A DNA stretch of 64,000 bases, from positions 1,178,001-1,242,000 of the forward strand of contig NZ_QWGA01000003.1 of the NCBI RefSeq assembly GCF_003576245.1. Direction: 5' to 3'. The DNA is from Henriciella algicola. Lineage in GTDB: Bacteria > Pseudomonadota > Alphaproteobacteria > Caulobacterales > Hyphomonadaceae. Of the stretch, positions 1 to 64,000 are shown piece by piece. Both the position numbers and the translations under genes were made by a program. The notes under the pieces are model-generated. The model was not told the DNA's origin, made no database searches, and was given only the letters and a program-made list of their open reading frames with translations. Position 1 is the first letter of the stretch, and each line of letters starts with the position of its first letter.

Positions 1-786
1 CGCGTGATCGGACGGCTTCCAGCCGCCGCGCCAGCCAAGATGGATGCTGTAGCTCTGAAGGTCTGCGCCGGCCATGGCGGCATCGTTCGCCCAGATATGA
101 TCAAGACGGCGGCCACGGTTTGAGGCTGCCCAGTCCTTCGCCCGGTATGACCACCAGGTATAGAGCTTCTGGCCGTCGGCGTGACGCGCGCGCGCGATAT
201 CGGTGAACCCGCCTGCCTTGCGCGCCTTCTCCAGCGCCTTCGTCTCAACCGGCGTGTGCGAGACGATCTTCAGAAGCTGCTTGTGCGACCAGACATCGTT
301 CTCATGCGGCGCGACATTGAGATCGCCAACGAGAATGTGCGGCTCTGGCGCATTGGCCGAGGACGCAAAGTCCCGCGCCATGCATTCGAGGAAGTCCAGC
401 TTGTGGGCGAACTTGTCGTTCTTGACCGGGTCCGGTTCATCGCCACCTGCAGGCAGGTAGATATTGTGGATCAGCGCACCCTTGATGCGGGCGGTCTGAA
501 CGCGGGCATGGCCTTCGCGGCAGAGCGGATGTGCATCAACGGGTTCAATAGGGTGGCGCGAGACAATAGCGACGCCGTGATGGCCGCCAGACTGGCCGAA
601 GATCTGAAAGTGATTGTACCCGATTTCGCGGAAGGCTTTCTGCGGGAACTGGTCGGTCTGACACTTGATCTCCTGCAGGCAGAGAACGTCAGAGCCTTCC
701 TCTTTGAGGAAAGCCTGCACGTTCGGTGCCCTCAGGCGGACCGAGTTGATGTTCCAAGTGGTGAGTTTGAGCGGCTGCGCTGGCAT
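1..786 (-). CDS. xthA: Exodeoxyribonuclease III, 3' end cut by window edge
   Basis: The reverse strand is open from ATG at 786 to base 1 (262 codons). It gives an exonuclease III/AP endonuclease of the EEP fold, which nicks abasic sites and degrades 3' ends in base excision repair. Visible motifs are an N-terminal LTTWNINSVR, then CLQEIK with the metal-binding Glu, GDLNVAPHENDVW, and a terminal RRLDHIWA followed by KPSDHA. The last motif holds the catalytic His and normally lies within about ten residues of the C-terminus, so only a few codons and the stop are missing. The ribosome binding site is weak (GGCGGGC). A DUF3108 gene lies 48 nt upstream on the same strand. In many alphaproteobacteria xth follows lolA; here lolA is about 58 kb away. 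Confidence 0.95.
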   Translation of the reverse strand, partial: MPAQPLKLTTWNINSVRLRAPNVQAFLKEEGSDVLCLQEIKCQTDQFPQKAFREIGYNHFQIFGQSGGHHGVAIVSRHPIEPVDAHPLCREGHARVQTARIKGALIHNIYLPAGGDEPDPVKNDKFAHKLDFLECMARDFASSANAPEPHILVGDLNVAPHENDVWSHKQLLKIVSHTPVETKALEKARKAGGFTDIARARHADGQKLYTWWSYRAKDWAASNRGRRLDHIWANDAAMAGADLQSYSIHLGWRGGWKPSDHA

Positions 787-834
787 GTCGCCCGCCTTAG
801 CCGCGCTGCCCGGACCGGTCAACGCGACGACTGG

Positions 835-1710
835 CTAACCTTCGTTGGACGGCTCAGGGATCGGCTCATAGCGAAGCTTTGAGACCTGCAGCGTAACCGA
901 CCCGATCGCGTCCGTATCAGCCTGGATCTTCACCGGCATGTAGGTGCCATTGTCCATTGGGGCCATCCACATGCGGAGCGGGCCATCAATCCCGGTCAGC
1001 GTCTCTTTGGCGTTGATCTCATCAGCGTCATAGCCAGCGATCTTGTCCATGGAGACATGACACTCATAGGCCTGCCCGCGATAGGCGTCGGTCTTCACCT
1101 GTTTGAGGCCTGCATTCTCAAAAGTGAGATGGGTCAGCTGGCGGCCGTCAAAAATCTTCATCGGGCCACCGCACGGATTGCCATCTGCAGGTCGCGGCGT
1201 GAAAGCGTGGCCGAGGAAAGCTGTCAGCGGGTCAGCCGCCTCGAGCTTCTGGGCTGGCGTCGCAGGCGGCTCACCGAGATTGCCGAAGGCCGGCGTCGCC
1301 GTCATCGCGACATCGTTTGCACCATAAGTCATCTCGACGCGGCGGTTCTTCTTGCCGTCGCGGTTTTGCGAGACATAGGCGTAAGGCTCAAGGTGGTCGT
1401 CGCGGACATAGCCGCTGGCCGCAAGGCGCATGTCATAATTGACCAGAATGTCAGCGAGACCTGTCGTCTTCACCACGCCATTGATGGAGTAGGTGTCCGG
1501 CTGAAGGTCCATGCGGAAATTGGCGCGGCCCGTGATCGGAATGAACAGCGCCCATGCCGTCGCCTTCACCTCATAGACAAGACGCATTGGTTTGCCGGCC
1601 TGAACTTCTCCAAGTGGAGACACCGTGGCCGCAGCCGATGTAGACTGGGCCGAAGACAGACCTGCGGTCGCAAGCGCAACAAGGCTCGTGGCGGCGATCA
1701 TCTTTTTCAT
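835..1710 (-). CDS. DUF3108 domain periplasmic protein
   Basis: A 291-residue protein with a Sec signal peptide (MKKMIAATSLVALATAGLSS, likely cleaved near residue 21-27). It is followed by a mostly beta-strand body with the DUF3108 pattern: LVYEVKATAWALFIPITGRANF near the start, and the Y-covering central DPLTAFL region. No catalytic motif is visible and the biochemical role of the family is unknown. It is divergent from rpmB, an arrangement that I recall as common in alphaproteobacteria. The start is ATG at 1710 with AAGGA upstream. It could be co-transcribed with xthA, 48 nt downstream. Confidence 0.8.
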   Translation of the reverse strand: MKKMIAATSLVALATAGLSSAQSTSAAATVSPLGEVQAGKPMRLVYEVKATAWALFIPITGRANFRMDLQPDTYSINGVVKTTGLADILVNYDMRLAASGYVRDDHLEPYAYVSQNRDGKKNRRVEMTYGANDVAMTATPAFGNLGEPPATPAQKLEAADPLTAFLGHAFTPRPADGNPCGGPMKIFDGRQLTHLTFENAGLKQVKTDAYRGQAYECHVSMDKIAGYDADEINAKETLTGIDGPLRMWMAPMDNGTYMPVKIQADTDAIGSVTLQVSKLRYEPIPEPSNEG

Positions 1711-1918
1711 GTAGGAAAGTCCTTAATTCGAGACGTTGGCTCTCACCGTATATAAGTGCATACCAGAACGGCAGCTGAACAGGGGCAACCTGACTTCGCC
1801 GCTATAATACCTCAATTTGGCCGTGTGTAACCGGCTGAGCGTGACGGTTGACGTTTGCGTGGCTGGCGCGTATGAGCGCCGCTTCGGATTTGATCTAACA
1901 CTATTAAGCGAGCGCCCC

Positions 1919-2212
1919 ATGGCACGCCAATGCGAACTTTCAGGCGTCAAGCCGATCGTCGGCCACAAAGTGAGCCACTCGAATGTAAAGACCAAGCGCC
2001 GGTTCCTTCCGAACCTGGTGAACGTGACCCTGCGGTCTGAAGCCCTCGGCCGGGACGTGTCCCTGCGCATTGCGGCAAAGACCCTGCGCACGGTCGACAA
2101 GCATGGCGGCCTCGACGGCTACCTTGCGAAGTCGAAGGACGACACGCTTTCTGCGAAGGCCCTCAAGATCAAGCGGGACATCGAGAAGCAGGCTGCTGAA
2201 GCAAGCGCCTAG
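1919..2212 (+). CDS. rpmB: 50S ribosomal protein L28
   Basis: A 97-residue L28 that starts MARQCELSG, the classic N-terminus, and continues [20 protein letters not shown]. The open frame extends upstream to 1817, but family length and the conserved MARxCE start fix the ATG at 1919. L28 is a component of the large subunit near the E site. It has its own intrinsic terminator at 2239-2268 and so forms a monocistronic unit. In many alphaproteobacteria rpmB neighbours cobS/cobT and DUF3108, as it does here. Confidence 0.97.
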
Positions 2213-2238
2213 GATCTCCTGATCTTCGACAGACTTTA

Positions 2239-2268
2239 AAAAACGCGCTCCAGACGGGGCGCGTTTTT
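2239..2268 (+). terminator. Intrinsic terminator of rpmB
   Basis: Inverted repeat AAACGCGCTC / GGGCGCGTTT with a six-base loop and a T-run, 27 nt after the rpmB stop. The stem is GC-rich and closed by A-U pairs that merge into the U-tract. Confidence 0.85.
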
Positions 2269-2328
2269 GTTTGCGTTGATCGCACATATGGGCCAGCCAG
2301 AGACAAACCTTCTTTGAGGAGTCCGTCC

Positions 2329-4035
2329 ATGCTGCGACCCGCCGCTATCCTGTCCGCCCTTCTGCTTGCTGCCTGTACGCAGCCTTCACCGACGCCGCCA
2401 GCGGCAAATGCGACGGAGCCAACCGAAGCCGACCGCCCGAGCGCGTCGCGGATTTTCTCAAGCGGCACGATCTATACCGGTATTGCTGGCGAGACGGTGG
2501 ATACGGTGGCCGTTGGCGGCGATGGCCGCATCGTATGGACGGGCTCTGTCGATGACCTCGACGCAGAGGTCGATATCGAAAACGCCGAGTTTGTCTGGCT
2601 GAACAACAACTTCATGTATCCGGGCTTCACCGACGCCCACGCGCACCTCAACGGAATCGGTGAGCGAGAGCTGCAGCTTGATCTCGCAAGCGTGGAGTCA
2701 ATTGCAGAGCTTCTCGAAGTGGTCGCTGCAGAGAATGAAGCGAAGCCGGGTGACGGCCTGCTCTTTGGCCGCGGCTGGCTGGAGACGGGCTGGCCCGAAG
2801 GGCGGATGCCGACAGCCGCTGACCTCGACAGCGTGGTCCCGGACCGGCCGGTGATACTTATCCGGGCGGATGGCCACGCGCTGGTCGCCAACTCTGCAGC
2901 GCTGGATGCGGTCGGCATCAATGCCGATACCGCTGACACCGAAGGTGGGAAGATCGAGCGCGACGAAGACGGCAGGGCGACGGGCATTCTCATTGACGAA
3001 GCCATGAACCTTACGCTTCCGCTCTACCAGGCCCCCGACGCCGACGCCGTTCGTGAGTCCTACATCGTCGGCGCGGCGGAATACGCTTCTCGCGGCTGGA
3101 CCGGCATTCACAACATGTCAGTCCCGCCGGAAGATGCATCGCTGCTGGCCGAACTCGATGCCGAAAGCCTGATGCCTCTGCGCCTGTGGAACGCTTTCAG
3201 CGGCCGACCCGCACAGGCCGAGATGAGCCGGGATATTGCAGCCAACCGGAAATATGAGACCGACACGATCACCAACCGCGCGATCAAATACTATATGGAC
3301 GGTGCCCTTGGTTCTCGCGGCGCGCTTCTGATCGAGCCCTATTCCGACCGTCCGGACACCTCTGGCCTGTCCCTGCTTTCTCCGGAAGAATTGCAGGAAG
3401 CCATGAGCGACGCCGATACCGGGGGCTATCAGCTTGCCATTCACGCCATCGGCGACTTTGGTAATCGCCGCCTGATCGACGGCGCCATCGAGGGCGGGTA
3501 TGACGCGTCGCATCGCTGGCGGATTGAGCACACCCAGCTCCTGAATCCGTCAGACATTCCCCGTATGGCGGAATCTGGTCTCATCGCATCCATGCAGCCC
3601 TCTCATGCTATTGGGGATCTGCACTTTGCGCCGGCGCGCGTCGGTCTGGGGCGTCTGCAGGGCGCCTATGCCTGGCAGTCACTGATGGATGCCGGCGTGC
3701 TCGTGGCGGGTGGCTCTGATGCGCCTGTGGAAGTGGGCTCGCCGCTGATCGAATTCTACGCCGCAGTGGCCCGTAAGGACCTCACCGGGTTTACCGGCGA
3801 GGGTTGGCATCCTGAAGAGGCGGTCTCGCGGGAAGAGGCGCTGGCCCTGTTCACCTCGAACGCTGCCTACGCCGCCTTCATGGAAGAAGATCTTGGCACC
3901 ATCGAGCCAGGCAAGATCGCGGACTTTTCCGTCTTTGACCGCGACCTGATGAGCGTGCCGGAAGCTGAAATCCTGGATGCAAATGCAGTGATGACAGTCG
4001 TTGGTGGTGAAATCGTCTGGTCTGCGGCGGAGTGA
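2329..4035 (+). CDS. Amidohydrolase family 3 (YtcJ-like) lipoprotein
   Basis: A 568-residue predicted metal-dependent hydrolase. A lipoprotein signal (ALLLAACTQ, lipidated Cys at residue 16) places it in the envelope, which is unusual for a family whose members are often cytoplasmic. The metal-binding HxH is in FTDAHAHLNG (His104 and His106). Later come GALGSRGALL, AIHAIGD, RIEHTQ and the GGSDAP motif, typical of the YtcJ/AepA/COG1574 TIM-barrel group. The substrate is unknown; the family cleaves amide or ester bonds. The open frame reaches a TTG at 2314, but TTTGAGGAG at 2313-2320 is an ideal ribosome binding site for ATG 2329, so I start there. It stands alone between rpmB and cobS. Confidence 0.88.
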   Translation: MLRPAAILSALLLAACTQPSPTPPAANATEPTEADRPSASRIFSSGTIYTGIAGETVDTVAVGGDGRIVWTGSVDDLDAEVDIENAEFVWLNNNFMYPGFTDAHAHLNGIGERELQLDLASVESIAELLEVVAAENEAKPGDGLLFGRGWLETGWPEGRMPTAADLDSVVPDRPVILIRADGHALVANSAALDAVGINADTADTEGGKIERDEDGRATGILIDEAMNLTLPLYQAPDADAVRESYIVGAAEYASRGWTGIHNMSVPPEDASLLAELDAESLMPLRLWNAFSGRPAQAEMSRDIAANRKYETDTITNRAIKYYMDGALGSRGALLIEPYSDRPDTSGLSLLSPEELQEAMSDADTGGYQLAIHAIGDFGNRRLIDGAIEGGYDASHRWRIEHTQLLNPSDIPRMAESGLIASMQPSHAIGDLHFAPARVGLGRLQGAYAWQSLMDAGVLVAGGSDAPVEVGSPLIEFYAAVARKDLTGFTGEGWHPEEAVSREEALALFTSNAAYAAFMEEDLGTIEPGKIADFSVFDRDLMSVPEAEILDANAVMTVVGGEIVWSAAE

Positions 4036-4124
4036 CCTTTACCTCACGTCGCACTAGGCGCATGTCATTCGCGTGCTAGAACCCCTTCGTGAGACCCGCG
4101 AGACCAATTCGAGGACGATAGTTT

Positions 4125-5108
4125 ATGAGCCTGACCAGCGATACCGATGTTCTGACCGAGCTTGAGCCGACCGTAGAGATCAAGGTCCGTGATGTCTTCG
4201 GCATCGACACCGACATGGTCGTGCACGGCTTCGAGACGAAGACCGAATACGTGCCGGAAATCGACGAAGCCTATCGCTTCGACCCGCAGACCACGCTCGC
4301 GATCCTGGCGGGCTTTGAACACAATCGCCGTGTCATGGTGCAGGGCTATCACGGCACCGGTAAGTCGACGCATATCGAACAGGTCGCCGCGCGCCTCAAC
4401 TGGCCGATGATCCGCATCAACCTCGACAGCCATGTCAGCCGTATCGACATGGTCGGCAAGGATGCGATCGTTCTAAAGGAAGGCGTTCAGGTCACCGAAT
4501 TCCGCGAAGGCATCCTGCCATGGGCACTGCAACGCCCGGTCGCGATCACCTTTGACGAATATGATGCCGGCCGTCCGGACGTGATGTTCGTGATCCAGCG
4601 CGTGTTGGAGGCTTCTGGCCGCCTCACGCTGCTCGACCAGAACCGCGTCATTTCGCCAAACCCGTATTTCCGCCTGTTCGCGACGACCAACACGGTCGGT
4701 CTCGGCGACACGACGGGCCTCTATCACGGCACCCAGCAGCTCAACCAGGGCCAGATGGACCGCTGGAGCATCGTCACCACGCTCAACTATCTTGAGCATG
4801 ATGCCGAAGTGGAGATCGTCTCGACCAAGGCAACCGATCTTGACAAGGAGCTCCTGTCCAAGATGGTGCGCCTTGCGGACCTGACGCGGAACGCCTTCAT
4901 GAACGGCGATATCTCGACCGTGATGAGCCCGCGTACCGTGATCACCTGGGCGGAGAACTACCGCATCTTCGGCGATCTTGGCCATTCCTTCCGGATGACC
5001 TTCCTCAACAAGTGCGACGAACTCGAACGCCCGCTCGTGGCAGAGATGTACCAGCGCTGTTTCGGTGAAGACCTGCCGGAAAGCGCGCTGATGGTGCGCG
5101 TCGCCTGA
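4125..5108 (+). CDS. cobS: CobS subunit of cobaltochelatase (AAA+ ATPase)
   Basis: A 327-residue MoxR-type AAA+ protein. Walker A is GYHGTGKS at residues 74-81, Walker B is TFDEYDAG at about 142-149, and LFATTNTVG is the sensor region. Length and sequence match CobS, which forms a two-tiered ATPase with CobT and drives cobalt insertion by CobN in aerobic cobalamin synthesis. It lies 71 nt upstream of cobT, an obvious pair. No cobN or other cob gene is in view. Many alphaproteobacteria keep CobS/CobT without a full pathway, so an unrelated chelatase or remodelling role is possible. Confidence 0.93.
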
Positions 5109-5179
5109 AGCTGACCGGCGGGCTGCGGCCCGCCTGCAAAACCCTTCGCAACTGCGATAGCGGGCGCTAAGTGAGGACC

Positions 5180-7183
5180 ATGTCTAACAAGGACGATACG
5201 CCCTACGAACTCTTCAAGCAGGCCCTTGCCACGACGGCGAAGGCCATGAGCCAGACGCGCGACGTAGAGACGAGCTTTGTCTCTGAAGCGGGACGGACTG
5301 AAGAAAACAGGCTGGTCCTGCAGGCGCCGCCGCGTGAGCTTTCCAAAGAGCAGGCGGCCCGCGCCCGCGGCGAAGCCGATGCCCTTTCCCTGCGCATGGC
5401 CCACCATGATGCCGCCGCCCACATGGCCGAGCGCCCGAGCGGCGAGATGGCGCGTCAGGTATACGAGGCTGCAGAGCGTGCCCGTATCGAATCCATCGGC
5501 GCCAATGCCATGGACGGCACCGCCGCCAATCTCGATGCCGCCCTCGCGGCGCGATGTGAGAAAGCGGGCTATACCCGCATGCAGGACCGCACCGAGGCAC
5601 CGATTGCGCCAGCGATTGAGTTCCTGCTGCGTGAAAAGCTGACCGGCCGCAAACTGCCCGCGGAGGCTGAGGGCATCGCCTCGATCTGGCGCGATGAAGT
5701 GACGGAACGCGGCGGCAATGCACTGGATGAGCTACTGACCCAGCTCAATGACCAGCGCGCCTTCGCTAAAACCGTCCAGCGCCTGATCAAGGACCTCACC
5801 GAAGGTGATGAGGCCGGCGACGAGCAGGAAGACGAGAGCGAGACCGAAAGCGAGGAGGAGTCCGAGCAGCAGGAAACTTCTAGCGACGACTCCGAACAGG
5901 GCGACGAGACCGAAGGCTCATCGACCGAGGAGATGGAGGCTGGCGAAAGCGACGATGTCGAAGGCGAAGAAGCGAACGTCTCCGTCGATGCTGACGCCGA
6001 AGCTGAAGGCGAGGACGATTACGAAGAGAGCGATGATGGCTCTAAGCCGCTTCGCCCGAACTTCCGCGATGGCGACGACCGGCAGGACTTCTCCTACCGC
6101 GTCTTTACGACGGCGCATGATGAGGTCGCTAAGGCAGCCGACCTTTGTGACCCCGAAGAGCTAACGCGGCTTCGCGCCTATCTCGACCACCAGCTGCAAT
6201 CGCTGCAGGGCGCTGTGTCCAAACTGGCCAACCGCCTGCAGCGCCGCCTCATGGCGCAGCAGAACCGGTCCTGGTCGTTCGATCTCGAAGAAGGCGTTCT
6301 GGATACCGCTCGCCTTACCCGGGTTATCACCGACCCGACGGCGCCGCTTTCCTTCAAGCAGGAAGACGACTCCGAATTCCGCGATACGGTTGTCACGCTG
6401 CTGCTCGACAATTCCGGCTCCATGCGTGGGCGCCCGATCATGATCGCGGCGCTCTGCGCCGACATTCTTGCGCGCACGCTCGAGCGTTGCGGCGTGAAGG
6501 TGGAAATCCTTGGCTTCACAACGAAGGCCTGGAAGGGCGGTCTCGCCCGTGAGGACTGGGTGAAGGCGAACAAGCCTGCGGGTCCGGGCCGTCTCAATGA
6601 TCTGCGCCACATCATCTACAAGTCTGCCGACGCCCCATGGCGCCGCGCACGCAAGAATCTTGGCCTGATGATGCGTGAAGGCCTGCTGAAAGAGAATATC
6701 GACGGCGAGGCGCTTCTCTGGGCGCATGACCGCCTGCTTGGCCGCCCCGAGCAGCGCAAAATCATGATGGTGATCTCTGACGGGGCGCCGGTCGACGATT
6801 CCACGCTGAGCGTGAATGTCGGCAACTATCTGGAGCGTCACCTCCGCCAGGTCATTACCGAGATCGAGAATCGTAGCCCGGTTGAGCTGATCGCCATCGG
6901 CATCGGGCATGATGTGACGCGTTACTATAAGCGTGCTGTAACGCTGGTGGACGCCGAACAGCTTGGTGGTGCGATCACAGAGCAGCTGGCCAGCCTTTTC
7001 GACGAGAAGGACAATCTGCCAGATCAGAAAGCCATGGCCGTGCAGACCCCGAGTGGCAGCATCAGTGGCCGGACCATGTCCAGCGGCGTGTCAGAAACAG
7101 CTCGCGGCGGTCCGCGCTATGGCTCGCGTGATGTCAAAGTGACATCAATGCAGGATATTGCTCGCAAGGCCTCCAAAAGCTGA
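5180..7183 (+). CDS. cobT: CobT subunit of cobaltochelatase (VWA domain)
   Basis: A 667-residue CobT. An N-terminal helical domain (1-205) is followed by a very acidic Asp/Glu/Ser linker (about 208-287). A second helical part leads to a C-terminal von Willebrand A domain whose MIDAS motif DNSGS is at residues 410-414. It is the integrin-like partner of the CobS ATPase. The start is ATG 5180, with GTGAGG 4-9 nt upstream; an in-frame GTG at 5171 is part of that ribosome binding site. The acidic linker explains a long antisense open frame here. The C-terminal 70 residues are low-complexity Ser/Gly. It is followed after 20 nt by a phytase-like lipoprotein gene. Confidence 0.94.
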
Positions 7184-7203
7184 TCTCCAGCAGGACGTTA
7201 GAC

Positions 7204-8271
7204 ATGATCCGGACTTTTCCTCTCGCGGCCAGCCTGCTGGCGCTGGGCCTTGCTGGCTGTAGCTCCAACACGCCTGAAGCGCCTGCCTCGCCGCCAGCGG
7301 ACCCTTGGGTGTTCGATGCGGCCAGCAGCGATCTCGCTGACCGTTCCTGCACTGAAGGCGAGGGCGAAGGTTTCGCGATGTCCTTCGTGATGCAGGCTGC
7401 GCCCGTCGGCCTCGGCCCCGAAGACGCCATTGGCCGCGCATTGACGGGCGTCGAATTCGTGTCGGGCTGGGCACTCGACGCGCCGCTGGCCTCTTTTGGT
7501 GGCCTTTCGGGCATGGACATCCTGCCGAATGGCGACCTGCTCGCCGTTTCCGACGCGGGCGCACTGGTTCGCATTCCCTTTGATCAGGCGACGCTTGCGC
7601 CGCAGGGACAGGCAACGCTCACCTATCTTCGCGGCGCCGACGGAGAGATCCTGACGGGCAAGTCAGAGGCTGACGCAGAAGGCCTGCACGTCGAAGGCGG
7701 CATCGCCTTCATCAGCTTCGAGCGCGATCACCGCGTCGAGGCTTTCGCCTATGAGCGCTGCGGCGGCAACGCACGCGCGGTGCCTGTGGCCAGCATGGGC
7801 TCACGTCCGACAGGGCTTGGCCGGTCCATCAGCGACAATTCAGGCGCAGAAGGTCTCGTGCTCAGCGAGGGGAAACTACTGCTCGGTCTTGAGACATTGG
7901 CTGGCGGCGATGGCCCTCTGGGTGTCGTGACCGGAGATGGCGGCGTCTCCTTTGCGGGCGCGCCTTGGGTGAAGGCGGACGGCACGCCGCTTGTCGGCCT
8001 CGACGCTGCCGGGCCCGAGCTCTATAGCCTGCACCGCGCCTACAACCCGCTGACCCGGCAGAACGCGATTGGCATTCGCGTGCGAGGTGCTGACGGCCAG
8101 ACGACAACGCTCGCCTTCATGGCTGCGCCGCTCACCCTTGATAACTTTGAGGCCATAGCCGTCCTGCCGTTGGACGATGGCCGGCGCCGCATATTCATCC
8201 TGTCAGACGACAATTTCAGCGATAATCAGCGCACGCTGCTCTACGTCTTCGAGACGACGGACCCGGCCTAG
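7204..8271 (+). CDS. Esterase-like activity of phytase family lipoprotein
   Basis: A 355-residue protein with a lipoprotein signal (LALGLAGCS, Cys19). Its body matches the phytase-like/esterase-like domain (PF13449 type): GLSGMDILPNGDLLAVSDAG near residue 100 and IFILSDDNFS near the C-terminus flank a probable beta-propeller. Family members are extracytoplasmic, with poorly defined phosphoesterase or esterase activity. It follows cobT by 20 nt and probably shares its transcript, an arrangement that I recall in other alphaproteobacteria. Its stop overlaps the stop of the convergent tlpA-type gene by four bases. Confidence 0.82.
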   Translation: MIRTFPLAASLLALGLAGCSSNTPEAPASPPADPWVFDAASSDLADRSCTEGEGEGFAMSFVMQAAPVGLGPEDAIGRALTGVEFVSGWALDAPLASFGGLSGMDILPNGDLLAVSDAGALVRIPFDQATLAPQGQATLTYLRGADGEILTGKSEADAEGLHVEGGIAFISFERDHRVEAFAYERCGGNARAVPVASMGSRPTGLGRSISDNSGAEGLVLSEGKLLLGLETLAGGDGPLGVVTGDGGVSFAGAPWVKADGTPLVGLDAAGPELYSLHRAYNPLTRQNAIGIRVRGADGQTTTLAFMAAPLTLDNFEAIAVLPLDDGRRRIFILSDDNFSDNQRTLLYVFETTDPA

Positions 8272-8858
8272 TTCTTGATCGCCTCGATAAGGGCGATAGC
8301 CTCATACGAATCCCATGCCGCCTCTCCGGACAGGCGGGCGATCTCCGATCCGGTCTCGTCATAGATGACAGTCGTCGGGAACCCGCGGGCGCCGCTCTCA
8401 TAGACGACCTCCCAGCGTTCTGGCGGGACGAAATAGAAATCAATGACGCCGCCGGTCAGCTCCTGCAGGCGCTGGCGGGCATAATCACGGTCTTCCTCCG
8501 CATCGATACTGATCGCGACAACCTGAAAGTTTTCGTCGCCCTTGGACGTCTGCAGCGCGGCAAGCGACGGCATTTCGCGTTCGCACGGCCCGCACCAGGT
8601 GGCCCAGAAGTTGACCAGAATGTTGCGGCCCTCAAAGTCCGCCAGCGTCACTTCCTCGCCGTCTGGACCGTCGAACGCGGCGGTTGAGACAGGCTCCCCG
8701 CGCTTGGATACGTCCAGTGCGGCAATCGACCCCGTGGCAAGATTGGCGATCTCGTCCTTACTTCCGCCCTTGGAAGTTGCCTGAAGCAATGTCAAAGACA
8801 CCACGACGAGCCCGATCACGATCAGGGCCGGAATAGCGAATTTTACAAGGCGGGACAT
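8268..8858 (-). CDS. tlpA: TlpA-like membrane-anchored thioredoxin
   Basis: A 196-residue protein with one N-terminal membrane anchor (residues 7-26), followed by a periplasmic thioredoxin fold of the TlpA/ResA kind. The active site is WCGPC, with the Cys pair at 89 and 92, and the cis-Pro region is GFPTT. It reduces disulfides in the periplasm, for example in cytochrome maturation. The start is ATG 8858 with GAGGGG seven bases upstream. It is divergent from argH across about 34 nt, so both promoters must be packed into or overlap the coding starts. Confidence 0.9.
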   Translation of the reverse strand: MSRLVKFAIPALIVIGLVVVSLTLLQATSKGGSKDEIANLATGSIAALDVSKRGEPVSTAAFDGPDGEEVTLADFEGRNILVNFWATWCGPCEREMPSLAALQTSKGDENFQVVAISIDAEEDRDYARQRLQELTGGVIDFYFVPPERWEVVYESGARGFPTTVIYDETGSEIARLSGEAAWDSYEAIALIEAIKN

Positions 8859-8892
8859 GCCGAACCCCTCTTAAGTATCCAGGATGCAGGAC

Positions 8893-10305
8893 ATGGTAGA
8901 TAATCCCTCGAAAGGCCAGCAGATGTGGGGAGGACGCTTTGCCGCGCAACCGTCCGACATCATGCAGTCGATCAACGCGTCGATCGATGTCGACCGGCGC
9001 ATGGTGCTGCAGGATATCGCAGGCAGCCGCGCCCATGCCGATATGCTGGCAGAGACAGGCATTATCTCTGAAGAGGACAATGTCGCCATTCAGGATGGCC
9101 TCGACCAGATCCTCGAAGAGGTTAAGGCCGGCACCTTCCCTTACCGGGTTGAGCTTGAAGACATTCACATGAACATCGAGGCGCGGCTGAAAGAGCTGAT
9201 CGGCGCGCCAGCGGGGCGCCTGCACACGGCCCGCTCGCGCAATGATCAGGTCGTAACCGGTTTCCGTCTCTGGACGCGCGGCGCCATCGGCGAGGCTGCG
9301 CGTGCGCTCAGCGCGCTCCAGCGTATCCTGCTGACCCGCGCTGCTGAGCATGCCGACACGATCATGCCGGGATTCACGCACCTTCAGACCGCCCAGCCTG
9401 TCACGCTCGGTCATCACCTGCTCGCCTATGTCGAAATGATCGAGCGCGACAAGGCCCGCCTGCTCGGGGCCGCGTCTCGCGCAAATGAATCGCCGCTGGG
9501 CGCAGCCGCACTTGCGGGGACGGGCTTTCCGATCGACCGGGACATGACGGCAGAAGCGCTTGGTTTCGACCGGCCAATGGCGAACTCGCTCGATGCCGTA
9601 TCGGCCCGCGACTTCGCGCTTGAGGCGCTGGCGGCGCTATCGATTGCGGCAACGCATCTCTCGCGTCTCGCAGAGGAAATCGTCCTCTGGACCAGCGCGC
9701 AGTTTGGCTTTGCGCGGCTTTCCGATGAGTGGTCGACCGGCTCGTCCATCATGCCGCAAAAGCGCAACCCGGACGCCGCTGAGCTGATCCGCGCGAAGGC
9801 GGCGCTGATCGCTGGGCAATTCGCTAGCCTTCAGGGGGCGGTGAAGGCACTCCCACTGGCCTATGCCAAGGACCTTCAGGACGACAAACGCCTGACCTTC
9901 GAGGCCTTCGACACGTTTGATCTCTGCGCCCGCGCCATGGCCGGCATGATGGAGACGATCGCCTTCGACAAGGCGAACATGCGCGCAGCGGCCGCGAAAG
10001 GCTATTCCACGGCGACCGACCTTGCCGACTGGCTGGTGCGGGAACTGAAGCTGCCTTTCCGCGATGCTCACCACGTCACAGGGCGCATCGTTGCCATGGC
10101 AGAAGCAGACGGTATCGGCCTTGAGGCGCTTTCCTTAAATTCCATGCAGGAAGTCGAACCGCGCCTTACAGACGCCGTCTTTTCCGTGCTAAGCGTCGAA
10201 GCGTCTGCCGCAAGCCGTGAAAGCTATGGCGGCACTGCACCTGTCCGCGTGAAGGAGCAGATCGAGCTTTGGAACAAACGTCTGGGCCTGGAGGCCACAT
10301 CATGA
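8893..10305 (+). CDS. argH: Argininosuccinate lyase
   Basis: A 470-residue argininosuccinate lyase of the fumarase/aspartase superfamily, performing the last step of arginine synthesis (argininosuccinate to arginine plus fumarate). Motifs are MWGGRF at the N-terminus, [10 protein letters not shown], and the superfamily signature [11 protein letters not shown] around residue 283. Two ATGs are possible, at 8884 and 8893. The CAGGA at 8878-8882 is better spaced for 8893, though an 8884 start adds only three residues. The stop overlaps the next start as ATGA (10302-10305), which indicates translational coupling with the small lipoprotein gene. Confidence 0.96.
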
Positions 10306-10580
10306 TGAAACGACTGACCACGATTGGCCTGTTTGCTGTCGCCGCTGGCATCCTTAGTGGCTGCGGCGTTCGCGGCGATCTGGACCGCCCGCCGCCAATC
10401 TTCTCTTCGCCGCCTGACGAAGAGGCACGCCAGCCTGTTGCATCGGCTGTCGAAGTTGCTGCTGCGCCAGCCCGTTCGGAAGACCAGGCCTATTATAATG
10501 GCCTCGGTGGTGAGATCCCGAAAGCAGACCCAGAAGCCGATATTGGCGAGACTGGTATGGGTGAAGTCTCGCCGGACTAA
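10302..10580 (+). CDS. Small lipoprotein, LptM (YifL)-like
   Basis: A 92-residue lipoprotein. Its signal ends [13 protein letters not shown], with the lipidated Cys followed by G-x-x-G-D and Pro-rich sequence, the hallmark of LptM/YifL. LptM assists oxidative maturation of the LPS translocon LptDE in enterobacteria. The position between argH and lysA is the usual one in proteobacteria. It starts inside the argH stop (ATGA) and ends 11 nt before lysA, so it is the middle gene of the operon. The tail after the signal is longer and more acidic than in E. coli. Confidence 0.82.
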
Positions 10581-10591
10581 GGACGAGCCAG

Positions 10592-11857
10592 TTGCATCAC
10601 TTCAATTACAAGAATGGCCGCCTCCACTGTGAGGATGTGGCGCTGGACACGATTGCCGACGATGTCGGCACGCCGGTCTACGTCTATTCGGCTGCGACCC
10701 TACGCCGTCATGCGCGCGTGATTGCAGATGCGTTCGACGGGATGAGCTGCCTGATCGCCTATTCAGTAAAGGCGAATGGCAATCTTGGCGTGCTGAAGAC
10801 ACTGGCCGCTGAGGGTTGCGGCGCAGATGTTGTCAGCGGCGGAGAGCTAATGCGCGCCCGCAAAGCCGGGATCCCGGCCAGCAAGATTGTCTTCTCTGGC
10901 GTCGGCAAGACCCGAGCCGAGATGCGTCTCGCGCTCGAAGAAGGCATTCACCAGTTCAATATCGAAAGTTCGGCCGAGCTTGGCGTCCTGTCCGAGGTCG
11001 CCAAATCGGTCGGCAAGACGGCCAGGGTCGCTGTGCGGGTCAATCCGGATGTCGCCGCTGGCGGTCATCCAAATATCTCCACCGGCAAGTCTGGCGACAA
11101 GTTCGGTGTGCCGTGGAATGATGCCCGTACGACATACGCGCAGATTGCAGAGACGGATGGCGTCGAGGCGGTCGGCGTCGATGTCCATATTGGTTCGCAG
11201 ATTGATGATATCGCACCAATGCGCGCGGCCTTTGAGAAAGTCATGACGCTGGTCAAGGATCTGCGCAATGACGGCCACGACATCCGCCGCGTCGATCTCG
11301 GCGGCGGGCTAGGTATCCCTTACAGATCGACGGACAATCCGCCGCCTCCATCCGCCTATGCGCAGATGATCCGCGAAGTGACCGAGGGGATGGGTCTCGA
11401 AGTCATACTTGAGCCGGGCCGCGTCATTGCTGGCAATGCAGGCGTGCTTGTGACCGAGGCGCTGTTCGTCAAACCAGCGCCGCAGCGCAACTTCCTGATG
11501 GTCGATGCGGGCATGAACGATTTGATGCGCCCTGCCCTCTATCAGGCGCATCATGACATTCTGCCCGTGCGTGAGCGCGGCGCGGATGATGAGAAGGTGC
11601 GCTATGACATTGTCGGGCCGATCTGCGAGTCCACCGACAAGTTCGCTGCAGAACGTGACATGCCGTGCATTGAAGGGGGCGACCGTCTGGCTGTAATGTC
11701 GGCGGGTGCCTACGGTGCCGTGCTTTCGTCGCAATACAATGCGAGACCTCTTGTCCCGGAAGTTCTGGTCGATGGAGACCGCTACGCCGTCATCCGCAGG
11801 CGACCTGACTTCGATGAGATGATCGCACTGGAGAGCATGCCCGATTGGCTGAGCTGA
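10592..11857 (+). CDS. lysA: Diaminopimelate decarboxylase
   Basis: A 421-residue PLP enzyme (group IV decarboxylase, alanine racemase-like barrel) that converts meso-diaminopimelate to lysine. The PLP lysine is K60 in AYSVKANGN. DLGGGLGIPY binds phosphate, and GPICESTDKFA around residue 345 carries the active-site Cys. The start is TTG at 10592 with AAGGA 8 nt upstream; no ATG lies near and the encoded N-terminus HHFNYKNG is typical. It overlaps the downstream DUF4175 gene by 13 nt. Together with asd (28338) and dapF (18271), three enzymes of the DAP/lysine route lie in this window. Confidence 0.96.
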   Translation: MHHFNYKNGRLHCEDVALDTIADDVGTPVYVYSAATLRRHARVIADAFDGMSCLIAYSVKANGNLGVLKTLAAEGCGADVVSGGELMRARKAGIPASKIVFSGVGKTRAEMRLALEEGIHQFNIESSAELGVLSEVAKSVGKTARVAVRVNPDVAAGGHPNISTGKSGDKFGVPWNDARTTYAQIAETDGVEAVGVDVHIGSQIDDIAPMRAAFEKVMTLVKDLRNDGHDIRRVDLGGGLGIPYRSTDNPPPPSAYAQMIREVTEGMGLEVILEPGRVIAGNAGVLVTEALFVKPAPQRNFLMVDAGMNDLMRPALYQAHHDILPVRERGADDEKVRYDIVGPICESTDKFAAERDMPCIEGGDRLAVMSAGAYGAVLSSQYNARPLVPEVLVDGDRYAVIRRRPDFDEMIALESMPDWLS

Positions 11858-14490
11858 GACGGATCCCCGGACTTGAGCCGAAGATCGCCCGGACCCAAGC
11901 GGCGCTCTGGCGGCTGAGTGCGGTCCGCGCATTCTGGCCTCTCGCTGTTTTCGTTACGATTTTCTTCGCCATGGTGCTCACCGGGCTGATCGATGCTGTC
12001 AGCGATCAGCTCGCTTCCATTGCACTGCTCATTTTTCTCGCCGGGCTTTTGCCGCTCGTCTGGATTGGCGCGGCGCGCTACCGCCCTCCGGAGCGCGGCG
12101 AAGCCATCCGCCTGCTCGACCGCCAATCAGAGCTGCGTCCGCTTTCTGCACTTCAAGACCGTCCTGCCCGCCCCGATGCGAGCGGCGTGGCGCTGTGGCG
12201 TGCGCATGAAACGGAACTTACCGATGCCGCGCGCCGCCTGAACGTTCCGGATTTTGGTGCCGAATGGCGCGCCTCAGACCCGCTCTATCTACGTTTCATC
12301 CTTCCAACCTTGCTGGCCCTTGCCGCTTTCCTGTCCTTCTCAGTGGCGGGTGAGCGTCTCTCACGCGCCTTCAGCCCTGATATTGGCAGTCTTTTCGGTG
12401 CCGAGAATATCCGCATCGAAGCGTGGATCACGCCGCCAGAGCATACCGGCAAACCGCCCGTCTTCCTCGCGTCTGATGCCGCGCCGGTCCGCGTGCCGGC
12501 CGGGTCTGAACTGACGGTCCGGGCGCAGGCCCCGTCAGCGCCTAATCTCATTATTGAGGGCGAAGAGGGCCGCGAGCGGGTCCGTTTCAGCAAAACCCCG
12601 GAAGGTGCATACGAAGCGCGCGCGATCATCACAGCCGATAGCGAGCTTCGCGTCAGCTGGTGGGGCGAGCGGGCAAGCTGGCTCGTCGAAGCCTCACCGG
12701 ATAACCCGCCTGCCGTCGAATGGGTCTCCGCGCCTGAGGTCACGCCCACCGACAAGACCGAATTCTCATGGAAGGCGAGTGACGATTACGGCATTGAGCG
12801 TCTCGAACTCGTCCTCTTCCGCGTCGATGAGGGCGGCGATGCGCGCGAAGACGCCATCATCGTCCAGCTTCCCGGCCTGTCGCCGAAGGAAGCCGAAGAG
12901 ATGACCTCGATCGACCTCACCCGGCACCGCTGGGCGGGCCTCGAACTGCGCGGCTTCCTGCGCGCGACCGATGGGGCGGGTCAGTCCACGATGAGCGAGG
13001 CAGAAGTCTTCATCCTGCCCGAAAAGCTACTGCTCCAGCCGCTGGCACGGGCCATTCAGGATATTCGCGTCACCATCCTGCGCGAAGATGGCGAATATGA
13101 AGTGGCCGAGGCACAAAATCGCGAGAGCCTGGTTCAGGACGAAGTGTTCACTGAAGCGACGCAGCGCATTTCCCGCGCGCCTGCCGGGATCCAGCGCGCG
13201 TCCCTGATGATCGACGCGGTTACGTATAAGCCAGAGCGCTATTTCGAGGATGTCAGCGTCTATTTCGGCCTCAGCCATGCCGGGTCCATCCTGCAGGCGG
13301 CGAGCTCTACCGATGAAGCTGATGAGACAGAGCCGCTTCTCTGGTCTCTGGCGCTCCGGGCCGAATATGGCAGCGCCGCCGATGCCCTGCGCGCCCTTCA
13401 AGCCGCCCGACAGGCATTAGAAGAAGCGCTGCGGGATGGTGCCTCCGAAGCTGAAATCCAGCGCCGCATGGAAGCCTTCAAGCAGGCGGCCCAGAACTAT
13501 CTCGCGGCCCGTATGGCCGAAGCACTCGCGAACGGTCTCGACAGCCCGCCGAGTGATACGGACAGCGCGCAAGGCGGCGGGTCCGGCATGGGCGGCAGCG
13601 ACTTTGCCGACATGCTCGATGCGCTGTCTGACCTGACCGAAACCGGCGCGACCGATCAGGCGCGCCAGCTCCTCGCTGACATCACAAACATGCTCGAGAA
13701 TCTCCAGTTCCAGCAGGGCAATGGCAGCGGCGAAGGCTTTCCAGGAATGCCCGGCGAGCAGGGCGAGAATGACGAGGACATGCCTGACGAAGAGCGTGAG
13801 CTTTCCGAGACGCTGCAGGAGCTGTCCGACCTCTTGCGTGAACAGCGCGACCTCAATGACGACACGCTGGCCGAACAGCGCGGCGAACGCCGAAGCCAGC
13901 CAGGCCAACAGCCCGGAAACCAGCAACAGGGCGAGCAGGGTGAGTCCGGCTCCCAGCCCGGCGAGCAAGAGGGTAAGGATGGCGGCTCAAGCCGAGGCGG
14001 TACGCTGACCGAACGTCAGGCCCGTCTGGGTGACCTCGTTGAAGAGCTCGCCCGTCGGCGTGGCCGCGAAGGGGGTAGCAGCGAGGATGGTACTGGTGCT
14101 GGCGGTACGGTTGATGAGGAAACCCTCGAAGCGATTGAGCGCGCCCAGCGCCGCGCCGCTGAGGCGCTCGAAGACGGCAATAATTTCCGGGCTATCCGCA
14201 ATCAGGACGACGCCACCGACCAGATACGCGATCTTGCCGAGACACTTGCCGGAGAGCTGGATGATCTCAAGCGTGAGCGCCTCGGAGAGGAGTACGGCAA
14301 TGGCGGCGATCAGGTCGACCCATTTGGCCGTCCGATGGGCGGTACGTCGGACAGCCGTGACGTGAACATTCCAGACGAGGCTGAACGCCAGCGGGCCAAG
14401 GATATTCTGGAAGAGCTCCGTCGCCGCTATGGCGACCCAGCCGACGAGGAAGAACGTGACTATCTCGAGCGCCTGCTCGACCGCTTCTGA
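11845..14490 (+). CDS. TIGR02302 family (DUF4175) membrane protein
   Basis: An 881-residue protein of the alphaproteobacterial TIGR02302 family. Two membrane segments lie at about 28-48 and 52-72 and a third at about 149-168. They are followed by a large periplasmic region, a helical stretch rich in Ala/Glu, and a long Gly/Gln/Ser/Glu low-complexity region (about 570-760). The C-terminus is charged. Function is unknown; a location after lysA is recurrent in the class. The start is TTG at 11845, inside lysA, with GGAGAG at 11830-11835 nine bases upstream, so translation is probably coupled to lysA. Confidence 0.85.
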   Translation: MAELRRIPGLEPKIARTQAALWRLSAVRAFWPLAVFVTIFFAMVLTGLIDAVSDQLASIALLIFLAGLLPLVWIGAARYRPPERGEAIRLLDRQSELRPLSALQDRPARPDASGVALWRAHETELTDAARRLNVPDFGAEWRASDPLYLRFILPTLLALAAFLSFSVAGERLSRAFSPDIGSLFGAENIRIEAWITPPEHTGKPPVFLASDAAPVRVPAGSELTVRAQAPSAPNLIIEGEEGRERVRFSKTPEGAYEARAIITADSELRVSWWGERASWLVEASPDNPPAVEWVSAPEVTPTDKTEFSWKASDDYGIERLELVLFRVDEGGDAREDAIIVQLPGLSPKEAEEMTSIDLTRHRWAGLELRGFLRATDGAGQSTMSEAEVFILPEKLLLQPLARAIQDIRVTILREDGEYEVAEAQNRESLVQDEVFTEATQRISRAPAGIQRASLMIDAVTYKPERYFEDVSVYFGLSHAGSILQAASSTDEADETEPLLWSLALRAEYGSAADALRALQAARQALEEALRDGASEAEIQRRMEAFKQAAQNYLAARMAEALANGLDSPPSDTDSAQGGGSGMGGSDFADMLDALSDLTETGATDQARQLLADITNMLENLQFQQGNGSGEGFPGMPGEQGENDEDMPDEERELSETLQELSDLLREQRDLNDDTLAEQRGERRSQPGQQPGNQQQGEQGESGSQPGEQEGKDGGSSRGGTLTERQARLGDLVEELARRRGREGGSSEDGTGAGGTVDEETLEAIERAQRRAAEALEDGNNFRAIRNQDDATDQIRDLAETLAGELDDLKRERLGEEYGNGGDQVDPFGRPMGGTSDSRDVNIPDEAERQRAKDILEELRRRYGDPADEEERDYLERLLDRF

Positions 14491-14924
14491 TGGTTCTGCG
14501 TTAAGCTTGGGCGCTGCCCCGTCCTTCGACTATGCTCAGAGTGCGGGCGGGGGAAGAGGAACCACCATTGGCGTTACGCTTTCCTTCTCCGCCTGCGGGG
14601 AAGATCCCCATCTTTTGACGGGCTCAAAATGAAGGGTGGAAACGATACGGGCGTCACTCCCGATGAGCGATAGCTCATCTGGGAGCCTATCTCCTGACCT
14701 CTCGGTCGGTGTGCGATGAGGCGGTAAGAGATGGATCCTCTGACCGCTTCGCGGTCGAGGATGACGCAGGTCGGGCCGTTGGCAGTTGGCGGGTTCATCC
14801 TTCGACTTCGCTCAGGATGCGGGGCTAATCGCATGGTTTCTCGCCCGCATGGTGAGCGAAGTCGAACCACGCGGGCGTGGCGTGCCATATCGGTAATTCC
14901 TGACCGAATTAGCACATCGCCCTG
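14491..14924 (+). repeat. Intergenic region with paired hairpin repeats
   Basis: No gene is seen in this 434-nt spacer between the convergent DUF4175 and fthC genes. It is filled with palindromic units. One pair is at 14651-14695 and 14730-14768, with the units in opposite orientation. A second pair carries TTCGACTTCGCTC at 14801-14813 and its complement at about 14852-14864. Looser copies lie near 14521-14550 and 14590-14625. The sequence class resembles REP/REPIN elements. The hairpins may also serve as bidirectional terminators for the convergent operons, as no ordinary terminator is apparent. Confidence 0.75.
14651..14768. repeat. Paired hairpin (REPIN-like) element, copy A
   Basis: The left hairpin has stem CTCCC-GATGAGC / GCTCATC-T-GGGAG. 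The right hairpin is inverted, with stem ATCCTC-TGACCGC / GCGGTC-GAGGAT. The outer flanks are GCGTCA on the left and TGACGC on the right, and the inner flanks are CCTATCTCC and GAGATGGATCC. The spacer contains CGGTGTGCGATGAG, which resembles CGGTGCGCGAGTGG in copy B at 29949-30060. The arms are conserved at the ends and vary in the stems with pairing kept. Confidence 0.75.
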
Positions 14925-15548
14925 TCAGGCCGCGCCGGGCCCATCATCTCTGCCGCCACCACCCTTGAAGGTCCGCATCATGAAGATGGGCACAGAGCCA
15001 CGCTCGGTCACGGCCCAGTCCAGAGGCTGGTCATGCGGCTCGGCGGGCAGCTCGTCCAGCATCTGGGCATGAAAGCCAAGCCCGCAGGCAAAGACACGGC
15101 CATCCTCGCGCAGGCCGGAAAGCGTGCGATCATAATGGCCTTTGCCATAGCCAATGCGCACGCCCATGCCGTCAAAAGCCAGTAGCGGCATCAGCACCAG
15201 CGTTGGGTCGACCGTATCTGCGCTCTCCAGGGGTTGGCGCAGGCCCATGGGCCCGTCTTCAAGGTCAGTCCCTTGCGACCAGGCGCGAAACGTCATTGAG
15301 CCATCTGTCTCAAGACGCGGCAGGGCGAGCTTTGCGCCTTCAGCCTCAAGCCGTTCCATGAGGGGCAGCGGGTCAATCTCGCTGCCGATCGGCAGGTAGC
15401 CCGCCACCACGGGACCGTAGCGCTCAAGCAGCTTGAGTGGAAACTTGGATGCGAGTGTTTCGCCCGCATCAGGGTCGCGCGCATGGGCTTCTTCGCGCAA
15501 GGTTTTCAGCTCACGCCGGAGGGCGGCTTTCTCGTCCCCGGTGCTCAA
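14925..15548 (-). CDS. fthC: 5-formyltetrahydrofolate cyclo-ligase
   Basis: A 207-residue enzyme that recycles 5-formyl-THF to 5,10-methenyl-THF using ATP. The P-loop-like motif GYGKGHYD is at residues 133-140 and PLLAFD precedes it, both diagnostic. It starts with TTG at 15548, and the TTGA overlap with the ftsY stop (15545-15548) indicates coupled translation. It is the last gene of the dapF-mtaB-ftsY-fthC strand run. The C-terminus has a short Gly-rich tail. In many alphaproteobacteria the gene sits beside the YmdB-type phosphoesterase gene, which here is 47 kb away. Confidence 0.93.
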   Translation of the reverse strand: MSTGDEKAALRRELKTLREEAHARDPDAGETLASKFPLKLLERYGPVVAGYLPIGSEIDPLPLMERLEAEGAKLALPRLETDGSMTFRAWSQGTDLEDGPMGLRQPLESADTVDPTLVLMPLLAFDGMGVRIGYGKGHYDRTLSGLREDGRVFACGLGFHAQMLDELPAEPHDQPLDWAVTERGSVPIFMMRTFKGGGGRDDGPGAA

Positions 15549-16888
15549 ACCGTTTCTTCCTGGCCAAGGCCAACCAGCGCCTTTGCATAGGCTTCCGCGC
15601 TAAAGGGCTGAAGGTCTTCAGCCTTCTCGCCAACACCGACAAAGTGGATCGGCAGGGCATGTGCTTCGGCAACGGCAACGAGCACGCCGCCCTTTGCCGT
15701 GCCATCGAGCTTCGTCATCACGATGCCCGACACTTCAGCCGTATGACGGAAGGCTTCAACCTGGCTCAGCGCGTTCTGACCGACCGTCGCATCAAGCACG
15801 AGGATCACGTCATGCGGCGCATCTGGGTCGAGCTTGCGGGTCACGCGGACGATCTTGGCGAGCTCTGACATGAGCTCAGCCTTGTTCTGCAGGCGGCCCG
15901 CCGTATCCACGAGAACTAGGTCGAGATCTTCGCGCTGCGCCTTCTCGATGGCCTCATAGACGAGGCCGGCGGCATCAGCGCCTGTCGGCTTGGAGAGAAC
16001 CGGAATACCGGCCCGCTCACCCCAGACGGTGAGTTGCTCGATGGCGGCGGCGCGGAATGTGTCACCGGCGACCAGCAGCGCCTTGGCGCCCTGCTCTTTC
16101 AGCTTTGACGCGATCTTGCCGATCGTCGTGGTCTTGCCAGACCCGTTCACGCCGACAAACAGGACGACACGCGGGCGTGGCCCATCAGCGAAATCCACGA
16201 CCTGCTCGCGCGGCTTCATGATCGCTTCGATTTCAGAGGCGAGCGCAATGCGGATTTCGTCGTCGCTGATATCCTTGTCGAACCGCGTCTTTGCGAGGTT
16301 CGATGTGATCTTCGCAGACACTTTCGCGCCCATATCCGACATGATCAGCAGGTCTTCGAGGTCTTCCAGCGCGTCATCGTCGAGCTTGCGTCCGCCGAAC
16401 ATGCCGGTGAGCCCGGTGCCAAGCTTGGAGGAGGATTTGGAGAGCCCCCCCGACAGCTTGTCGAAGAAGCCCGGGTCGCGGATTTCGGCGTAGGGGTCTG
16501 GCTCACCGCGTGCGATGGCGGCCTGGCGCTCTTCTTCCTTGCGGCGCGCTTCCTCGCGAGCGGCCTCGGCGCGGCGGCGCTCTTCAAGGATCTTGAGTTC
16601 ATTCTCAGCCTTCTGGCGGGCCGCTTCGTCTTCGGCCTCAACGGCTTCGCGCTTCTGGCGCTCTTCCCAGGCCTTGTTGGCTTCGGCGATTGCGGCGTCG
16701 ATCTTGGCCTGTTCCGCAGCTTTGCGTTCTGCCTCGGCGGCCTCTTCTGCCGCCTTGCGCTCAGCTTCTGCCTTCTCGGCAGCTTCCTTTGCGGCCAGCT
16801 CTTCGGCCGACAGTTCCGGCTCGCGCATCTGCGCGCCGGCGTCTTCCAGCTCGACTTTCTTATTTTTCTTTCCGAACCAGAGGATCAT
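15545..16888 (-). CDS. ftsY: Signal recognition particle receptor FtsY
   Basis: A 447-residue SRP receptor GTPase that docks ribosome-nascent chain complexes at the membrane. Residues 1-130 form a charged Ala/Glu/Arg-rich region, probably coiled and membrane-associating. The N domain follows, then the G domain with Walker A GVNGSGKT (246-253), DTAGR (328-332) and TKLDGTAKGG near 395. The start ATG overlaps the mtaB stop by four bases (ATGA). The long A/E/K N-terminal region is variable in the family. Confidence 0.96.
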   Translation of the reverse strand: MILWFGKKNKKVELEDAGAQMREPELSAEELAAKEAAEKAEAERKAAEEAAEAERKAAEQAKIDAAIAEANKAWEERQKREAVEAEDEAARQKAENELKILEERRRAEAAREEARRKEEERQAAIARGEPDPYAEIRDPGFFDKLSGGLSKSSSKLGTGLTGMFGGRKLDDDALEDLEDLLIMSDMGAKVSAKITSNLAKTRFDKDISDDEIRIALASEIEAIMKPREQVVDFADGPRPRVVLFVGVNGSGKTTTIGKIASKLKEQGAKALLVAGDTFRAAAIEQLTVWGERAGIPVLSKPTGADAAGLVYEAIEKAQREDLDLVLVDTAGRLQNKAELMSELAKIVRVTRKLDPDAPHDVILVLDATVGQNALSQVEAFRHTAEVSGIVMTKLDGTAKGGVLVAVAEAHALPIHFVGVGEKAEDLQPFSAEAYAKALVGLGQEETV

Positions 16889-18180
16889 GCAGGCTCCGCG
16901 ATCAGTTTCTGTCCATCCTGAGCGACTATCCGCGCGGGAACGGGGCGTCCAGCCTCAAGCGTGGCAAAACCCGTCAGCGCAACGCGTGAGAAATCGGAAA
17001 GTCGCCCGTCAATTTCCAGCTCAACAAGAACATCCCGCACCGCACCGACATGCGTGTCGAGGTGACGGGAGAGGGCGCGCTCACCGACGTCGCGCAGGCG
17101 TGCGGCGCGCTCCTTGATGAGAGCCTTCTCAAGCTGCGGCATGCGCGCGGCAGGCGTGCCGGGCCGCGGGCTGTAGGGAAAGACGTGCAGGAAGGCGAGG
17201 TTGCAGTCCTCAACGAGGCGCACTGAATTCTCGAACGCGCTTTCGGTCTCTGTCGGGAAGCCTGCGATAATGTCGGCGCCGAGCGCGATATCAGGGCGGA
17301 TGGCGCGCAGCTTTTGCGCCAGCTCAATTGCATCCTCGCGCGAATGACGCCGCTTCATCCGCTTCAGCATGAGATTGTCACCATGCTGCAGCGAGAGGTG
17401 CATGAAGGGCGCAAGGCGCGGGTCGCCAATGGCCTCGAACAGAGCGTCATCCATCTCGATGGCATCAATGGAAGAGATGCGTAGCTGCTGCAGCTCCGGC
17501 ACCAGTTTCAGGATACGCTGGACGAGGTTGCCAAGCTGAGGCTGACCGGGAAGGTCCGCGCCCCAGCTCGTCAGGTCCACGCCGGTCAGGACGACTTCAT
17601 AATGGCCGGTCTCGACAAGGCGCCGCACCATCTGGACCACATCGCCTGCAGGAACCGAGCGGGAATTCCCGCGGCCATAGGGAATGATGCAGAAGGTGCA
17701 GCGATGGTCGCAGCCATTCTGGACCTGCACATAGGCGCGGGCGCGGCCCTCCATCCCGTCGATAAGGTGCGCAGCCGTTTCCTTCACCGACATAATGTCG
17801 TTGACGAGGATCTTCTCACGGCCCTCATTCAGGGCAGGCGAGACCCAGGTTTCGGCCTGCATCTTCTCATGATTGCCAATCACCCGGTCGACTTCCGGCA
17901 TGGCGGCAAACTCGTCCGGATTGATCTGTGCGGCGCAGCCCGTCACCAGGATGCGGGCGTCCGGATTATCTTTCTTTGCACGGCGGATCGTCTGGCGGGC
18001 GCTCCGTACGGCCTCGGACGTCACCGCGCACGTATTGACGATGATGGCGTCTTCCAGACCTGCAGCGTCGGCATGCCCGCGCATCACCTCACTCTCATAG
18101 GAGTTGAGGCGGCAGCCGAGCGTGATCACGCGGGCGCGCGAGGCCGAAGCCGTCGGTTTGGGATCTTTCGTTGCCGTCAT
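16885..18180 (-). CDS. mtaB: tRNA t6A37 methylthiotransferase MtaB
   Basis: A 431-residue radical-SAM methylthiotransferase that converts t6A37 to ms2t6A in ANN-decoding tRNAs. The N-terminal UPF0004 domain carries Cys23, Cys51 and Cys82 for one Fe-S cluster. The radical-SAM cluster is Cys157-x3-Cys161-x2-Cys164 in GCDHRCTFCIIPYGRG. A weak TRAM-like end closes the protein. The N-terminus GCRLNSYES and the absence of a full TRAM domain favour MtaB over MiaB or RimO. It is 90 nt after dapF and overlaps ftsY, forming a dapF-mtaB-ftsY-fthC operon. Confidence 0.92.
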   Translation of the reverse strand: MTATKDPKPTASASRARVITLGCRLNSYESEVMRGHADAAGLEDAIIVNTCAVTSEAVRSARQTIRRAKKDNPDARILVTGCAAQINPDEFAAMPEVDRVIGNHEKMQAETWVSPALNEGREKILVNDIMSVKETAAHLIDGMEGRARAYVQVQNGCDHRCTFCIIPYGRGNSRSVPAGDVVQMVRRLVETGHYEVVLTGVDLTSWGADLPGQPQLGNLVQRILKLVPELQQLRISSIDAIEMDDALFEAIGDPRLAPFMHLSLQHGDNLMLKRMKRRHSREDAIELAQKLRAIRPDIALGADIIAGFPTETESAFENSVRLVEDCNLAFLHVFPYSPRPGTPAARMPQLEKALIKERAARLRDVGERALSRHLDTHVGAVRDVLVELEIDGRLSDFSRVALTGFATLEAGRPVPARIVAQDGQKLIAEPA

Positions 18181-18270
18181 TGCCAGAATGCCTGTCCAGA
18201 CCCCGCCACATCGCGCCGAATGCCCAGTAAATCAAGGTTTCGCGGGCAGGCACGGGCTTTTGGCGGCGGC

Positions 18271-19080
18271 CTACAGCTCGAAACTCATCTCGACTTCCAC
18301 GGGGCCCGTCATCATGACGCGATTGTCGCTTTCGCGCCATTCAATGATGAGGTCGCCGCCATCAAGGATCATGCGCGCCTTGCGCTCTGTCTTCCCGGCC
18401 CGCGCGGCGCAGACCAGCGCAGCACAAGCGCCCGTGCCGCATGCCTTGGTCAGGCCGGCGCCCCGCTCCCAGACACGCAGCCGGATCGTCTCGCGGTCGA
18501 TGACCTGCGCAAAGCCGACATTGGTGCCTTCTGGAAATAGCGGGTGCCATTCAACCAGTGGGCCGATCTGGGGGATATTGTAGGCGTCCACATCCTCAAC
18601 GAAGAAGACCGCATGCGGATTGCCCATCGACACGACGGCGGGCTTTGAGAGGTATGGATTGTCCATGGGCCCGATACGCACATCGACGCCGCGCACATCC
18701 ATCTTCTCGGACAGCGGAATCTCTTCCCAGCCCATGCGCGGCTGTCCCATGTCTACAGTGACAAGGCCATTCTCCGCGCGCCTGCCTTTCAGAAGGTCTG
18801 CGGCCGTGCGGATCGAGACAGTGTTTGCGCCCGCCTCTTCGAGCAGGAGGTGGGCGACCGCGCGCGTACCATTGCCGCACGCGCCAACCTCTTCACCGGA
18901 GGAATTCCAGATGCGCAGGAAGGCGTCCGATGACGCATCCTTCTCGATCGCCATGACCTGATCGGCCTTCATCTCTGCGGCGATGCTGCGGATCTTGTCT
19001 GTATCGGGCGCAAAGGCTTGCTGGCGCGCGTCAAAGACCGCGAACGCATTGCCTGCCCCATTCATCTTCCAGACTTTCAT
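18271..19080 (-). CDS. dapF: Diaminopimelate epimerase
   Basis: A 269-residue PLP-independent epimerase that interconverts LL- and meso-diaminopimelate. It has two internally similar halves, each with a catalytic Cys: Cys68 in ACGNGTRA and Cys214 in KACGTGACA. WKMNGAGN near the N-terminus is diagnostic. The product feeds both peptidoglycan and lysine through lysA in this window. It is the first gene of the run toward mtaB and ftsY and starts with ATG at 19080. Confidence 0.96.
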   Translation of the reverse strand: MKVWKMNGAGNAFAVFDARQQAFAPDTDKIRSIAAEMKADQVMAIEKDASSDAFLRIWNSSGEEVGACGNGTRAVAHLLLEEAGANTVSIRTAADLLKGRRAENGLVTVDMGQPRMGWEEIPLSEKMDVRGVDVRIGPMDNPYLSKPAVVSMGNPHAVFFVEDVDAYNIPQIGPLVEWHPLFPEGTNVGFAQVIDRETIRLRVWERGAGLTKACGTGACAALVCAARAGKTERKARMILDGGDLIIEWRESDNRVMMTGPVEVEMSFEL

Positions 19081-19132
19081 GGCCCGCTATGTAGGCGCGA
19101 AAGCCGCGAAGCGAAAGCGCCTGATGTGTCGG

Positions 19133-19555
19133 CTAGACTTGCCTTGGCAGCTGGTAAGCGAGCACCCAGCCGGAAATCTGGACCAGTGCGGCCGTAATCA
19201 CGAGGCCATCCATCAGCGCGTGCTGCCAGAAGAAGGACAGGAAGACGACGCCCATACAGGCCCAGTCGACCCGGTCATCACTGATAAGATAGCCGGGAAA
19301 GCGGCGCTCGCGGGCAATCTGTTTCAGGGTTATCCCCTGCCACATGCGGTTCATGGTGGGTGGGCCAAACACATCCTGCAGGACGCGCGGGTCCTGAATA
19401 CCCGTCAGCTCACAAAGGATGCCCGCATCCACCACGCCGCCCTCGACCTGCTGCTTGCGGGTCATCGTGCTCAGCAGGCTGGCGAGCGCAGACAGCAGGA
19501 TCGCAATGGCGGTCGCGACATAGGCGACGCCATCAAAGCCGGGAACGCCGCCCAT
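19133..19555 (-). CDS. Hypothetical membrane protein
   Basis: A 140-residue protein that I do not recognise. One hydrophobic segment lies at residues 11-29 and two more at about 100-115 and 118-135. Between them is a soluble segment, predicted cytoplasmic, with ITLKQIARERRFPGYL. The start is ATG 19555 with GAGGGGCC just upstream. It follows the mesaconyl-CoA hydratase-like gene by 58 nt on the same strand. No metal or catalytic motif is visible. Confidence 0.65.
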   Translation of the reverse strand: MGGVPGFDGVAYVATAIAILLSALASLLSTMTRKQQVEGGVVDAGILCELTGIQDPRVLQDVFGPPTMNRMWQGITLKQIARERRFPGYLISDDRVDWACMGVVFLSFFWQHALMDGLVITAALVQISGWVLAYQLPRQV

Positions 19556-19613
19556 ATCAGGCCCCTCGCTCAGTGTTTTGTGGTGTGCAGAGGGGTGATC
19601 CGGTCATGGCTGC

Positions 19614-20648
19614 CTATCTGGGGATCGCGGCCCAGTAATCAAAGTCCAGAAGGACATCGGCGTGATACTTGCCGTCCTCGCCCTTGAGCGGGAAATCACT
19701 GCATGGATGGTTTTTGGTCGCGACGAGGCGCAGGCGTAGCGCGCCGGTGCCGTCGGAGAGCTCTGCCTTGTCGAGGACTTCTGACCAGGCATAGACGGTG
19801 TCGCCCGCAAATAGCGGGCCTGCATGGGTGCCAGCATTGATGGCCAGCATCTGGGCAGCGCTTTCGAGGCCATTGAAAGAGAGAGCGCGCGCAATCGAGA
19901 TTACAACCCCGCCATAGATGAGGCGCTTGCCAAAGCGGCTGCCCGCCTGCGCATGCGCATCGAAATGGACCTTGGCAGTGTTCTGGTAGAGGCGCGTGGC
20001 GGTCTGGTGCTCGGCCTCTTCAACCGTCATGCCATCGACATGGTCGATCTTTTCGCCGACCTGATAGTCGTCATATCGCCAGCTGGATCCGGCGAGCGCA
20101 CTGTTCCAGTCCGTGTAGTTCGGTGCGACAAGATCAGTCGCGGCGACAGCGTCCGGAAGGTCTGGTGCTGTAACGTTTGGTGCAGGATTGGATGGGTCCT
20201 TCTTGTGGACCATGACCCAGCGCACATAAGAGAGAACCGTTTCGCCGCGCTGGTTCTCACCGCGCGTGCGTACCCAGACGACCCCAGTCTTGCCATTGGA
20301 GTTTTCCTTGACGCCGATGACTTCGGAGATCGCCGTCAACGTATCGCCCGGATAGACCGTCTTCAGGAATTTGCCATCGGCATAGCCGAGATTGGCGACC
20401 GCATTGAGCGAAATGTCCGGCACCGTCTTGCCGAAGACGACATGGAAAGCGAGCAGCGGATCGATCGGAAGGGCGTCAAAGCCGTTCGCCGTCGCGAAGG
20501 TCTCGGCCGAATAGAGCGCATGGCGGCTGCCGGTAAGGGCGCGATAAAGCGAGATGTCGCCGGTTGAGACGGTCAGCGGGGTCGCATGGACAAGCTCCAT
20601 GCCCGGCTTGAAGTCTTCGAAATAGTGGCCCGGATTCGATTTGGTCAT
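19614..20648 (-). CDS. mch: MaoC-type dehydratase, mesaconyl-CoA hydratase-like
   Basis: A 344-residue double hot-dog protein. The N-terminus NPGHYFEDFKPGM and the segment AFHVVFGKTVPDISLNAVANLGYADG closely resemble mesaconyl-CoA hydratase (about 343 residues) of Rhodobacter, which interconverts mesaconyl-CoA and beta-methylmalyl-CoA in the ethylmalonyl-CoA pathway. The second half contains RLIYGGVVIS. The start is ATG 20648, preceded by GAGGGC; an upstream in-frame ATG at 20693 lacks this signal. A malyl-CoA lyase-like gene lies 0.7 kb upstream on the same strand, which supports the assignment. Other enzymes of the pathway are not in the window. Confidence 0.75.
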   Translation of the reverse strand: MTKSNPGHYFEDFKPGMELVHATPLTVSTGDISLYRALTGSRHALYSAETFATANGFDALPIDPLLAFHVVFGKTVPDISLNAVANLGYADGKFLKTVYPGDTLTAISEVIGVKENSNGKTGVVWVRTRGENQRGETVLSYVRWVMVHKKDPSNPAPNVTAPDLPDAVAATDLVAPNYTDWNSALAGSSWRYDDYQVGEKIDHVDGMTVEEAEHQTATRLYQNTAKVHFDAHAQAGSRFGKRLIYGGVVISIARALSFNGLESAAQMLAINAGTHAGPLFAGDTVYAWSEVLDKAELSDGTGALRLRLVATKNHPCSDFPLKGEDGKYHADVLLDFDYWAAIPR

Positions 20649-20738
20649 GTCGCCCTCTAAGCTTTGCTGAGGGCGCAGCGGCGCGCAGTGCACGCCTGTT
20701 CTGGCCCCGTCAATTCATGCGGGGACCAGTTGCACCGG

Positions 20739-20957
20739 CTAGACCCTTGAGATCAAGGCCGGATCTTGTCCCGGAAGAAGGATGGCGAGAATAATCGCGC
20801 CGACCAGGAACAGGCTGATCATCCGGGCATTGCCGCGGCGGATCAGATCGCGAAAGCCATCAGGGCCATAAGCGATGAAGTGCGGCCCGAAGAACAGGGC
20901 ACCAGCGAGGGCGAGAAACGCGAAGGCGATCAGAATAAGGAAGCTCATAGCCGCCAT
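20739..20957 (-). CDS. Small two-helix membrane protein
   Basis: A 72-residue open frame with two hydrophobic helices (residues 5-25 and 46-62) joined by a basic loop, RDLIRRGNARM, which I place in the cytoplasm. Small inner-membrane proteins of this type are common and unassigned. Either ATG 20957 or ATG 20948 may be used. It lies between the ArsC-like and MaoC-type genes on the same strand, with 90 nt before the latter. Confidence 0.6.
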   Translation of the reverse strand: MAAMSFLILIAFAFLALAGALFFGPHFIAYGPDGFRDLIRRGNARMISLFLVGAIILAILLPGQDPALISRV

Positions 20958-21012
20958 TGATACCGCAGCTGGTTGAACATCCTTCTCCGAAATTCGATCA
21001 AATTTGATCTAT

Positions 21013-21360
21013 TCAGGTAATCTCGAGCAGCTTTTCGATTGGCCGGCCGAGCACCGCCTTGTCGCCCTTGATGCCGATAGGACGCTGGATCAGCTTTGGA
21101 TTTTCGACCATTGCCTTGAACAGGTCCTCGTCGCTCATCGACGTCGGAATGTCGAATTTCTGGGCGTCCTTGTCGCGCAGGAATTCGCGTGGAGAGACGC
21201 CGCCCATTTTCTGCGCGATGTCCTTCAGCTCCGCGACGCTCAGCGCTTCGCCAGCATTCATATATTTGCGAACTTCTGGCTCAATCCCGTTTTCCTGCAG
21301 CAGGGCGAGGCCTTTGCGGGAGGTTGAACAGCCCGTGTGGTGGAGAAGTGTGTAGGTCAT
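21013..21360 (-). CDS. ArsC family (arsenate reductase-like/Spx-like) protein
   Basis: A 115-residue thioredoxin-fold protein. The nucleophile is Cys11 in HTGCSTSRKGL, and the C-terminal IQRPIGIKGDKAVLGRP is the conserved RPI region of ArsC/YfgD/YffB proteins. Glutaredoxin-coupled arsenate reductases share these motifs. No arsenic genes are near, so another oxidoreductase role is equally possible. It starts three bases after the stop of the malyl-CoA lyase-like gene, so the two are co-transcribed. Confidence 0.85.
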   Translation of the reverse strand: MTYTLLHHTGCSTSRKGLALLQENGIEPEVRKYMNAGEALSVAELKDIAQKMGGVSPREFLRDKDAQKFDIPTSMSDEDLFKAMVENPKLIQRPIGIKGDKAVLGRPIEKLLEIT

Positions 21361-21363
21361 CGC

Positions 21364-22248
21364 TCAGCTGGCCTCCATCGCCTTGATTGCCTCATTAACT
21401 GCGACGATACGCTTAGCTTCTTCAAGATGCAGAAGCTCGGTCATCTTGCCATTAACCTTGAGCACGCCCTTGCCCTTATTGGCCGGGTCCGCAAACGCAT
21501 CGATCACGTCTTTCGCCTGCGCCACATCGGCTTCGGCGGGCGCGAAGATCTCGTTCGTGATCTCAATCTGGCTCGGATGGATCAGCGTCTTGCCGTCAAA
21601 GCCGAGAAGACGGCCCTGGCGGACTTCAGCTTCGAGGCCTTCAGCGTTCGAAATGTCATTATAGACGCCGTCGATGGCGATGATGTCATAGGCGCGGGCC
21701 GCAGCCAGCGTCAGGCCGAAGAAAGTCTGGAAGGCGGTGCGCTGAGGGTCGTTCACCGCGCGCAGCTCTTTCGCAATGTCATTGGTGCCCATGACAAAGG
21801 CGGAAAGGCGCGTGCGGCCTGCAGCTTCGGCGATATCCTTAATGTTGAGGATGGCCTTCGGCATCTCGATCATGACCCAGAGGCCAAGATCCTTGGGGGC
21901 GCCGGCGCGTGACAGCGCATCGTCCAGCCGGTCGATATCGCCGCCATCGATGACTTTCGGTGCCAGAATTGCGTCAGGGCCAGCCTCGACCGCCGCCTTC
22001 AGATCATCAAGACCCCATTCGGTGTCGAGGCCATTGATACGGATCACAACCTCGCGAGCGCCATAGCCGCCCGCTTTTACCGCGTCGCAGACGGTCTTGC
22101 GTGCTTCCAGCTTTGCGTCCGGGGCGACCGCGTCCTCAAGGTCGAGAATGACCGCGTCTGCGGCGAGCGACTTTGCCTTCTCGAGCGCACGGGCATTGGC
22201 GCCCGGCATATAGAGACAGGAGCGGCGGGGACGATTGGCGCTGGACAT
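21364..22248 (-). CDS. HpcH/HpaI-CitE family CoA ester lyase (malyl-CoA lyase/thioesterase-like)
   Basis: A 294-residue TIM-barrel enzyme. RRSCLYMPGANARALEKA opens the protein, followed by VILDLEDAVAPDAK and VVIRINGLDT, with Glu/Asp residues for Mg2+. It resembles CitE and the Mcl2 (3S)-malyl-CoA thioesterase subgroup more than the 318-residue Mcl1 lyase. With mesaconyl-CoA hydratase-like mch nearby, cleavage or hydrolysis of malyl- or methylmalyl-CoA is likely but unproven. The start is ATG 22248 with GGAG upstream; the open frame continues 21 codons further without a good signal. Confidence 0.8.
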   Translation of the reverse strand: MSSANRPRRSCLYMPGANARALEKAKSLAADAVILDLEDAVAPDAKLEARKTVCDAVKAGGYGAREVVIRINGLDTEWGLDDLKAAVEAGPDAILAPKVIDGGDIDRLDDALSRAGAPKDLGLWVMIEMPKAILNIKDIAEAAGRTRLSAFVMGTNDIAKELRAVNDPQRTAFQTFFGLTLAAARAYDIIAIDGVYNDISNAEGLEAEVRQGRLLGFDGKTLIHPSQIEITNEIFAPAEADVAQAKDVIDAFADPANKGKGVLKVNGKMTELLHLEEAKRIVAVNEAIKAMEAS

Positions 22249-22367
22249 GGAAAGGCTCCGGATAGGTTTCACTGGAGGCCGCTTGTACAGGCTGCAACAT
22301 CGACATGACAACCAGTTGCGGGCCTGTCACGTAGAAGCAGGACAACATGTTTCCCCAGAGGTATCTC

Positions 22368-22877
22368 ATGCGCACAATTGCTGCCCTATTCATCGCAGGT
22401 GTTGCCGGCCTCACCGCCACCGCCGAACCGATCACCATGCGCAAGGCGATGCAGGAGTTTCGTGATCGCGGGGCTGGGCAGCTCGAAGGCGTGCTTCTTC
22501 ACGGCGTGCCAGTCATCAAGGGTACAATTGAAGAGCAGGCGTTCACGGCCTCCATGTTTCAGTGCGACGTGCCTGACTATGCCTGCCGGGTCGTGATCGC
22601 GCGCAGCTGCATCGACATGATGTCGACCAATGCCGGAGAAGCGCTGGAGCTTGCCAATACCTACAATCTGCAACGTGAACCGCGCGGCTATGCGCTCGTC
22701 AGCGGGGCGAATGCGGGCAGCGCCTCACTCTGCGTCCAGTCACGCTATGACCTTGGCGGTGAGAACCTCTTCAATATGAGCGAGACGTTCGAGTGGCGTG
22801 AGACCGTGACCGAGTTTTCCGAATTCATCGAGAAAGCAAGGCGCTCAGCCGCTGCGCGCAGCCTGCTGTCGAACTAG
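22368..22877 (+). CDS. Hypothetical secreted protein
   Basis: A 169-residue protein with a short signal peptide (MRTIAALFIAGVAGLTATA, cleavage near residue 19). The mature part is Cys-containing (FQCDVPDYACRV, RSCIDM, SLCVQS), so disulfides in the periplasm are likely. I do not recognise the family. The start at 22368 is chosen for the AGAGG five bases upstream and for the signal peptide. The stop overlaps that of the convergent DUF302 gene by two bases. Confidence 0.65.
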   Translation: MRTIAALFIAGVAGLTATAEPITMRKAMQEFRDRGAGQLEGVLLHGVPVIKGTIEEQAFTASMFQCDVPDYACRVVIARSCIDMMSTNAGEALELANTYNLQREPRGYALVSGANAGSASLCVQSRYDLGGENLFNMSETFEWRETVTEFSEFIEKARRSAAARSLLSN

Positions 22878-23374
22878 CCGGTCGCTTCAGCGACGATACC
22901 AGCCAGCGTTTCTTCGATCCCGGCGGCATTTACGCTTTCCGGGTTTAGCCCGTATTGGCTCACGAGCGCGCTGATGTCCTGACGCAAAACCTGGACGCCG
23001 CTGTTCGTCTCAATGACCAGGATCTTCATCGGCAGTTCGATGCCGAGCGCTGGGTTGGCTTGCATCAGGGGTGTCCCGGCTTGGGGATTGCCAAAGATGA
23101 ACAGCGTCGACGGCGAGAGCTCCAGTCCCGCCTCACCCGCACCTTCTGCATGGTCGACCATGGCGAAGATGGTGAGAGGCCGCGTCTCAAGCGCTGCGCG
23201 CAGCTTTGAAACTGTGGTCACGAAATCATTCGCGCTGTCTGCGGCGATGAGGGCCTGCGCCGCGGGCTGTTCGGCAAGCTCGGGATCAATCACCGGGCCT
23301 TGCGGCGCGCCGGTCTGGCAGGCGCTGAGCGAGACGGCGGCAATGGCGGCGGCGGCCAGAAGCGATTGTTTCAT
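22874..23374 (-). CDS. DUF302 domain lipoprotein
   Basis: A 166-residue lipoprotein (SLSACQT, Cys19) with a DUF302 domain. The pattern DFVTTVSKLRAALETRPLTIFAMVDHA is followed by LFIFGNPQAGTPLMQANPALGIELPMKILV, which matches the family closely. Structures of DUF302 show a small alpha/beta fold of unknown function. The start is ATG 23374; the frame upstream to 23482 lacks a signal. Its 5' region is divergent from the serine hydrolase gene across 87 nt. Confidence 0.85.
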   Translation of the reverse strand: MKQSLLAAAAIAAVSLSACQTGAPQGPVIDPELAEQPAAQALIAADSANDFVTTVSKLRAALETRPLTIFAMVDHAEGAGEAGLELSPSTLFIFGNPQAGTPLMQANPALGIELPMKILVIETNSGVQVLRQDISALVSQYGLNPESVNAAGIEETLAGIVAEATG

Positions 23375-23461
23375 TTGAAGTCCCTGTTTTCCATCTTGAA
23401 ACCTCGCAACGCGCGGCGGAGTGCTTACGTTCAGCGCTAATTGGACGAAGAGGAGCAGGCG

Positions 23462-24580
23462 ATGAGTGATATCCGGGGCCATGTGGCGAGCGGGTTTGAG
23501 CCTGTCCGTGAGGTTTTCGCCGAGACGTTCGAGGCTGGCGACGAGCTTGGCGCTGGCTTTTGCGCCATTCTGGACGGCGAAGTGATTGTCGACATTCAGG
23601 GCGGGAAGACCTCCCGCGCGGGCGACAAGGACTGGGACGAGACGACAATTGCTCCTGTCTATTCAACGACCAAGGGCGTTTCAGCGCTCGTGATCGCTTC
23701 GATTATCGGCGACCTTAACGAAGGCTACGAGACTCCTGTTGCCGAGGTCTGGCCAGAATTCGCCGCCGCCGGGAAGGGCGATGTCACGATCGGGCAGCTG
23801 CTCTCCCACCAGGCCGGTCTTGTGGGCTTCGCTGAGCCGATCGACCCTGATCTCTGGCTAAATCCGGACGGTCTCGCCGCCGCACTGGCAGAGCTTGAAC
23901 CGCTTTGGGAACCGGGGACGGCGCATGGCTATCACCCGTCCACATGGGGGTATCTGGCGGGAGAAATCGTCAAGCGGATCACCGGGCGTACGCTTGGTAC
24001 CATATTAAAAGAGGATTTTTGCGCACCTGCCGGGGTCGATTTTCACATCGGTCTAGCGGACAGCGAACATGACCGCGTCGCCGAAATACAGCGGCCGAGA
24101 AGCATGCCGGTGCTTGGTGATCTCAATGAGTTCAAAAAGACTGCTTTCCTGACGAAGTGGGCAGCGCCGGGCCGGGGCGGCGCCGACTGGCGGCGTATCG
24201 AGATCCCGTCTGCGAACGGACATGGCACCGCAAAGGCGGTCGCGCAGCTCTACGGGGTCTATGCCAATGGCGGGAAACTTGGTGACAGGCAACTGATTCC
24301 AGAAGAGTCTTTCCGGGAGCTGACACGCCGCCGGGTGATCGGCGATGACCTTGTCCTGCCCTTTGTGACGGAGTTCGCAGCCGGGGTCATGCGCAATAAT
24401 TTGGGTATCTATGGCCCGAACCCTGAAACCCTTGCCCATTCAGGCTGGGGCGGCTCGCTCGCGCTTGGCGATCCTGACCGCCACCTGTCGGCAGCCTATG
24501 TCATGAACAAACAGTCGAGCCATCTGCAGGGCGATCCGCGGGCGCGGCGCCTGGTGGATGCACTGTATGGCTGCCTGTAG
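23462..24580 (+). CDS. Beta-lactamase-related serine hydrolase (class C/EstB-like)
   Basis: A 372-residue protein of the beta-lactamase/transpeptidase-like superfamily. The SxxK nucleophile motif is STTK at residues 68-71, and the second motif Tyr is in GYHPSTWGY. Near the C-terminus, HSGWGGSLAL supplies the HxG-type third motif. No signal peptide is seen, so this is likely a cytoplasmic esterase (EstB or lipolytic family VIII) rather than an antibiotic-resistance beta-lactamase. The start is ATG 23462, with GAGGAG 6-11 nt upstream. It stands alone; the LysE gene follows after 105 nt. Confidence 0.88.
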   Translation: MSDIRGHVASGFEPVREVFAETFEAGDELGAGFCAILDGEVIVDIQGGKTSRAGDKDWDETTIAPVYSTTKGVSALVIASIIGDLNEGYETPVAEVWPEFAAAGKGDVTIGQLLSHQAGLVGFAEPIDPDLWLNPDGLAAALAELEPLWEPGTAHGYHPSTWGYLAGEIVKRITGRTLGTILKEDFCAPAGVDFHIGLADSEHDRVAEIQRPRSMPVLGDLNEFKKTAFLTKWAAPGRGGADWRRIEIPSANGHGTAKAVAQLYGVYANGGKLGDRQLIPEESFRELTRRRVIGDDLVLPFVTEFAAGVMRNNLGIYGPNPETLAHSGWGGSLALGDPDRHLSAAYVMNKQSSHLQGDPRARRLVDALYGCL

Positions 24581-24685
24581 GAAACTTCCGGGGTTTCCCT
24601 CATAGTTCACGGTGCACTGATGGTGCATGGGCGGTGTTTTTCGTGGTGTTTTCGAGAGCGCCGCAAAAATAGCCGGGGACAAGAC

Positions 24686-25303
24686 ATGTTGAGCGAGATG
24701 AACTGGCTCGCCTTTCTGGGCGCGATGGCTCTGGTTGAGCTGACCCCCGGCCCGAATATGGGTTGGCTGACGGCGCTCGCCGCGCAGCAGGGCCGCCGGG
24801 TCGGCTTCATGGCGGTGGCCGGCATTACGCTTGGCCTCACCGTTCAGCTGGTCCTGGCCGCGACGGGGTTTTCTGCCTTCATCGCGGGCAACCCGCTCGT
24901 CTACGAAGTGCTGCGCTGGGCAGGCATCGCCTTCATGCTCTACCTCGCGCTGGAGGCCTGGCGTGAAACGGGAGAGGCGTCGCCCGGTCAGGCAAAGGCG
25001 CTGGAGGGCTTCCGGCGCGGCTTCATTGCCAATCTGCTCAACCCCAAAGCGCTGGTTTTCTATATCGCCGTGGTGACGCAGTTTGCAGGCAGCGACGGTG
25101 AGGTGCCGTCAGCCGCGCAGGTTCTGACGCTGGGCAGTCTCCATATTCTGGTCGCCACTCTAGTCCACACCGGTCTTGTCCTCATGGGCGCGAGGCTTGG
25201 TGAGCAGATTGCTCACTACCGCCAGTCGAAATGGGTGAGGGCAGGGTTTGCCGCCGCGCTGATCGGTGTCGCTGTCTGGATGGCCTGGACGTCCCAACGC
25301 TGA
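24686..25303 (+). CDS. LysE family translocator
   Basis: A 205-residue inner-membrane exporter of the LysE/RhtB family with about six hydrophobic segments. The N-terminal ELTPGPNMGWLTALA and the central RRGFIANLLNPKALVFY are the family hallmarks. Substrates are usually amino acids or derivatives. The start is ATG 24686 with GGGGA upstream. The frame is open to 24620, but that extension is charged and lacks a signal. A strong terminator at 25389-25424 lies between it and convergent rarD. Confidence 0.9.
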   Translation: MLSEMNWLAFLGAMALVELTPGPNMGWLTALAAQQGRRVGFMAVAGITLGLTVQLVLAATGFSAFIAGNPLVYEVLRWAGIAFMLYLALEAWRETGEASPGQAKALEGFRRGFIANLLNPKALVFYIAVVTQFAGSDGEVPSAAQVLTLGSLHILVATLVHTGLVLMGARLGEQIAHYRQSKWVRAGFAAALIGVAVWMAWTSQR

Positions 25304-25388
25304 AAGATCGCCTTTGAGGCGTATTGGCACGCCGCTTGCGAGCGTGTGACGCGAACCGGACCTCCATCCTGATTCATGTATCACTCCT

Positions 25389-25424
25389 GACCGGCGCACC
25401 ATCATGGCTCGCCGGTCTTTTTTT
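25389..25424 (+). terminator. Intrinsic terminator of the LysE gene
   Basis: Perfect 8-bp stem GACCGGCG / CGCCGGTC (25389-25396 and 25410-25417) followed by seven T. It stops transcripts coming from the LysE gene, immediately before the 3' end of convergent rarD at 25426. Confidence 0.85.
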
Positions 25425-25425
25425 G

Positions 25426-26337
25426 CTACTCAGCAAGACGCGCTGCGCGAGCAAGACGGCGGGCCTTGCGTTCGCCCAGGACGCTGTCGACCGTGAAGAC
25501 GGCAAGCGCGGTCCAGATGAGGCCGAAGGCAACGGCATCGACAGGGCCGAAAGGCTCCCGGAAAATCACGACAGCGATGAGAAATTGCAGCGTCGGCGTC
25601 AGATACTGCATCATGCCAATCGTTGCGAGCTTCAGCCGTTTGGCGGCAAGCGCGAACAGGATCAGCGGCACTGCGGTGATGGGTCCAGCAAGTGGAATGA
25701 GCCAATCGAGCGCAATACCATCGCCCATCCAGCCGCCGCCCGGCGTCTGTTGAAACCAGCTGAGCCAGATGAAAGCGACTGGAAAGAGAAGCGCAGTCTC
25801 GATTGCGAACCCAATTCGGCTGTCGACACTTACCGTCTTCCGCACGGCGCCATAGGCGGCAAAGCTGAAACACAGGACGAGAGAGACCCAGGGCAGGCGC
25901 CCAAGCTCCCAGGTGAGAACGGCGACGCCGAGGCTCGCAATGGCAATAGCGACCCATTGGGCGCGGCGGAGCGTCTCTGAGAAAAAGATCATGCCCAAAA
26001 GCACGCTCACCAGCGGATTGATGAAATAGCCAAGGCTCGCCTCGGTCACCCGCTCGGCCGAGACGGCCCAGATATAGAGCAGCCAGTTGGTCGCGATCAG
26101 TCCAGCCGAAATGGAGAGATACAGCATACGCCGGGCCGTGAGCGCGCCGCGAAGGTCCCGCCAGCGCCGGGCGATGGCGATGAAGATCAGCGCGGTCGGC
26201 AGGCCCCAGAGAATGCGATGAGCCAGCATCTCGAACGGCCCGACATGATCGAGCAGACGGAAATAGAGCGGCAGCCCACCCCAGATAAGGTAGGCGCCGA
26301 ATCCGCAAGTCAGGCCAAGGCGCAGTTCGCTCGTCAT
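25426..26337 (-). CDS. rarD: EamA family transporter RarD
   Basis: A 303-residue drug/metabolite transporter with ten predicted helices. GFGAYLIWGGLPLYFRLL at the N-terminus and ATNWLLYIWAVSAERVTEASLGYFINPL in the middle are the RarD signature. The substrate is unknown (chloramphenicol resistance phenotype in Pseudomonas). The start is ATG 26337 with TTAGGTG six bases upstream; an in-frame GTG at 26346 overlaps that site and is less likely. The C-terminus is basic (RKARRLARAARL). Confidence 0.92.
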   Translation of the reverse strand: MTSELRLGLTCGFGAYLIWGGLPLYFRLLDHVGPFEMLAHRILWGLPTALIFIAIARRWRDLRGALTARRMLYLSISAGLIATNWLLYIWAVSAERVTEASLGYFINPLVSVLLGMIFFSETLRRAQWVAIAIASLGVAVLTWELGRLPWVSLVLCFSFAAYGAVRKTVSVDSRIGFAIETALLFPVAFIWLSWFQQTPGGGWMGDGIALDWLIPLAGPITAVPLILFALAAKRLKLATIGMMQYLTPTLQFLIAVVIFREPFGPVDAVAFGLIWTALAVFTVDSVLGERKARRLARAARLAE

Positions 26338-26490
26338 TCGCGGCACCTAATGCGGCGCGCGGTTCGCCGCCACCTGAATCTTGTGTTTCGGCCAGCTAAT
26401 TGCGCATGCCTCTTATGCCCGTGAATGAAAACACCGCTTCGGCCTGGCCGTAGCGGTGCTGTCAAATGGTGCGGGAAATCGGTTCCGATG

Positions 26491-26576
26491 CCGTCACCCC
26501 ACCGGCAGGTGGGGGCCATGGCGATTGAGAGCGAACCTCCCAGCCGCCATGGGTCCCAGCTTTCGCTGGGAAGGCG
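26491..26576. repeat. Paired hairpin (REPIN-like) element, copy C
   Basis: The left hairpin has stem CCCCACC / GGTGGGG with loop GGCA (26497-26514). The right, inverted hairpin is TCCCAGC-TTTC-GCTGGGA (26554-26571). The inner flanks are GCCATGGCG and CGCCATGGG, which are themselves inverted. It lies in the 270-nt gene-free spacer between the rarD start and the M28 peptidase stop; nothing else is seen there. Confidence 0.7.
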
Positions 26577-26607
26577 GAATTAGGCTTGGGCTCGGAAAGC
26601 CGCGGCC

Positions 26608-28242
26608 CTATTCGCCGCCCTCTGCGAACAGGTCGCCGAAGAAGTCGCCTTCATTCCAGCTTGGGCGTTCTTCCATATTGGCGACGCTGCGGGCGATGTC
26701 GGCTTTGACGCCAGCAAAGCGGGCCAGCGCGTTGAAGTTCAGCTGGTCGGCCTCGTCGGATGGGCGGTGATAGTCCTCGGCGAGGAATTTCGCCTGTGCT
26801 TCGCCGCCGCCATTGGCGTGGCCGGGCACCAGATAGGTCGCCGGGACGCCCTGTTTCACCCAGCTATAGTGGTCTGAGCGCGTGAAGAGGCCGAGATCCG
26901 GGTTCGGGTCCGGGCTGAGCGTCAGGCCGGCGCCTTCGACGGCCGCTTTGACTGGCTCATAGAGGCTGGAGCGTTCGGTGCCGAAGGCTACTACGTCGTC
27001 GAACTCATAGGTCATGATCGGCATGTCGAGATTGACGTTGGCAACCACGCCTTCGGCCGGGACGGTCGGGAAGCGGGCATAATAGTCAGAGCCGACGAGG
27101 CCTTTTTCCTCAGCGGTCACAGCGACGAAGACGACGCTGCGCTTTGGCGGGTCGAGCGAGAGGAGGCGGGCGACTTCCAGAAGGGCCGAGGTGCCGGAGG
27201 CATTGTCCATGGCGCCGTTGAAGAGCGTGTCCTCATTCGGGTTGAAGCTCGGCTTGACGCCCTCATGGTCGAGGTGAGCTGAGAGGACGACATATTCACC
27301 GGCGAGAGTCTCATCCGTGCCGGGCAGGATGGCAGCGACGTTCGGACTGGTGATCTCTTCATGCGTGCTGTTGGCTTCGATGCGGAGGGTGAGGCCAAGC
27401 TCGAACGGCTGGGTGCCGGTGACGGTTTCCTCAACGAGGGCGTCATAGTCGCGGCCAGCTGCCTCGATCAGCTTTTTTGCGCCTTCAATGCTCATCGTGG
27501 CGCCGGCCTGCAGGTTCGGGGCGCCTGAATGGGCGTTGCCGTCGGCATCGACCCAGGTCATCGAGGCGCGGCCCATACGGTCCATCGCGGCGCGGCGTTC
27601 GAAGGAATAACGCTCCTGCGCGACAGGGTGGTAGAGGGTCACGACGCCGACCGCGCCAGCTTCAGACAGGCGTTGATAGCTGGTCGAGGAATAATGGGCG
27701 CGCTCTTCAGTGTTGAGGTCGCTTGGCGCGTCGCGGAAGATGACTGCGATCTTGCCTTCGAGGTCGACGCCGTCGAAGTCATCCCGGCTGCCATCGGGGG
27801 CGATGAAGCCGTAGCCAACGAACACGGCTGGCGCTTCGACGAGGCCCTGTTCGACTTGCGAGGAGGCGGAGATGAGATAGTCGCTGCCAAGTTCCAGCGG
27901 GAGGTCGGCGCCTTCCGTCACCGTCAGGCTTTGCGGGGCGGCCTGATCGAGCTGATAGCGAAAGAGCGGGACTTGCTGCATGTAGCTGTCTTCATCGCCG
28001 CCCGGCTGAAGGCCATAGGCGCGGAACTGTTCGGCGACATAGAGCGCGGCGATGTCATAACCGCGTGTGCCAGCCTCGCGCCCTTCCAGAAGGTCATCGG
28101 CGAGGAAGCGGACATGGGCTTCCACCTTCTCGGCGGATGCGGCTTCCGGCGCGGTGGCGGCATGCGCCTCTTCGGGAATGCTTGGATTGCAGGCGGTAAG
28201 CGCGAGCGCGGCCAGAAGGCCGGTGGCGGCAATGATTTTCAT
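26608..28242 (-). CDS. M28 family metallopeptidase lipoprotein
   Basis: A 544-residue di-zinc aminopeptidase of the M28 family, anchored as a lipoprotein (ALALTACNP, Cys near 18). A PA (protease-associated) insert lies around residues 120-220. Zinc ligands lie in SAHLDHEG (about 320), GAMDNASGTSA, AVTAEEKGLVGS (catalytic Glu) and FTRSDHYSW. It acts in the periplasm on peptides. The start is ATG 28242; the only other in-frame ATG (28323) would add a 27-residue leader before the signal peptide. A terminator-like hairpin ends just before this start. Confidence 0.9.
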   Translation of the reverse strand: MKIIAATGLLAALALTACNPSIPEEAHAATAPEAASAEKVEAHVRFLADDLLEGREAGTRGYDIAALYVAEQFRAYGLQPGGDEDSYMQQVPLFRYQLDQAAPQSLTVTEGADLPLELGSDYLISASSQVEQGLVEAPAVFVGYGFIAPDGSRDDFDGVDLEGKIAVIFRDAPSDLNTEERAHYSSTSYQRLSEAGAVGVVTLYHPVAQERYSFERRAAMDRMGRASMTWVDADGNAHSGAPNLQAGATMSIEGAKKLIEAAGRDYDALVEETVTGTQPFELGLTLRIEANSTHEEITSPNVAAILPGTDETLAGEYVVLSAHLDHEGVKPSFNPNEDTLFNGAMDNASGTSALLEVARLLSLDPPKRSVVFVAVTAEEKGLVGSDYYARFPTVPAEGVVANVNLDMPIMTYEFDDVVAFGTERSSLYEPVKAAVEGAGLTLSPDPNPDLGLFTRSDHYSWVKQGVPATYLVPGHANGGGEAQAKFLAEDYHRPSDEADQLNFNALARFAGVKADIARSVANMEERPSWNEGDFFGDLFAEGGE

Positions 28243-28291
28243 GAAAAACCCCAGCTTTGTCAGATCGCTGAAGGATCGGACAAAGCCGGGG
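28243..28291 (-). terminator. Hairpin plus T-run between asd and the M28 gene
   Basis: Read on the minus strand, a 13-bp stem (28279-28291 with 28249-28261, one A-C mismatch) has a loop that can extend pairing through GATC/GATC. It is followed by five T and then C-ATG of the peptidase gene. It fits an intrinsic terminator for asd. Its 3' arm GGGG is also the only plausible ribosome binding site of the peptidase gene, so the hairpin could gate that gene's expression. Confidence 0.7.
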
Positions 28292-28337
28292 CTTAGGCAA
28301 GCTGTCAGCGGCAAAAGCCGCATGGCTGAGGTGTCGT

Positions 28338-29357
28338 CTAGGCGGCGAGGACGCCGCGCTTGATCAGCTCTTCAGCGATCTGGACGGTGTTGAGAGCTGC
28401 ACCCTTGCGGAGGTTGTCGGCAACCACCCAGAGCGACAGGCCGTGCTCGACCGTATTGTCGACGCGGATGCGTGAAACGAACGTGTCCCATTCGCCCTTA
28501 CACTCAACCGGCGTGATATACTGGTCTTCTTCGGGGTTATCGATGACCTGGACGCCATCGAAATTGCGGAGCGCCTCGCGCGCCTGTTCGGGCGTGATCG
28601 CCTCTTCAAACTCGATGTTCACGCTTTCGGAGTGACCGACAAAGACCGGCACGCGTACGCAGGTGACCGTGAGCTTGATGTTCGGGTCGATCATCTTGTG
28701 GGTCTCGTTCCACATCTTGGCTTCTTCGTCGGTGAAGCCGTCTTCGCGGAAAGAGCCGATCATCGGGATCGCGTTGAAAGCGATCTGGCGCGGATATTCT
28801 TCAGGCTCTGGCGCATCGTTCACGAAGATGCCCTTGGTCTGGTTCCAGAGCTCATCCATGCCGGCTTTGCCCGAGCCGGACACCGACTGATAGGTCGAGA
28901 CGACGACGCGCTTGATCTTTGCGGCATCGTGCAGTGGCTTCAGCGCCATGACGAGCTGCGCCGTGGAGCAGTTCGGATTGGCGATGATCATCTTCTTGTC
29001 ATAGCCGAGCACGTCTTCGCCGTTCACTTCCGGCACAACGAGCGGGACGTCAGGGTCCATGCGCCAGGCAGACGAGTTGTCGATGACGATCGCGCCCTGC
29101 TTGCCAATCTTCTCGGCCCATTCTTTCGACAGGGAGCCGCCAGCCGACATCAGGACCACGTCGACTTTGGAGAAGTCAAAATCGTCCAGCACTTCGCATT
29201 TCAGGGTCTTGTCGCCATAGCTCACTTCGCGGCCTTTCGAGCGGCGCGAGGCGAGGGCATAGACTTCAGCAGCGGGGAAATCGCGCTCGTCCATGATGTT
29301 GAGAAGTTCGCGGCCCACATTACCGGTGGCGCCAACGATTGCGACTTTGATAGCCAT
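28338..29357 (-). CDS. asd: Aspartate-semialdehyde dehydrogenase
   Basis: A 339-residue NADP-dependent dehydrogenase that makes aspartate semialdehyde, the branch point for lysine/DAP, threonine and methionine. GATGNVGRELL binds the nucleotide, Cys130 in NPNCSTAQL is the nucleophile, and STYQSVSGSGKAG is conserved. The start is ATG 29357. It lies downstream of leuB in the usual alphaproteobacterial leu region, but 0.7 kb and a plus-strand gene separate the two, so it has its own promoter. Confidence 0.96.
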   Translation of the reverse strand: MAIKVAIVGATGNVGRELLNIMDERDFPAAEVYALASRRSKGREVSYGDKTLKCEVLDDFDFSKVDVVLMSAGGSLSKEWAEKIGKQGAIVIDNSSAWRMDPDVPLVVPEVNGEDVLGYDKKMIIANPNCSTAQLVMALKPLHDAAKIKRVVVSTYQSVSGSGKAGMDELWNQTKGIFVNDAPEPEEYPRQIAFNAIPMIGSFREDGFTDEEAKMWNETHKMIDPNIKLTVTCVRVPVFVGHSESVNIEFEEAITPEQAREALRNFDGVQVIDNPEEDQYITPVECKGEWDTFVSRIRVDNTVEHGLSLWVVADNLRKGAALNTVQIAEELIKRGVLAA

Positions 29358-29554
29358 AGTTTTTCCTTTCGCGATGCCCGCTCATTTAACGCCAAGCGGG
29401 CTTTCGTCCAATCAGATGATTGATCGCTGGACGGATCACAGCAATTCGAAGGAAAGAGCGCCCCGCCAGCCTTGATTTGAAAGGCATGTAGTGCACGACT
29501 GGGGCGGATTCAGGGTGGGAGCTGCAATCGCTCTGTGATGAGAGGTGAAACACC

Positions 29555-29926
29555 GTGATCGAAGACCTGATCGGCCAATATATCCGCAGCTATAATGCGC
29601 GCGATATCGAGGGCATGCTCGACTGCGTCACCGAAGACGTGGTGTTCGAGAACATCTCCAATCACGGGCAGACGATGAAATTTGAAGGACGCGACAAGAT
29701 GCGCGAAGTTGCCGAGCTGTCTGGCCGGGCCTTCTCCTATCGCCGTCAGAAACTGATCAGCCTCGTCATCGGGGATGGGCGGGCAGCTGCCGAGATCGAG
29801 TTTGAGGGCAAGGCTGCGGTGGATCTGCCAAATGGATGCAAGGCAGGCGAGACGATCAAGATCCGCGGTGCGAGCTTTTTTGAGTTTCGCGGCCAGCTGA
29901 TGTGCCGGATTGCGGATTATAGTTGA
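29555..29926 (+). CDS. SnoaL-like / NTF2 family protein
   Basis: A 123-residue cone-shaped NTF2-like protein: IGQYIRSYNARDIEGMLDCVTEDVVFENISN is the typical opening helix-turn pattern of the SnoaL/ketosteroid isomerase-like family. No substrate can be named. The start is GTG 29555 with GAGAGGTG eight bases upstream. It is isolated between minus-strand asd and leuB and is followed by hairpin repeats. Confidence 0.8.
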   Translation: MIEDLIGQYIRSYNARDIEGMLDCVTEDVVFENISNHGQTMKFEGRDKMREVAELSGRAFSYRRQKLISLVIGDGRAAAEIEFEGKAAVDLPNGCKAGETIKIRGASFFEFRGQLMCRIADYS

Positions 29927-29948
29927 GGGGGGTGGGTCCTCCCACATC

Positions 29949-30060
29949 CGTCATCCCCGATGGCTTCAGCCATCTGGGGATCCTATCCCCTTGGACGGTG
30001 CGCGAGTGGCAAGCTCGGAGGATGGACTCTCAGATGAGCTGCGCTCATCGAGAGTGACGC
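29949..30060. repeat. Paired hairpin (REPIN-like) element, copy B
   Basis: The left hairpin is ATCCCC-GATGGC-TTCA-GCCATC-T-GGGGAT (29953-29981). The right, inverted hairpin is ACTCTC-A-GATGAGC-TGC-GCTCATC-GAGAGT (30026-30055). The outer flanks are CGTCA and TGACG, and the inner flanks CCTATCCCC and GGATGGA. The spacer shares CGGTGCGCGAG with copy A. It fills the space between the SnoaL-like gene and the convergent leuB stop and may terminate both. Confidence 0.75.
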
Positions 30061-30083
30061 CTCACTGGATTGCCCCACCAGAC

Positions 30084-31139
30084 CTAAAGACAGTCGATGA
30101 TCGCGTCGGTCATGGCGGTGGTGGAGAGGTCGCCGCCGAGGTCGCGCGTGCGGGCGCCGGCCTCGAGCGCGCGGCCGACAGCTGCCATGATCCGGTCGGC
30201 TGAATCCGGGCGGGCCAGCGACCAGCGTAGCGCCATCTCCAGCGACAGGATCGCGGCGCATGGATTGGCGATACCCTGGCCTGCAATGTCGGGGGCCGAG
30301 CCATGCACAGGTTCAAACAGGCCTGGCGTGCCTTCAGTGCCGAGGCTTGCCGATGGCAGCATGCCGATGGAGCCGGTCAGCATAGCGGCGGCGTCAGACA
30401 GAAGATCGCCGAACAGATTGTCAGCCAGGATGACGTCGAACTGTTTCGGGGCGCGCACCAGCTCCATTGCGCAGGCATCGGCGAGCATGTGGGACAGCTC
30501 AACGCCGCCTCCATGCGTTTTATGGACTGTGGTGACTTCTTGGCGCCAGAACTGGCCGCTTTCCATGACATTGGCCTTGTCGACCGAACAGACCCGGCCG
30601 GCGCGGCCGCGGGCGATCTCCAGCGCGACGCGCGTGACGCGTTCAACTTCTGGCGCTGTGTAGACCGACATGTCGAAGCCGCGGCGCACACCGTTCGCGT
30701 CGGTTTCGATACCGCGTGGCTCACCGAAATAGACGCCCGAAGTCAGTTCACGCACGATCATGATGTCGAGGCCTTCGACGCGGTCGCGCTTCAGGCTGGA
30801 GGCATCGACGAGAGCGCCGAAACAGTAGGCGGGGCGTAGGTTTGCGAAAACGTCCAGACCCTTGCGCAGGCCCAGAAGTCCGGCCTCCGGACGCTTATCG
30901 CGAGCGACATCGGCCCATTTAGGTCCGCCAACCGCACCGAGGAGGATCGCGTCGACAGATTTGGCGCGGTCGAGCGCAGCGCCCGTAAGCGGTACGCCGT
31001 GCTTGTCGATGGAGGCGCCTCCGACAAGATCCTCTTCAATAGCGACATCCGGCGCGACGAGCTGGCAAATGCGCTGGGCGGCTGCGGTCACTTCGGGGCC
31101 AATGCCATCGCCAGGCAAGAGAAGCAGGGTCTGTTTCAT
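30084..31139 (-). CDS. leuB: 3-isopropylmalate dehydrogenase
   Basis: A 351-residue NAD-dependent decarboxylating dehydrogenase of leucine synthesis. [12 protein letters not shown] at the N-terminus, [25 protein letters not shown] and [14 protein letters not shown] are family motifs. It is slightly shorter than the usual 358-370 residues. The start is ATG 31139. It is the last gene of the leuC-leuD-leuB unit, 53 nt after leuD. Confidence 0.95.
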
Positions 31140-31192
31140 GGATCGTCTCCACAGGCCGCAGATGCGGCCAGATTACGTGATTTCAGAAAGGC

Positions 31193-31825
31193 TCAGGCGC
31201 GCGAGCGGGGTAGCCAGGGTGTTTCGTGTGAGCGGCGCGCTTCGAAGGCATCGATTGACGATGCGGCCTGAAGCGTCTGGCCGATATCATCAAGTCCTTC
31301 CAAGAGACTCTGCTTCCGGCCGGGCTCAATATTGAAGTAAATCTCGGCCCCATCTGGCGTCGTGATGACCTGCTGCACAAGATCGACGGTGAAGCGATGA
31401 TTGGCGCCGCCCGTCTGGGCCGCGAGCGCCCCACAGACCTCGATCGGCAGCGCGATGGGCAGGATGCCGTTCTTGTAGCAGTTATTGTGGAAGATGTCGG
31501 CGAATGAGGGGGCGATAACGCAGGTGATGCCCTGGTCCAGCAGCGCCCACGGTGCGTGCTCACGCGATGAACCACAGCCAAAATTGTCGCCCGCAATCAA
31601 AATGCCTGCATTCTGGTGCGCAGGCTGGTTGAGGACGAAGTCCGGATCAGGACTACCGTCTGCCTTGGTCTTGAGTTCATAAAACAGACCCGTAGACAGA
31701 CCCTCGCGTTCCGTGGTTTTCAGGAACTGCTTCGGAATGATCATGTCCGTATCGACATTCGCCATGAGCCGTCCCTTGTCAGTGAGGGCCGCAGCGGTCG
31801 AGGTGAGCGTGGTGAAAGCTTTCAT
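31193..31825 (-). CDS. leuD: 3-isopropylmalate dehydratase small subunit
   Basis: A 210-residue small subunit of isopropylmalate isomerase. [15 protein letters not shown] and [17 protein letters not shown] are the aconitase swivel-domain hallmarks. It pairs with LeuC, encoded 1.3 kb upstream. Nine bases separate it from the VOC gene that precedes it, which indicates co-transcription. The start is ATG 31825. Confidence 0.96.
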
Positions 31826-31834
31826 GAGCCTGTT

Positions 31835-32689
31835 CTAATCGCTGGAGTGGGCGATGAACAAGGTGGGGACGCCCAGAGTCTTGGCCTTTACGGTAAAGAC
31901 TTGCGTTCCGGGCTTGCGGCCTTTGCGCACGTCAGAGGTTTCGATGCCAGCTTTTGCCAGACGGGCATGCGCCGCCTCAATGTCGCGAACGGTCCAGGTG
32001 AGGCCCCAGATGTGATCATTGTCGGCAGGGTCTGCTGTCTCGTCCAGCCGGTTGATAATTTCGAGGGTCAGGCCGCCGGTGCGGAAGAAGAGGAAGCGCG
32101 TCTTCCATTGCTCTGCCGTGCGGTCGAGGCGAAGGTCGAGCCCAAGCCTCGCACCATAGGTGGCGGCGGCGCGGTCAGGATTGGGCGTGTTGATCACCAC
32201 ATGGTCCAGAGAGTAGACGCAAGCTCCATCCACGTTTGCCACGATACTGTCGAATTCGGGCTGCATGACAAAGGTCTTGATGCCAGCCACGGCGTCGTCG
32301 CTGCACCGAAACCGCTTCCAGTTCCGGTGTGCCCCAGTTTCCAGATGCGTGCTCTCCCCGGGCTGTATGGCATCGGGTTGGAGGCCGCGCCGGGTGAAAA
32401 GCCTGTGAGCCTCGGCGATGTCATCTGTGCGAAAGGCGAGACTGGTAAGGGTGGCCCCGGCGGCAATCAGCTCTCGCAGGCGCGGGGGTGCGCCCGCGTC
32501 GCCATCGGGGGCCATAAGTTCAAGTGCGGTATTGTCGACGCGGAAAAGCGAGGTCGCTGCGCCGCCTGAGGTAGCGCGCCAGTCTGGCGCGCGTCCGAGA
32601 AGGTCTGTGTAGGCTTTGGTGCCGGTCTCTATGTCACCGCAAAGGAGAACCAGGTGGTCGATCGCGGTCAGCGGGCCGGCACCAGACAT
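31835..32689 (-). CDS. VOC family (glyoxalase-like) protein
   Basis: A 284-residue protein with two vicinal-oxygen-chelate modules. The first opens AIDHLVLLCGDIETGTKAY and the second SLDHVVINTPNPDRAAATYG around residue 150; His and Glu metal ligands are present in both halves. This layout is shared with glyoxalase-like, PF13468-type and dioxygenase-like proteins; the substrate is unknown. It sits seven bases after a small secreted protein gene and nine before leuD, so it is embedded in the leu operon. The start is ATG 32689. Confidence 0.85.
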   Translation of the reverse strand: MSGAGPLTAIDHLVLLCGDIETGTKAYTDLLGRAPDWRATSGGAATSLFRVDNTALELMAPDGDAGAPPRLRELIAAGATLTSLAFRTDDIAEAHRLFTRRGLQPDAIQPGESTHLETGAHRNWKRFRCSDDAVAGIKTFVMQPEFDSIVANVDGACVYSLDHVVINTPNPDRAAATYGARLGLDLRLDRTAEQWKTRFLFFRTGGLTLEIINRLDETADPADNDHIWGLTWTVRDIEAAHARLAKAGIETSDVRKGRKPGTQVFTVKAKTLGVPTLFIAHSSD

Positions 32690-32696
32690 GGATTGC

Positions 32697-33017
32697 CTAT
32701 TCCTCTGCCGCGATCACGGTCGCGGTGCCGCTCGCGCCGTTGTCGCCGGTATAGGCGGAGGCGTGGCCAACTTCATTGCCCGGATCTGCGAAGGTCAGGC
32801 AGCCATTATAGGCGTCGCTCTCGATACACATTTTCGAGGAGGCTTCGTCATAGGTGTAGGTGCCGTTCCCGGCCGCAGATGTCATCGTGCCATCATCGTG
32901 GAAGACGGCTTCCTGATCATTTCCGCTGTCGCTATCGAACTTGATCGTGATCGAGCCCGCAAAAGCTGGCGCGGCGCAGATCGACATGGCCGCAAGGGCA
33001 AGTGCTGTACGTTTCAT
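32697..33017 (-). CDS. Small secreted hypothetical protein
   Basis: A 106-residue protein with a clean signal peptide (AAPAFA/GS cleavage near residue 20). The mature domain is acidic and beta-rich, with two Cys (KMCIESDAYNGCL) probably disulfide-bonded. I do not recognise the family, although the DDGTMTSAAGNGTYTY pattern recalls small lipocalin- or YceI-like beta sheets. The start is ATG 33017 with GGAGGAAACC upstream, an excellent ribosome binding site. It is located between leuC and the VOC gene. Confidence 0.7.
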   Translation of the reverse strand: MKRTALALAAMSICAAPAFAGSITIKFDSDSGNDQEAVFHDDGTMTSAAGNGTYTYDEASSKMCIESDAYNGCLTFADPGNEVGHASAYTGDNGASGTATVIAAEE

Positions 33018-33119
33018 GGTTTCCTCCGAAGTTATGAGCTTTTTTGTACTCTATTAACCAAGAGGATTAGGTGGCCCCTGCGGCAAGCGCAAGAAAAAGC
33101 GCCGCTGGTATGGCGAGGC

Positions 33120-34517
33120 CTACCCGATCACGCCGGTAATCGCGGCGCGGGCGGCGAGGGTGGGGCTCATCAGGTGAGTGCGACCGCCGCGGCCCTGGCG
33201 ACCTTCGAAGTTGCGGTTCGAGGTTGAGGCGCAGCGCTCGCCCGGGGCGAGGATGTCGGGGTTCATGCCGAGACACATGGAGCAGCCCGGCTCACGCCAT
33301 TCGAAACCGGCTTCTATGAAGACGCGGTCCAGACCTTCTGCTTCGGCCTGCGCCCGCACAAGCCCGGAGCCCGGAACGACCATGGCCCGAACGTTGTCGG
33401 CGACCTTCGACCCGGAAGCGACGCGCGCAGCCTCCCGCAAATCTTCGATACGCGAATTGGTACAAGAGCCGATAAAGACGCGCTGGACTGGCGTGCCGGC
33501 GATAGGCGCGCCCGGAGCAAGGTCCATATAATGGAGTGCGCGTTCGATGGCTGCCTTCCGGACGGGATCTGTAATGATGGCGGGGTCCGGCGTATTTCCC
33601 GAGAGAGGAATTGCCTGCTCAGGACTGGTCCCCCAGGTGACGGTTGGCTCGACGTCTTCGCCGCGAATTTCGACGATGCGATCCCACTGGGCGTCATCAT
33701 CGGAATAGAGGGTCTCCCAATAAGACTTAGCGACATCCCAAGCCCCGGCTTTGGGGGCTGCGGGCCGACCTTTCATGTAGGCGTATGTGGTGTCATCTGG
33801 CGCGATCAGACCAGCGCGTGCGCCGCCCTCGATCGAGAGGTTGCAGAGCGTCATTCGCCCTTCCATGGAAAGCGCGCGAACCGCTTCGCCGCGATACTCC
33901 ATCACATGGCCTGTGCCGCCCGCCGTACCAATGATTGAAATTAGGTGGAGGGCGAGATCCTTGGCGGTGACGCCTTCTTTGAGCTGGCCGCTGACCTCAA
34001 TTGCCATATTGCGCGACTTCCGGGTGCGGAGCGTTTGCGTCGCGAGGACGTGCTCGACCTCTGATGTGCCGATGCCATGGGCAAGCGCGCCGAAAGCGCC
34101 ATGCGTCGATGTGTGGCTGTCTCCGCAGACAATGGTCATGCCGGGTTGGGTACGTCCCTGTTCAGGGCCGACAACGTGAACGATGCCGTTGCGGACATCG
34201 CCCATCGGGTAAAATTCGATGCCATGCTCGGCGACATTGCGCGAGAGCGCAGAAAGCTGGTTGCGAGCCGCTTCATCGCGCACGCCATCCAGACCGGCCG
34301 CCTGGTTTTCCGTCGGTGTGTTATGATCTGCGACCGCGAGGGTGAGTTCAGGCCGGCGCACCTTACGCCCGTTTGCCTTCAGGCCGGAAAAGGCCTGCGG
34401 GGTCGTTACCTCATGAATGAGGTGGAGATCGATATAGATGAGCGCGTCGCCACTCGCGGCGTCGGTGTCCACGAGGTGGGCGTCCCAGATCTTGTCGTAA
34501 AGTGTCTTGCCCGGCAT
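33120..34517 (-). CDS. leuC: 3-isopropylmalate dehydratase large subunit
   Basis: A 465-residue aconitase-family protein with the [4Fe-4S] ligands in IGSCTNSR (about 345) and [12 protein letters not shown] (about 405). [26 protein letters not shown] is conserved. With LeuD it isomerises 2-isopropylmalate to 3-isopropylmalate. [16 protein letters not shown] at ATG 34517 is the family start; the open frame runs further to 34553. It is the first leu gene on this strand. Confidence 0.96.
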
Positions 34518-34607
34518 GTCAGAGCGGCCTCCTGCTGCGCCGCAAAAGACCATGTGGGGCAGGGGATGACAAGACCGTCCGCCACGTCGGCCATTGCAAT
34601 ATCAGGC

Positions 34608-34639
34608 AAAAGAAAAGGGCCAGCTCATCGAGCTGGCCC
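34608..34639 (-). terminator. Intrinsic terminator of the tandem-repeat protein gene
   Basis: On the minus strand, perfect 10-bp stem GGGCCAGCTC / GAGCTGGCCC with a tiny loop, followed by TTTTCTTTT. It lies 30 nt after the stop at 34669 and isolates the repeat gene from leuC. Confidence 0.88.
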
Positions 34640-34668
34640 GTTCCGGGTGTTTCTGGTTCAGGCTTGAC

Positions 34669-36069
34669 CTAGCAAGGGCAACCTGGGCCGACGTTCAGGA
34701 CCACCAGAGAAGCGCGCTGCGTCTCATAACGGGTCGGTGCGACGACGGTCTCAACCTGGCCACGGACGCGGCGGTATTCGATCGGCTGGACGATACGACG
34801 CTCGACCGGCTGGATCACGTTACGCTGGGTCACCGCTTCGAAATAGGATTCGGTGTACTCTTCGCGATACTCCTCGGTGACCTGCGGGATGTAGTTCACC
34901 TGGGTCTGAGGAATTGGCTCAGCTTCGACGCGGCCTGGAAGATACTCTTCCTGATAGATCGTGTCGCGGACGATGGTTTCGGTCTGCGGACGAAGCACGC
35001 GGCGCTCGATTGGCTGGATCGTCGTGACAACAACCGGCTGGACCACATTGCGCGTAACCTGGTCGACATAGACGTCTTCAACTTCGAGGACGGTACGCTC
35101 GGTCACCTGCGGAATGATCTGCTCGGTGATCTGTGGTGCCTGTTCCGTTTCGACGCGAACTGGAAGACGCTCTTCTTCGTAGCGGGTCGCTGCGGTGACG
35201 GTTTCAGTCGTACCGCGGAGGATACGGCGCTCAACCGGCTGGATCATCGTGCGGACGACTGGCTGGTACACGTCGCGGCGGGTGACAGCATCGACATAGG
35301 TGTCGGTGTACTCATCGCGGGTGACTTCCGTCAGATCCTGAACAACGTTCTCGATGACCTGTGGAACTTCGTCCTGCTCGACACGAACCGGTGCGCGGAC
35401 CGTCTCGTAACGGGTGTCAGCGGTGATCGTCTCGGTGCGAGGACGCGTGATGCGGCGCTGGACCGGAACGATCGTGGTGCGTTCGATCGGCTGGGTGATC
35501 TCACGGCGGGTCACGACGTCGTAATAAGTCTCGGTTGCTTCCTCGACATATTCTTCGGTCACGTCCGTGGTGATGTTTTCCTGGACGGCAGGAACTTCGT
35601 CCTGCTCAACACGGACTGGAAGGTACTCTTCCTCATATACCGTGTCTTCGGTCACTTCTTCGACGCGTGGGCGAACAATGCGGCGCTCGATCGGCTGGAT
35701 GAGCGTGCGCTCGACCGGCTGGACAATCTCGCGGCGGGTCACGGCGTCAAAATAGGTCGTCGTTTCTTCGAACTCGGTGTTCTCGGTCACGCGCTCTTCG
35801 ACGTTTTCACAGCAGAGAACGCTGTCGATCGCCTGCTGCTCACCACCGAGGTAGCGAACATCAGCGCCGCCGGACGTGCCGCTTTGCTGGATGATTTCAC
35901 GAACCTGAGCATCTGTGAGGACGCGTTCGTCGGTTGCGGAACCAGCTGAAGAGTAACGCTCTCCAACCGCTTCATTGTCCCATGTGCCCGCTTCGCCATC
36001 GGCGTGGGCAGCGAGGGGGAGTGCAGCCAAGGCAACGACACCCACCATCAGTTTCTTGCTAAGTTTCAT
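34669..36069 (-). CDS. Secreted protein of 76-residue Val/Pro/Glu/Arg tandem repeats
   Basis: A 466-residue protein that I do not recognise. The signal peptide is residues 1-23 (LPLAAHA). A non-repeat head follows with a Cys pair, VLCCENV (86-87). Then come five repeats starting at residues 107, 183, 259, 335 and 410, with spacing 76, 76, 76 and 75; the fifth is cut short. Consensus core: DAVTRRxIxQPVERTxIQPIERRIxRP, then ETxTxDTRYEEExLPVRVE and a VTEExxEExTETY tail. The protein ends GPGCPC. The alternating Val/Pro/charged pattern recalls alveolin repeats of protist cortex proteins, but that is only resemblance. It is monocistronic, flanked by terminators and inserted between rplS and leuC. 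The start is ATG 36069 with AAGGTGGA upstream. Likely periplasmic, perhaps structural. Confidence 0.9.
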   Translation of the reverse strand: MKLSKKLMVGVVALAALPLAAHADGEAGTWDNEAVGERYSSAGSATDERVLTDAQVREIIQQSGTSGGADVRYLGGEQQAIDSVLCCENVEERVTENTEFEETTTYFDAVTRREIVQPVERTLIQPIERRIVRPRVEEVTEDTVYEEEYLPVRVEQDEVPAVQENITTDVTEEYVEEATETYYDVVTRREITQPIERTTIVPVQRRITRPRTETITADTRYETVRAPVRVEQDEVPQVIENVVQDLTEVTRDEYTDTYVDAVTRRDVYQPVVRTMIQPVERRILRGTTETVTAATRYEEERLPVRVETEQAPQITEQIIPQVTERTVLEVEDVYVDQVTRNVVQPVVVTTIQPIERRVLRPQTETIVRDTIYQEEYLPGRVEAEPIPQTQVNYIPQVTEEYREEYTESYFEAVTQRNVIQPVERRIVQPIEYRRVRGQVETVVAPTRYETQRASLVVLNVGPGCPC

Positions 36070-36356
36070 TCCACCTTCCCCATTTCTGACCCCACCGGCC
36101 AACTAAAGGATATTCAAGTTGCCCGAATGCCCTCGGGACCGTTGTTGATACGCCATAAATTATGACGTCGCTCATTTCGTATACGAAACGGTAATCTTGA
36201 AACCAACTAGATTCCCTTCGCACGCGAGCAAGTCCTTGAAAAACACTGTCCCAGAAGAGGAATTTGTGGCTTTCGCGGCCTGCTTGTCCACAGCTTTGCA
36301 AGCCATATGCCGTAGTGTTACGGGGGTATACGCGAAAAGTGTTGCAGCCAGAACAC
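36070..36356 (-). promoter_or_regulatory. Upstream region of the repeat-protein gene
   Basis: No gene is seen in this spacer. It must hold the promoter of the repeat-protein gene, since the rplS terminator lies just upstream. A perfect 14-bp palindrome, TTTCGTATACGAAA, sits at 36175-36188, about 106 nt before the start codon, and could be an operator. The region is AT-richer than its surroundings. No convincing -35/-10 pair can be assigned by eye. Confidence 0.4.
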
Positions 36357-36383
36357 AAAAACCCCGCAACTTTCGTTGCGGGG
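36357..36383 (-). terminator. Intrinsic terminator of trmD-rplS
   Basis: On the minus strand, 9-bp stem CCCCGCAAC / GTTGCGGGG with a GAAA tetraloop, then TTTTTG. It lies 29 nt after the rplS stop. Confidence 0.9.
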
Positions 36384-36411
36384 TCTAAAAATTACCAAAT
36401 TTTAGGAAATT

Positions 36412-36990
36412 CTACTGCTCGGAGGTGCTTTCGCCCTCTGCCGCATCATTTTCAGCGGCTGCAGCTTCTGCCTCGGCGGCCGCTGCTTCAGCTTCTGCGG
36501 CCTTGCGCTTGGCTTCTTCCGCCTCTGCGCGATCCTTTGCAGCCTGCTCACGGCGGGCAGCTTTCTGCTCGACGCGCTGACGCTTGCGCTCGGTCTTGGA
36601 CACGGTGACCTCGGTGGTCTCCATGCCGTGGCCGGAGGTGCGCTCTGCGATACGTGCAGACTTACCGCGCAGGTTGCGCAGGTAGTAAAGCTTCGCACGG
36701 CGCACGCGGCCCTTGCGCTTGACTTCAATGCTCTCGATCATCGGGGAGACGACCGGGAAAACGCGCTCGACACCTTCACCGAAGGAAATCTTGCGGACCG
36801 TGAAGTTCTCGTTCACGCCTTTGCCGGCGCGTGCGATGCAGACGCCTTCGAAACGCTGGACGCGTTCACGGTCGCCTTCGCGAATGCGCACATTCACAGA
36901 CACGGTATCGCCAGGAGAGAAATCCGGGATTTCCTTGCCTGAAGTGACGCGTGCCACTTCTTCAGCTTCGAGCTGTTCAATCATGTTCAT
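36412..36990 (-). CDS. rplS: 50S ribosomal protein L19 with C-terminal extension
   Basis: A 192-residue L19. Residues 1-120 are the standard protein, which bridges the subunits ([46 protein letters not shown]-like [11 protein letters not shown]). Residues from about 125 on are an extra tail rich in Ala, Glu, Lys and Arg that ends acidic (GESTSEQ). Typical L19 is 115-130 residues. The tail looks helical and solvent-exposed. The first codon lies 14 bases inside the trmD 3' end, so translation is coupled. A terminator follows. Confidence 0.96.
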
Positions 36991-37705
36991 CGTCCGTCTC
37001 CGACGCTCGTATTCTATGCCCGTTGAGGTAAGCGGCCCATAAATCGGGACGGCGCCCTTCTGTCAACAGTTTACTGCGGTTGAGCCGCCATTGGTCGACC
37101 TTGCTGTGATCACCCGACAAAAGCACGTCCGGCGTCGGCTGGTCTTCCCATGTCCGCGGCAGGGTATATTGCGGATATTCAAGCAGCCCGGCCGAGAAAC
37201 TCTCATCCTCGATCGAGGTTTCATTCCCGGCTACACCCGGCAGCAGCCGGAGCGTTGCTTCTATAATAGCCTGCGCTGCGACTTCCCCGCCCGCGAGGAC
37301 AAAATCGCCAAGCGACACTTCTCTCATGCCGCGCTGGGTAATGACGCGTTCGTCCAGTCCTTCGAACCGGCCGCAAAAGCAGATGAGGCCCGGCCCGCTC
37401 GCAAATTCATGGGCGAGCTTTTGTGAGAAAGGCTCCCCGCGCGGGCTGAGATAGATGAGCTCGCGGCCTTTGCGATCAATACTGTCGATTGCAGCTGCGG
37501 CCACATCGGGCCGGATGACGAGACCCGCGCCGCCGCCTGCGGGTTTGTCATCGACCTGGCGATGCTTGCCGAGGCCGAAGGTGCGAAGGTCTGTCGTCTC
37601 GAGGGACCAGATGCCCTGCTCACGCGCGCGCCCCAATATAGAGACATCGAGCATGCCCGGAAACGCTTCCGGAAAGAGCGTTATTATAGAGACGTCGAAG
37701 GCCAT
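36977..37705 (-). CDS. trmD: tRNA (guanine-N1-)-methyltransferase
   Basis: A 242-residue SPOUT methyltransferase that makes m1G37 and prevents +1 frameshifting. [15 protein letters not shown] starts the protein; the knot region includes [15 protein letters not shown] and [13 protein letters not shown]. It overlaps rplS by 14 nt. The usual upstream partners rpsP and rimM are missing here; a J-domain gene lies 30 nt upstream instead. Confidence 0.96.
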
Positions 37706-37735
37706 GACTGGGTTCTGGAGGCCCGGCTTTCTCGC

Positions 37736-38356
37736 CTAGGCCTTCATCATGCCGGCCGCCTTGAGCGTCTTGCCTGCGCGAAGGACGCGGGCAAGCATAT
37801 GCTCAGTCGAGCGGTCGCCGCCATTGGAATCCGGGTGGAACTTGCGGATGTATTCGCTGTAGCGCACGCGGATCTCGCTGGCCGTTGCCCCGGCCTCTAG
37901 ATCAAGCTCAGCGAGGGCTTGCGCCGTAACGCCAGCCGACTGCTGTTCCTTGCGGCGAGCCTGACGGGCCTCGGCATTCTCTTCGAAGAATTCCTTGCCA
38001 CGCCAGCGGCGCGGATCGTGTGCAGCAGCGGCCTTGCCCTTGCCCATCGGACCCGTGCCGAACTTCCAGGTCTTCTGGAAACCGTGACGGGCCATCTCAT
38101 TAAAGGCTTCGAGCTCAGCATCGGACATGCCGGCAAAGAAGTCATAGTTGCGGTTATATTCACCCGCATGCTTCTGGCAGAACCAGTAGACGCCCTCGAG
38201 GCCTCTCGGCTTCGGCGCGGGGTGATCACCTGCCAGGTCGCAGTCGTCGCGATGACACTCACGCGTCTCGACGGCTTTCTGGCGCTCTTGCTCCTCCTTC
38301 GGAGGCTTCACCCTTATGTCGGTGAACTTGACGCGGTATGAAAATGCATCTGCCAT
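37736..38356 (-). CDS. J-domain protein with putative zinc site
   Basis: A 206-residue protein with an unusual layout. The J domain is at the C-terminus (about 145-206), with the HPD motif at 174-176 (RKFHPDSNGGD). The N-terminal part holds a cluster Cys34, His35, Cys39, His45, Cys60, His63 (ECHRDDC...FCQKH) that could bind zinc. It probably recruits DnaK to a specific client. Divergent bolA starts about 41 nt away, and this pairing with bolA (often also with cobS) recurs in alphaproteobacteria. The start is ATG 38356. Confidence 0.88.
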   Translation of the reverse strand: MADAFSYRVKFTDIRVKPPKEEQERQKAVETRECHRDDCDLAGDHPAPKPRGLEGVYWFCQKHAGEYNRNYDFFAGMSDAELEAFNEMARHGFQKTWKFGTGPMGKGKAAAAHDPRRWRGKEFFEENAEARQARRKEQQSAGVTAQALAELDLEAGATASEIRVRYSEYIRKFHPDSNGGDRSTEHMLARVLRAGKTLKAAGMMKA

Positions 38357-38397
38357 GGGTCAGGCAACATAGGTCGAACGAGTTAACGAGGCCAGAA

Positions 38398-38661
38398 TTG
38401 ACAAACAGATCAGAGCGGATTCGCGCGAGATTGACGCAGCTTTTTGCACCTAGCGAGCTGCACGTCCGCGATGACAGCGCAAAACATGCAGGTCATGCGG
38501 GCGCCCGCCCGGAAGGCGAGACTCATTATAATGTGGAGATTGTCTCACCAGCCTTTCAGGGAAAGAGCCGGGTGGAGATGCAGCGGGCAGTGAATTCAGC
38601 CCTCAAGGATGAGTTCGATAGCGGCCTGCATGCCCTGTCGATAAAGGCGCGGGCGGGCTGA
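38398..38661 (+). CDS. bolA: BolA family protein
   Basis: An 87-residue class II KH-fold protein that partners monothiol glutaredoxins in Fe-S trafficking or acts in transcription. VRDDSAKHAGHAGARPEGETHYNVEIVSPAFQG includes the conserved His residues, and the RVEMQRAVN segment follows. I start it at TTG 38398 because ACGAGG lies seven bases upstream and the length then fits the family. An ATG at 38338 would add 20 atypical residues and overlap the divergent J-protein start. Confidence 0.9.
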   Translation: MTNRSERIRARLTQLFAPSELHVRDDSAKHAGHAGARPEGETHYNVEIVSPAFQGKSRVEMQRAVNSALKDEFDSGLHALSIKARAG

Positions 38662-38742
38662 ACTCTGCGGGTAGGGGCACCTCTCGCCCGGTATCGAAAT
38701 TGCAAATCGTTCAAGACCGGCACAGAAAGTGGTCTGAAGACG

Positions 38743-39126
38743 ATGTTCCTTGCAGTAGCGCCAAATCCTCACAAGAACGGAGCGCCGACGCGCATCGCCA
38801 AGCTTGCCAAGCGCGGCGGCCCGGTCTGGGCCATTGATGCAGAGGCGCTGCACCGTAATCCAGAGCTGCTCGCGCCATTTGGGCGCAATGCACCAATCTG
38901 GATCAAGCTCGCCGACGCAATGTCAGTCGTATTCGTCATGCTGGCCGTGATGGGAAGTTTCCTCATCGGCTGGTGGATGTTCCTGCCGGGCATGGCGCTC
39001 AGCCTCGCGCTTGGTGCTGTTGCGCGCTGGCTGGCGGCACATGTGGCGCGGAAGGCGGCGAAAAAGTCCTATGAGGCGTTGCTGCGTCTCCATTCGATGC
39101 AGCTGATGTGGCTGATATCGAACTAG
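38743..39126 (+). CDS. Hypothetical membrane protein
   Basis: A 127-residue protein that I do not recognise. The N-terminal 50 residues are soluble (HKNGAPTRIAKLAKRGG), followed by two hydrophobic helices (about 58-80 and 82-98) and a basic C-terminal helix (AARKAAKKSYEALLRL type). The start is ATG 38743, without a strong ribosome binding site. The stop overlaps the stop of the next, convergent gene by four bases. Confidence 0.55.
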   Translation: MFLAVAPNPHKNGAPTRIAKLAKRGGPVWAIDAEALHRNPELLAPFGRNAPIWIKLADAMSVVFVMLAVMGSFLIGWWMFLPGMALSLALGAVARWLAAHVARKAAKKSYEALLRLHSMQLMWLISN

Positions 39127-39548
39127 AGCCGCTGCACCGCGAAAATCATCGCGATCAGAATTGCCAGCATGAAGACGAGGGTCAGGCCGACCGCGATGAC
39201 GCGGCGCGCTTGCCTGCGGTCCCTGACGCGGCCTTCGGTCGAGCGTCTCGACAGGATGAGGCGGTTGGAGATGAAGCCGGCAGCGGCAATGACAGCGAAC
39301 AGCGCCGACATGTAATAGGCGATGAGCGCTGCGAGACCTGCAGTGAGTAGGAGAACCACGGCGATTTGCGCCGATGCCGTGCGCAGCAGCGCGCGGATAT
39401 GCGTATCGGCCCGCGCCGGGTCGAGCTTGTCGTACGAGGTGTTGGGGGACGCGATCGCTGCGATCCACGCGCCGCCCGCGCCGAGGCCGTACATATAGAT
39501 GACGATCACCCGTACGAGCTCATGATATTCGATGGGCAAGAGCGGCAT
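39123..39548 (-). CDS. Hypothetical membrane protein after ruvB
   Basis: A 141-residue protein with three to four hydrophobic segments (about 10-30, 57-95, 118-138) and a basic loop (RLILSRRSTEGRVRDRRQARR). The start is ATG 39548, seven bases after the ruvB stop, which places it at the end of the ruvCAB transcript. The frame is open into ruvB, but no better start is seen. I do not recognise the family. Confidence 0.6.
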   Translation of the reverse strand: MPLLPIEYHELVRVIVIYMYGLGAGGAWIAAIASPNTSYDKLDPARADTHIRALLRTASAQIAVVLLLTAGLAALIAYYMSALFAVIAAAGFISNRLILSRRSTEGRVRDRRQARRVIAVGLTLVFMLAILIAMIFAVQRL

Positions 39549-39555
39549 GTTCCGA

Positions 39556-40587
39556 TCAGTCCCCGTTGAACAGCCCGGTCTGCTGGCCGCTGTCTGGCGG
39601 CGACAGGCCGAGCCGCTCATAGGCGAGCGGAGCGGCAATCCGGCCGCGCGGCGTGCGGGCGATATAGCCTTTCTGCATCAGGAAGGGTTCGATCATGTCC
39701 TCGACGGCGTCCCGGGCCTCTGAGAGGGCCGCTGCCAGCGTATCTGCCCCGACCGGCCCGCCCGCATAGGTGCGCACCAATGCTTCAAGATAGCGCCGAT
39801 CGAGCGCGTCGAGCCCGTCCTGATCGATTTCGAGACGTGAAAGCGCGCGGGACGCGGCGGCCTTGTCGATGGACGCGCCTTCGGCCTCGGCAAAATCGCG
39901 CACACGGCGTAACAGCCGGATCGCAATTCGCGGCGTGCCGCGGGCGCGCGTTGCGATTTCGAGAGCGCCGTCTTCTGAAATGTTTGCCGACAGTTTTCGC
40001 GCCGCCGCCATGATGATGCGGGAGAGATGGTCCGGGCTATAGAAGTCGAGGCGCATCGGAATGCCGAACCGGTCCCGAAGCGGATTGGCGAGCAGGCCGG
40101 CCCGGGTGGTCGCGCCAACGAGGGTGAAGGGCGCAAGATCGAGCCGGACAGAGCGCGCCGATGGGCCTTCGCCGATAACGATGTCGAGCGCGTAGTCTTC
40201 CATGGCTGGATAGAGGATCTCCTCCACCGCAGGCGGCAGGCGGTGAATCTCGTCGATGAAGAGAACGTCGTTGGCTTCGAGGTTGGTCAGGATGGCTGCG
40301 AGGTCGCCCGCCTTTGCGATGACCGGGCCTGACGTGGATCTGAAACCTACACCCAGCTCTTTCGAGACGATCTGAGCAAGCGTTGTCTTGCCGAGGCCGG
40401 GCGGGCCAAAGAGCAGGACATGATCAAGTGCCTCACCGCGCGCCTTGGCGGCGTCAACATAGACTTTCAAATTCGATTTGATCGCGTCCTGGCCGACATA
40501 GTCCTCGAAGGACTGCGGCCGGAGGGCGCGGTCCAGTGCTTCGCCGGACTGGCGTTCAGGATCAGTGAGGCTTCCGTCCCGGCTCAT
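39556..40587 (-). CDS. ruvB: Holliday junction branch migration helicase RuvB
   Basis: A 343-residue AAA+ motor that drives branch migration with RuvA. Walker A is [11 protein letters not shown], Walker B is LFIDEIHRL, and the arginine-finger region GATTRAG and a C-terminal winged helix ([10 protein letters not shown]) are present. ATG 40587 overlaps the ruvA stop (ATGA). This is one of three ruv genes in the order C-A-B. Confidence 0.97.
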
Positions 40588-41210
40588 GAGGGTGCAAGCT
40601 CTTTCAGGCCAGCGCGGATGAGGGCGGAGGTGTCAGCCTCAGGATTATTTCTGGACGCAGCGAGCACGGCCTTGGATGCATCGGCCTGCGCGTACCCAAG
40701 ATTGACGAGAGCCGAGACGGCTTCGCTGCGACTACCCGCAGCAGCTGGCATCTGGGTCTCAGTTTCTTTTGTGGACGTATGCTGTGTGAACGCGCCAAAC
40801 CGGCCCATTGGTGGAGGTTTGCCTGAGAGCTCGCCAATGATGCGTTCGGCAAGTTTCTTGCCGACGCCCTTGGCGCGCGAGATCGTTGCGGCATCACCCA
40901 TGGCGAGCGCGTCCATCAGTTCTGCCGGCGAGACGGCATCCATGATGGCCATAGCCGATTTACCGGCGACGCCCGGTACATCCTGCAGGCGCACGAACCA
41001 GGCGCGCGCCTCATCGCTTTCGAACGCAAAAAGGGTGATCGAGCTTTCGGTAACCCGGGTCTCTATATGCAACTCAGCCTTGTCGCCCGGTGACAGGCGA
41101 GAGAGCAGCCGCGCCCCCGCGAGCGCGACATAGCCAACGCCGCCAATGTCGATCATCACGCTGTCGGTCCCGACCGTCGCTATTTCACCTCTCAGACGCC
41201 CGATAATCAT
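40584..41210 (-). CDS. ruvA: Holliday junction branch migration protein RuvA
   Basis: A 208-residue Ruv[11 protein letters not shown] opens the OB-fold domain, helix-hairpin-helix motifs follow ([23 protein letters not shown]), and the C-terminal domain III ([18 protein letters not shown]) contacts RuvB. Its start overlaps the ruvC stop and its stop overlaps the ruvB start, each by ATGA, so the three are tightly coupled. Confidence 0.97.
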
Positions 41211-41719
41211 GCCGCCCCCCTTGCGCGCAGCTGGGCTGGCATCCGTGCATGATGTGCGGTGCAGATGGCGCAGGCCAGTGCGTCGGCCGCATCAGATGGC
41301 AGCTTGCCAGCCTTTGGCAGTAGCCGCGCGACCATGAAGCCGACCTGCGTCTTGTCCGCGGCTCCGGTTCCGACGACGGCGAGTTTGATCGTGCGCGGCG
41401 AGAATTCGAAGACCTCAAGGCCCGCGCCATGCAGCGCCGCCATGGCAACGCCGCGCGCCTGGCCGAGCTTCAGCGCAGAGCGGGGGTTGGCGTTGACCAA
41501 CGTCTCTTCAACCCCGCCAATCTGCGGTCGGTATTCCGCAGCAAGCAGGTTGATGGATTCAAAGATGCCGCCAAGACGGGCCGCGAGGCTCAAGGCCGGA
41601 TCGATGCGGATGACGCCGTGGGCGATATGACTGAGCCGGGAGCCTGTCTGTTCGATCACACCCCAGCCTGTATGGCGAAGGCCGGGATCGATACCGAGGA
41701 TGCGAAGGGTTTCGGACAT
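41207..41719 (-). CDS. ruvC: Crossover junction endodeoxyribonuclease RuvC
   Basis: A 170-residue Holliday junction resolvase. LGIDPGLRHTGWGV near the N-terminus holds the first catalytic Asp, GGVEETLVN the Glu, and DAADALACAI the terminal Asp pair. MSETLRILGIDPG at ATG 41719 is the family start; the open frame upstream to 41788 has no similarity. I find no clear alphaproteobacterial LexA box (GTTC-N7-GTTC) upstream. Confidence 0.96.
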   Translation of the reverse strand: MSETLRILGIDPGLRHTGWGVIEQTGSRLSHIAHGVIRIDPALSLAARLGGIFESINLLAAEYRPQIGGVEETLVNANPRSALKLGQARGVAMAALHGAGLEVFEFSPRTIKLAVVGTGAADKTQVGFMVARLLPKAGKLPSDAADALACAICTAHHARMPAQLRARGAA

Positions 41720-41812
41720 AGGAGGCGAAAAACCACCATTCGGGTTAACAGGCTCTTCCTGTTTTCCTGATTTGTTCCGCCCCGGCAAGGGAGAGTTTGC
41801 GTTCGCCTGTGA

Positions 41813-42565
41813 TCAGGCGAAGATAAATTCGGGTGTCGTGACCCCGGGCGCAAACACGCCTGCAGTCAGTCGGCCGCCATAGACGGCGCCCGTGTCGAGG
41901 TTGAAGCGGCAGGGCGGGTCGCCCGCGAGTTCGGGAGAGGCGTCGTCTGTCGGCGTATGGCCATGAATGACCGTCCAGCCCGCAAGCTGGCTGTCTTCCC
42001 AGCCTTCGGTTTCAAAGAAACGCTGTGAGCGCGTCCACATATGCGTCTGTGCCCCGCAATGCGGGAAAGTGGACGGGTCCACGCCGCCATGCACAAAGAC
42101 GAGATGGCGATCTTCTTCCAGATGAAGGGTCGGCAGGGTCCGGACCCATTCGACGTGGTCTTCGGGCGGGTTGTTCGTGCCGCGCCTTATATAGCTGTGC
42201 AGGGTGGCGTCGCCGCCATTGCTGAGCCAGTGCAGGCGCGAGTCGCCATATCTTTCATCGGCGGCGTCCAGCATCATCTGCTCATGATTGCCGCGCAGGT
42301 TCACGACGATGATGTTCGTGCGCTCTTCCAGTTCACGAAGCAGATCTATCACGCCTGCGCTATCTGGGCCGCGGTCGACATAGTCGCCGAGGTGGACAAG
42401 CTTCAGCCACTTGTCGGCATGGTGTTTCAGGTGATGGTCGACGATCTTTTTATGCAGGGCTTCCAGCCGCGCCAGCTCGCCATGGACGTCGCCAATTGCG
42501 TAGATGACAGCGTGATCAGCCAAAGGGTCCCTCGCCGGTTCCAGTTCCAGTGCCTCTGTTTTCAA
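41813..42565 (-). CDS. Metallophosphoesterase (PPP-type phosphatase)
   Basis: A 250-residue calcineurin-like phosphatase. YAIGDVHGE, LGDYVDRGPDS and LRGNHEQMM are the three metal motifs of the PPP/ApaH-like family, and a late VHGGV and IHGHTP complete the site. Substrates could be phosphoproteins or dinucleotide polyphosphates. It starts with TTG at 42565; the TTGA overlap with the pabC stop (42562-42565) and the lack of any other nearby start support this. It is the third gene of the pabB-pabC run. Confidence 0.9.
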   Translation of the reverse strand: MKTEALELEPARDPLADHAVIYAIGDVHGELARLEALHKKIVDHHLKHHADKWLKLVHLGDYVDRGPDSAGVIDLLRELEERTNIIVVNLRGNHEQMMLDAADERYGDSRLHWLSNGGDATLHSYIRRGTNNPPEDHVEWVRTLPTLHLEEDRHLVFVHGGVDPSTFPHCGAQTHMWTRSQRFFETEGWEDSQLAGWTVIHGHTPTDDASPELAGDPPCRFNLDTGAVYGGRLTAGVFAPGVTTPEFIFA

Positions 42566-43365
42566 CGCTCAGCCCCCGGATGAGTTGAAGAGACTCTACA
42601 CGCGGCAGTATCCAGACTTGCGACAAGTCTGAGCCCCCACAGGCTGTTCGTTGCAAATATCCGGCCATTCGGAACGGTGAGTTCTTCAGCTTCTATCGGG
42701 CGCTCTACGCAGGGCGTATCGCGCTCTGCAAGCTTCGCCATGACCCGGCCGCGCATATAGCCGGGACGCGCACCTTCCGATGGCGGCGGGGTCACCCATG
42801 TCCCGTCTGGCTGGACCAGGAAGAGATTGGCCATCGCGAAGCATGCCGGGCGACCCCGCGTATTGAGAAGCAGGGCTTCGCCTGCGCCAGCCGCTTCTGC
42901 CTCGCGCCGCGCGACGAGATTGTCGGCATAATTGGTCGATTTGATCTGGCTGATGGGCGAGGTTTCATTGCGCCGGATCGAGGAGGTGATGGCTGTGAGC
43001 GGTGGATAGGGCCGCGACTGCGTCATGGGAAACAGGCTGATCACGGTGAGGGGATCGGCGTCCCCAGCGTCGGCGCCCCGGCCGCCTGCGCCTCGGCTGA
43101 GTGTGATACGAAGCGATGCGTCACCCGTCGTCTTGCTTACGGCTTCGTTCAGCGCACCGAGCAGTGCCTCGTCGCCGGGATAGCCGGATATGGACAGGGT
43201 TCGGGCAGACCGGTGAAGCAGGGCGATATGCTCATCCGCGCCTTCGATTTCGCCGCCCGTGACGCAGAGTGTCTCAAAACACCCGTCGCCCAGCAGGAAA
43301 CCGCGGTCGCGGACCGATACGACAGGCTTTGCCTGACGCTCTGTTCCCAGAAAGGCGATATCCAT
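42562..43365 (-). CDS. pabC: Aminotransferase class IV, probable 4-amino-4-deoxychorismate lyase
   Basis: A 267-residue fold-type IV PLP enzyme. DRGFLLGDGCFETL near residue 22 and SQIKSTNYADNLVARREA with the PLP Lys are diagnostic, followed by LLLNTRG. Position three bases after pabB points to pabC, which releases pyruvate from aminodeoxychorismate to give p-aminobenzoate. Sequence alone cannot exclude a D-amino acid or branched-chain transaminase. The start is ATG 43365. Confidence 0.88.
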   Translation of the reverse strand: MDIAFLGTERQAKPVVSVRDRGFLLGDGCFETLCVTGGEIEGADEHIALLHRSARTLSISGYPGDEALLGALNEAVSKTTGDASLRITLSRGAGGRGADAGDADPLTVISLFPMTQSRPYPPLTAITSSIRRNETSPISQIKSTNYADNLVARREAEAAGAGEALLLNTRGRPACFAMANLFLVQPDGTWVTPPPSEGARPGYMRGRVMAKLAERDTPCVERPIEAEELTVPNGRIFATNSLWGLRLVASLDTAACRVSSTHPGAER

Positions 43366-43368
43366 ACG

Positions 43369-44736
43369 CTACTCCTGCTCGAGGGCAGCCCTGATGGCGC
43401 GGGCCTTGTCGAGCGTTTCAATATACTCTTCTGCGGGCACCGAGTCCGCAACGATTCCGCCGCCTGATCGAAAATGCCCCCGCCAGCCGCCGTCTTCTGC
43501 TTCCTCGAAGGCGACCGTCCGTATCAGGATAGAGGAATCCATGGCGCCGTCCGGGCTGATCCATGCGAGCGACCCGCAATAGGGGCCGCGCGCCTCATCT
43601 TCGAGCTCTTCGATGATCTGCATTGCCCGGATTTTGGGCGCGCCCGTGACTGACCCACCCGGGAATGCGGCCTTTATGACGTCAAAGGCATCCCGCCCTG
43701 GCGCGAGCGTCGCTTCGATCGTGGAGACGAGGTGGTGGACATTGGCATAAGTCTCGAGTGCCTGGAGCTTCGGCACGTGGACACTGCCGGGTGTCGAAAT
43801 GCGCGAGAGATCGTTTCGCATCAGGTCCACGATCATCAAATTCTCGGCGAGATCTTTTTCTGAGGAGAGAAGCTCATTGGCAAGGGCGTGGTCTTCCGCC
43901 TCGGTCTGGCCGCGCGGGCGCGTGCCCTTGATGGGTTGCGTGATGGCTCTGAGAGCGCCGTCTTGCTGGACGGCGATCTGAAGGAAGCGTTCAGGGGAGT
44001 TGGAGGCGAGCGCCAGGCCGGGTAGCCGGAAATAGGCTGAGAACGGAGCGCGGCTGGATGTGGCAAGGCGGCGCGTCAGGTCGAATGGGTGGGCGCCTGC
44101 GTTGAGTTCAAAATCGAAACGCTGGGAGATGTTAGACTGGAAGCAGTCACCAGCATGGACATAGTCTACAGTGCGGGCGAGGCGGGCTTCATATTCTGCG
44201 CGCGGCAGCCGCGCTGTTACTGTAGTTGCTAATGGGGAATTCAGGGCGGCGTCGGAATTCGGTTCGCCAAACAGACCTAGGAGTTTCGGGTCTTTATTAT
44301 CGTCCCAACGCCAATAACAGTGCTCCACCCTCTGCGTGTCGTGATCGAAAGCGATGAGTTCATTATAAAGACCAAGGGCGATATCAGGCCATGCGTCGCG
44401 GTCGGCCCCGTCGCCCAGTTTCGGCAGAAGGGCGCGGCCATATTCATAGGAAAAGAGGCCGGCCCAGCCACCGCAGAAGGGCGGCGCGTCTTCCGGTCGC
44501 TTGAATGGCATGGACGCCATGGCGTCTCTCGCGACATCAAGATCGCCCGGTCCGTCAGCGGCCGCAACATGCAGCGTACGCATCGGATTTGCGCAGATGT
44601 AGCTCCACCTTCCACTGCCGCCATTCAGCAGGAGTGCGAAGGGCGTGTCTTTCAGGGGCGCGAATGCGTCGACAGGGTCGCGCCAGCCAAGCTGCGTCCG
44701 GGTGAGGAGGCGTTCAGGCTGGCTGGAATTAGTCAT
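43369..44736 (-). CDS. pabB: Aminodeoxychorismate synthase component I
   Basis: A 455-residue chorismate-utilising enzyme. The PIKGT motif (ITQPIKGTRPRG) carries the nucleophilic Lys that separates PabB from anthranilate synthase (PIAGT). GGSVTGAPKIRAMQIIEELE is the C-terminal chorismate-binding signature. It aminates chorismate with ammonia from PabA, which is not in this window. The start is ATG 44736. It begins the pabB-pabC-phosphoesterase unit. Confidence 0.94.
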   Translation of the reverse strand: MTNSSQPERLLTRTQLGWRDPVDAFAPLKDTPFALLLNGGSGRWSYICANPMRTLHVAAADGPGDLDVARDAMASMPFKRPEDAPPFCGGWAGLFSYEYGRALLPKLGDGADRDAWPDIALGLYNELIAFDHDTQRVEHCYWRWDDNKDPKLLGLFGEPNSDAALNSPLATTVTARLPRAEYEARLARTVDYVHAGDCFQSNISQRFDFELNAGAHPFDLTRRLATSSRAPFSAYFRLPGLALASNSPERFLQIAVQQDGALRAITQPIKGTRPRGQTEAEDHALANELLSSEKDLAENLMIVDLMRNDLSRISTPGSVHVPKLQALETYANVHHLVSTIEATLAPGRDAFDVIKAAFPGGSVTGAPKIRAMQIIEELEDEARGPYCGSLAWISPDGAMDSSILIRTVAFEEAEDGGWRGHFRSGGGIVADSVPAEEYIETLDKARAIRAALEQE

Positions 44737-44806
44737 TTTCTAGCAAATTCGCCCTAGCGGTGGGGTGCTGGGGCGTAATACAGCCCCTTCTTGAAGGGGA
44801 ACATAT

Positions 44807-45220
44807 ATGAAGAGAGCACTCGTTTGCATCGCTTTTGCTGCGGCAGGTGCGCCAGCTTTTGCGCAAGGCATCGCCGGCGTCTGGAATACGGGGACAAATG
44901 GCGCCGAAGTCGAGATTGCACCCTGCGGCGCGTCTATGTGCGGCACGCTGCTGACCTCGAATGCGATCAAGGCGTCGGCAGATGCGAAAGACGTTGAAAA
45001 CAATGACCGCGCGCTGCGGGACCGTCCGCTGAAAGGCGTGACCATGCTGACCGGGTTTTCGGGCGGTCCGGAACGCTGGAGCGGCGGCAAGCTCTATAAT
45101 CCGGTAGACGGCAAGACCTATTCGGGGACGATCAAGCTGACATCAGCCAATGAGCTTGAGCTTCAGGGCTGCGTCGTGCGCCCGCTCTGCCGGACAACGG
45201 TGTGGACGCGCATCCGCTAG
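44807..45220 (+). CDS. DUF2147 secreted protein
   Basis: A 137-residue protein with a signal peptide ending near APAFAQ (residue 20). The mature part follows the DUF2147 pattern: IAGVWNTGTNGAEVEIAPCGASMCG at the start, KLYNPVDGKTYSGTIKL in the middle, and LQGCVVRPLCRTTVWTR at the end. Four conserved Cys probably form disulfides. The family is a small periplasmic beta barrel, associated in some bacteria with stress or antimicrobial peptides; the role here is unknown. It is divergent from pabB across 70 nt, with AAGGGGA before ATG 44807. Confidence 0.88.
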   Translation: MKRALVCIAFAAAGAPAFAQGIAGVWNTGTNGAEVEIAPCGASMCGTLLTSNAIKASADAKDVENNDRALRDRPLKGVTMLTGFSGGPERWSGGKLYNPVDGKTYSGTIKLTSANELELQGCVVRPLCRTTVWTRIR

Positions 45221-45237
45221 GGTTTGAACCGGCCGCG

Positions 45238-45264
45238 TGGTTCGACTTCGCTCACCATGCGGCT
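45238..45264. repeat. Single TTCGACTTCGCTC palindromic unit
   Basis: GTGGTTCGACTTCGCTCACCATGCGG, near the stop of the PRISE reductase gene, repeats the inverted unit at about 14845-14870 almost exactly. The base of the stem reads GGT/ACC here, against ATCCT/AGGAT in the 14796 copy. Confidence 0.65.
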
Positions 45265-46354
45265 ATTGCGGTCTGGGCAGGTAACCCGCCTCCTGAGACC
45301 AGGCGAACCATTTGGCGAACATGGCTTCGGTGTCGATCACCTCGGTGAAGCCTGACTGGCGAAGCTTGATCGTCGAGACGATGGCGGGCGGCAGCTGGCC
45401 TTCAAGGCCGGAGGCCATGGTGAAGTCGATATAGTGATGAGACTCGCCGAGCAGGGCTTTGAGGTCCGGTTCGGTGAGACCATGTTTTCTGGCGAGGGTC
45501 GCCCACGCGTCTGACTGACTTTCGAGCCAGACGCCCGCCCGCATCGGGCGTTCTTCACCGACTTCCATGCCGAGCGCGGCCGCAATGGCGGGCCAGACGC
45601 CGCGCCAGGTAAAGACATCACCATTGGTGACGTTGAAGATCTGGTTCGCTGCAGCATCACTTTCGCCTGCCCAGGCGATGGCGCGGGCGACGAGGTCGGC
45701 ATCGGCGGCTTCGAGGACAGTGTGCGCGCCGCCCGGAAAGTGGAGCGGCTCGCCCTTCTCTTTCAGGAGCGCACCATAGGCGCCGATGGCGGGGATGAGG
45801 TTCATGGCCGCGCCGGTTGCCTCACCAAAGATGATCTGAGGCCGGAAGGTGCTCCATGACCAGCTCGCACCCTTGGCCGCCTCGCGAAGATAGGCCTCCT
45901 GCTTCCAGTAGAAATTCTCGTGCTCGACTTCGGAGCGGTCCTCTCGCGCGGGGGTCTCAATGGGGCGGATGTGCGCGCCATAGGCCTTGGTGCCCTGAAG
46001 GATGGAGACATGGCGGAGGGACTTCGCGCTCTCCAGCAGCGGCTGCATCAGATTGCGCAGCATCGCGTCATTGGTGTCGATCTGGTCGGTTTCGCGCCAG
46101 CCAGCGATGAGGCCGGGCTTCTCGAACAGCGCCGCATAGACGAGGTGGGTGACGTCGCCGTGCTCGCGCGCGAAGGCGGCGCAGGCATCAGCGTCCATCA
46201 GGTCGAGGCTGATATGGGCCGCGCCATAGGTCTCACGCGGTGTGCGGCGGCTGATCGCGACCGTTTTGATGCACTGGTTGGCGAAATGCTTCATCGCGGC
46301 AAGGCCGACGACGCCGGTCGCGCCCGCAATGAGGACTTTCTTACGCTCTGTCAT
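45263..46354 (-). CDS. PRISE-type NAD(P)-dependent reductase (extended SDR)
   Basis: A 363-residue short-chain dehydrogenase of the progesterone 5-beta-reductase/iridoid synthase-like group. GATGVVG near residue 10 binds the cofactor. LQGTKAYGAHI supplies the catalytic Lys, and ENFYWKQEAYL matches the NFYxxED-type motif with the catalytic Tyr. Such enzymes reduce enone C=C bonds; the natural substrate in bacteria is open. The start is ATG 46354 with GGAGGAAGC upstream. The TonB-dependent receptor gene lies 162 nt upstream on the same strand, with hairpins between. Confidence 0.85.
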   Translation of the reverse strand: MTERKKVLIAGATGVVGLAAMKHFANQCIKTVAISRRTPRETYGAAHISLDLMDADACAAFAREHGDVTHLVYAALFEKPGLIAGWRETDQIDTNDAMLRNLMQPLLESAKSLRHVSILQGTKAYGAHIRPIETPAREDRSEVEHENFYWKQEAYLREAAKGASWSWSTFRPQIIFGEATGAAMNLIPAIGAYGALLKEKGEPLHFPGGAHTVLEAADADLVARAIAWAGESDAAANQIFNVTNGDVFTWRGVWPAIAAALGMEVGEERPMRAGVWLESQSDAWATLARKHGLTEPDLKALLGESHHYIDFTMASGLEGQLPPAIVSTIKLRQSGFTEVIDTEAMFAKWFAWSQEAGYLPRPQ

Positions 46355-46516
46355 GCTTCCTCCATTGGCCTCTCTCGTGTGGGGCCTTTGGAATGAAGAT
46401 GGCGGAGGGATGCGCACAGGGCCACCCCTGTCGCCGGGGAGAGGGCGTCCGATGGTTCGACCCCAGTCTGCGCTGGGGCATGCTTCGCTAGCCACGCGGG
46501 TTTGTGAAGCAGGACC

Positions 46517-48799
46517 CTAGAAGCTCAGCTTCGCCGCAATGCCGTATTGGCGGGGGTCAGAGCGGAATGTGTTGTAGCCGATGAAGCCATAGCCGGAGAT
46601 GGCAACGTCCTCGTCCGTCAGGTTGCGGCCCCAGAGGCTGATCTCCAACCCGCGCGTGTCGAGATAGAGCGTCGCGCTGGCGTCCACCGTCGCATAGCCA
46701 TCCTGCCTGCGGGCATCGAGGCCTTCGGCGTCGAGATAGTATTCGCTTTTGGCTTTCGCATTCGCCTGAATGGCGGCGCGGCGATTGTCTGCGAGCTGCC
46801 ATTCCTGGCGGATGCCAAGGGTGGCCGAAAGCTCCGGCGCGAAGGGCAGCGGGTTGCCGTCGAAGAGGGCGGCATTGCCGGCGGTGTTGCTGGTCTGCTC
46901 GATCTCGGTTTCGAGCCAGGTGACGCTGGCCGTGAGGTCGAGGCCCTCAAGCGGTGACCAGCGTGTGTCGGCTTCAACGCCATAGGACTCTGCCTCATCG
47001 AGGTTCGAGAGCGAGTTCGACGTGATCTGGCTGCCATCGGGCAGGTCGAAGGACACGAAGATGCGTGCCTGCGGGGCGTCATAGTCCTGATAGAAGGCGG
47101 CGGCATTGAAGGCGAAATTGCCCCGTGCGGTCTTGAAGCCCACCTCATAGGAGGTCACGGTTTCGGCGCCGAACAGGCCTTCATCCTGCCAGCTGGTCGC
47201 ATTGTTCTGGACCTCGCCATTAAAGCCGCCGCTCTTATAGCCATTGGCGACCGAGGCGTAGATCGAGGTGTCCGGCGAGAGCGCATAGCGCAGCGCGGCA
47301 TTGCCGGTGAACTTGTTCTCCTCGAGCTCATTTTGCCCAACCGCGCCGCCGAGGCCGTCTCGGTTATTCAGACCTCGCGTGCCGTCCGTGAAGATGTGCT
47401 GACCGTAGCCGCTGCCTTCGATGTCCTCATAAGTGTAGCGCGCGCCGAGCGTCAGGGTGAGGCGGTCCGAAAGGTCGAAATCATTATAGGTGAAGAGAGC
47501 AGCGGTGGTCCGCTCCTGCCCGATATGGGTGAGCAGGGAGACCGCCGTCAGCGGCGAGACAGGGTCAGGGCCGACGCGGCCAGCGGTGCCGACATAGGGG
47601 CAGGTTCCGGCAAGCGTTTGGGGGTCGAGCTGTCCGCACCAGATGAGATAGTCCTGCGAAAAGTCCTCAAAGGCGAGGTGGCCGCCGACAAGCACGCGGG
47701 CGCGGTCAAACTCGCGCGCGGCGCGCACTTCCTGGCTCAGCTGCAGGAAAGAGCGGTCATAGCTGAGATTGGCATTGAGGTTCGGATTGCCGAAGGGCGC
47801 AGGCGTGCCGTCAAAGTCAAAGCCATAGTCCTGCCCATAACCTTCAAGCGCCGAGAGCGAATAGAGCGACCACGCCCCGATCTCGGTCTCGCCTTCGAGG
47901 GCAAGGCCGTAGAATTCATTATCGGTGTCCTTGAGGCCAAGACCTTCGGATGAGATCTCATGGTCCCCCACGCTCAGGCTGTCATTGCGCGGCGTGGTGT
48001 TGATGCCATTGTCTTCTTCATAGTGGGCGCGCAGCAGGAGCGTGGAGCCACCGGGCGCCTCATAGAGAAGCTGGCCGCGAAGGCCGAACTCATCGCGCTT
48101 GCCGCCGGCTGCATCAGGACCGCGCGGGATGGCGGGATCGGTCTGGACATTGTCGAGGGCCGGGTCCTGCGAGAGATAGCGGCCCGCAATGCGGTAAGAG
48201 AGACGGTCGGTCAACGCCGCGCCGCCGGCGCCGGAGAGGTCAATCCGGTTGAAATTGCCATAGGAGGCGCGGATGTAGCCCTCCTGGTCCTGGCCGGGCC
48301 GCGTGCTGATGAAGTTAATCGCCCCGGACGAGACATTGCGGCCGTAGAGCGTGCCCTGCGGGCCTTTCAGCACTTCGGCGCGCGCAAGATCATAGAGAAA
48401 GAGGCTGGTCTGGACGTTGGTCGAGAGGAAGACGCCGTCAGAATAGATGGCGGCGGCTGTCGGGGTCAGCGCCTGATGGTCCACCGCGCCAATGCCGCGG
48501 ATCTGGAAGGCGACCTGTGAGCCATTGGCGACGGCTGCTTCGACACCTGTGAGATATTGCGTGACGCCTTCAGCGCCGTCCAGCGTGGAAGCCTCTTCAG
48601 CAATCTCGCCCGCCAGCACGGTGACGCTGGCCGGAATGTCCAGCGTCGACTCTTCGCGGCGCGTTGCGGTGACGGCGACCGTCTCAAGCTTGCGGACTGT
48701 GTCTTCGACGTCAGAGCCTGTCTGGGCGACGGCGGGAACAGCGCAGAAAGCAAGGCTGGCGGACGCGAGGCAGGCGCGCCGGAATGTCGAGATACGCAT
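46517..48799 (-). CDS. TonB-dependent receptor
   Basis: A 760-residue outer-membrane receptor. The signal peptide ends near AVPAVAQ (residue 26). A plug domain follows (ETVAVTATRREE, IRGIG, GPQGTLYGRNVSSGAINFISTRP), then a 22-strand barrel that ends in KLSF with the expected C-terminal Phe. It belongs to the group often linked to complex organic substrates in Caulobacterales and sphingomonads. The cargo is unknown; the neighbouring reductase hints at a terpenoid or steroid-like compound, which is speculation. No iron or cobalamin signature is seen upstream. The start is ATG 48799. Confidence 0.92.
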   Translation of the reverse strand: MRISTFRRACLASASLAFCAVPAVAQTGSDVEDTVRKLETVAVTATRREESTLDIPASVTVLAGEIAEEASTLDGAEGVTQYLTGVEAAVANGSQVAFQIRGIGAVDHQALTPTAAAIYSDGVFLSTNVQTSLFLYDLARAEVLKGPQGTLYGRNVSSGAINFISTRPGQDQEGYIRASYGNFNRIDLSGAGGAALTDRLSYRIAGRYLSQDPALDNVQTDPAIPRGPDAAGGKRDEFGLRGQLLYEAPGGSTLLLRAHYEEDNGINTTPRNDSLSVGDHEISSEGLGLKDTDNEFYGLALEGETEIGAWSLYSLSALEGYGQDYGFDFDGTPAPFGNPNLNANLSYDRSFLQLSQEVRAAREFDRARVLVGGHLAFEDFSQDYLIWCGQLDPQTLAGTCPYVGTAGRVGPDPVSPLTAVSLLTHIGQERTTAALFTYNDFDLSDRLTLTLGARYTYEDIEGSGYGQHIFTDGTRGLNNRDGLGGAVGQNELEENKFTGNAALRYALSPDTSIYASVANGYKSGGFNGEVQNNATSWQDEGLFGAETVTSYEVGFKTARGNFAFNAAAFYQDYDAPQARIFVSFDLPDGSQITSNSLSNLDEAESYGVEADTRWSPLEGLDLTASVTWLETEIEQTSNTAGNAALFDGNPLPFAPELSATLGIRQEWQLADNRRAAIQANAKAKSEYYLDAEGLDARRQDGYATVDASATLYLDTRGLEISLWGRNLTDEDVAISGYGFIGYNTFRSDPRQYGIAAKLSF

Positions 48800-48989
48800 G
48801 GAAGAAACCCTCTGGGAGAAACAGTACCGGAGAGGGGCGATCTGGCGCCGCCCGCTCAAGGCGAGGGGCTTAGCGCGGGCAGTTTTGCGGTCAACTGAAC
48901 GCGGCGATTAGCACTGCTAAGGGCTGCACTCCGCACGCAAATGCGGTGCCCGGGCGGGCATGAAAGTGCTTCGTCGTTTCGAGAAAGTA

Positions 48990-49064
48990 TGGAGCGGGCG
49001 ATGAGATTCGAACTCACGACCCCAACCTTGGCAAGGTTGTGCTCTACCCCTGAGCTACGCCCGC
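48990..49064 (-). tRNA. tRNA-Gly (GCC)
   Basis: A 75-nt tRNA including encoded CCA. The acceptor stem GCGGGCG pairs with CGCCCGC, the D-arm is GCTC...GAGC, the anticodon loop is CTTGCCAAG with anticodon GCC, and the T-loop is GTTCGAATC. It is read on the minus strand. The flanks carry the spacer between the TonB receptor gene and the DUF6065-like gene. Confidence 0.97.
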
Positions 49065-49195
49065 GTCCTATAGGGTAACTGGCCGACTTGCGCCGATCAG
49101 CGAGAGACGGGCTTTAAGCGCAAATAGGATCGCGGTGCAAGGGGGATTTTCAGGCGGGAGGTGTAATCGGTGTTTCCAACTGCCGTTCTGCGCCT

Positions 49196-49363
49196 TGCCA
49201 CGGCTTGACCGTGGCATCCATCACTCAGCGTATCCTGCTGCGACAAGTCTGGAGATGGGCACCCCGGTCAAGCCGGGGTGAAGCAAGGGTCGCAATGGAT
49301 TTTTTAATCGGAGACGGCTGGAGATGGGCTCCCAGATGAGCTGACGCTCATCGGGAGTGACGC
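49196..49363. repeat. Cluster of three hairpins (REPIN-like), copy D
   Basis: Hairpin 1 is GCCACGG-CTTGA-CCGTGGC (49197-49215), followed by ATCCATC. Hairpin 2 is inverted, CACCCCGG-TCAAG-CCGGGGTG (49260-49280), preceded by GGAGATGGG. Hairpin 3, in the same orientation as 2, is CTCCC-A-GATGAGC-TGAC-GCTCATC-GGGAG (49329-49357), with GGAGATGGG before it and TGACGC after it. Hairpin 3 is nearly identical to the left arm of copy A. The spacer 49065-49387 holds no gene. Confidence 0.75.
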
Positions 49364-49387
49364 ATACCTTGATCTCAGTGTTCGACC

Positions 49388-50122
49388 CTAAACGTCCTTC
49401 GGCGGCTTGAGGCGGCGCTTGGTCTGGTGGGCGTCGGCCTTGTCGCCGGTGACTTTCTCGCCGCGCATATAATGGCGCTGCCAGCCAGCCTTCACCGTGT
49501 CCTGATCGCGCGCTTCAAGCTTTTCCAGAAAGCCGCTGCGGCTCTTGTTCCAAGCGAGGTAGTCGTCCTGGAGCTGTTTGTTGGAGGACAGAAGCTTGCG
49601 CTCTGGCTGGATCTGTTCGGTCTTGCCGTGTTCGAACGGCATGACGAAACAGAATGGCTCACCTTTCTTGAAAACGACTTCGCCGGGGCGCGTCATCTGC
49701 CAGTTCATGGTGAAGGGGAAAGGCAGCCAGTCGGTCTCTACAAGTCCGGTCAGTGGCTGGATGCCATCCTTGAAATAGTTTGGCGGGCCAGAGGTCCAGA
49801 CGCCCCAGCCGGGCGGCGTGCGGAAGAGGTGACCGGTGTGGAACGTCACGATGCCGCGCCGGAAATGGCTGTCTGCAAAGGAGGGAATGGCTGCAGGATC
49901 GCCCGTCGTGAACAGTTTCAGCGAATAGTCATGCTCGCCGCCATCCCAGATGATCTTGATGTCCATCGGGCAGAGGATTTCCCAGCCGGTGGAGTTGGCC
50001 ATGGTGAGCGGCAGGCAGCGATAGGGGTGGCGGTCCGGGAACTTGTCCATCCAGTCGCGCTGGGACACGCCTGGCCTGATCTCTGGGGCGACATTGTAGA
50101 TCTTGTAGCATTCAAGCTCCAT
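49388..50122 (-). CDS. DUF6065-like protein of unknown function
   Basis: A 244-residue soluble protein with no signal peptide. It is rich in Trp, Pro and aromatic residues (WMDKFPDRHPYRCLPL, RTPPGWGVWTSGPPNYFKDGIQPL, TRPGEVVFKKGEPFCFVMP), a composition that fits the DUF6065 family as I remember it. A compact beta fold is likely. The C-terminus is basic and disordered (HQTKRRLKPPKDV). It stands alone, divergent from the ProXp-ala gene. The start is ATG 50122 with AAGGAGG upstream. No catalytic residues can be named. Confidence 0.7.
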   Translation of the reverse strand: MELECYKIYNVAPEIRPGVSQRDWMDKFPDRHPYRCLPLTMANSTGWEILCPMDIKIIWDGGEHDYSLKLFTTGDPAAIPSFADSHFRRGIVTFHTGHLFRTPPGWGVWTSGPPNYFKDGIQPLTGLVETDWLPFPFTMNWQMTRPGEVVFKKGEPFCFVMPFEHGKTEQIQPERKLLSSNKQLQDDYLAWNKSRSGFLEKLEARDQDTVKAGWQRHYMRGEKVTGDKADAHQTKRRLKPPKDV

Positions 50123-50204
50123 GTGGAGCCTCCTTGTCCTTGGGCCGGTCTATTACGCGCGCCGCGTACTTGACGCCTGCGCCCTGATTGCCTGAAAGAC
50201 CGCT

Positions 50205-50714
50205 ATGCCCGCAAGCCCTGACGACCTCTTTGCTTATCTCGACCAGCTCGGCCTCGGCCATGAGACGCGCTGGCACGAGGCGACCTTCACCGTGGAAGAA
50301 GGGCGCGAGCTGAAAGAGACGATGCCGGGTGGGCACACGAAGAACCTTTTCATGAAGGACAAGGACGGGGTCATCGTCCTCATCTCGGCCCATGCAGACA
50401 GCGAGCTGAAGCTGAACCAGTTGCACAAGCTGATCGGGACGCGGCGCCTGTCCTTCGCGAGCGGCGAGCTGATGGAGAAGCTGCTCGGCGTGACGCCCGG
50501 CTCTGTCACTGGTTTTGCACTGATGAACGACAGGGATCAGAAGGTCCGCTTCATCGTCGATGCGGCCCTGATGGCGTTCGACACGCTGAATTTCCATCCG
50601 CTGGTGAACACCGGCACGACGGCCATCTCACGCGATGATTTCAGGCGCTTTGTCGAGGCGACGGGCCATGACCTCACCGTGGTGGACTTCGCAGCCCTGC
50701 TTCCAGACGAATGA
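50205..50714 (+). CDS. Prolyl-tRNA editing protein (ProXp-ala/YbaK-like)
   Basis: A 169-residue trans-editing domain that deacylates Ala-tRNA(Pro), a mischarging product. GGHTKNLFMKDKDG carries the catalytic Lys, and FHPLVNTGTTAISRDDFRRF is the diagnostic C-terminal motif of the ProXp-ala (PrdX) type. It is stand-alone rather than fused to ProRS, as is usual in alphaproteobacteria. The start is ATG 50205; the thioredoxin gene follows after 78 nt. Confidence 0.92.
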   Translation: MPASPDDLFAYLDQLGLGHETRWHEATFTVEEGRELKETMPGGHTKNLFMKDKDGVIVLISAHADSELKLNQLHKLIGTRRLSFASGELMEKLLGVTPGSVTGFALMNDRDQKVRFIVDAALMAFDTLNFHPLVNTGTTAISRDDFRRFVEATGHDLTVVDFAALLPDE

Positions 50715-50792
50715 GCCCTCACGGGGGATGTTGTTTTTTCGGCGCTGAAGACCCAAGTTCCGCCTCAGAAAATTCCGAAAGGCGAAAGCGAA

Positions 50793-51701
50793 ATGGAAGA
50801 CATTACGATCGGGCCAGCCGGCGGCGCTGGCGGCAATATCAAGGACTCCGCCGACCAGAACTTCATGGCGGATGTGGTCGAGGCCTCCAAAGAGGCGCCT
50901 GTCCTCGTTGATTTCTGGGCCCCTTGGTGCGGGCCATGTAAGTCGCTGACCCCGGTTCTGGAGAAAGTGGTCAATGAGCAGCAGGGCAAGGTCAAACTCG
51001 TCAAGGTGAACATTGACGAGAATCCGGGCGTTGCAGGCCAACTTGGCGTGCGCTCCATCCCGGCTGTGTTCGCCTTCGACAATGGCCGCCCGGTCGATGC
51101 CTTTCAGGGCGCGCTTCCTGAAAGCCAGCTGAAGCAGTTCATCGAAAAGCTGCTCGGTGGCACCGATGAAGGCCAGCAGATCCAGGAAGCGATCCAGCAT
51201 GCAGACGGGCTTCTGCAGGCGGGTGATGCTGGTCAGGCTGCGCAGATCTATGGCGCCATCATGGAACGCGACCCGAAGAACATCCCGGCAATCGTTGGTC
51301 TCGCGCGTTGCTATCTCGCAAATGACGACCCGGACCGCGCCTCGCAGATCCTCGATATGGCAGGCCCTGACCGCCAGATGGACCCTGCGATCAAGAGCGT
51401 GCGCACGGCGATCGACCTGATGGCAGACGCCCCGAAAGACAGTGAGCTTGATGCGCTGATCGACAAGGTCACGGCTGACCGCGCAAACCATGCGCTCCGC
51501 CTTGAGCTTGCCGAAGCGCTGATGGCGCGCGGGCGCAACAAGGAAGCGGCCGATCACCTGCTCAAGATCCTGTCGGATGATCTGGAATGGGGAGAGGGCA
51601 AGGCGAAGGCCAAGCTGCTGGAACTGTTCGAGGCTGCAGGGCCCAAAGACCCCGCAACCATTGAAGGTCGCAGGCGTCTTTCCTCACTGATGTTTGCTTG
51701 A
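50793..51701 (+). CDS. cnoX: Thioredoxin-TPR co-chaperone CnoX (YbbN)
   Basis: A 302-residue fusion of thioredoxin (about 15-125, active site WCGPC with Cys46 and Cys49) and TPR-like helical repeats (130-300). CnoX/YbbN protects unfolding proteins from oxidation and hands them to chaperonin. The E. coli homologue has lost the redox pair, whereas here CxxC is intact, as in Caulobacter CnoX. The start is ATG 50793. It heads a run with the Lon-N, Trm112 and DUF971 genes. Confidence 0.92.
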   Translation: MEDITIGPAGGAGGNIKDSADQNFMADVVEASKEAPVLVDFWAPWCGPCKSLTPVLEKVVNEQQGKVKLVKVNIDENPGVAGQLGVRSIPAVFAFDNGRPVDAFQGALPESQLKQFIEKLLGGTDEGQQIQEAIQHADGLLQAGDAGQAAQIYGAIMERDPKNIPAIVGLARCYLANDDPDRASQILDMAGPDRQMDPAIKSVRTAIDLMADAPKDSELDALIDKVTADRANHALRLELAEALMARGRNKEAADHLLKILSDDLEWGEGKAKAKLLELFEAAGPKDPATIEGRRRLSSLMFA

Positions 51702-51761
51702 GGCCTCGACTTCGTCTGTTGGCGCGCCATGTCCTCAGAGTGGACGGGAAAGGCCTGATTT

Positions 51762-52412
51762 ATGACGAGGCATGGCTACAGGAAGGCAGAAGACCTGCCG
51801 GAAACGCTCGCCGTTTTTCCGCTGACGGGGGCGCTCCTGTTTCCGCGCTGGTCTCTGCCGCTCAACATCTTTGAACCGCGTTATCTCAACATGATTGATG
51901 ACGCGATGTCCGGCTCCCGGCTGATCGGCATGATCCAGCCGGTGAGCGGCGACAAGGTTCATCCAAAGCTCGCAGGCGTTGGCTGTGCCGGGCGCCTGAC
52001 GAGCTATTCCGAAACCGATGATGGTCGTTACCTCATCAGCCTGACGGGCATCTGCCGGTTCAGGGTTGGCCAGGAGCTTGATGTGAAGTCGCCCTATCGA
52101 CAGGTCGCCCCCGATTGGGCGCCTTATGCAGGTGACCTGACTGAGCCTGACCTTTCCAACCTGCCCGACCGGTCAAAGCTGGCGAGCGCCCTCAAGAAAT
52201 ATGTGGCGAGCCATTCGATGGAAGTGGACTGGGACGCGGTTGAGAGCGCACCGATTGAGACGCTGGTTCATGCATTGTCTGCCGGGTGCCCGTTTGTGCC
52301 GATGGAAAAGCAGGCCTTGCTTGAGGCGGACACCGTCGCGGCGCGGTGCCGCGCCCTGATCGCCCTGCTTGACATGGATGCGCCCGGCGACGATTCCTCG
52401 ACCCTGCAATGA
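51762..52412 (+). CDS. LON substrate-binding domain protein
   Basis: A 216-residue protein with only the N-terminal (PUA-like) domain of Lon protease and no ATPase or protease part. [33 protein letters not shown] is the domain's hallmark, followed by GCAGRL. Function is unclear; stand-alone forms are widespread. The start is ATG 51762. Its stop overlaps the next start as ATGA (52409-52412). Confidence 0.92.
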
Positions 52413-52627
52413 GCCTTGAGACCGAGACGCCCGTGACCGAAACAAAGACTGATCCACGCCTTCTGGAGCAGCTGATCTGCCCGGTTACGCGCACACCGCT
52501 CACCTATGACCGCGAGCGTCAGGAGCTTGTCTCCAAGCGTGCCGGGCTTGCCTATCCGATCCGCGATGGCCTGCCGATCATGCTCGAAAGCGAAGCACGC
52601 GTGCTCGATGAGGCGACCGGCAAATGA
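52409..52627 (+). CDS. Trm112 family protein without full zinc site
   Basis: A 72-residue Trm112/YcaR-like protein. [16 protein letters not shown] and [20 protein letters not shown] are the family motifs. Of the zinc Cys found in other branches only one (CPVT) remains, a loss that I believe is usual in alphaproteobacteria. In eukaryotes Trm112 activates methyltransferases; bacterial roles are uncertain. It overlaps both neighbours by four bases (ATGA). Confidence 0.9.
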
Positions 52628-52926
52628 GTGTGATGCCGTGGCCGCAGGAGCTGCGGTTCCGCAAAGGGGCCGCAGAGCTTTCCATTACCTTTGAGGACGG
52701 GCTCGAAGCCGCCATTCCTTATAAGCGCCTGCGCGAGGAAAGCCCGTCTGCAGAAGTTCGGGGTCATGGCGCCGGCCCGCGTCCGCCGCAACCGCCTGTG
52801 CCGGATGATATCTCTGTGACCAAAGCCGACCCGGTCGGTCGCTATGCCGTCCGCATCCATTTCAGCGACGGTCATTCCAGCGGTCTTTATACCTGGCAGT
52901 ATCTGCGCGAGCTCGCCGCCGCCTAA
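52624..52926 (+). CDS. DUF971 domain protein
   Basis: A 100-residue protein with the GBBH-like N-terminal domain (DUF971): [39 protein letters not shown], and a C-terminal [24 protein letters not shown]. Related domains bind metal or Fe-S and are linked to Fe-S assembly. The ATG at 52624 overlaps the Trm112 stop. It is the last gene of the run, and a short inverted repeat follows. Confidence 0.9.
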
Positions 52927-52952
52927 ACAGATCCCGCTGAAACGGGATCTGT
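52927..52952. terminator. Bidirectional hairpin between DUF971 and the Ubi hydroxylase gene
   Basis: Perfect 10-bp stem ACAGATCCCG / CGGGATCTGT with a six-base loop, directly after the DUF971 stop and 23 nt before the convergent hydroxylase stop. The T-tract is poor on either strand, so termination may be partial. Confidence 0.6.
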
Positions 52953-52974
52953 CTTCGGTCTGTTTGCGCTTACG

Positions 52975-54213
52975 CTAGCCTGTAGCCGATTGCGGCTGCA
53001 TGAGCGGCGGTAGGTCAGGCGACGAAGCGCTCGCCAGTGCCGCCAGCCTGTGGCGCATCGGTGAGAGGGCGCTTGCGGCAAGCAGGCCGAGGGTGCGCAC
53101 AGGCTTGGTCATCATACGGTCATTGGAGAACAACCGGTCGATGGCATCGAGCGCCAGAGACGCAGTATTCGCATCGAACCGGCGCGCGGTTTCATAAAGC
53201 GAGAGCGACTGGGCGGCTCCGACATCGAGGCCCGCGCGGTCGCTATTGACCAGAACTTCATGCAGGGCCGCTACATCGCGAAAGCCTTGATTAAGCCCCT
53301 GCCCAGCTAGCGGATTGATCCGGCGGGCGGCGTCTCCGACAAGCGCGACCCGGTCGGCGACCATGTGCTCTGCGATCTGCAGGATAAGCGGATAGGAGCC
53401 CATCGGCCCGTCAATCTTCATCTCGCCTGCAAATTCGGCAAAGCGGTGATTGAGTTCGGCCTCGACCTCTTCGGGCGACAGCTTGGCGAGCGCTTCAGGC
53501 GCGCCGCGCTTCATATACCAGGCAAGGTTTGCCCGGTCCCCGCGCAGGGGAAGCGTGGCGAACGGGCCTTCCGGGGTGAAAAGCTGGCGGGCGATGCCGT
53601 CATGCGGCTGGGACAAGGTCACATTCGCGGCGAAAACCGATTTACCGTAGTCGCGGCCTTCGACAGTAATGCCCGCTGCATTGCGCACCGGGGAATTCAT
53701 GCCATCGGCGCCGACAAGGAGACGGGCCGTAATGGCGCCGCCATCTTCAAGCTCGATCGTGATCCGGCCCGGCTCAGCCTTCGCGCCGCTAAAGCGTGCA
53801 GGCGCAAGTTTCTTGATGCGCGTTTCGGCCTCGACAGCCTCATCGAGGGCCGCCTGCAGGATGGTTGCCTCGATCATATGACCGAGGGTTTCGCCCTCCT
53901 CGCGGTGTATAAGGTCTTCATCCCCGAAAAGAACGGACGGCGCGCCGAACCAGTGCGTGCCGCCATCGACTGCTTCCAGTCCGTGCAGCGGCTGGGTCTC
54001 TCCAGCGATGCGTTCTGCAATGCCTATTGCAGTCAGCAGCCGCCAGCTGCCCGTCACCACGGCGAAGTTGCGGGTATCGGGCCGCGCCTTCGCTGCCGGG
54101 TCGCGCGCATCGATCAGGGTGATGGCGAAGCCCGCGCCTGCAAGGGCCAGGGCGAGAGACGCGCCAGCCGGTCCAGCGCCGACGATTGCGATTTCGGTAT
54201 CGAGGTGAGCCAT
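52975..54213 (-). CDS. UbiH/UbiF/COQ6-type ubiquinone hydroxylase
   Basis: A 412-residue FAD monooxygenase. Motifs are EIAIVGAGPAGASLALALAGAG (dinucleotide), ARLLVGADGMNSPVR (DG motif) and VALVGDAARRINPLAGQGLNQGFRD (GD motif). It hydroxylates the aromatic ring in ubiquinone synthesis; which carbon (UbiH, UbiF, UbiL or UbiI-like) cannot be decided from sequence alone. MAHLDTEIAIVG at ATG 54213 is the natural start; the frame extends to 54357 but that part is not family-like. It is divergent from amtB. Confidence 0.9.
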   Translation of the reverse strand: MAHLDTEIAIVGAGPAGASLALALAGAGFAITLIDARDPAAKARPDTRNFAVVTGSWRLLTAIGIAERIAGETQPLHGLEAVDGGTHWFGAPSVLFGDEDLIHREEGETLGHMIEATILQAALDEAVEAETRIKKLAPARFSGAKAEPGRITIELEDGGAITARLLVGADGMNSPVRNAAGITVEGRDYGKSVFAANVTLSQPHDGIARQLFTPEGPFATLPLRGDRANLAWYMKRGAPEALAKLSPEEVEAELNHRFAEFAGEMKIDGPMGSYPLILQIAEHMVADRVALVGDAARRINPLAGQGLNQGFRDVAALHEVLVNSDRAGLDVGAAQSLSLYETARRFDANTASLALDAIDRLFSNDRMMTKPVRTLGLLAASALSPMRHRLAALASASSPDLPPLMQPQSATG

Positions 54214-54400
54214 TGATGAAAGACTTAAGATCGAGGCTGCTTCTGGTCCAGAGGTGACGCAGAAGCGGGCTTTTGCGCCGCAGCGTGCACGATTTTTAGT
54301 CAAACCATAAAGCGCCCATAAAGTGCGCGACCGCCGCGCTGGCACGAAATGAGGCAAGTGCCTTTAGTCGCCCCGTCATACCAATCAATGGGAGAAGGGC

Positions 54401-55726
54401 ATGAACAGTATGGTTAAAAGGGCAATTCGGGGGCTCGCGGCTGTGCCGGCCGCTGCCGCCCTGGCGCTGGGCGCCTCTGCGCAGGAGGCGTCTGAAGTCA
54501 GCGCCTATGTCGATAACAGCTATCTCTTTCTTATCGGCGGCCTGATCGTCATGTTCATGGCTGCCGGCTTCTGTATGCTGGAAGCCGGTCTGGTGCGGAA
54601 GAAAAACGCCGCCATGCAGTCGGTGAAGAACGTCGCGCTCTTCTCTGTCGCGGGCATCATGTTCTGGCTACTCGGCTACAATATGGCCTATCCGGGCGAC
54701 ACGGTCGGCGGCTGGATCGGCATTCCGTCTTTCATCTGGGCACCTGAAGAAGACCTCGCGACCGGCTATGCCGCCTCGTCGGACTGGTTCTTCCAGATGG
54801 TGTTCGTTGCGACCGCAGCGTCCATCGTGTCCGGTACGGTTGCCGAGCGCGTGAAGCTCTGGCCGTTCCTTATGTTCACCGCTGTGCTGACCGCATTCAT
54901 CTATCCGGTCGTGGCATCGTGGGAATGGGGCGGCGGCGCTCTGGACTCCCAGTTCGCGTTCTCTGACTTTGCTGGGTCGACCCTGGTGCACTCCACTGGC
55001 GGCTGGGCAGCGCTTGTCGGTGCCATCATCATCGGCCCGCGTGCTGGTAAATTCGTCAACGGTACGGTTCACCCGATGCCGGGTTCGAACATCCCGCTCG
55101 CAGCGCTGGGTACGTTCATCCTCTGGTTCGGCTGGTTCGGCTTCAACGGCGCGTCGCAGCTTGCTGCTGGCACGTTCGACGATATCAACTCGGTCGCCAA
55201 CATCTTCGCCAACACCAATATGGCCGCTTGCGGTGGTGTCCTCGGCGCGATGGTCCTGACGGGCATCCTCTACAAGGGCAAGATCGACGCAACCATGGCC
55301 TTCAACGGTGCCATCGGCGGCCTCGTCTCCATCACCGCAGAGCCGCTGGCGCCTTCGATGGGTACTTCCATCCTGATCGGTGCCATCGGCGGCGCACTCG
55401 TGGTCGTCACGGTGCCACTGCTCGACAAGCTCCGCATCGACGATGTGGTCGGCGCGATCCCGGCTCACCTTGTCTGCGGCATCTGGGGCACGATGATCGT
55501 TCCATTCTCCTATGCGAACGATATCGGCCTCAACGAAGCAGGTAACCCAAGCTATTACGGCCAGTTCGTCGGTGTGGCGGCTTGCGCAATCTTCGTCTCT
55601 GTCGTGTCCGCCGTCGTGTGGCTCGCGCTGAAGATGACGACCGGCGTGCGTCCGACCGAGGAAGAAGAAATCATGGGTCTCGACAAGAGCGAAATCGGTC
55701 TCGAGGCCTATCCAGAATTCAGCTGA
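54401..55726 (+). CDS. amtB: Ammonium transporter
   Basis: A 441-residue Amt channel with a cleaved N-terminal signal (ALALGASAQ) and eleven helices. GFCMLEAGLVRKKNAAMQSVKNV, STGGWAALVGAIIIGPR and AHLVCGIWGTM are signatures; the twin pore His are expected in the HST and AHL segments. It conducts ammonium/ammonia and is normally gated by GlnK. No glnK gene is adjacent, as a terminator follows immediately. The start is ATG 54401 with GGGAGAAGG upstream. Confidence 0.95.
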   Translation: MNSMVKRAIRGLAAVPAAAALALGASAQEASEVSAYVDNSYLFLIGGLIVMFMAAGFCMLEAGLVRKKNAAMQSVKNVALFSVAGIMFWLLGYNMAYPGDTVGGWIGIPSFIWAPEEDLATGYAASSDWFFQMVFVATAASIVSGTVAERVKLWPFLMFTAVLTAFIYPVVASWEWGGGALDSQFAFSDFAGSTLVHSTGGWAALVGAIIIGPRAGKFVNGTVHPMPGSNIPLAALGTFILWFGWFGFNGASQLAAGTFDDINSVANIFANTNMAACGGVLGAMVLTGILYKGKIDATMAFNGAIGGLVSITAEPLAPSMGTSILIGAIGGALVVVTVPLLDKLRIDDVVGAIPAHLVCGIWGTMIVPFSYANDIGLNEAGNPSYYGQFVGVAACAIFVSVVSAVVWLALKMTTGVRPTEEEEIMGLDKSEIGLEAYPEFS

Positions 55727-55769
55727 GGCTGAATACCTCGCTTCATTCGAAGCGTTTCCTCCCAGACTT

Positions 55770-55800
55770 CCCCGGCCAGTTTTCTGGCCGGGGATTTTTT
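55770..55800 (+). terminator. Intrinsic terminator of amtB
   Basis: Perfect 10-bp stem CCCCGGCCAG / CTGGCCGGGG with a TTTT loop and six T after it, 44 nt past the amtB stop. Confidence 0.93.
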
Positions 55801-55916
55801 ATTGTGGAAGGTGAGCAAGAGGTTGCCGTGGGCCCTCCACTTGTTTGCTGTGTGTTAAGGCCAAGCTGCGAGGTTGTAGCCAGACAGTCCTTCTGAACCG
55901 ATGGAAGCAACCTGCC

Positions 55917-58325
55917 ATGGCGACAACCAGCGCTGAAACGCATACAGGCCTCTCACGTGAGGTATCGGATCCCGCCTGGCGTATCCTGACGGGGACGGCC
56001 GCCTTTGCGATCGGCGTCTTTCTGTGCGGCAGCGTCGGCACGCATGAGCCGACGGACCCGAGCCTCAATGCGGCGACGGGGATCGAAGTTTCCAACCTGT
56101 TCGGCAATAGCGGCGCTATCGTTGCTGACCTTGCGCTGCAGACCTTTGGCTTTGCAGCCTGGATGGCGGGCCTTTGCCTGATGATTGGCGGCGCGATGCG
56201 CGCGGTCCTCATCGGTGCGCCGCGTATCCGGCGCTGGCTTTTCGGCGTTGCTTTCGTTCCTGTGCTGGCGGCTATGCTTTCAGCCTTTCCGGTGCCCGCC
56301 TCCTGGCCTTTCTGGACGGGGATGGGCGGCATGGTGGGCGACGGGCTTTTCGGCCTCGTTGTGATGCCGTTCAAGGCGCTCCTCCTGCCTGCGCCAGGTT
56401 TCCTTGCTGGGCTCGCGCTCGGTATCGCTGCGTTTCTTCTGGGATCGGCGGCGCTTGGCTTCAGGCGCGGCGATGCAGGCCTTCTTCAGTCTGCGGCAAG
56501 CACATCGGGGCGGCGCGCCCTGTCGCGGCTTGGCGGCGCGGCTGGTGGTGTCGGCCGTCTGTTTGGCGGGCTGTTCAGCTCAGCGGGCCGCCGGGAACGG
56601 GCGGACGAAGATCATGAATATGAAAGCGCGGCGCGCAGCCTTGGCCCTGCCCCGCAATTTGACGATGAAGATGACGCCTATGACGACATTGACGATGTCG
56701 AAGAGGAAGACGATCCGCTGCCGCGTGCGGTAACCCGGCCGAAAGTGTCCGCCCCGCAAGCGCCGCAACCTGTCGCTCACCCGACGACCAAGAGCGGCAA
56801 GCGCAAACGTCCACGCAGCCTGCCGTCGCTCGACCTTCTCGGGTCGCCGCCGGCACGCCGTAACTCCGTGGATGAGGAAAGCCTGCTCGCCAAGGCGAAC
56901 CGTCTTGCAGAAGTGCTGCGTGAGTTTGGTGTGCGCGGCCGCATCAAGGAAGTGCGCCCCGGCCCCGTCGTCACCCTGTTCGAACTTGAACCTGCAGCCG
57001 GTGTGAAGTCGGCCCGCGTCATCTCGCTCGCCGATGACATTGCCCGCTCCATGAGCGCCGTCTCCGCGCGCGTCGCGGTCATTCCGGGCAAGAACGCCAT
57101 CGGTATCGAACTGCCGAATGAAGAGCGCGAGACGGTCTATCTGCGCTCGCTTCTGTCTGCGAAGGCATATGCGGACAATCGCTCGCCTCTCCCCATGGCG
57201 CTTGGCGAGGATATTGGCGGCACGCCCACCGTCGTTGACCTCTCGAAGATGCCGCACCTGCTCATCGCCGGTACGACCGGCTCCGGTAAGTCGGTTGGCG
57301 TCAATGCGATGATCCTGTCGCTGATCTACCGCCTGACGCCGGAACAGTGCCGCTTCATCATGATCGACCCGAAAATGCTCGAGCTGTCGATCTATGAGGG
57401 CATTCCGCACCTTCTCGCCCCGGTCGTGACTGACCCGAAAAAGGCGGTGAACGCGCTGCAATGGGCGGTGCGTGAGATGGAAAGCCGCTATGAGCTCATG
57501 TCCAAGGCGGGCGTGCGTAACCTTGCCGGCTTTAACGAGAAGGCGGCGCGCTACCGCGAGAAGGGCGAGCAGCTGACCCGCAAGGTGCAGACCGGCTATG
57601 ATGAGCGCGGCAAGCCAGCCTATGAAACCGAAATCCTGCCGCTGGAGCACATTCCGAACATTGTCGTCGTAATCGACGAGATGGCCGACCTGATGATGGT
57701 TGCGGGCAAGGAAATCGAAGGCTGCATCCAGCGTCTCGCGCAGATGGCGCGTGCGGCGGGCATCCACCTCATCACCGCGACGCAGCGCCCATCGGTCGAC
57801 GTCATCACCGGTACGATCAAGGCGAACTTCCCGACCCGTATTTCCTACATGGTCACGACCAAGATCGACTCGCGCACCATTCTCGGTGAGCAGGGCGCTG
57901 AACAGCTGCTCGGCATGGGCGACCTTCTCTATCAGGCCGCTGGTGTGAAAACCAAGCGTCTGCATGGCCCATTCGTCTCTGACGAAGAGGTCGAGGCGGT
58001 TGTCGGCTGGCTGAAGGAGCAGGGCGAGCCGGACTATAACGAAGCGATCCTCGAAGAACCTGAAGAAGGCGGCACGGGCAGCGCAATCATGGATGCCATG
58101 TTGGGCGTGTCGTCAGGCGATGGCGATGATGACCTCTATGCGCAGGCCATGGCCGTCGTGATCCGCGACAAGCGGGCATCGACCTCCTACATCCAGCGCC
58201 GCCTGAAGATCGGCTATAACAAGGCAGCGACCCTGATCGAGCGGCTTGAGGAAGAAGGCGTGATCTCTGCCCCTAATCATGCGGGCAAGCGCGAGATCCT
58301 GGCGCGGGACACCCCGTCGGACTGA
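55917..58325 (+). CDS. ftsK: DNA translocase FtsK
   Basis: An 802-residue translocase that coordinates septation with terminus segregation. The N-terminal membrane domain has four helices (about 25-170). An acidic linker (230-265) is followed by the RecA-like motor with Walker A GTTGSGKS (about 452-459) and Walker B VVVIDEMADLMM. A C-terminal gamma winged helix (STSYIQRRLKIGYNKAATLIERLEEEG) recognises KOPS. The start is ATG 55917, with GGAAG upstream; the open frame to 55845 is unsupported. It is followed after 111 nt by lolA, an arrangement that recurs in the class. Confidence 0.96.
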   Translation: MATTSAETHTGLSREVSDPAWRILTGTAAFAIGVFLCGSVGTHEPTDPSLNAATGIEVSNLFGNSGAIVADLALQTFGFAAWMAGLCLMIGGAMRAVLIGAPRIRRWLFGVAFVPVLAAMLSAFPVPASWPFWTGMGGMVGDGLFGLVVMPFKALLLPAPGFLAGLALGIAAFLLGSAALGFRRGDAGLLQSAASTSGRRALSRLGGAAGGVGRLFGGLFSSAGRRERADEDHEYESAARSLGPAPQFDDEDDAYDDIDDVEEEDDPLPRAVTRPKVSAPQAPQPVAHPTTKSGKRKRPRSLPSLDLLGSPPARRNSVDEESLLAKANRLAEVLREFGVRGRIKEVRPGPVVTLFELEPAAGVKSARVISLADDIARSMSAVSARVAVIPGKNAIGIELPNEERETVYLRSLLSAKAYADNRSPLPMALGEDIGGTPTVVDLSKMPHLLIAGTTGSGKSVGVNAMILSLIYRLTPEQCRFIMIDPKMLELSIYEGIPHLLAPVVTDPKKAVNALQWAVREMESRYELMSKAGVRNLAGFNEKAARYREKGEQLTRKVQTGYDERGKPAYETEILPLEHIPNIVVVIDEMADLMMVAGKEIEGCIQRLAQMARAAGIHLITATQRPSVDVITGTIKANFPTRISYMVTTKIDSRTILGEQGAEQLLGMGDLLYQAAGVKTKRLHGPFVSDEEVEAVVGWLKEQGEPDYNEAILEEPEEGGTGSAIMDAMLGVSSGDGDDDLYAQAMAVVIRDKRASTSYIQRRLKIGYNKAATLIERLEEEGVISAPNHAGKREILARDTPSD

Positions 58326-58436
58326 GCGGGCAAAGCTGAACCCGTTACAACGAAACGGGGCGGAAATACCTTAATTCAGCCCTGTTTTACCGCCTGATCG
58401 AGGCCTATGTTTCGTGGCCAAGACAGGAGAACGACA

Positions 58437-59276
58437 ATGACGTCTCTATTTCCAGCGCTCGCCGCCTTTCTCGCCATCGGGACGGGCCCTTTCGCGCTTA
58501 CAACCGAATTCAGCGCTGTCAGCCAGCAACCTCTGGCCTGGCGTGTCGCCAGCGATGCGGCAATCAGTAATGTTGCTGCCGCCCCGGTCGCACAGGCCGC
58601 CCAAGGCGAGATCGTCCTCGCGCAGGCTGACGCGAACGACACGCCGGTGACGGGCGTAGCGCCAAAGCCTGAGGCTCCACGTGCTGAAGCCGCCGCACCA
58701 ATACGCGCCGAAACCGGTGCCGTGTCGGCGACAGAGCGCCGTGCCATCCTCAAGGCCGCAGGGGACTCTCTCTCCGCCGCAAAGACTGCACGCGGCCGCT
58801 TCGTTCAGCTGGCGCCCAATGGGGCTGTCACTGAGGGTGATTTTGCGCTGCAGCGTCCGGGCCGGATGCGATTCGACTATGACGAGCCGACGCCGATCCT
58901 GATTGTCGCGAATGGCACGACCGTGGCCATGGAAGACCGTGACCTTGAGACGGTGGACCGTGTGCCGCTTTCCTCGACGCCGCTCGGCCTCGTGCTCGAC
59001 GATGAGCTCGACTTTGAGACGGAAGCACGCGTCACGGACGTCCAGAAAACGGCCAGCGAGATCGCCATCACGATGGAAGACCGCCGCGGCGAAGCAGAAG
59101 GCGTGCTGACGCTCTACTTCGATCCGGCAAGCTACCAGCTCACCAGCTGGCGGACGCTGGATGCAAACCAGCAGGTCACCCGCGTGGTGCTTGAGGACAT
59201 TGAGACCAATGTGCGTCTCAGCCCGCGCCTCTTCAGGCTGGATGATCCGGCCGACGAGGAGGAAGACGAGCGCTAG
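58437..59276 (+). CDS. lolA: Outer-membrane lipoprotein carrier LolA
   Basis: A 279-residue periplasmic chaperone that ferries lipoproteins from LolCDE to the outer membrane. A signal-like start and a 70-residue Ala/Pro-rich, probably disordered insert come first. The LolA domain follows: ARGRFVQLAPNGAVTEGDFALQRPGRMRFDYDEPTPILIVANGTTVAMED, LSSTPLGLVL and LTLYFDPASYQLTSW. It is longer than the usual 200-230 residues because of the N-terminal insert. The C-terminus is acidic (EEEDER). The start is ATG 58437 with ACAGGAGA upstream. A strong terminator follows. Confidence 0.92.
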   Translation: MTSLFPALAAFLAIGTGPFALTTEFSAVSQQPLAWRVASDAAISNVAAAPVAQAAQGEIVLAQADANDTPVTGVAPKPEAPRAEAAAPIRAETGAVSATERRAILKAAGDSLSAAKTARGRFVQLAPNGAVTEGDFALQRPGRMRFDYDEPTPILIVANGTTVAMEDRDLETVDRVPLSSTPLGLVLDDELDFETEARVTDVQKTASEIAITMEDRRGEAEGVLTLYFDPASYQLTSWRTLDANQQVTRVVLEDIETNVRLSPRLFRLDDPADEEEDER

Positions 59277-59303
59277 TCACCTCTCGCCAGCGCGAAAAAG
59301 AAA

Positions 59304-59335
59304 CCCCGCGAGCCAGATGGCTTGCGGGGTTTTTT
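59304..59335 (+). terminator. Intrinsic terminator of lolA
   Basis: 11-bp stem CCCCGCGAGCC / GGCTTGCGGGG (one G-U pair) with an AGAT loop and six T, 27 nt after the lolA stop. Confidence 0.93.
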
Positions 59336-59357
59336 GTTTGGCTGAGGGCCGGTGCGC

Positions 59358-60029
59358 CTAGCTGGTGCTGCCTGGCAGTTTCATCGCGTCATCGCCCCAG
59401 AGATCCTCGAGGCGCGCATCACGCCCGCAGCCCTGACGATAGAAGCGGTATTTCACCGGCGTCGTCTTGTAATAGTTCTGGTGGTAGTCCTCGGCTTCCC
59501 AGAAGGTCGCTTCATCAAGAACGCGCGTGACGATGGGGCCCGGCAGGACGCCTGAGGCCTCAATCTCTTCGATCTCGCTTTCCACGATGGCACGCTCGTC
59601 TTCATCCTCGACGAAGACAGCGGAGAGGTAGCTCGAGCCCTTGTCGCAGAACTGGCCGCGATCATCAGTCGGGTCGATCGTGCGGAAATAATAGTCGACC
59701 AGCTCTTCATAGCTGACCTTGGACGGCTCATAGGTCACCTGCACGGCCTCATAGTGGCCCGTGTTGCCGCGTGTGACCTGCCGGTAGCCTGGATTGTCGA
59801 CCGTGCCGCCCGTATAGCCGGAGACGGTCGCGACAACGCCGTCGACCTTGTCAAAGTCCGCCTCCGTGCACCAGAAGCAGCCTCCGGCAAATATGGCGGT
59901 TTCGGTGTTCGCCGCCTGAAGCGTTGGCGGGGTGTCAGCCTGCTCTGCCATGGCAGACCAGACGAAAGCGCCGCCGGCGGCAACGAGTCCCGCGCTGGCG
60001 GCGACGATCATTGAGTTGGAAATCTTCAT
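59358..60029 (-). CDS. msrA: Peptide-methionine (S)-S-oxide reductase MsrA, exported
   Basis: A 223-residue MsrA that repairs methionine S-sulfoxide. The active site is GCFWCTE with Cys51 and Cys54; the resolving Cys is in RQGCGRDARLEDLWGD at the C-terminus. VSGYTGGTVDNPGYRQV is conserved. Residues 1-30 form a signal peptide or anchor (MKISNSMIVAASAGLVAAGGAF), so the enzyme acts in the periplasm. The start is ATG 60029. It is convergent to lolA and downstream of yebC on the same strand. Confidence 0.93.
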   Translation of the reverse strand: MKISNSMIVAASAGLVAAGGAFVWSAMAEQADTPPTLQAANTETAIFAGGCFWCTEADFDKVDGVVATVSGYTGGTVDNPGYRQVTRGNTGHYEAVQVTYEPSKVSYEELVDYYFRTIDPTDDRGQFCDKGSSYLSAVFVEDEDERAIVESEIEEIEASGVLPGPIVTRVLDEATFWEAEDYHQNYYKTTPVKYRFYRQGCGRDARLEDLWGDDAMKLPGSTS

Positions 60030-60163
60030 GAGCCCTATTTCCCTTGGGGAAGTTCTGTCATCTCTCCCATATGGACAGGCGCGCGGGAAATGCGAGCAGG
60101 CTCAAGCAGCGCTCACGCAATGGTGACCGCGCCCGTGTGCAGCTCGTTGAAGCGATGGCGGGT

Positions 60164-60916
60164 CTAGCCTGCCAGCCGCTCCATTTCTGCTTCCGAGAGT
60201 TCGGAATTGTCATAGACGTTCTGGACGTCATCGAGCTCATCGAGGACATCGAGCAGCTTCATCAGCGTGTCGGCCTGATCGCCCTCGACCGGAACATTGT
60301 TCTGCGGCTTCCAGATGAGCTTGGTCGACTTGGCTTCGACCTCTCCGAACTTGCCCTCGAGCGTCGAGGCGACCTCCATCAGGTCTTCGCGTTCGGTATA
60401 GATCCAGTGGCCTTCCTCGTCGCTCTCGACATCGGTCGCGCCTGCTTCGATGGCCGCTTCCATGACAGTCATCTCGTCGCCAGCTTCTGCCGGATACTCA
60501 ATCTCGCCAACCTGGTCGAAACCGAAGGAGACAGAGCCCGTCTCGCCAAGATTGCCGCCATTCTTGGAGAAGGCTGCGCGGATTTCGCTCGCCGCGCGGT
60601 TCTTGTTGTCGGTCGAGGCCTCAACGATGATGCCGACGCCGCCCGGGCCGAAGCCTTCATAGCGGATGTCGAAATACTCTTCGCCGCCACCGCCCTGGCC
60701 CTTGTCCACGGCGCGCTTGATGTTGTCCTTCGGCATGGACTGGCCGCGCGCATTGTTGATGGCAAGGCGCAGGCGTGGATTGGCGTCCGGGTCCGGTCCG
60801 CCAAGCTTTGACGCAATGGTGATTTCCTTGGACAGGCGCGCAAACAGGGCTGCGCGCTTCTTGTCCTGCGCGCCCTTACGGTGCTGGATATTGGCCCATT
60901 TCGAATGTCCGGCCAT
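60164..60916 (-). CDS. yebC: YebC/PmpR family translation/transcription factor
   Basis: A 250-residue Yeb[22 protein letters not shown] is the classic start (ATG 60916), MPKDNIKRA and [44 protein letters not shown] follow in the body. It was long treated as a DNA-binding regulator and is now also reported to help ribosomes on proline stretches. In many alphaproteobacteria it precedes ruvC; here ruv is 19 kb away. The open frame upstream of 60916 is not family-like. Confidence 0.95.
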
Positions 60917-61065
60917 GACGTCCTCGCAAAACTGTCTGGTTCTAATGATTGCTCGCGCCGGGATAGAGCAGGCGCGGGCGATTTGAAAGCCAAGGATGCA
61001 GACCTGACAAACGACAATCAAGTATTAACGCGGGTCATTTACGCTCGAAATTGAGCGGAGGTCCC

Positions 61066-61899
61066 ATGAGACTTGATCAATTAACGAGCAGGATTGTCGA
61101 GCTGGATGGCGGGCATCGCACCTTCGACTTTGGCACGTTTCAGCTTCACTCGGCCTTCCAGCCCATCTATGAGATCAGCCGCAGCTCTGGCGCGCTGTAT
61201 GGGGTCGAGGCACTGGCCCGCCCTATGCTCGGGACAAAATCGGTTGAGCCGCTGGCCTTTTTTGCGCGCCTTGAAGGCTGGGACCGCTTCATCGCCGACT
61301 GGGCCTGCCTGTGTGTGCACCTTGCCAACGCCGCTGCGTGGCAGCTTGGCGAGACGCGCCTGTTCGTCAATCTGAACCCCCATTCCTGCAGCTACCGCGA
61401 CCAGATGATGACGGGGATCGAGCAGTATTGCGATCTGATCGCGGAGTATGGTCTGCGGCGCGACCGGGTCATCTTTGAAATCACCGAAGGTGCAGATTGT
61501 CCGCGCTCTGACCTTCTTGCCGTGGTCGAGAAGCTTCGCGCGCTCGGCTTTGGCATCGCCATCGATGATTTCGGACGCGGCAAGTCCGACCTGCTCCGCG
61601 TCATCGAGCTACGGCCTGACATCGTAAAGGTCGATGCGGGCTGGTTCCGCAAGATGATGGAGAATGAGGCGAGCCAGCAGTTCGCGCATTCCATCATCCA
61701 GAAGCTGCATGGCCTCGGCGTGCATCTGCTGTTTGAAAGCGTTGAGACCCCGCGTGAGCTACACTGGGCGCGCGATTGCGCCGGATCACTCATTCAGGGC
61801 TGGCTGTTCGGCAAGGCGACCAATATGGGCGAGGCCGCAAGCCAGAAAAGCGTCGAGATGCCCGACGAAGATGCGCGGCGGGCGCGTCACCGGGCCTAA
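61066..61899 (+). CDS. EAL-domain protein (c-di-GMP phosphodiesterase candidate)
   Basis: A 277-residue single EAL domain. YGVEALARP has the catalytic Glu48, FVNLNP the Asn metal ligand, FEITEG the Glu, and IDDFGRGKSDL the DDFG motif. KVD, ESVET and QGWLFGKA follow, so all catalytic positions appear present. No GGDEF, receiver or membrane domain is attached, so it is likely cytosolic and freely diffusing. The start is ATG 61066, with GGAGGT five bases upstream; a TTG at 61051 precedes that site. The stop sits inside an 18-bp palindrome shared with the convergent gene. Confidence 0.9.
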   Translation: MRLDQLTSRIVELDGGHRTFDFGTFQLHSAFQPIYEISRSSGALYGVEALARPMLGTKSVEPLAFFARLEGWDRFIADWACLCVHLANAAAWQLGETRLFVNLNPHSCSYRDQMMTGIEQYCDLIAEYGLRRDRVIFEITEGADCPRSDLLAVVEKLRALGFGIAIDDFGRGKSDLLRVIELRPDIVKVDAGWFRKMMENEASQQFAHSIIQKLHGLGVHLLFESVETPRELHWARDCAGSLIQGWLFGKATNMGEAASQKSVEMPDEDARRARHRA

Positions 61900-61910
61900 G
61901 GCCTTAGGCC
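61893..61910. terminator. 18-bp palindrome spanning convergent stops
   Basis: GGCCTAAGGCCTTAGGCC is a perfect palindrome. It contains the TAA stop of the EAL gene and, on the other strand, the TAA of the YmdB-type gene. It may form a short hairpin in both mRNAs; a U-tract is absent. Confidence 0.5.
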
Positions 61911-62728
61911 GCTGGAATGTGCTCTGCCAGCCGGCCGCCGATGCGGATAGGCTCTATGCGCTTTGCAAGGCCGGTGCGATCGTCTGTTTCGACGTAGACG
62001 CCGCAAAGCGTGCCTTCGCCCAGGGCGGGCGCGTAACGCTCACCCGGTAGCTGGGTCGCAAAGCGCTGGACGGAGTTTTCCTTCCGCATACCGATGACGC
62101 TGTCATAGTCGCCGCACATGCCAGCATCGGTCTGATAGCCGGTGCCCGCCTCAAGGATCATCAGGTCTGCGGTCGGCACGTGCGTATGGCTGCCGACCAC
62201 AAGGCTGGCGCGTCCGTCGCAGTGATGACCCATCGCCATCTTCTCGCTGGTCGCTTCGCAATGCATGTCGACAATCATCGCATCTACGGCGAGGCCGAGC
62301 GGCATGTCATCCAGGATGCGATCTGCATGCTGGAAGGCATTCTCAAGCTGCTGCTTCATGAAGACATTGCCCTGCAGCTGGGCAACGCCGACACGGCGGC
62401 CATCATCCAGCACGAAGACATGCGCGCCCTTTCCGGGGGCGCCAGCCGCAACGGGATAGTTTGCCGGCCGCAGGAGGCGCGGTTCGCGCTCGATGAACGT
62501 CAGCGCCTCGCGCTGGTCCCAGGCATGATCGCCGAGCGTCAGGCAGTCGGCGCCTGCATTGAAGAAGTCATTGGCGATGGATTCAGTCAGGCCAAAGCCG
62601 CCTGCCGCGTTCTCTCCATTCACTACGACGAAGTCGAGTTTCAGGTCACGGCGCAGGCCCGGCAGATAGTCGACCACAGCCGCGCGGCCCGGCTTGCCGA
62701 CCACATCTCCGAAATAAGCGAGTCTCAT
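61904..62728 (-). CDS. YmdB family metallophosphoesterase (TIGR00282)
   Basis: A 274-residue phosphodiesterase. MRLAYFGDVVGKPGR holds the first metal Asp (residue 8), FVVVNGENAAGGFGLTE the Asn/Glu, and LTLGDHAWDQ, MHCEATSEKMAMG and GSHTHVPTADL the remaining ligands. The Bacillus YmdB hydrolyses 2',3'-cyclic mononucleotides and affects biofilm and motility. The start is ATG 62728 (a TTG two codons earlier is possible). It is convergent with the EAL gene, with four bases between stops. Confidence 0.92.
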   Translation of the reverse strand: MRLAYFGDVVGKPGRAAVVDYLPGLRRDLKLDFVVVNGENAAGGFGLTESIANDFFNAGADCLTLGDHAWDQREALTFIEREPRLLRPANYPVAAGAPGKGAHVFVLDDGRRVGVAQLQGNVFMKQQLENAFQHADRILDDMPLGLAVDAMIVDMHCEATSEKMAMGHHCDGRASLVVGSHTHVPTADLMILEAGTGYQTDAGMCGDYDSVIGMRKENSVQRFATQLPGERYAPALGEGTLCGVYVETDDRTGLAKRIEPIRIGGRLAEHIPAA

Positions 62729-62755
62729 GGGCAATAGCTATGCGCTCTCGACCCC

Positions 62756-62796
62756 CAAAAGAAAAGGCGCGCCCTCAGTTGCCCGGGGCGCGCCTT
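62756..62796 (-). terminator. Intrinsic terminator of the 3'-window periplasmic gene
   Basis: On the minus strand, 10-bp stem AGGCGCGCCC / GGGCGCGCCT followed by TTTCTTTTGGG, 24 nt after the stop at 62821. It stops before the YmdB-type gene. Confidence 0.85.
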
Positions 62797-62820
62797 CAGA
62801 TGTCAGAAGAGGTCTGCGAC

Positions 62821-64000
62821 CTATTTGTTGGACGCCGAAAGACCGAGATAGCTCTTGGTCAGCATGCTCGGGTCTTCCATCGCAGCAACGCTCTCCATGG
62901 AGATCGGCTCTTCAGGGTCAAGCATGATGGTCAGCGTCTTCGGCTCCTGGATGAACGAGGAGAGCGCTGTGCCAAGCTCGGTTGCGATGGCTGGGTCCAC
63001 GCCGGCCTGCTGGGCCATGAGCGGCGCCATACCCATCATCTGGGCAACCTGCGCACGCATCTGTGCCGGGTCCTGACCCTGCTGGGTCGCGACAACGTTG
63101 AAGACGCGGTCGACAAGGCCGTCATCGGTGATGCGCAGCTCGAAATTGCCGACCTGCAGCGCGCCGAGTGCCTGCTGCATGACCATCGGGTCCGGCTCAC
63201 CACCTTCGGCGAGGTTCTCCATGTCCATGGACGCAACCAGCTGCTCGTTGAAGGCGGAATAGCCGATGAACTCACCGCCGTAAGAGAAGCGGGCACCGTC
63301 GACGAGTTCGAAATAGTTGTCAGCAGCCTCAGACGTCAGGACATCGGCTTCTGGATCATAGTCGCTTTTGCCAGCGCCGCGGATTTCGATGCCGTCATAG
63401 CCGAGCATGCTGAAACCCTGTGCGAGACCTGCGCCAACTTCACCGCCATCAGCGTCTGCATTGAGCGTCATGCTGAATGGTTCAGTCACGTAGCTGACTG
63501 GCTGGCCGTCATCGTTGCGCTCGATATACGCGTCGAGCGACGGGACAGCGAAGCTCATGCCTTCGCCTTCGAAGGTCAGATTGTCGAGCGCGATGCGGTC
63601 ATAACCCGGCTCCATCGGGTTCTGCATCATGACGCTCATGATGGCGGCGCTCATCGCATCTTCGTCGCCTGCATTTTCTTGGATTGCGGTCAGGAAGCTG
63701 AGGTCGCTGCCAGCGATCGACATGGAGTCGAGACCGCCTTTGAAGTTCATGTCCCCTTCGCCGATGATGTCGAAGGTGACACCAGTCAGCTCTGCGAGGG
63801 CTGCGCGCTGGTTCTCGACGTCACGCAGCTGCAGCGACGAGATGGCGTAGGTGCCTTCGCCGTCCGAGCCAGAGTACTCACCCGAAACGTCAGAGACCGA
63901 CCATGCGTCGAAGGAAATGTCCTGAACCGCTGGGAAGTCGGCAGGCTCACCTGTGCCGAGCGCGGAAGCCACCCAGGCCGAAAGGGCTGGCGATGGGTTG
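62821..64000 (-). CDS. Hypothetical protein, 5' end beyond window
   Basis: The reverse strand is open from the window edge to 62821 (393 codons seen; the N-terminus is missing, so any signal peptide is out of view). The sequence is acidic, beta-rich and Met-rich (SVMMQNPMEPGYDR, QMMGMAPLMAQQAG), with repeated segments such as LDSMSIAGSDLSFL and LDNLTFEGEGMSF. It resembles large periplasmic/outer-membrane DUF945- or AsmA-like beta proteins in style, but I cannot assign a family. It ends SNK and has a strong terminator. Confidence 0.7.
   Translation of the reverse strand, partial: NPSPALSAWVASALGTGEPADFPAVQDISFDAWSVSDVSGEYSGSDGEGTYAISSLQLRDVENQRAALAELTGVTFDIIGEGDMNFKGGLDSMSIAGSDLSFLTAIQENAGDEDAMSAAIMSVMMQNPMEPGYDRIALDNLTFEGEGMSFAVPSLDAYIERNDDGQPVSYVTEPFSMTLNADADGGEVGAGLAQGFSMLGYDGIEIRGAGKSDYDPEADVLTSEAADNYFELVDGARFSYGGEFIGYSAFNEQLVASMDMENLAEGGEPDPMVMQQALGALQVGNFELRITDDGLVDRVFNVVATQQGQDPAQMRAQVAQMMGMAPLMAQQAGVDPAIATELGTALSSFIQEPKTLTIMLDPEEPISMESVAAMEDPSMLTKSYLGLSASNK

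Follow-up and report, generated by a model that had tools for sequence, protein, structure and literature searches.

Epiplastins are defined by the composition of their medial domain, which according to excerpts of PMC6212826 contains (in %) V 25±7, I 9±4, V+I 33±7, K 9±4, T 3±2, A 1±1, G 0.4±0.7 and charged residues 35±6. The same excerpts name as further marks a long beta-strand or random-coil domain without helix and a layer at the inner membrane face of an epiplast-building organism, and set apart the articulin subclass by more than 3 VPV modules. Alveolins show a 12-residue tandem periodicity, as stated in a section of PMC4303705. In the Plasmodium alveolin IMC1a, described in part of PMC5223771, a repeat core lies between terminal cysteine motifs, which maintain the level of the protein. 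Articulin-like proteins of Caulobacter are already in print, with function unknown and a sub-membrane plaque suggested for such bacterial proteins (excerpts of PMC6212826), and they are mentioned in the section of PMC4303705 as well.

Here we describe a bacterial protein that, judged by its sequence, represents a new, narrow family and no bacterial alveolin. It is encoded by a minus-strand ORF (34669-36069; ATG at 36069, stop at 34669-34671; 466 residues) in a 64,000-nucleotide stretch of Henriciella algicola DNA, hereafter the window. Like the Caulobacter proteins as portrayed in those excerpts, it has valine-proline-charged repeats, cysteines towards the C-terminus, an origin in the same order and an unknown function. 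Like IMC1a, and by analogy only, it carries a repeat core with cysteine motifs at both ends; IMC1a differs in forming a network at the cytoplasmic membrane face and in having one single and one double cysteine motif (part of PMC5223771). From alveolins it is distinguished by an exported-looking start, by CC and CxC motifs, by units of 76 residues and by an inner period of 4 and 8 residues. A sequence-only reading of the window had proposed an exported-looking repeat protein with a signal peptide and short head, five 76-residue repeats broken once by a one-residue deletion, cysteines at both ends, no named family and a likeness to alveolins. All of these proposals held except the last. The features of the gene and protein are:

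34669..36069, minus strand: coding sequence of 466 aa, present once in the genome; five comparisons gave dN/dS of 0.03-0.18
36001..36069, minus strand: signal-peptide-like start, residues 1-23, with MKLSKK, a hydrophobic stretch and AHA before DG, judged by eye
35806..36000, minus strand: head, residues 24-88, containing the conserved stretch LTDAQVREIIQQSG
35809..35814, minus strand: vicinal cysteines C86-C87, CC in 28/28 members
35578..35805, minus strand: repeat 1, residues 89-164, from self-comparison and single-repeat profile
35350..35577, minus strand: repeat 2, residues 165-240, from self-comparison and single-repeat profile
35122..35349, minus strand: repeat 3, residues 241-316, from self-comparison and single-repeat profile
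34897..35121, minus strand: repeat 4, residues 317-391, shorter by one residue
34672..34896, minus strand: repeat 5, residues 392-466, in which the cysteine tail takes the place of the usual end; the repeat profile covers positions 1-65
34672..34680, minus strand: C-terminal C464-P-C466, CxC in 28/28 members

The N-terminus reads MKLSKKLMVGVVALAALPLAAHA and is signal-peptide-like by eye only; the starts of the relatives are similar in character. The array units behind the head are spaced by 76, 76, 76 and 75 residues, and the repeat marks given earlier at 107, 183, 259, 335 and 410 denote the same array as 89, 165, 241, 317 and 392 in another register. At offset 76 the self-identity of the array was 43% with a mean BLOSUM62 score of 1.72, whereas the highest score from 1000 shuffles, at any offset from 10 to 199, was 0.13. 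Self-similarity also appeared at offsets 151 and 152, reflecting the missing residue of repeat 4. Repeats 1-3 share 60-63% nucleotide identity and Tandem Repeats Finder reported no tandem repeat within the gene, which points to old repeats. The concern that relatives might lack the repeat architecture was not borne out: the single-repeat profile counted five repeats in 27 of the 28 carriers, and the exception with four (G027, locus L028) is a natural length variant whose protein has 391 aa. When repeats 1-5 were compared with those of five other-genus proteins, values at the same position were 0.62, 0.52, 0.53, 0.60 and 0.62, against 0.35-0.54 at non-matching positions. Repeats 1, 2, 4 and 5 matched their own position best, and repeat 3 was marginally closer to other-genus repeat 1 (0.54) than to repeat 3 (0.53). 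Since the repeats match by position across genera, the array is probably older than the split of the carrier genera. All 28 members have the CC ahead of the array, the CxC behind it and zero cysteines within it; the only extra cysteines are one more near the C-terminus in L019 and one in the signal stretch of L020.

The family was present in 28/105 Hyphomonadaceae genomes and 4/10 genera. Carriers comprise 19 of the 29 genomes in the window's genus and seven g7 genomes, and g4 and g9 contribute a single genome each; those relatives that bear names are Henriciella species and MAGs of Hyphomonadaceae lineage. Since only these fractions of the family and of the genus carry the gene, the group as a whole does not require it. 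The family profile matched 24/398 genomes of the order, all from this same family and overlapping the family-level set, and 1/385 genomes of the class; the single-repeat profile matched 1/372 class genomes, and in both class searches the match was the window's own genome. Outside Hyphomonadaceae there was no match among the 398 order and the 385 and 372 class genomes drawn. The plasmid search for the family gave no match, and of 17 pattern matches in viral contigs 0 were confirmed as belonging to it. The family therefore looks confined to Hyphomonadaceae within these samples. A contig scan with narrow peptide patterns yielded 4 loci. Values of dN/dS against five relatives were 0.035, 0.025, 0.071, 0.062 and 0.176, and lay at 0.03-0.09 in each gene segment compared. 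The gene is real and under purifying selection, which these values indicate to be strong.

The protein fits no named family. The 466-aa protein had nothing above the cut-off in Pfam, PF12314 included, no family in NCBIfam and no sequence match in the PDB, where the family profile returned one chain at E 2.5. The sole Pfam family listed for it, DUF4537 (PF15057), scored 15.5 bits against a cut-off of 27 and was set aside as chance. Among the relatives, WH_DRP (PF23559) reached 27.5 bits in L020 (3.3e-6), barely above the cut-off of 27, with no single stretch passing; L015 scored 16.4 and L017 15. WH_DRP was also listed for four further members beyond those inspected singly, and the other Pfam families of the seven proteins inspected lay below cut-off. 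We rejected these matches as chance on repetitive sequence. The best PHROGs match (4.6e-4) was a family of unknown function, and no paper on the family was found among the open-licence PMC matches listed.

We characterized the inner periodicity of the array in 8 of the 28 members. In 8/8 the hydrophobicity peak lay at 90 degrees per residue, a period of 4.0. Its power was 40-74, the 95% level from shuffles was 30-33, and 0/200 shuffles reached the observed power. The helix band (96-104 degrees) was not significant in 7/8, the exception being L028 (0.035), and the 160-180 degree band was significant in 0/8, with no 2-residue alternation in any of the eight. In four members, V/I/L alone peaked at 90 degrees (4/4), V/I/T/Y/F/W at 86-90 and a beta-propensity scale at 86 degrees (4/4), where L020 also showed a weak component at 180 degrees (0.03). 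Proline peaked at 42 degrees, or about every 8.5 residues (4/4), and its 180-degree component stood at 0.03, 0, 0 and 0 of 100 shuffles. Short-range self-similarity was highest at offset 8 (0.36), then 16 (0.02), and stood at -0.36 at offset 12. The peak at 4 residues may reflect a harmonic of some longer period. We note that an unnamed marine Hyphomonadaceae family with a nearly length-fixed array, terminal cysteines and so unusual a hydrophobic period is a clear target for structure determination.

We tentatively favor an exported structural rod of the cell envelope, built of five repeats with ends capable of disulfide formation. The stand-alone gene would be driven by its own promoter and terminator, and the protein would exit by Sec. 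The array may form a stiff, elongated rod, given the spacing of about 8 residues between prolines and of 4 between hydrophobic residues; the near fixation of the repeat number at five suggests that length matters. In the oxidizing periplasm the end cysteines would form disulfides, which might close each end, or join rods to one another at their ends or to a partner, and rods linked in this way could act as an envelope scaffold or tether. What the sequence itself shows is the old array of nearly constant length, the cysteines at its ends and the purifying selection; export, rod, disulfides and role are inferred. Pfam and NCBIfam gave no membrane anchor, peptidoglycan-binding or surface-display domain, which speaks against this reading. 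Closed pairs or metal sites are equally conceivable for the CC and CxC motifs.

This ambiguity of the cysteines is shared by another possible, though more doubtful, account, in which the protein is a monomeric exported spacer or tether: long, partly disordered, with its four cysteines making two pairs, self-closed or binding a metal or partner, and forming no polymer. The low V+I content (23%) and the richness in E, R, T, Q and P are in keeping with such a chain. AlphaFold gave a mean pLDDT of 38.5 for two repeats with a thin 7-row alignment and of 29.8 for the full-length protein with only 5 near-identical rows, and this low confidence allows for a disordered chain. The conserved repeat number and spacing and the strict period of 4, however, exceed what a disordered linker would need.

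An adhesin on the cell surface or a component of the extracellular matrix, displayed or released so that these marine bacteria can attach, would also account for the signal-peptide-like start, the repeat array and the patchy presence within the genus. We consider it unlikely, because the 466-aa protein has no surface-display or adhesion domain and dN/dS is low in each segment compared. Many adhesins vary in length, whereas the count of five repeats is nearly fixed here.

Still more specific than the favored envelope rod, and improbable as it stands, is an exported fiber with a new fold, in which five modules of 19 tetrads, with hydrophobic residues every 4.0 and proline about every 8, would polymerize through CC-to-CxC disulfides into a periplasmic or surface skeleton. 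The 4.0-residue period would in that fiber correspond to neither a helix nor a simple strand.

That the protein is a true bacterial alveolin or articulin (epiplastin), forming a sub-membrane sheet and homologous to protist or Caulobacter articulin-like proteins, is very unlikely and mostly refuted already. The V/I, proline and charged steps of the array recall these proteins, as do the end cysteines in the case of IMC1a (part of PMC5223771). Its composition (in %: V 16.3, I 6.8, V+I 23.2, K 0, T 14.2, A 3.5, G 0.8, charged 32.4) fits the epiplastin profile in charged residues, I and G, and falls far outside it in T and K. It has one VPV, and the six relatives counted have 1-2, short of the articulin number; the value at offset 12 departs from the alveolin periodicity. 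PF12314 was not listed for the 466-aa protein at E up to 10, was absent among the 19 Pfam families that 16 aligned members returned at E up to 1 and had no match in the window's genome. The signal-peptide-like start further argues against a cytoplasmic location. We therefore rejected membership of the alveolins and articulins, and with it the alveolin-likeness proposed from the sequence.

We compared the family with four PF12314-positive articulin-like proteins (L068-L071) from genus g19 of the same order, presumably Caulobacter, since the Caulobacter vibrioides control also matches. All four peaked at 180 degrees, a 2-residue alternation, as opposed to the period of 4 seen here; the comparison covered these four bacterial proteins. 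They share the signal-peptide-like start and differ in being K-rich, in having 4-5 VPV modules and a Cys- and Gly-rich tail, and in matching PF12314. The family profile scored -9.2 to -12.5 bits on 4/4. BLASTP with composition correction off gave 43-46 bits against them, a level reached by 1-3/300 shuffles and 3-13/300 block shuffles; since this is slightly above composition, a faint relation to articulin-like proteins is possible. With the correction on, E was 0.003-0.074. These comparisons set the five-repeat family apart from the published articulin-like bacterial proteins. The articulin-like ORFs themselves (988-2088 in L068, 1144-2202 in L069; also L070 and L071) have signal-peptide-like starts and Cys/Gly-rich tails that fit export better than a sub-membrane plaque, and these starts bear on where such proteins act.

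A chance ORF or local expansion artefact, which the long overlapping ORF on the opposite strand (34594-35949) might have suggested, is refuted by the low dN/dS across the 466 codons (0.03-0.18 in five comparisons) and by 28 genomes, from four genera, that each hold a single such gene.

The gene stands alone, in keeping with its description as a single-gene unit; neighborhoods differ between genera, and no fixed partner gene was seen across those of the carriers. It had been placed between normally adjacent rplS and leuC, and this slot is indeed occupied in 19/19 same-genus carriers. The normal adjacency was only partly upheld, since among 10 same-genus non-carriers rplS and leuC are near neighbors in 5, with gaps of ~210-430 bp measured from the aligned ends. 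Three more have other ORFs in the interval, one lacks leuC within ~4 kb and the last is truncated at a contig end. In 9/9 other-genus carriers, neither rplS nor leuC was found in the flanks examined (one flank incomplete). In two g7 genomes the gene lies near what we take to be ahpC- and ahpF-like genes. Because three same-genus non-carriers hold other ORFs in the slot, it behaves as a variable spot. The ORFs in this interval (L054/L078, L056/L079, L073) include a methyltransferase-like one of 252 aa in L054. Beside leuC in the window there is also an ORF of 106 aa (32697-33017) with a signal-peptide-like start, conserved in L031, L032 and L034.

Signals flanking the gene are:

34617..34639, minus strand: terminator-like stem-loop of 10 pairs with a T-rich tail, directly 3' of the stop
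36359..36386, minus strand: terminator-like stem-loop after rplS, separating rplS from the five-repeat gene
36175..36188, minus strand: palindrome TTTCGTATACGAAA, over the likely -10 TATACG (36178-36183)
36201-36206, minus strand: likely -35 TTGGTT, spacer of 17 to the likely -10
36210..36214, minus strand: GAATC (GANTC site) upstream of the likely -35, in 15/17 aligned same-genus loci

Strong terminators had been claimed on both sides of the gene. Stems do occur after its stop and after rplS, and aligned relatives have similar G+C-rich stems downstream (by eye, uncounted), but the 4 terminator-like sites in the region do not exceed shuffles (mean 3.1, sd 1.9). A consensus scan for sigma-70 promoters found no site in the region, and the candidate promoter is therefore proposed from conservation. 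In the window's genome a conserved block ~100-150 bases 5' of the start comprises GAATC, 3 bases, TTGGTT, 17 bases and TATACG. The alignment covered 17/19 same-genus carriers, two near-identical ones being omitted; TTTCGTATACGAAA was exact in 9/17 loci and within 3 mismatches in 17/17. It is the sole site in the genome at 0-1 mismatch. A shared regulon was considered and rejected, since the other sites carry 2-3 mismatches and a reversed control pattern gave 11 against 12; one other palindrome-like site inspected precedes genes that are presumably respiratory-complex-like. CcrM methylates GANTC sites, which in this bacterial group are used together with GcrA. Cell-cycle control is therefore a lead for the five-repeat gene, and either this or a dedicated regulator is possible from the conserved block.
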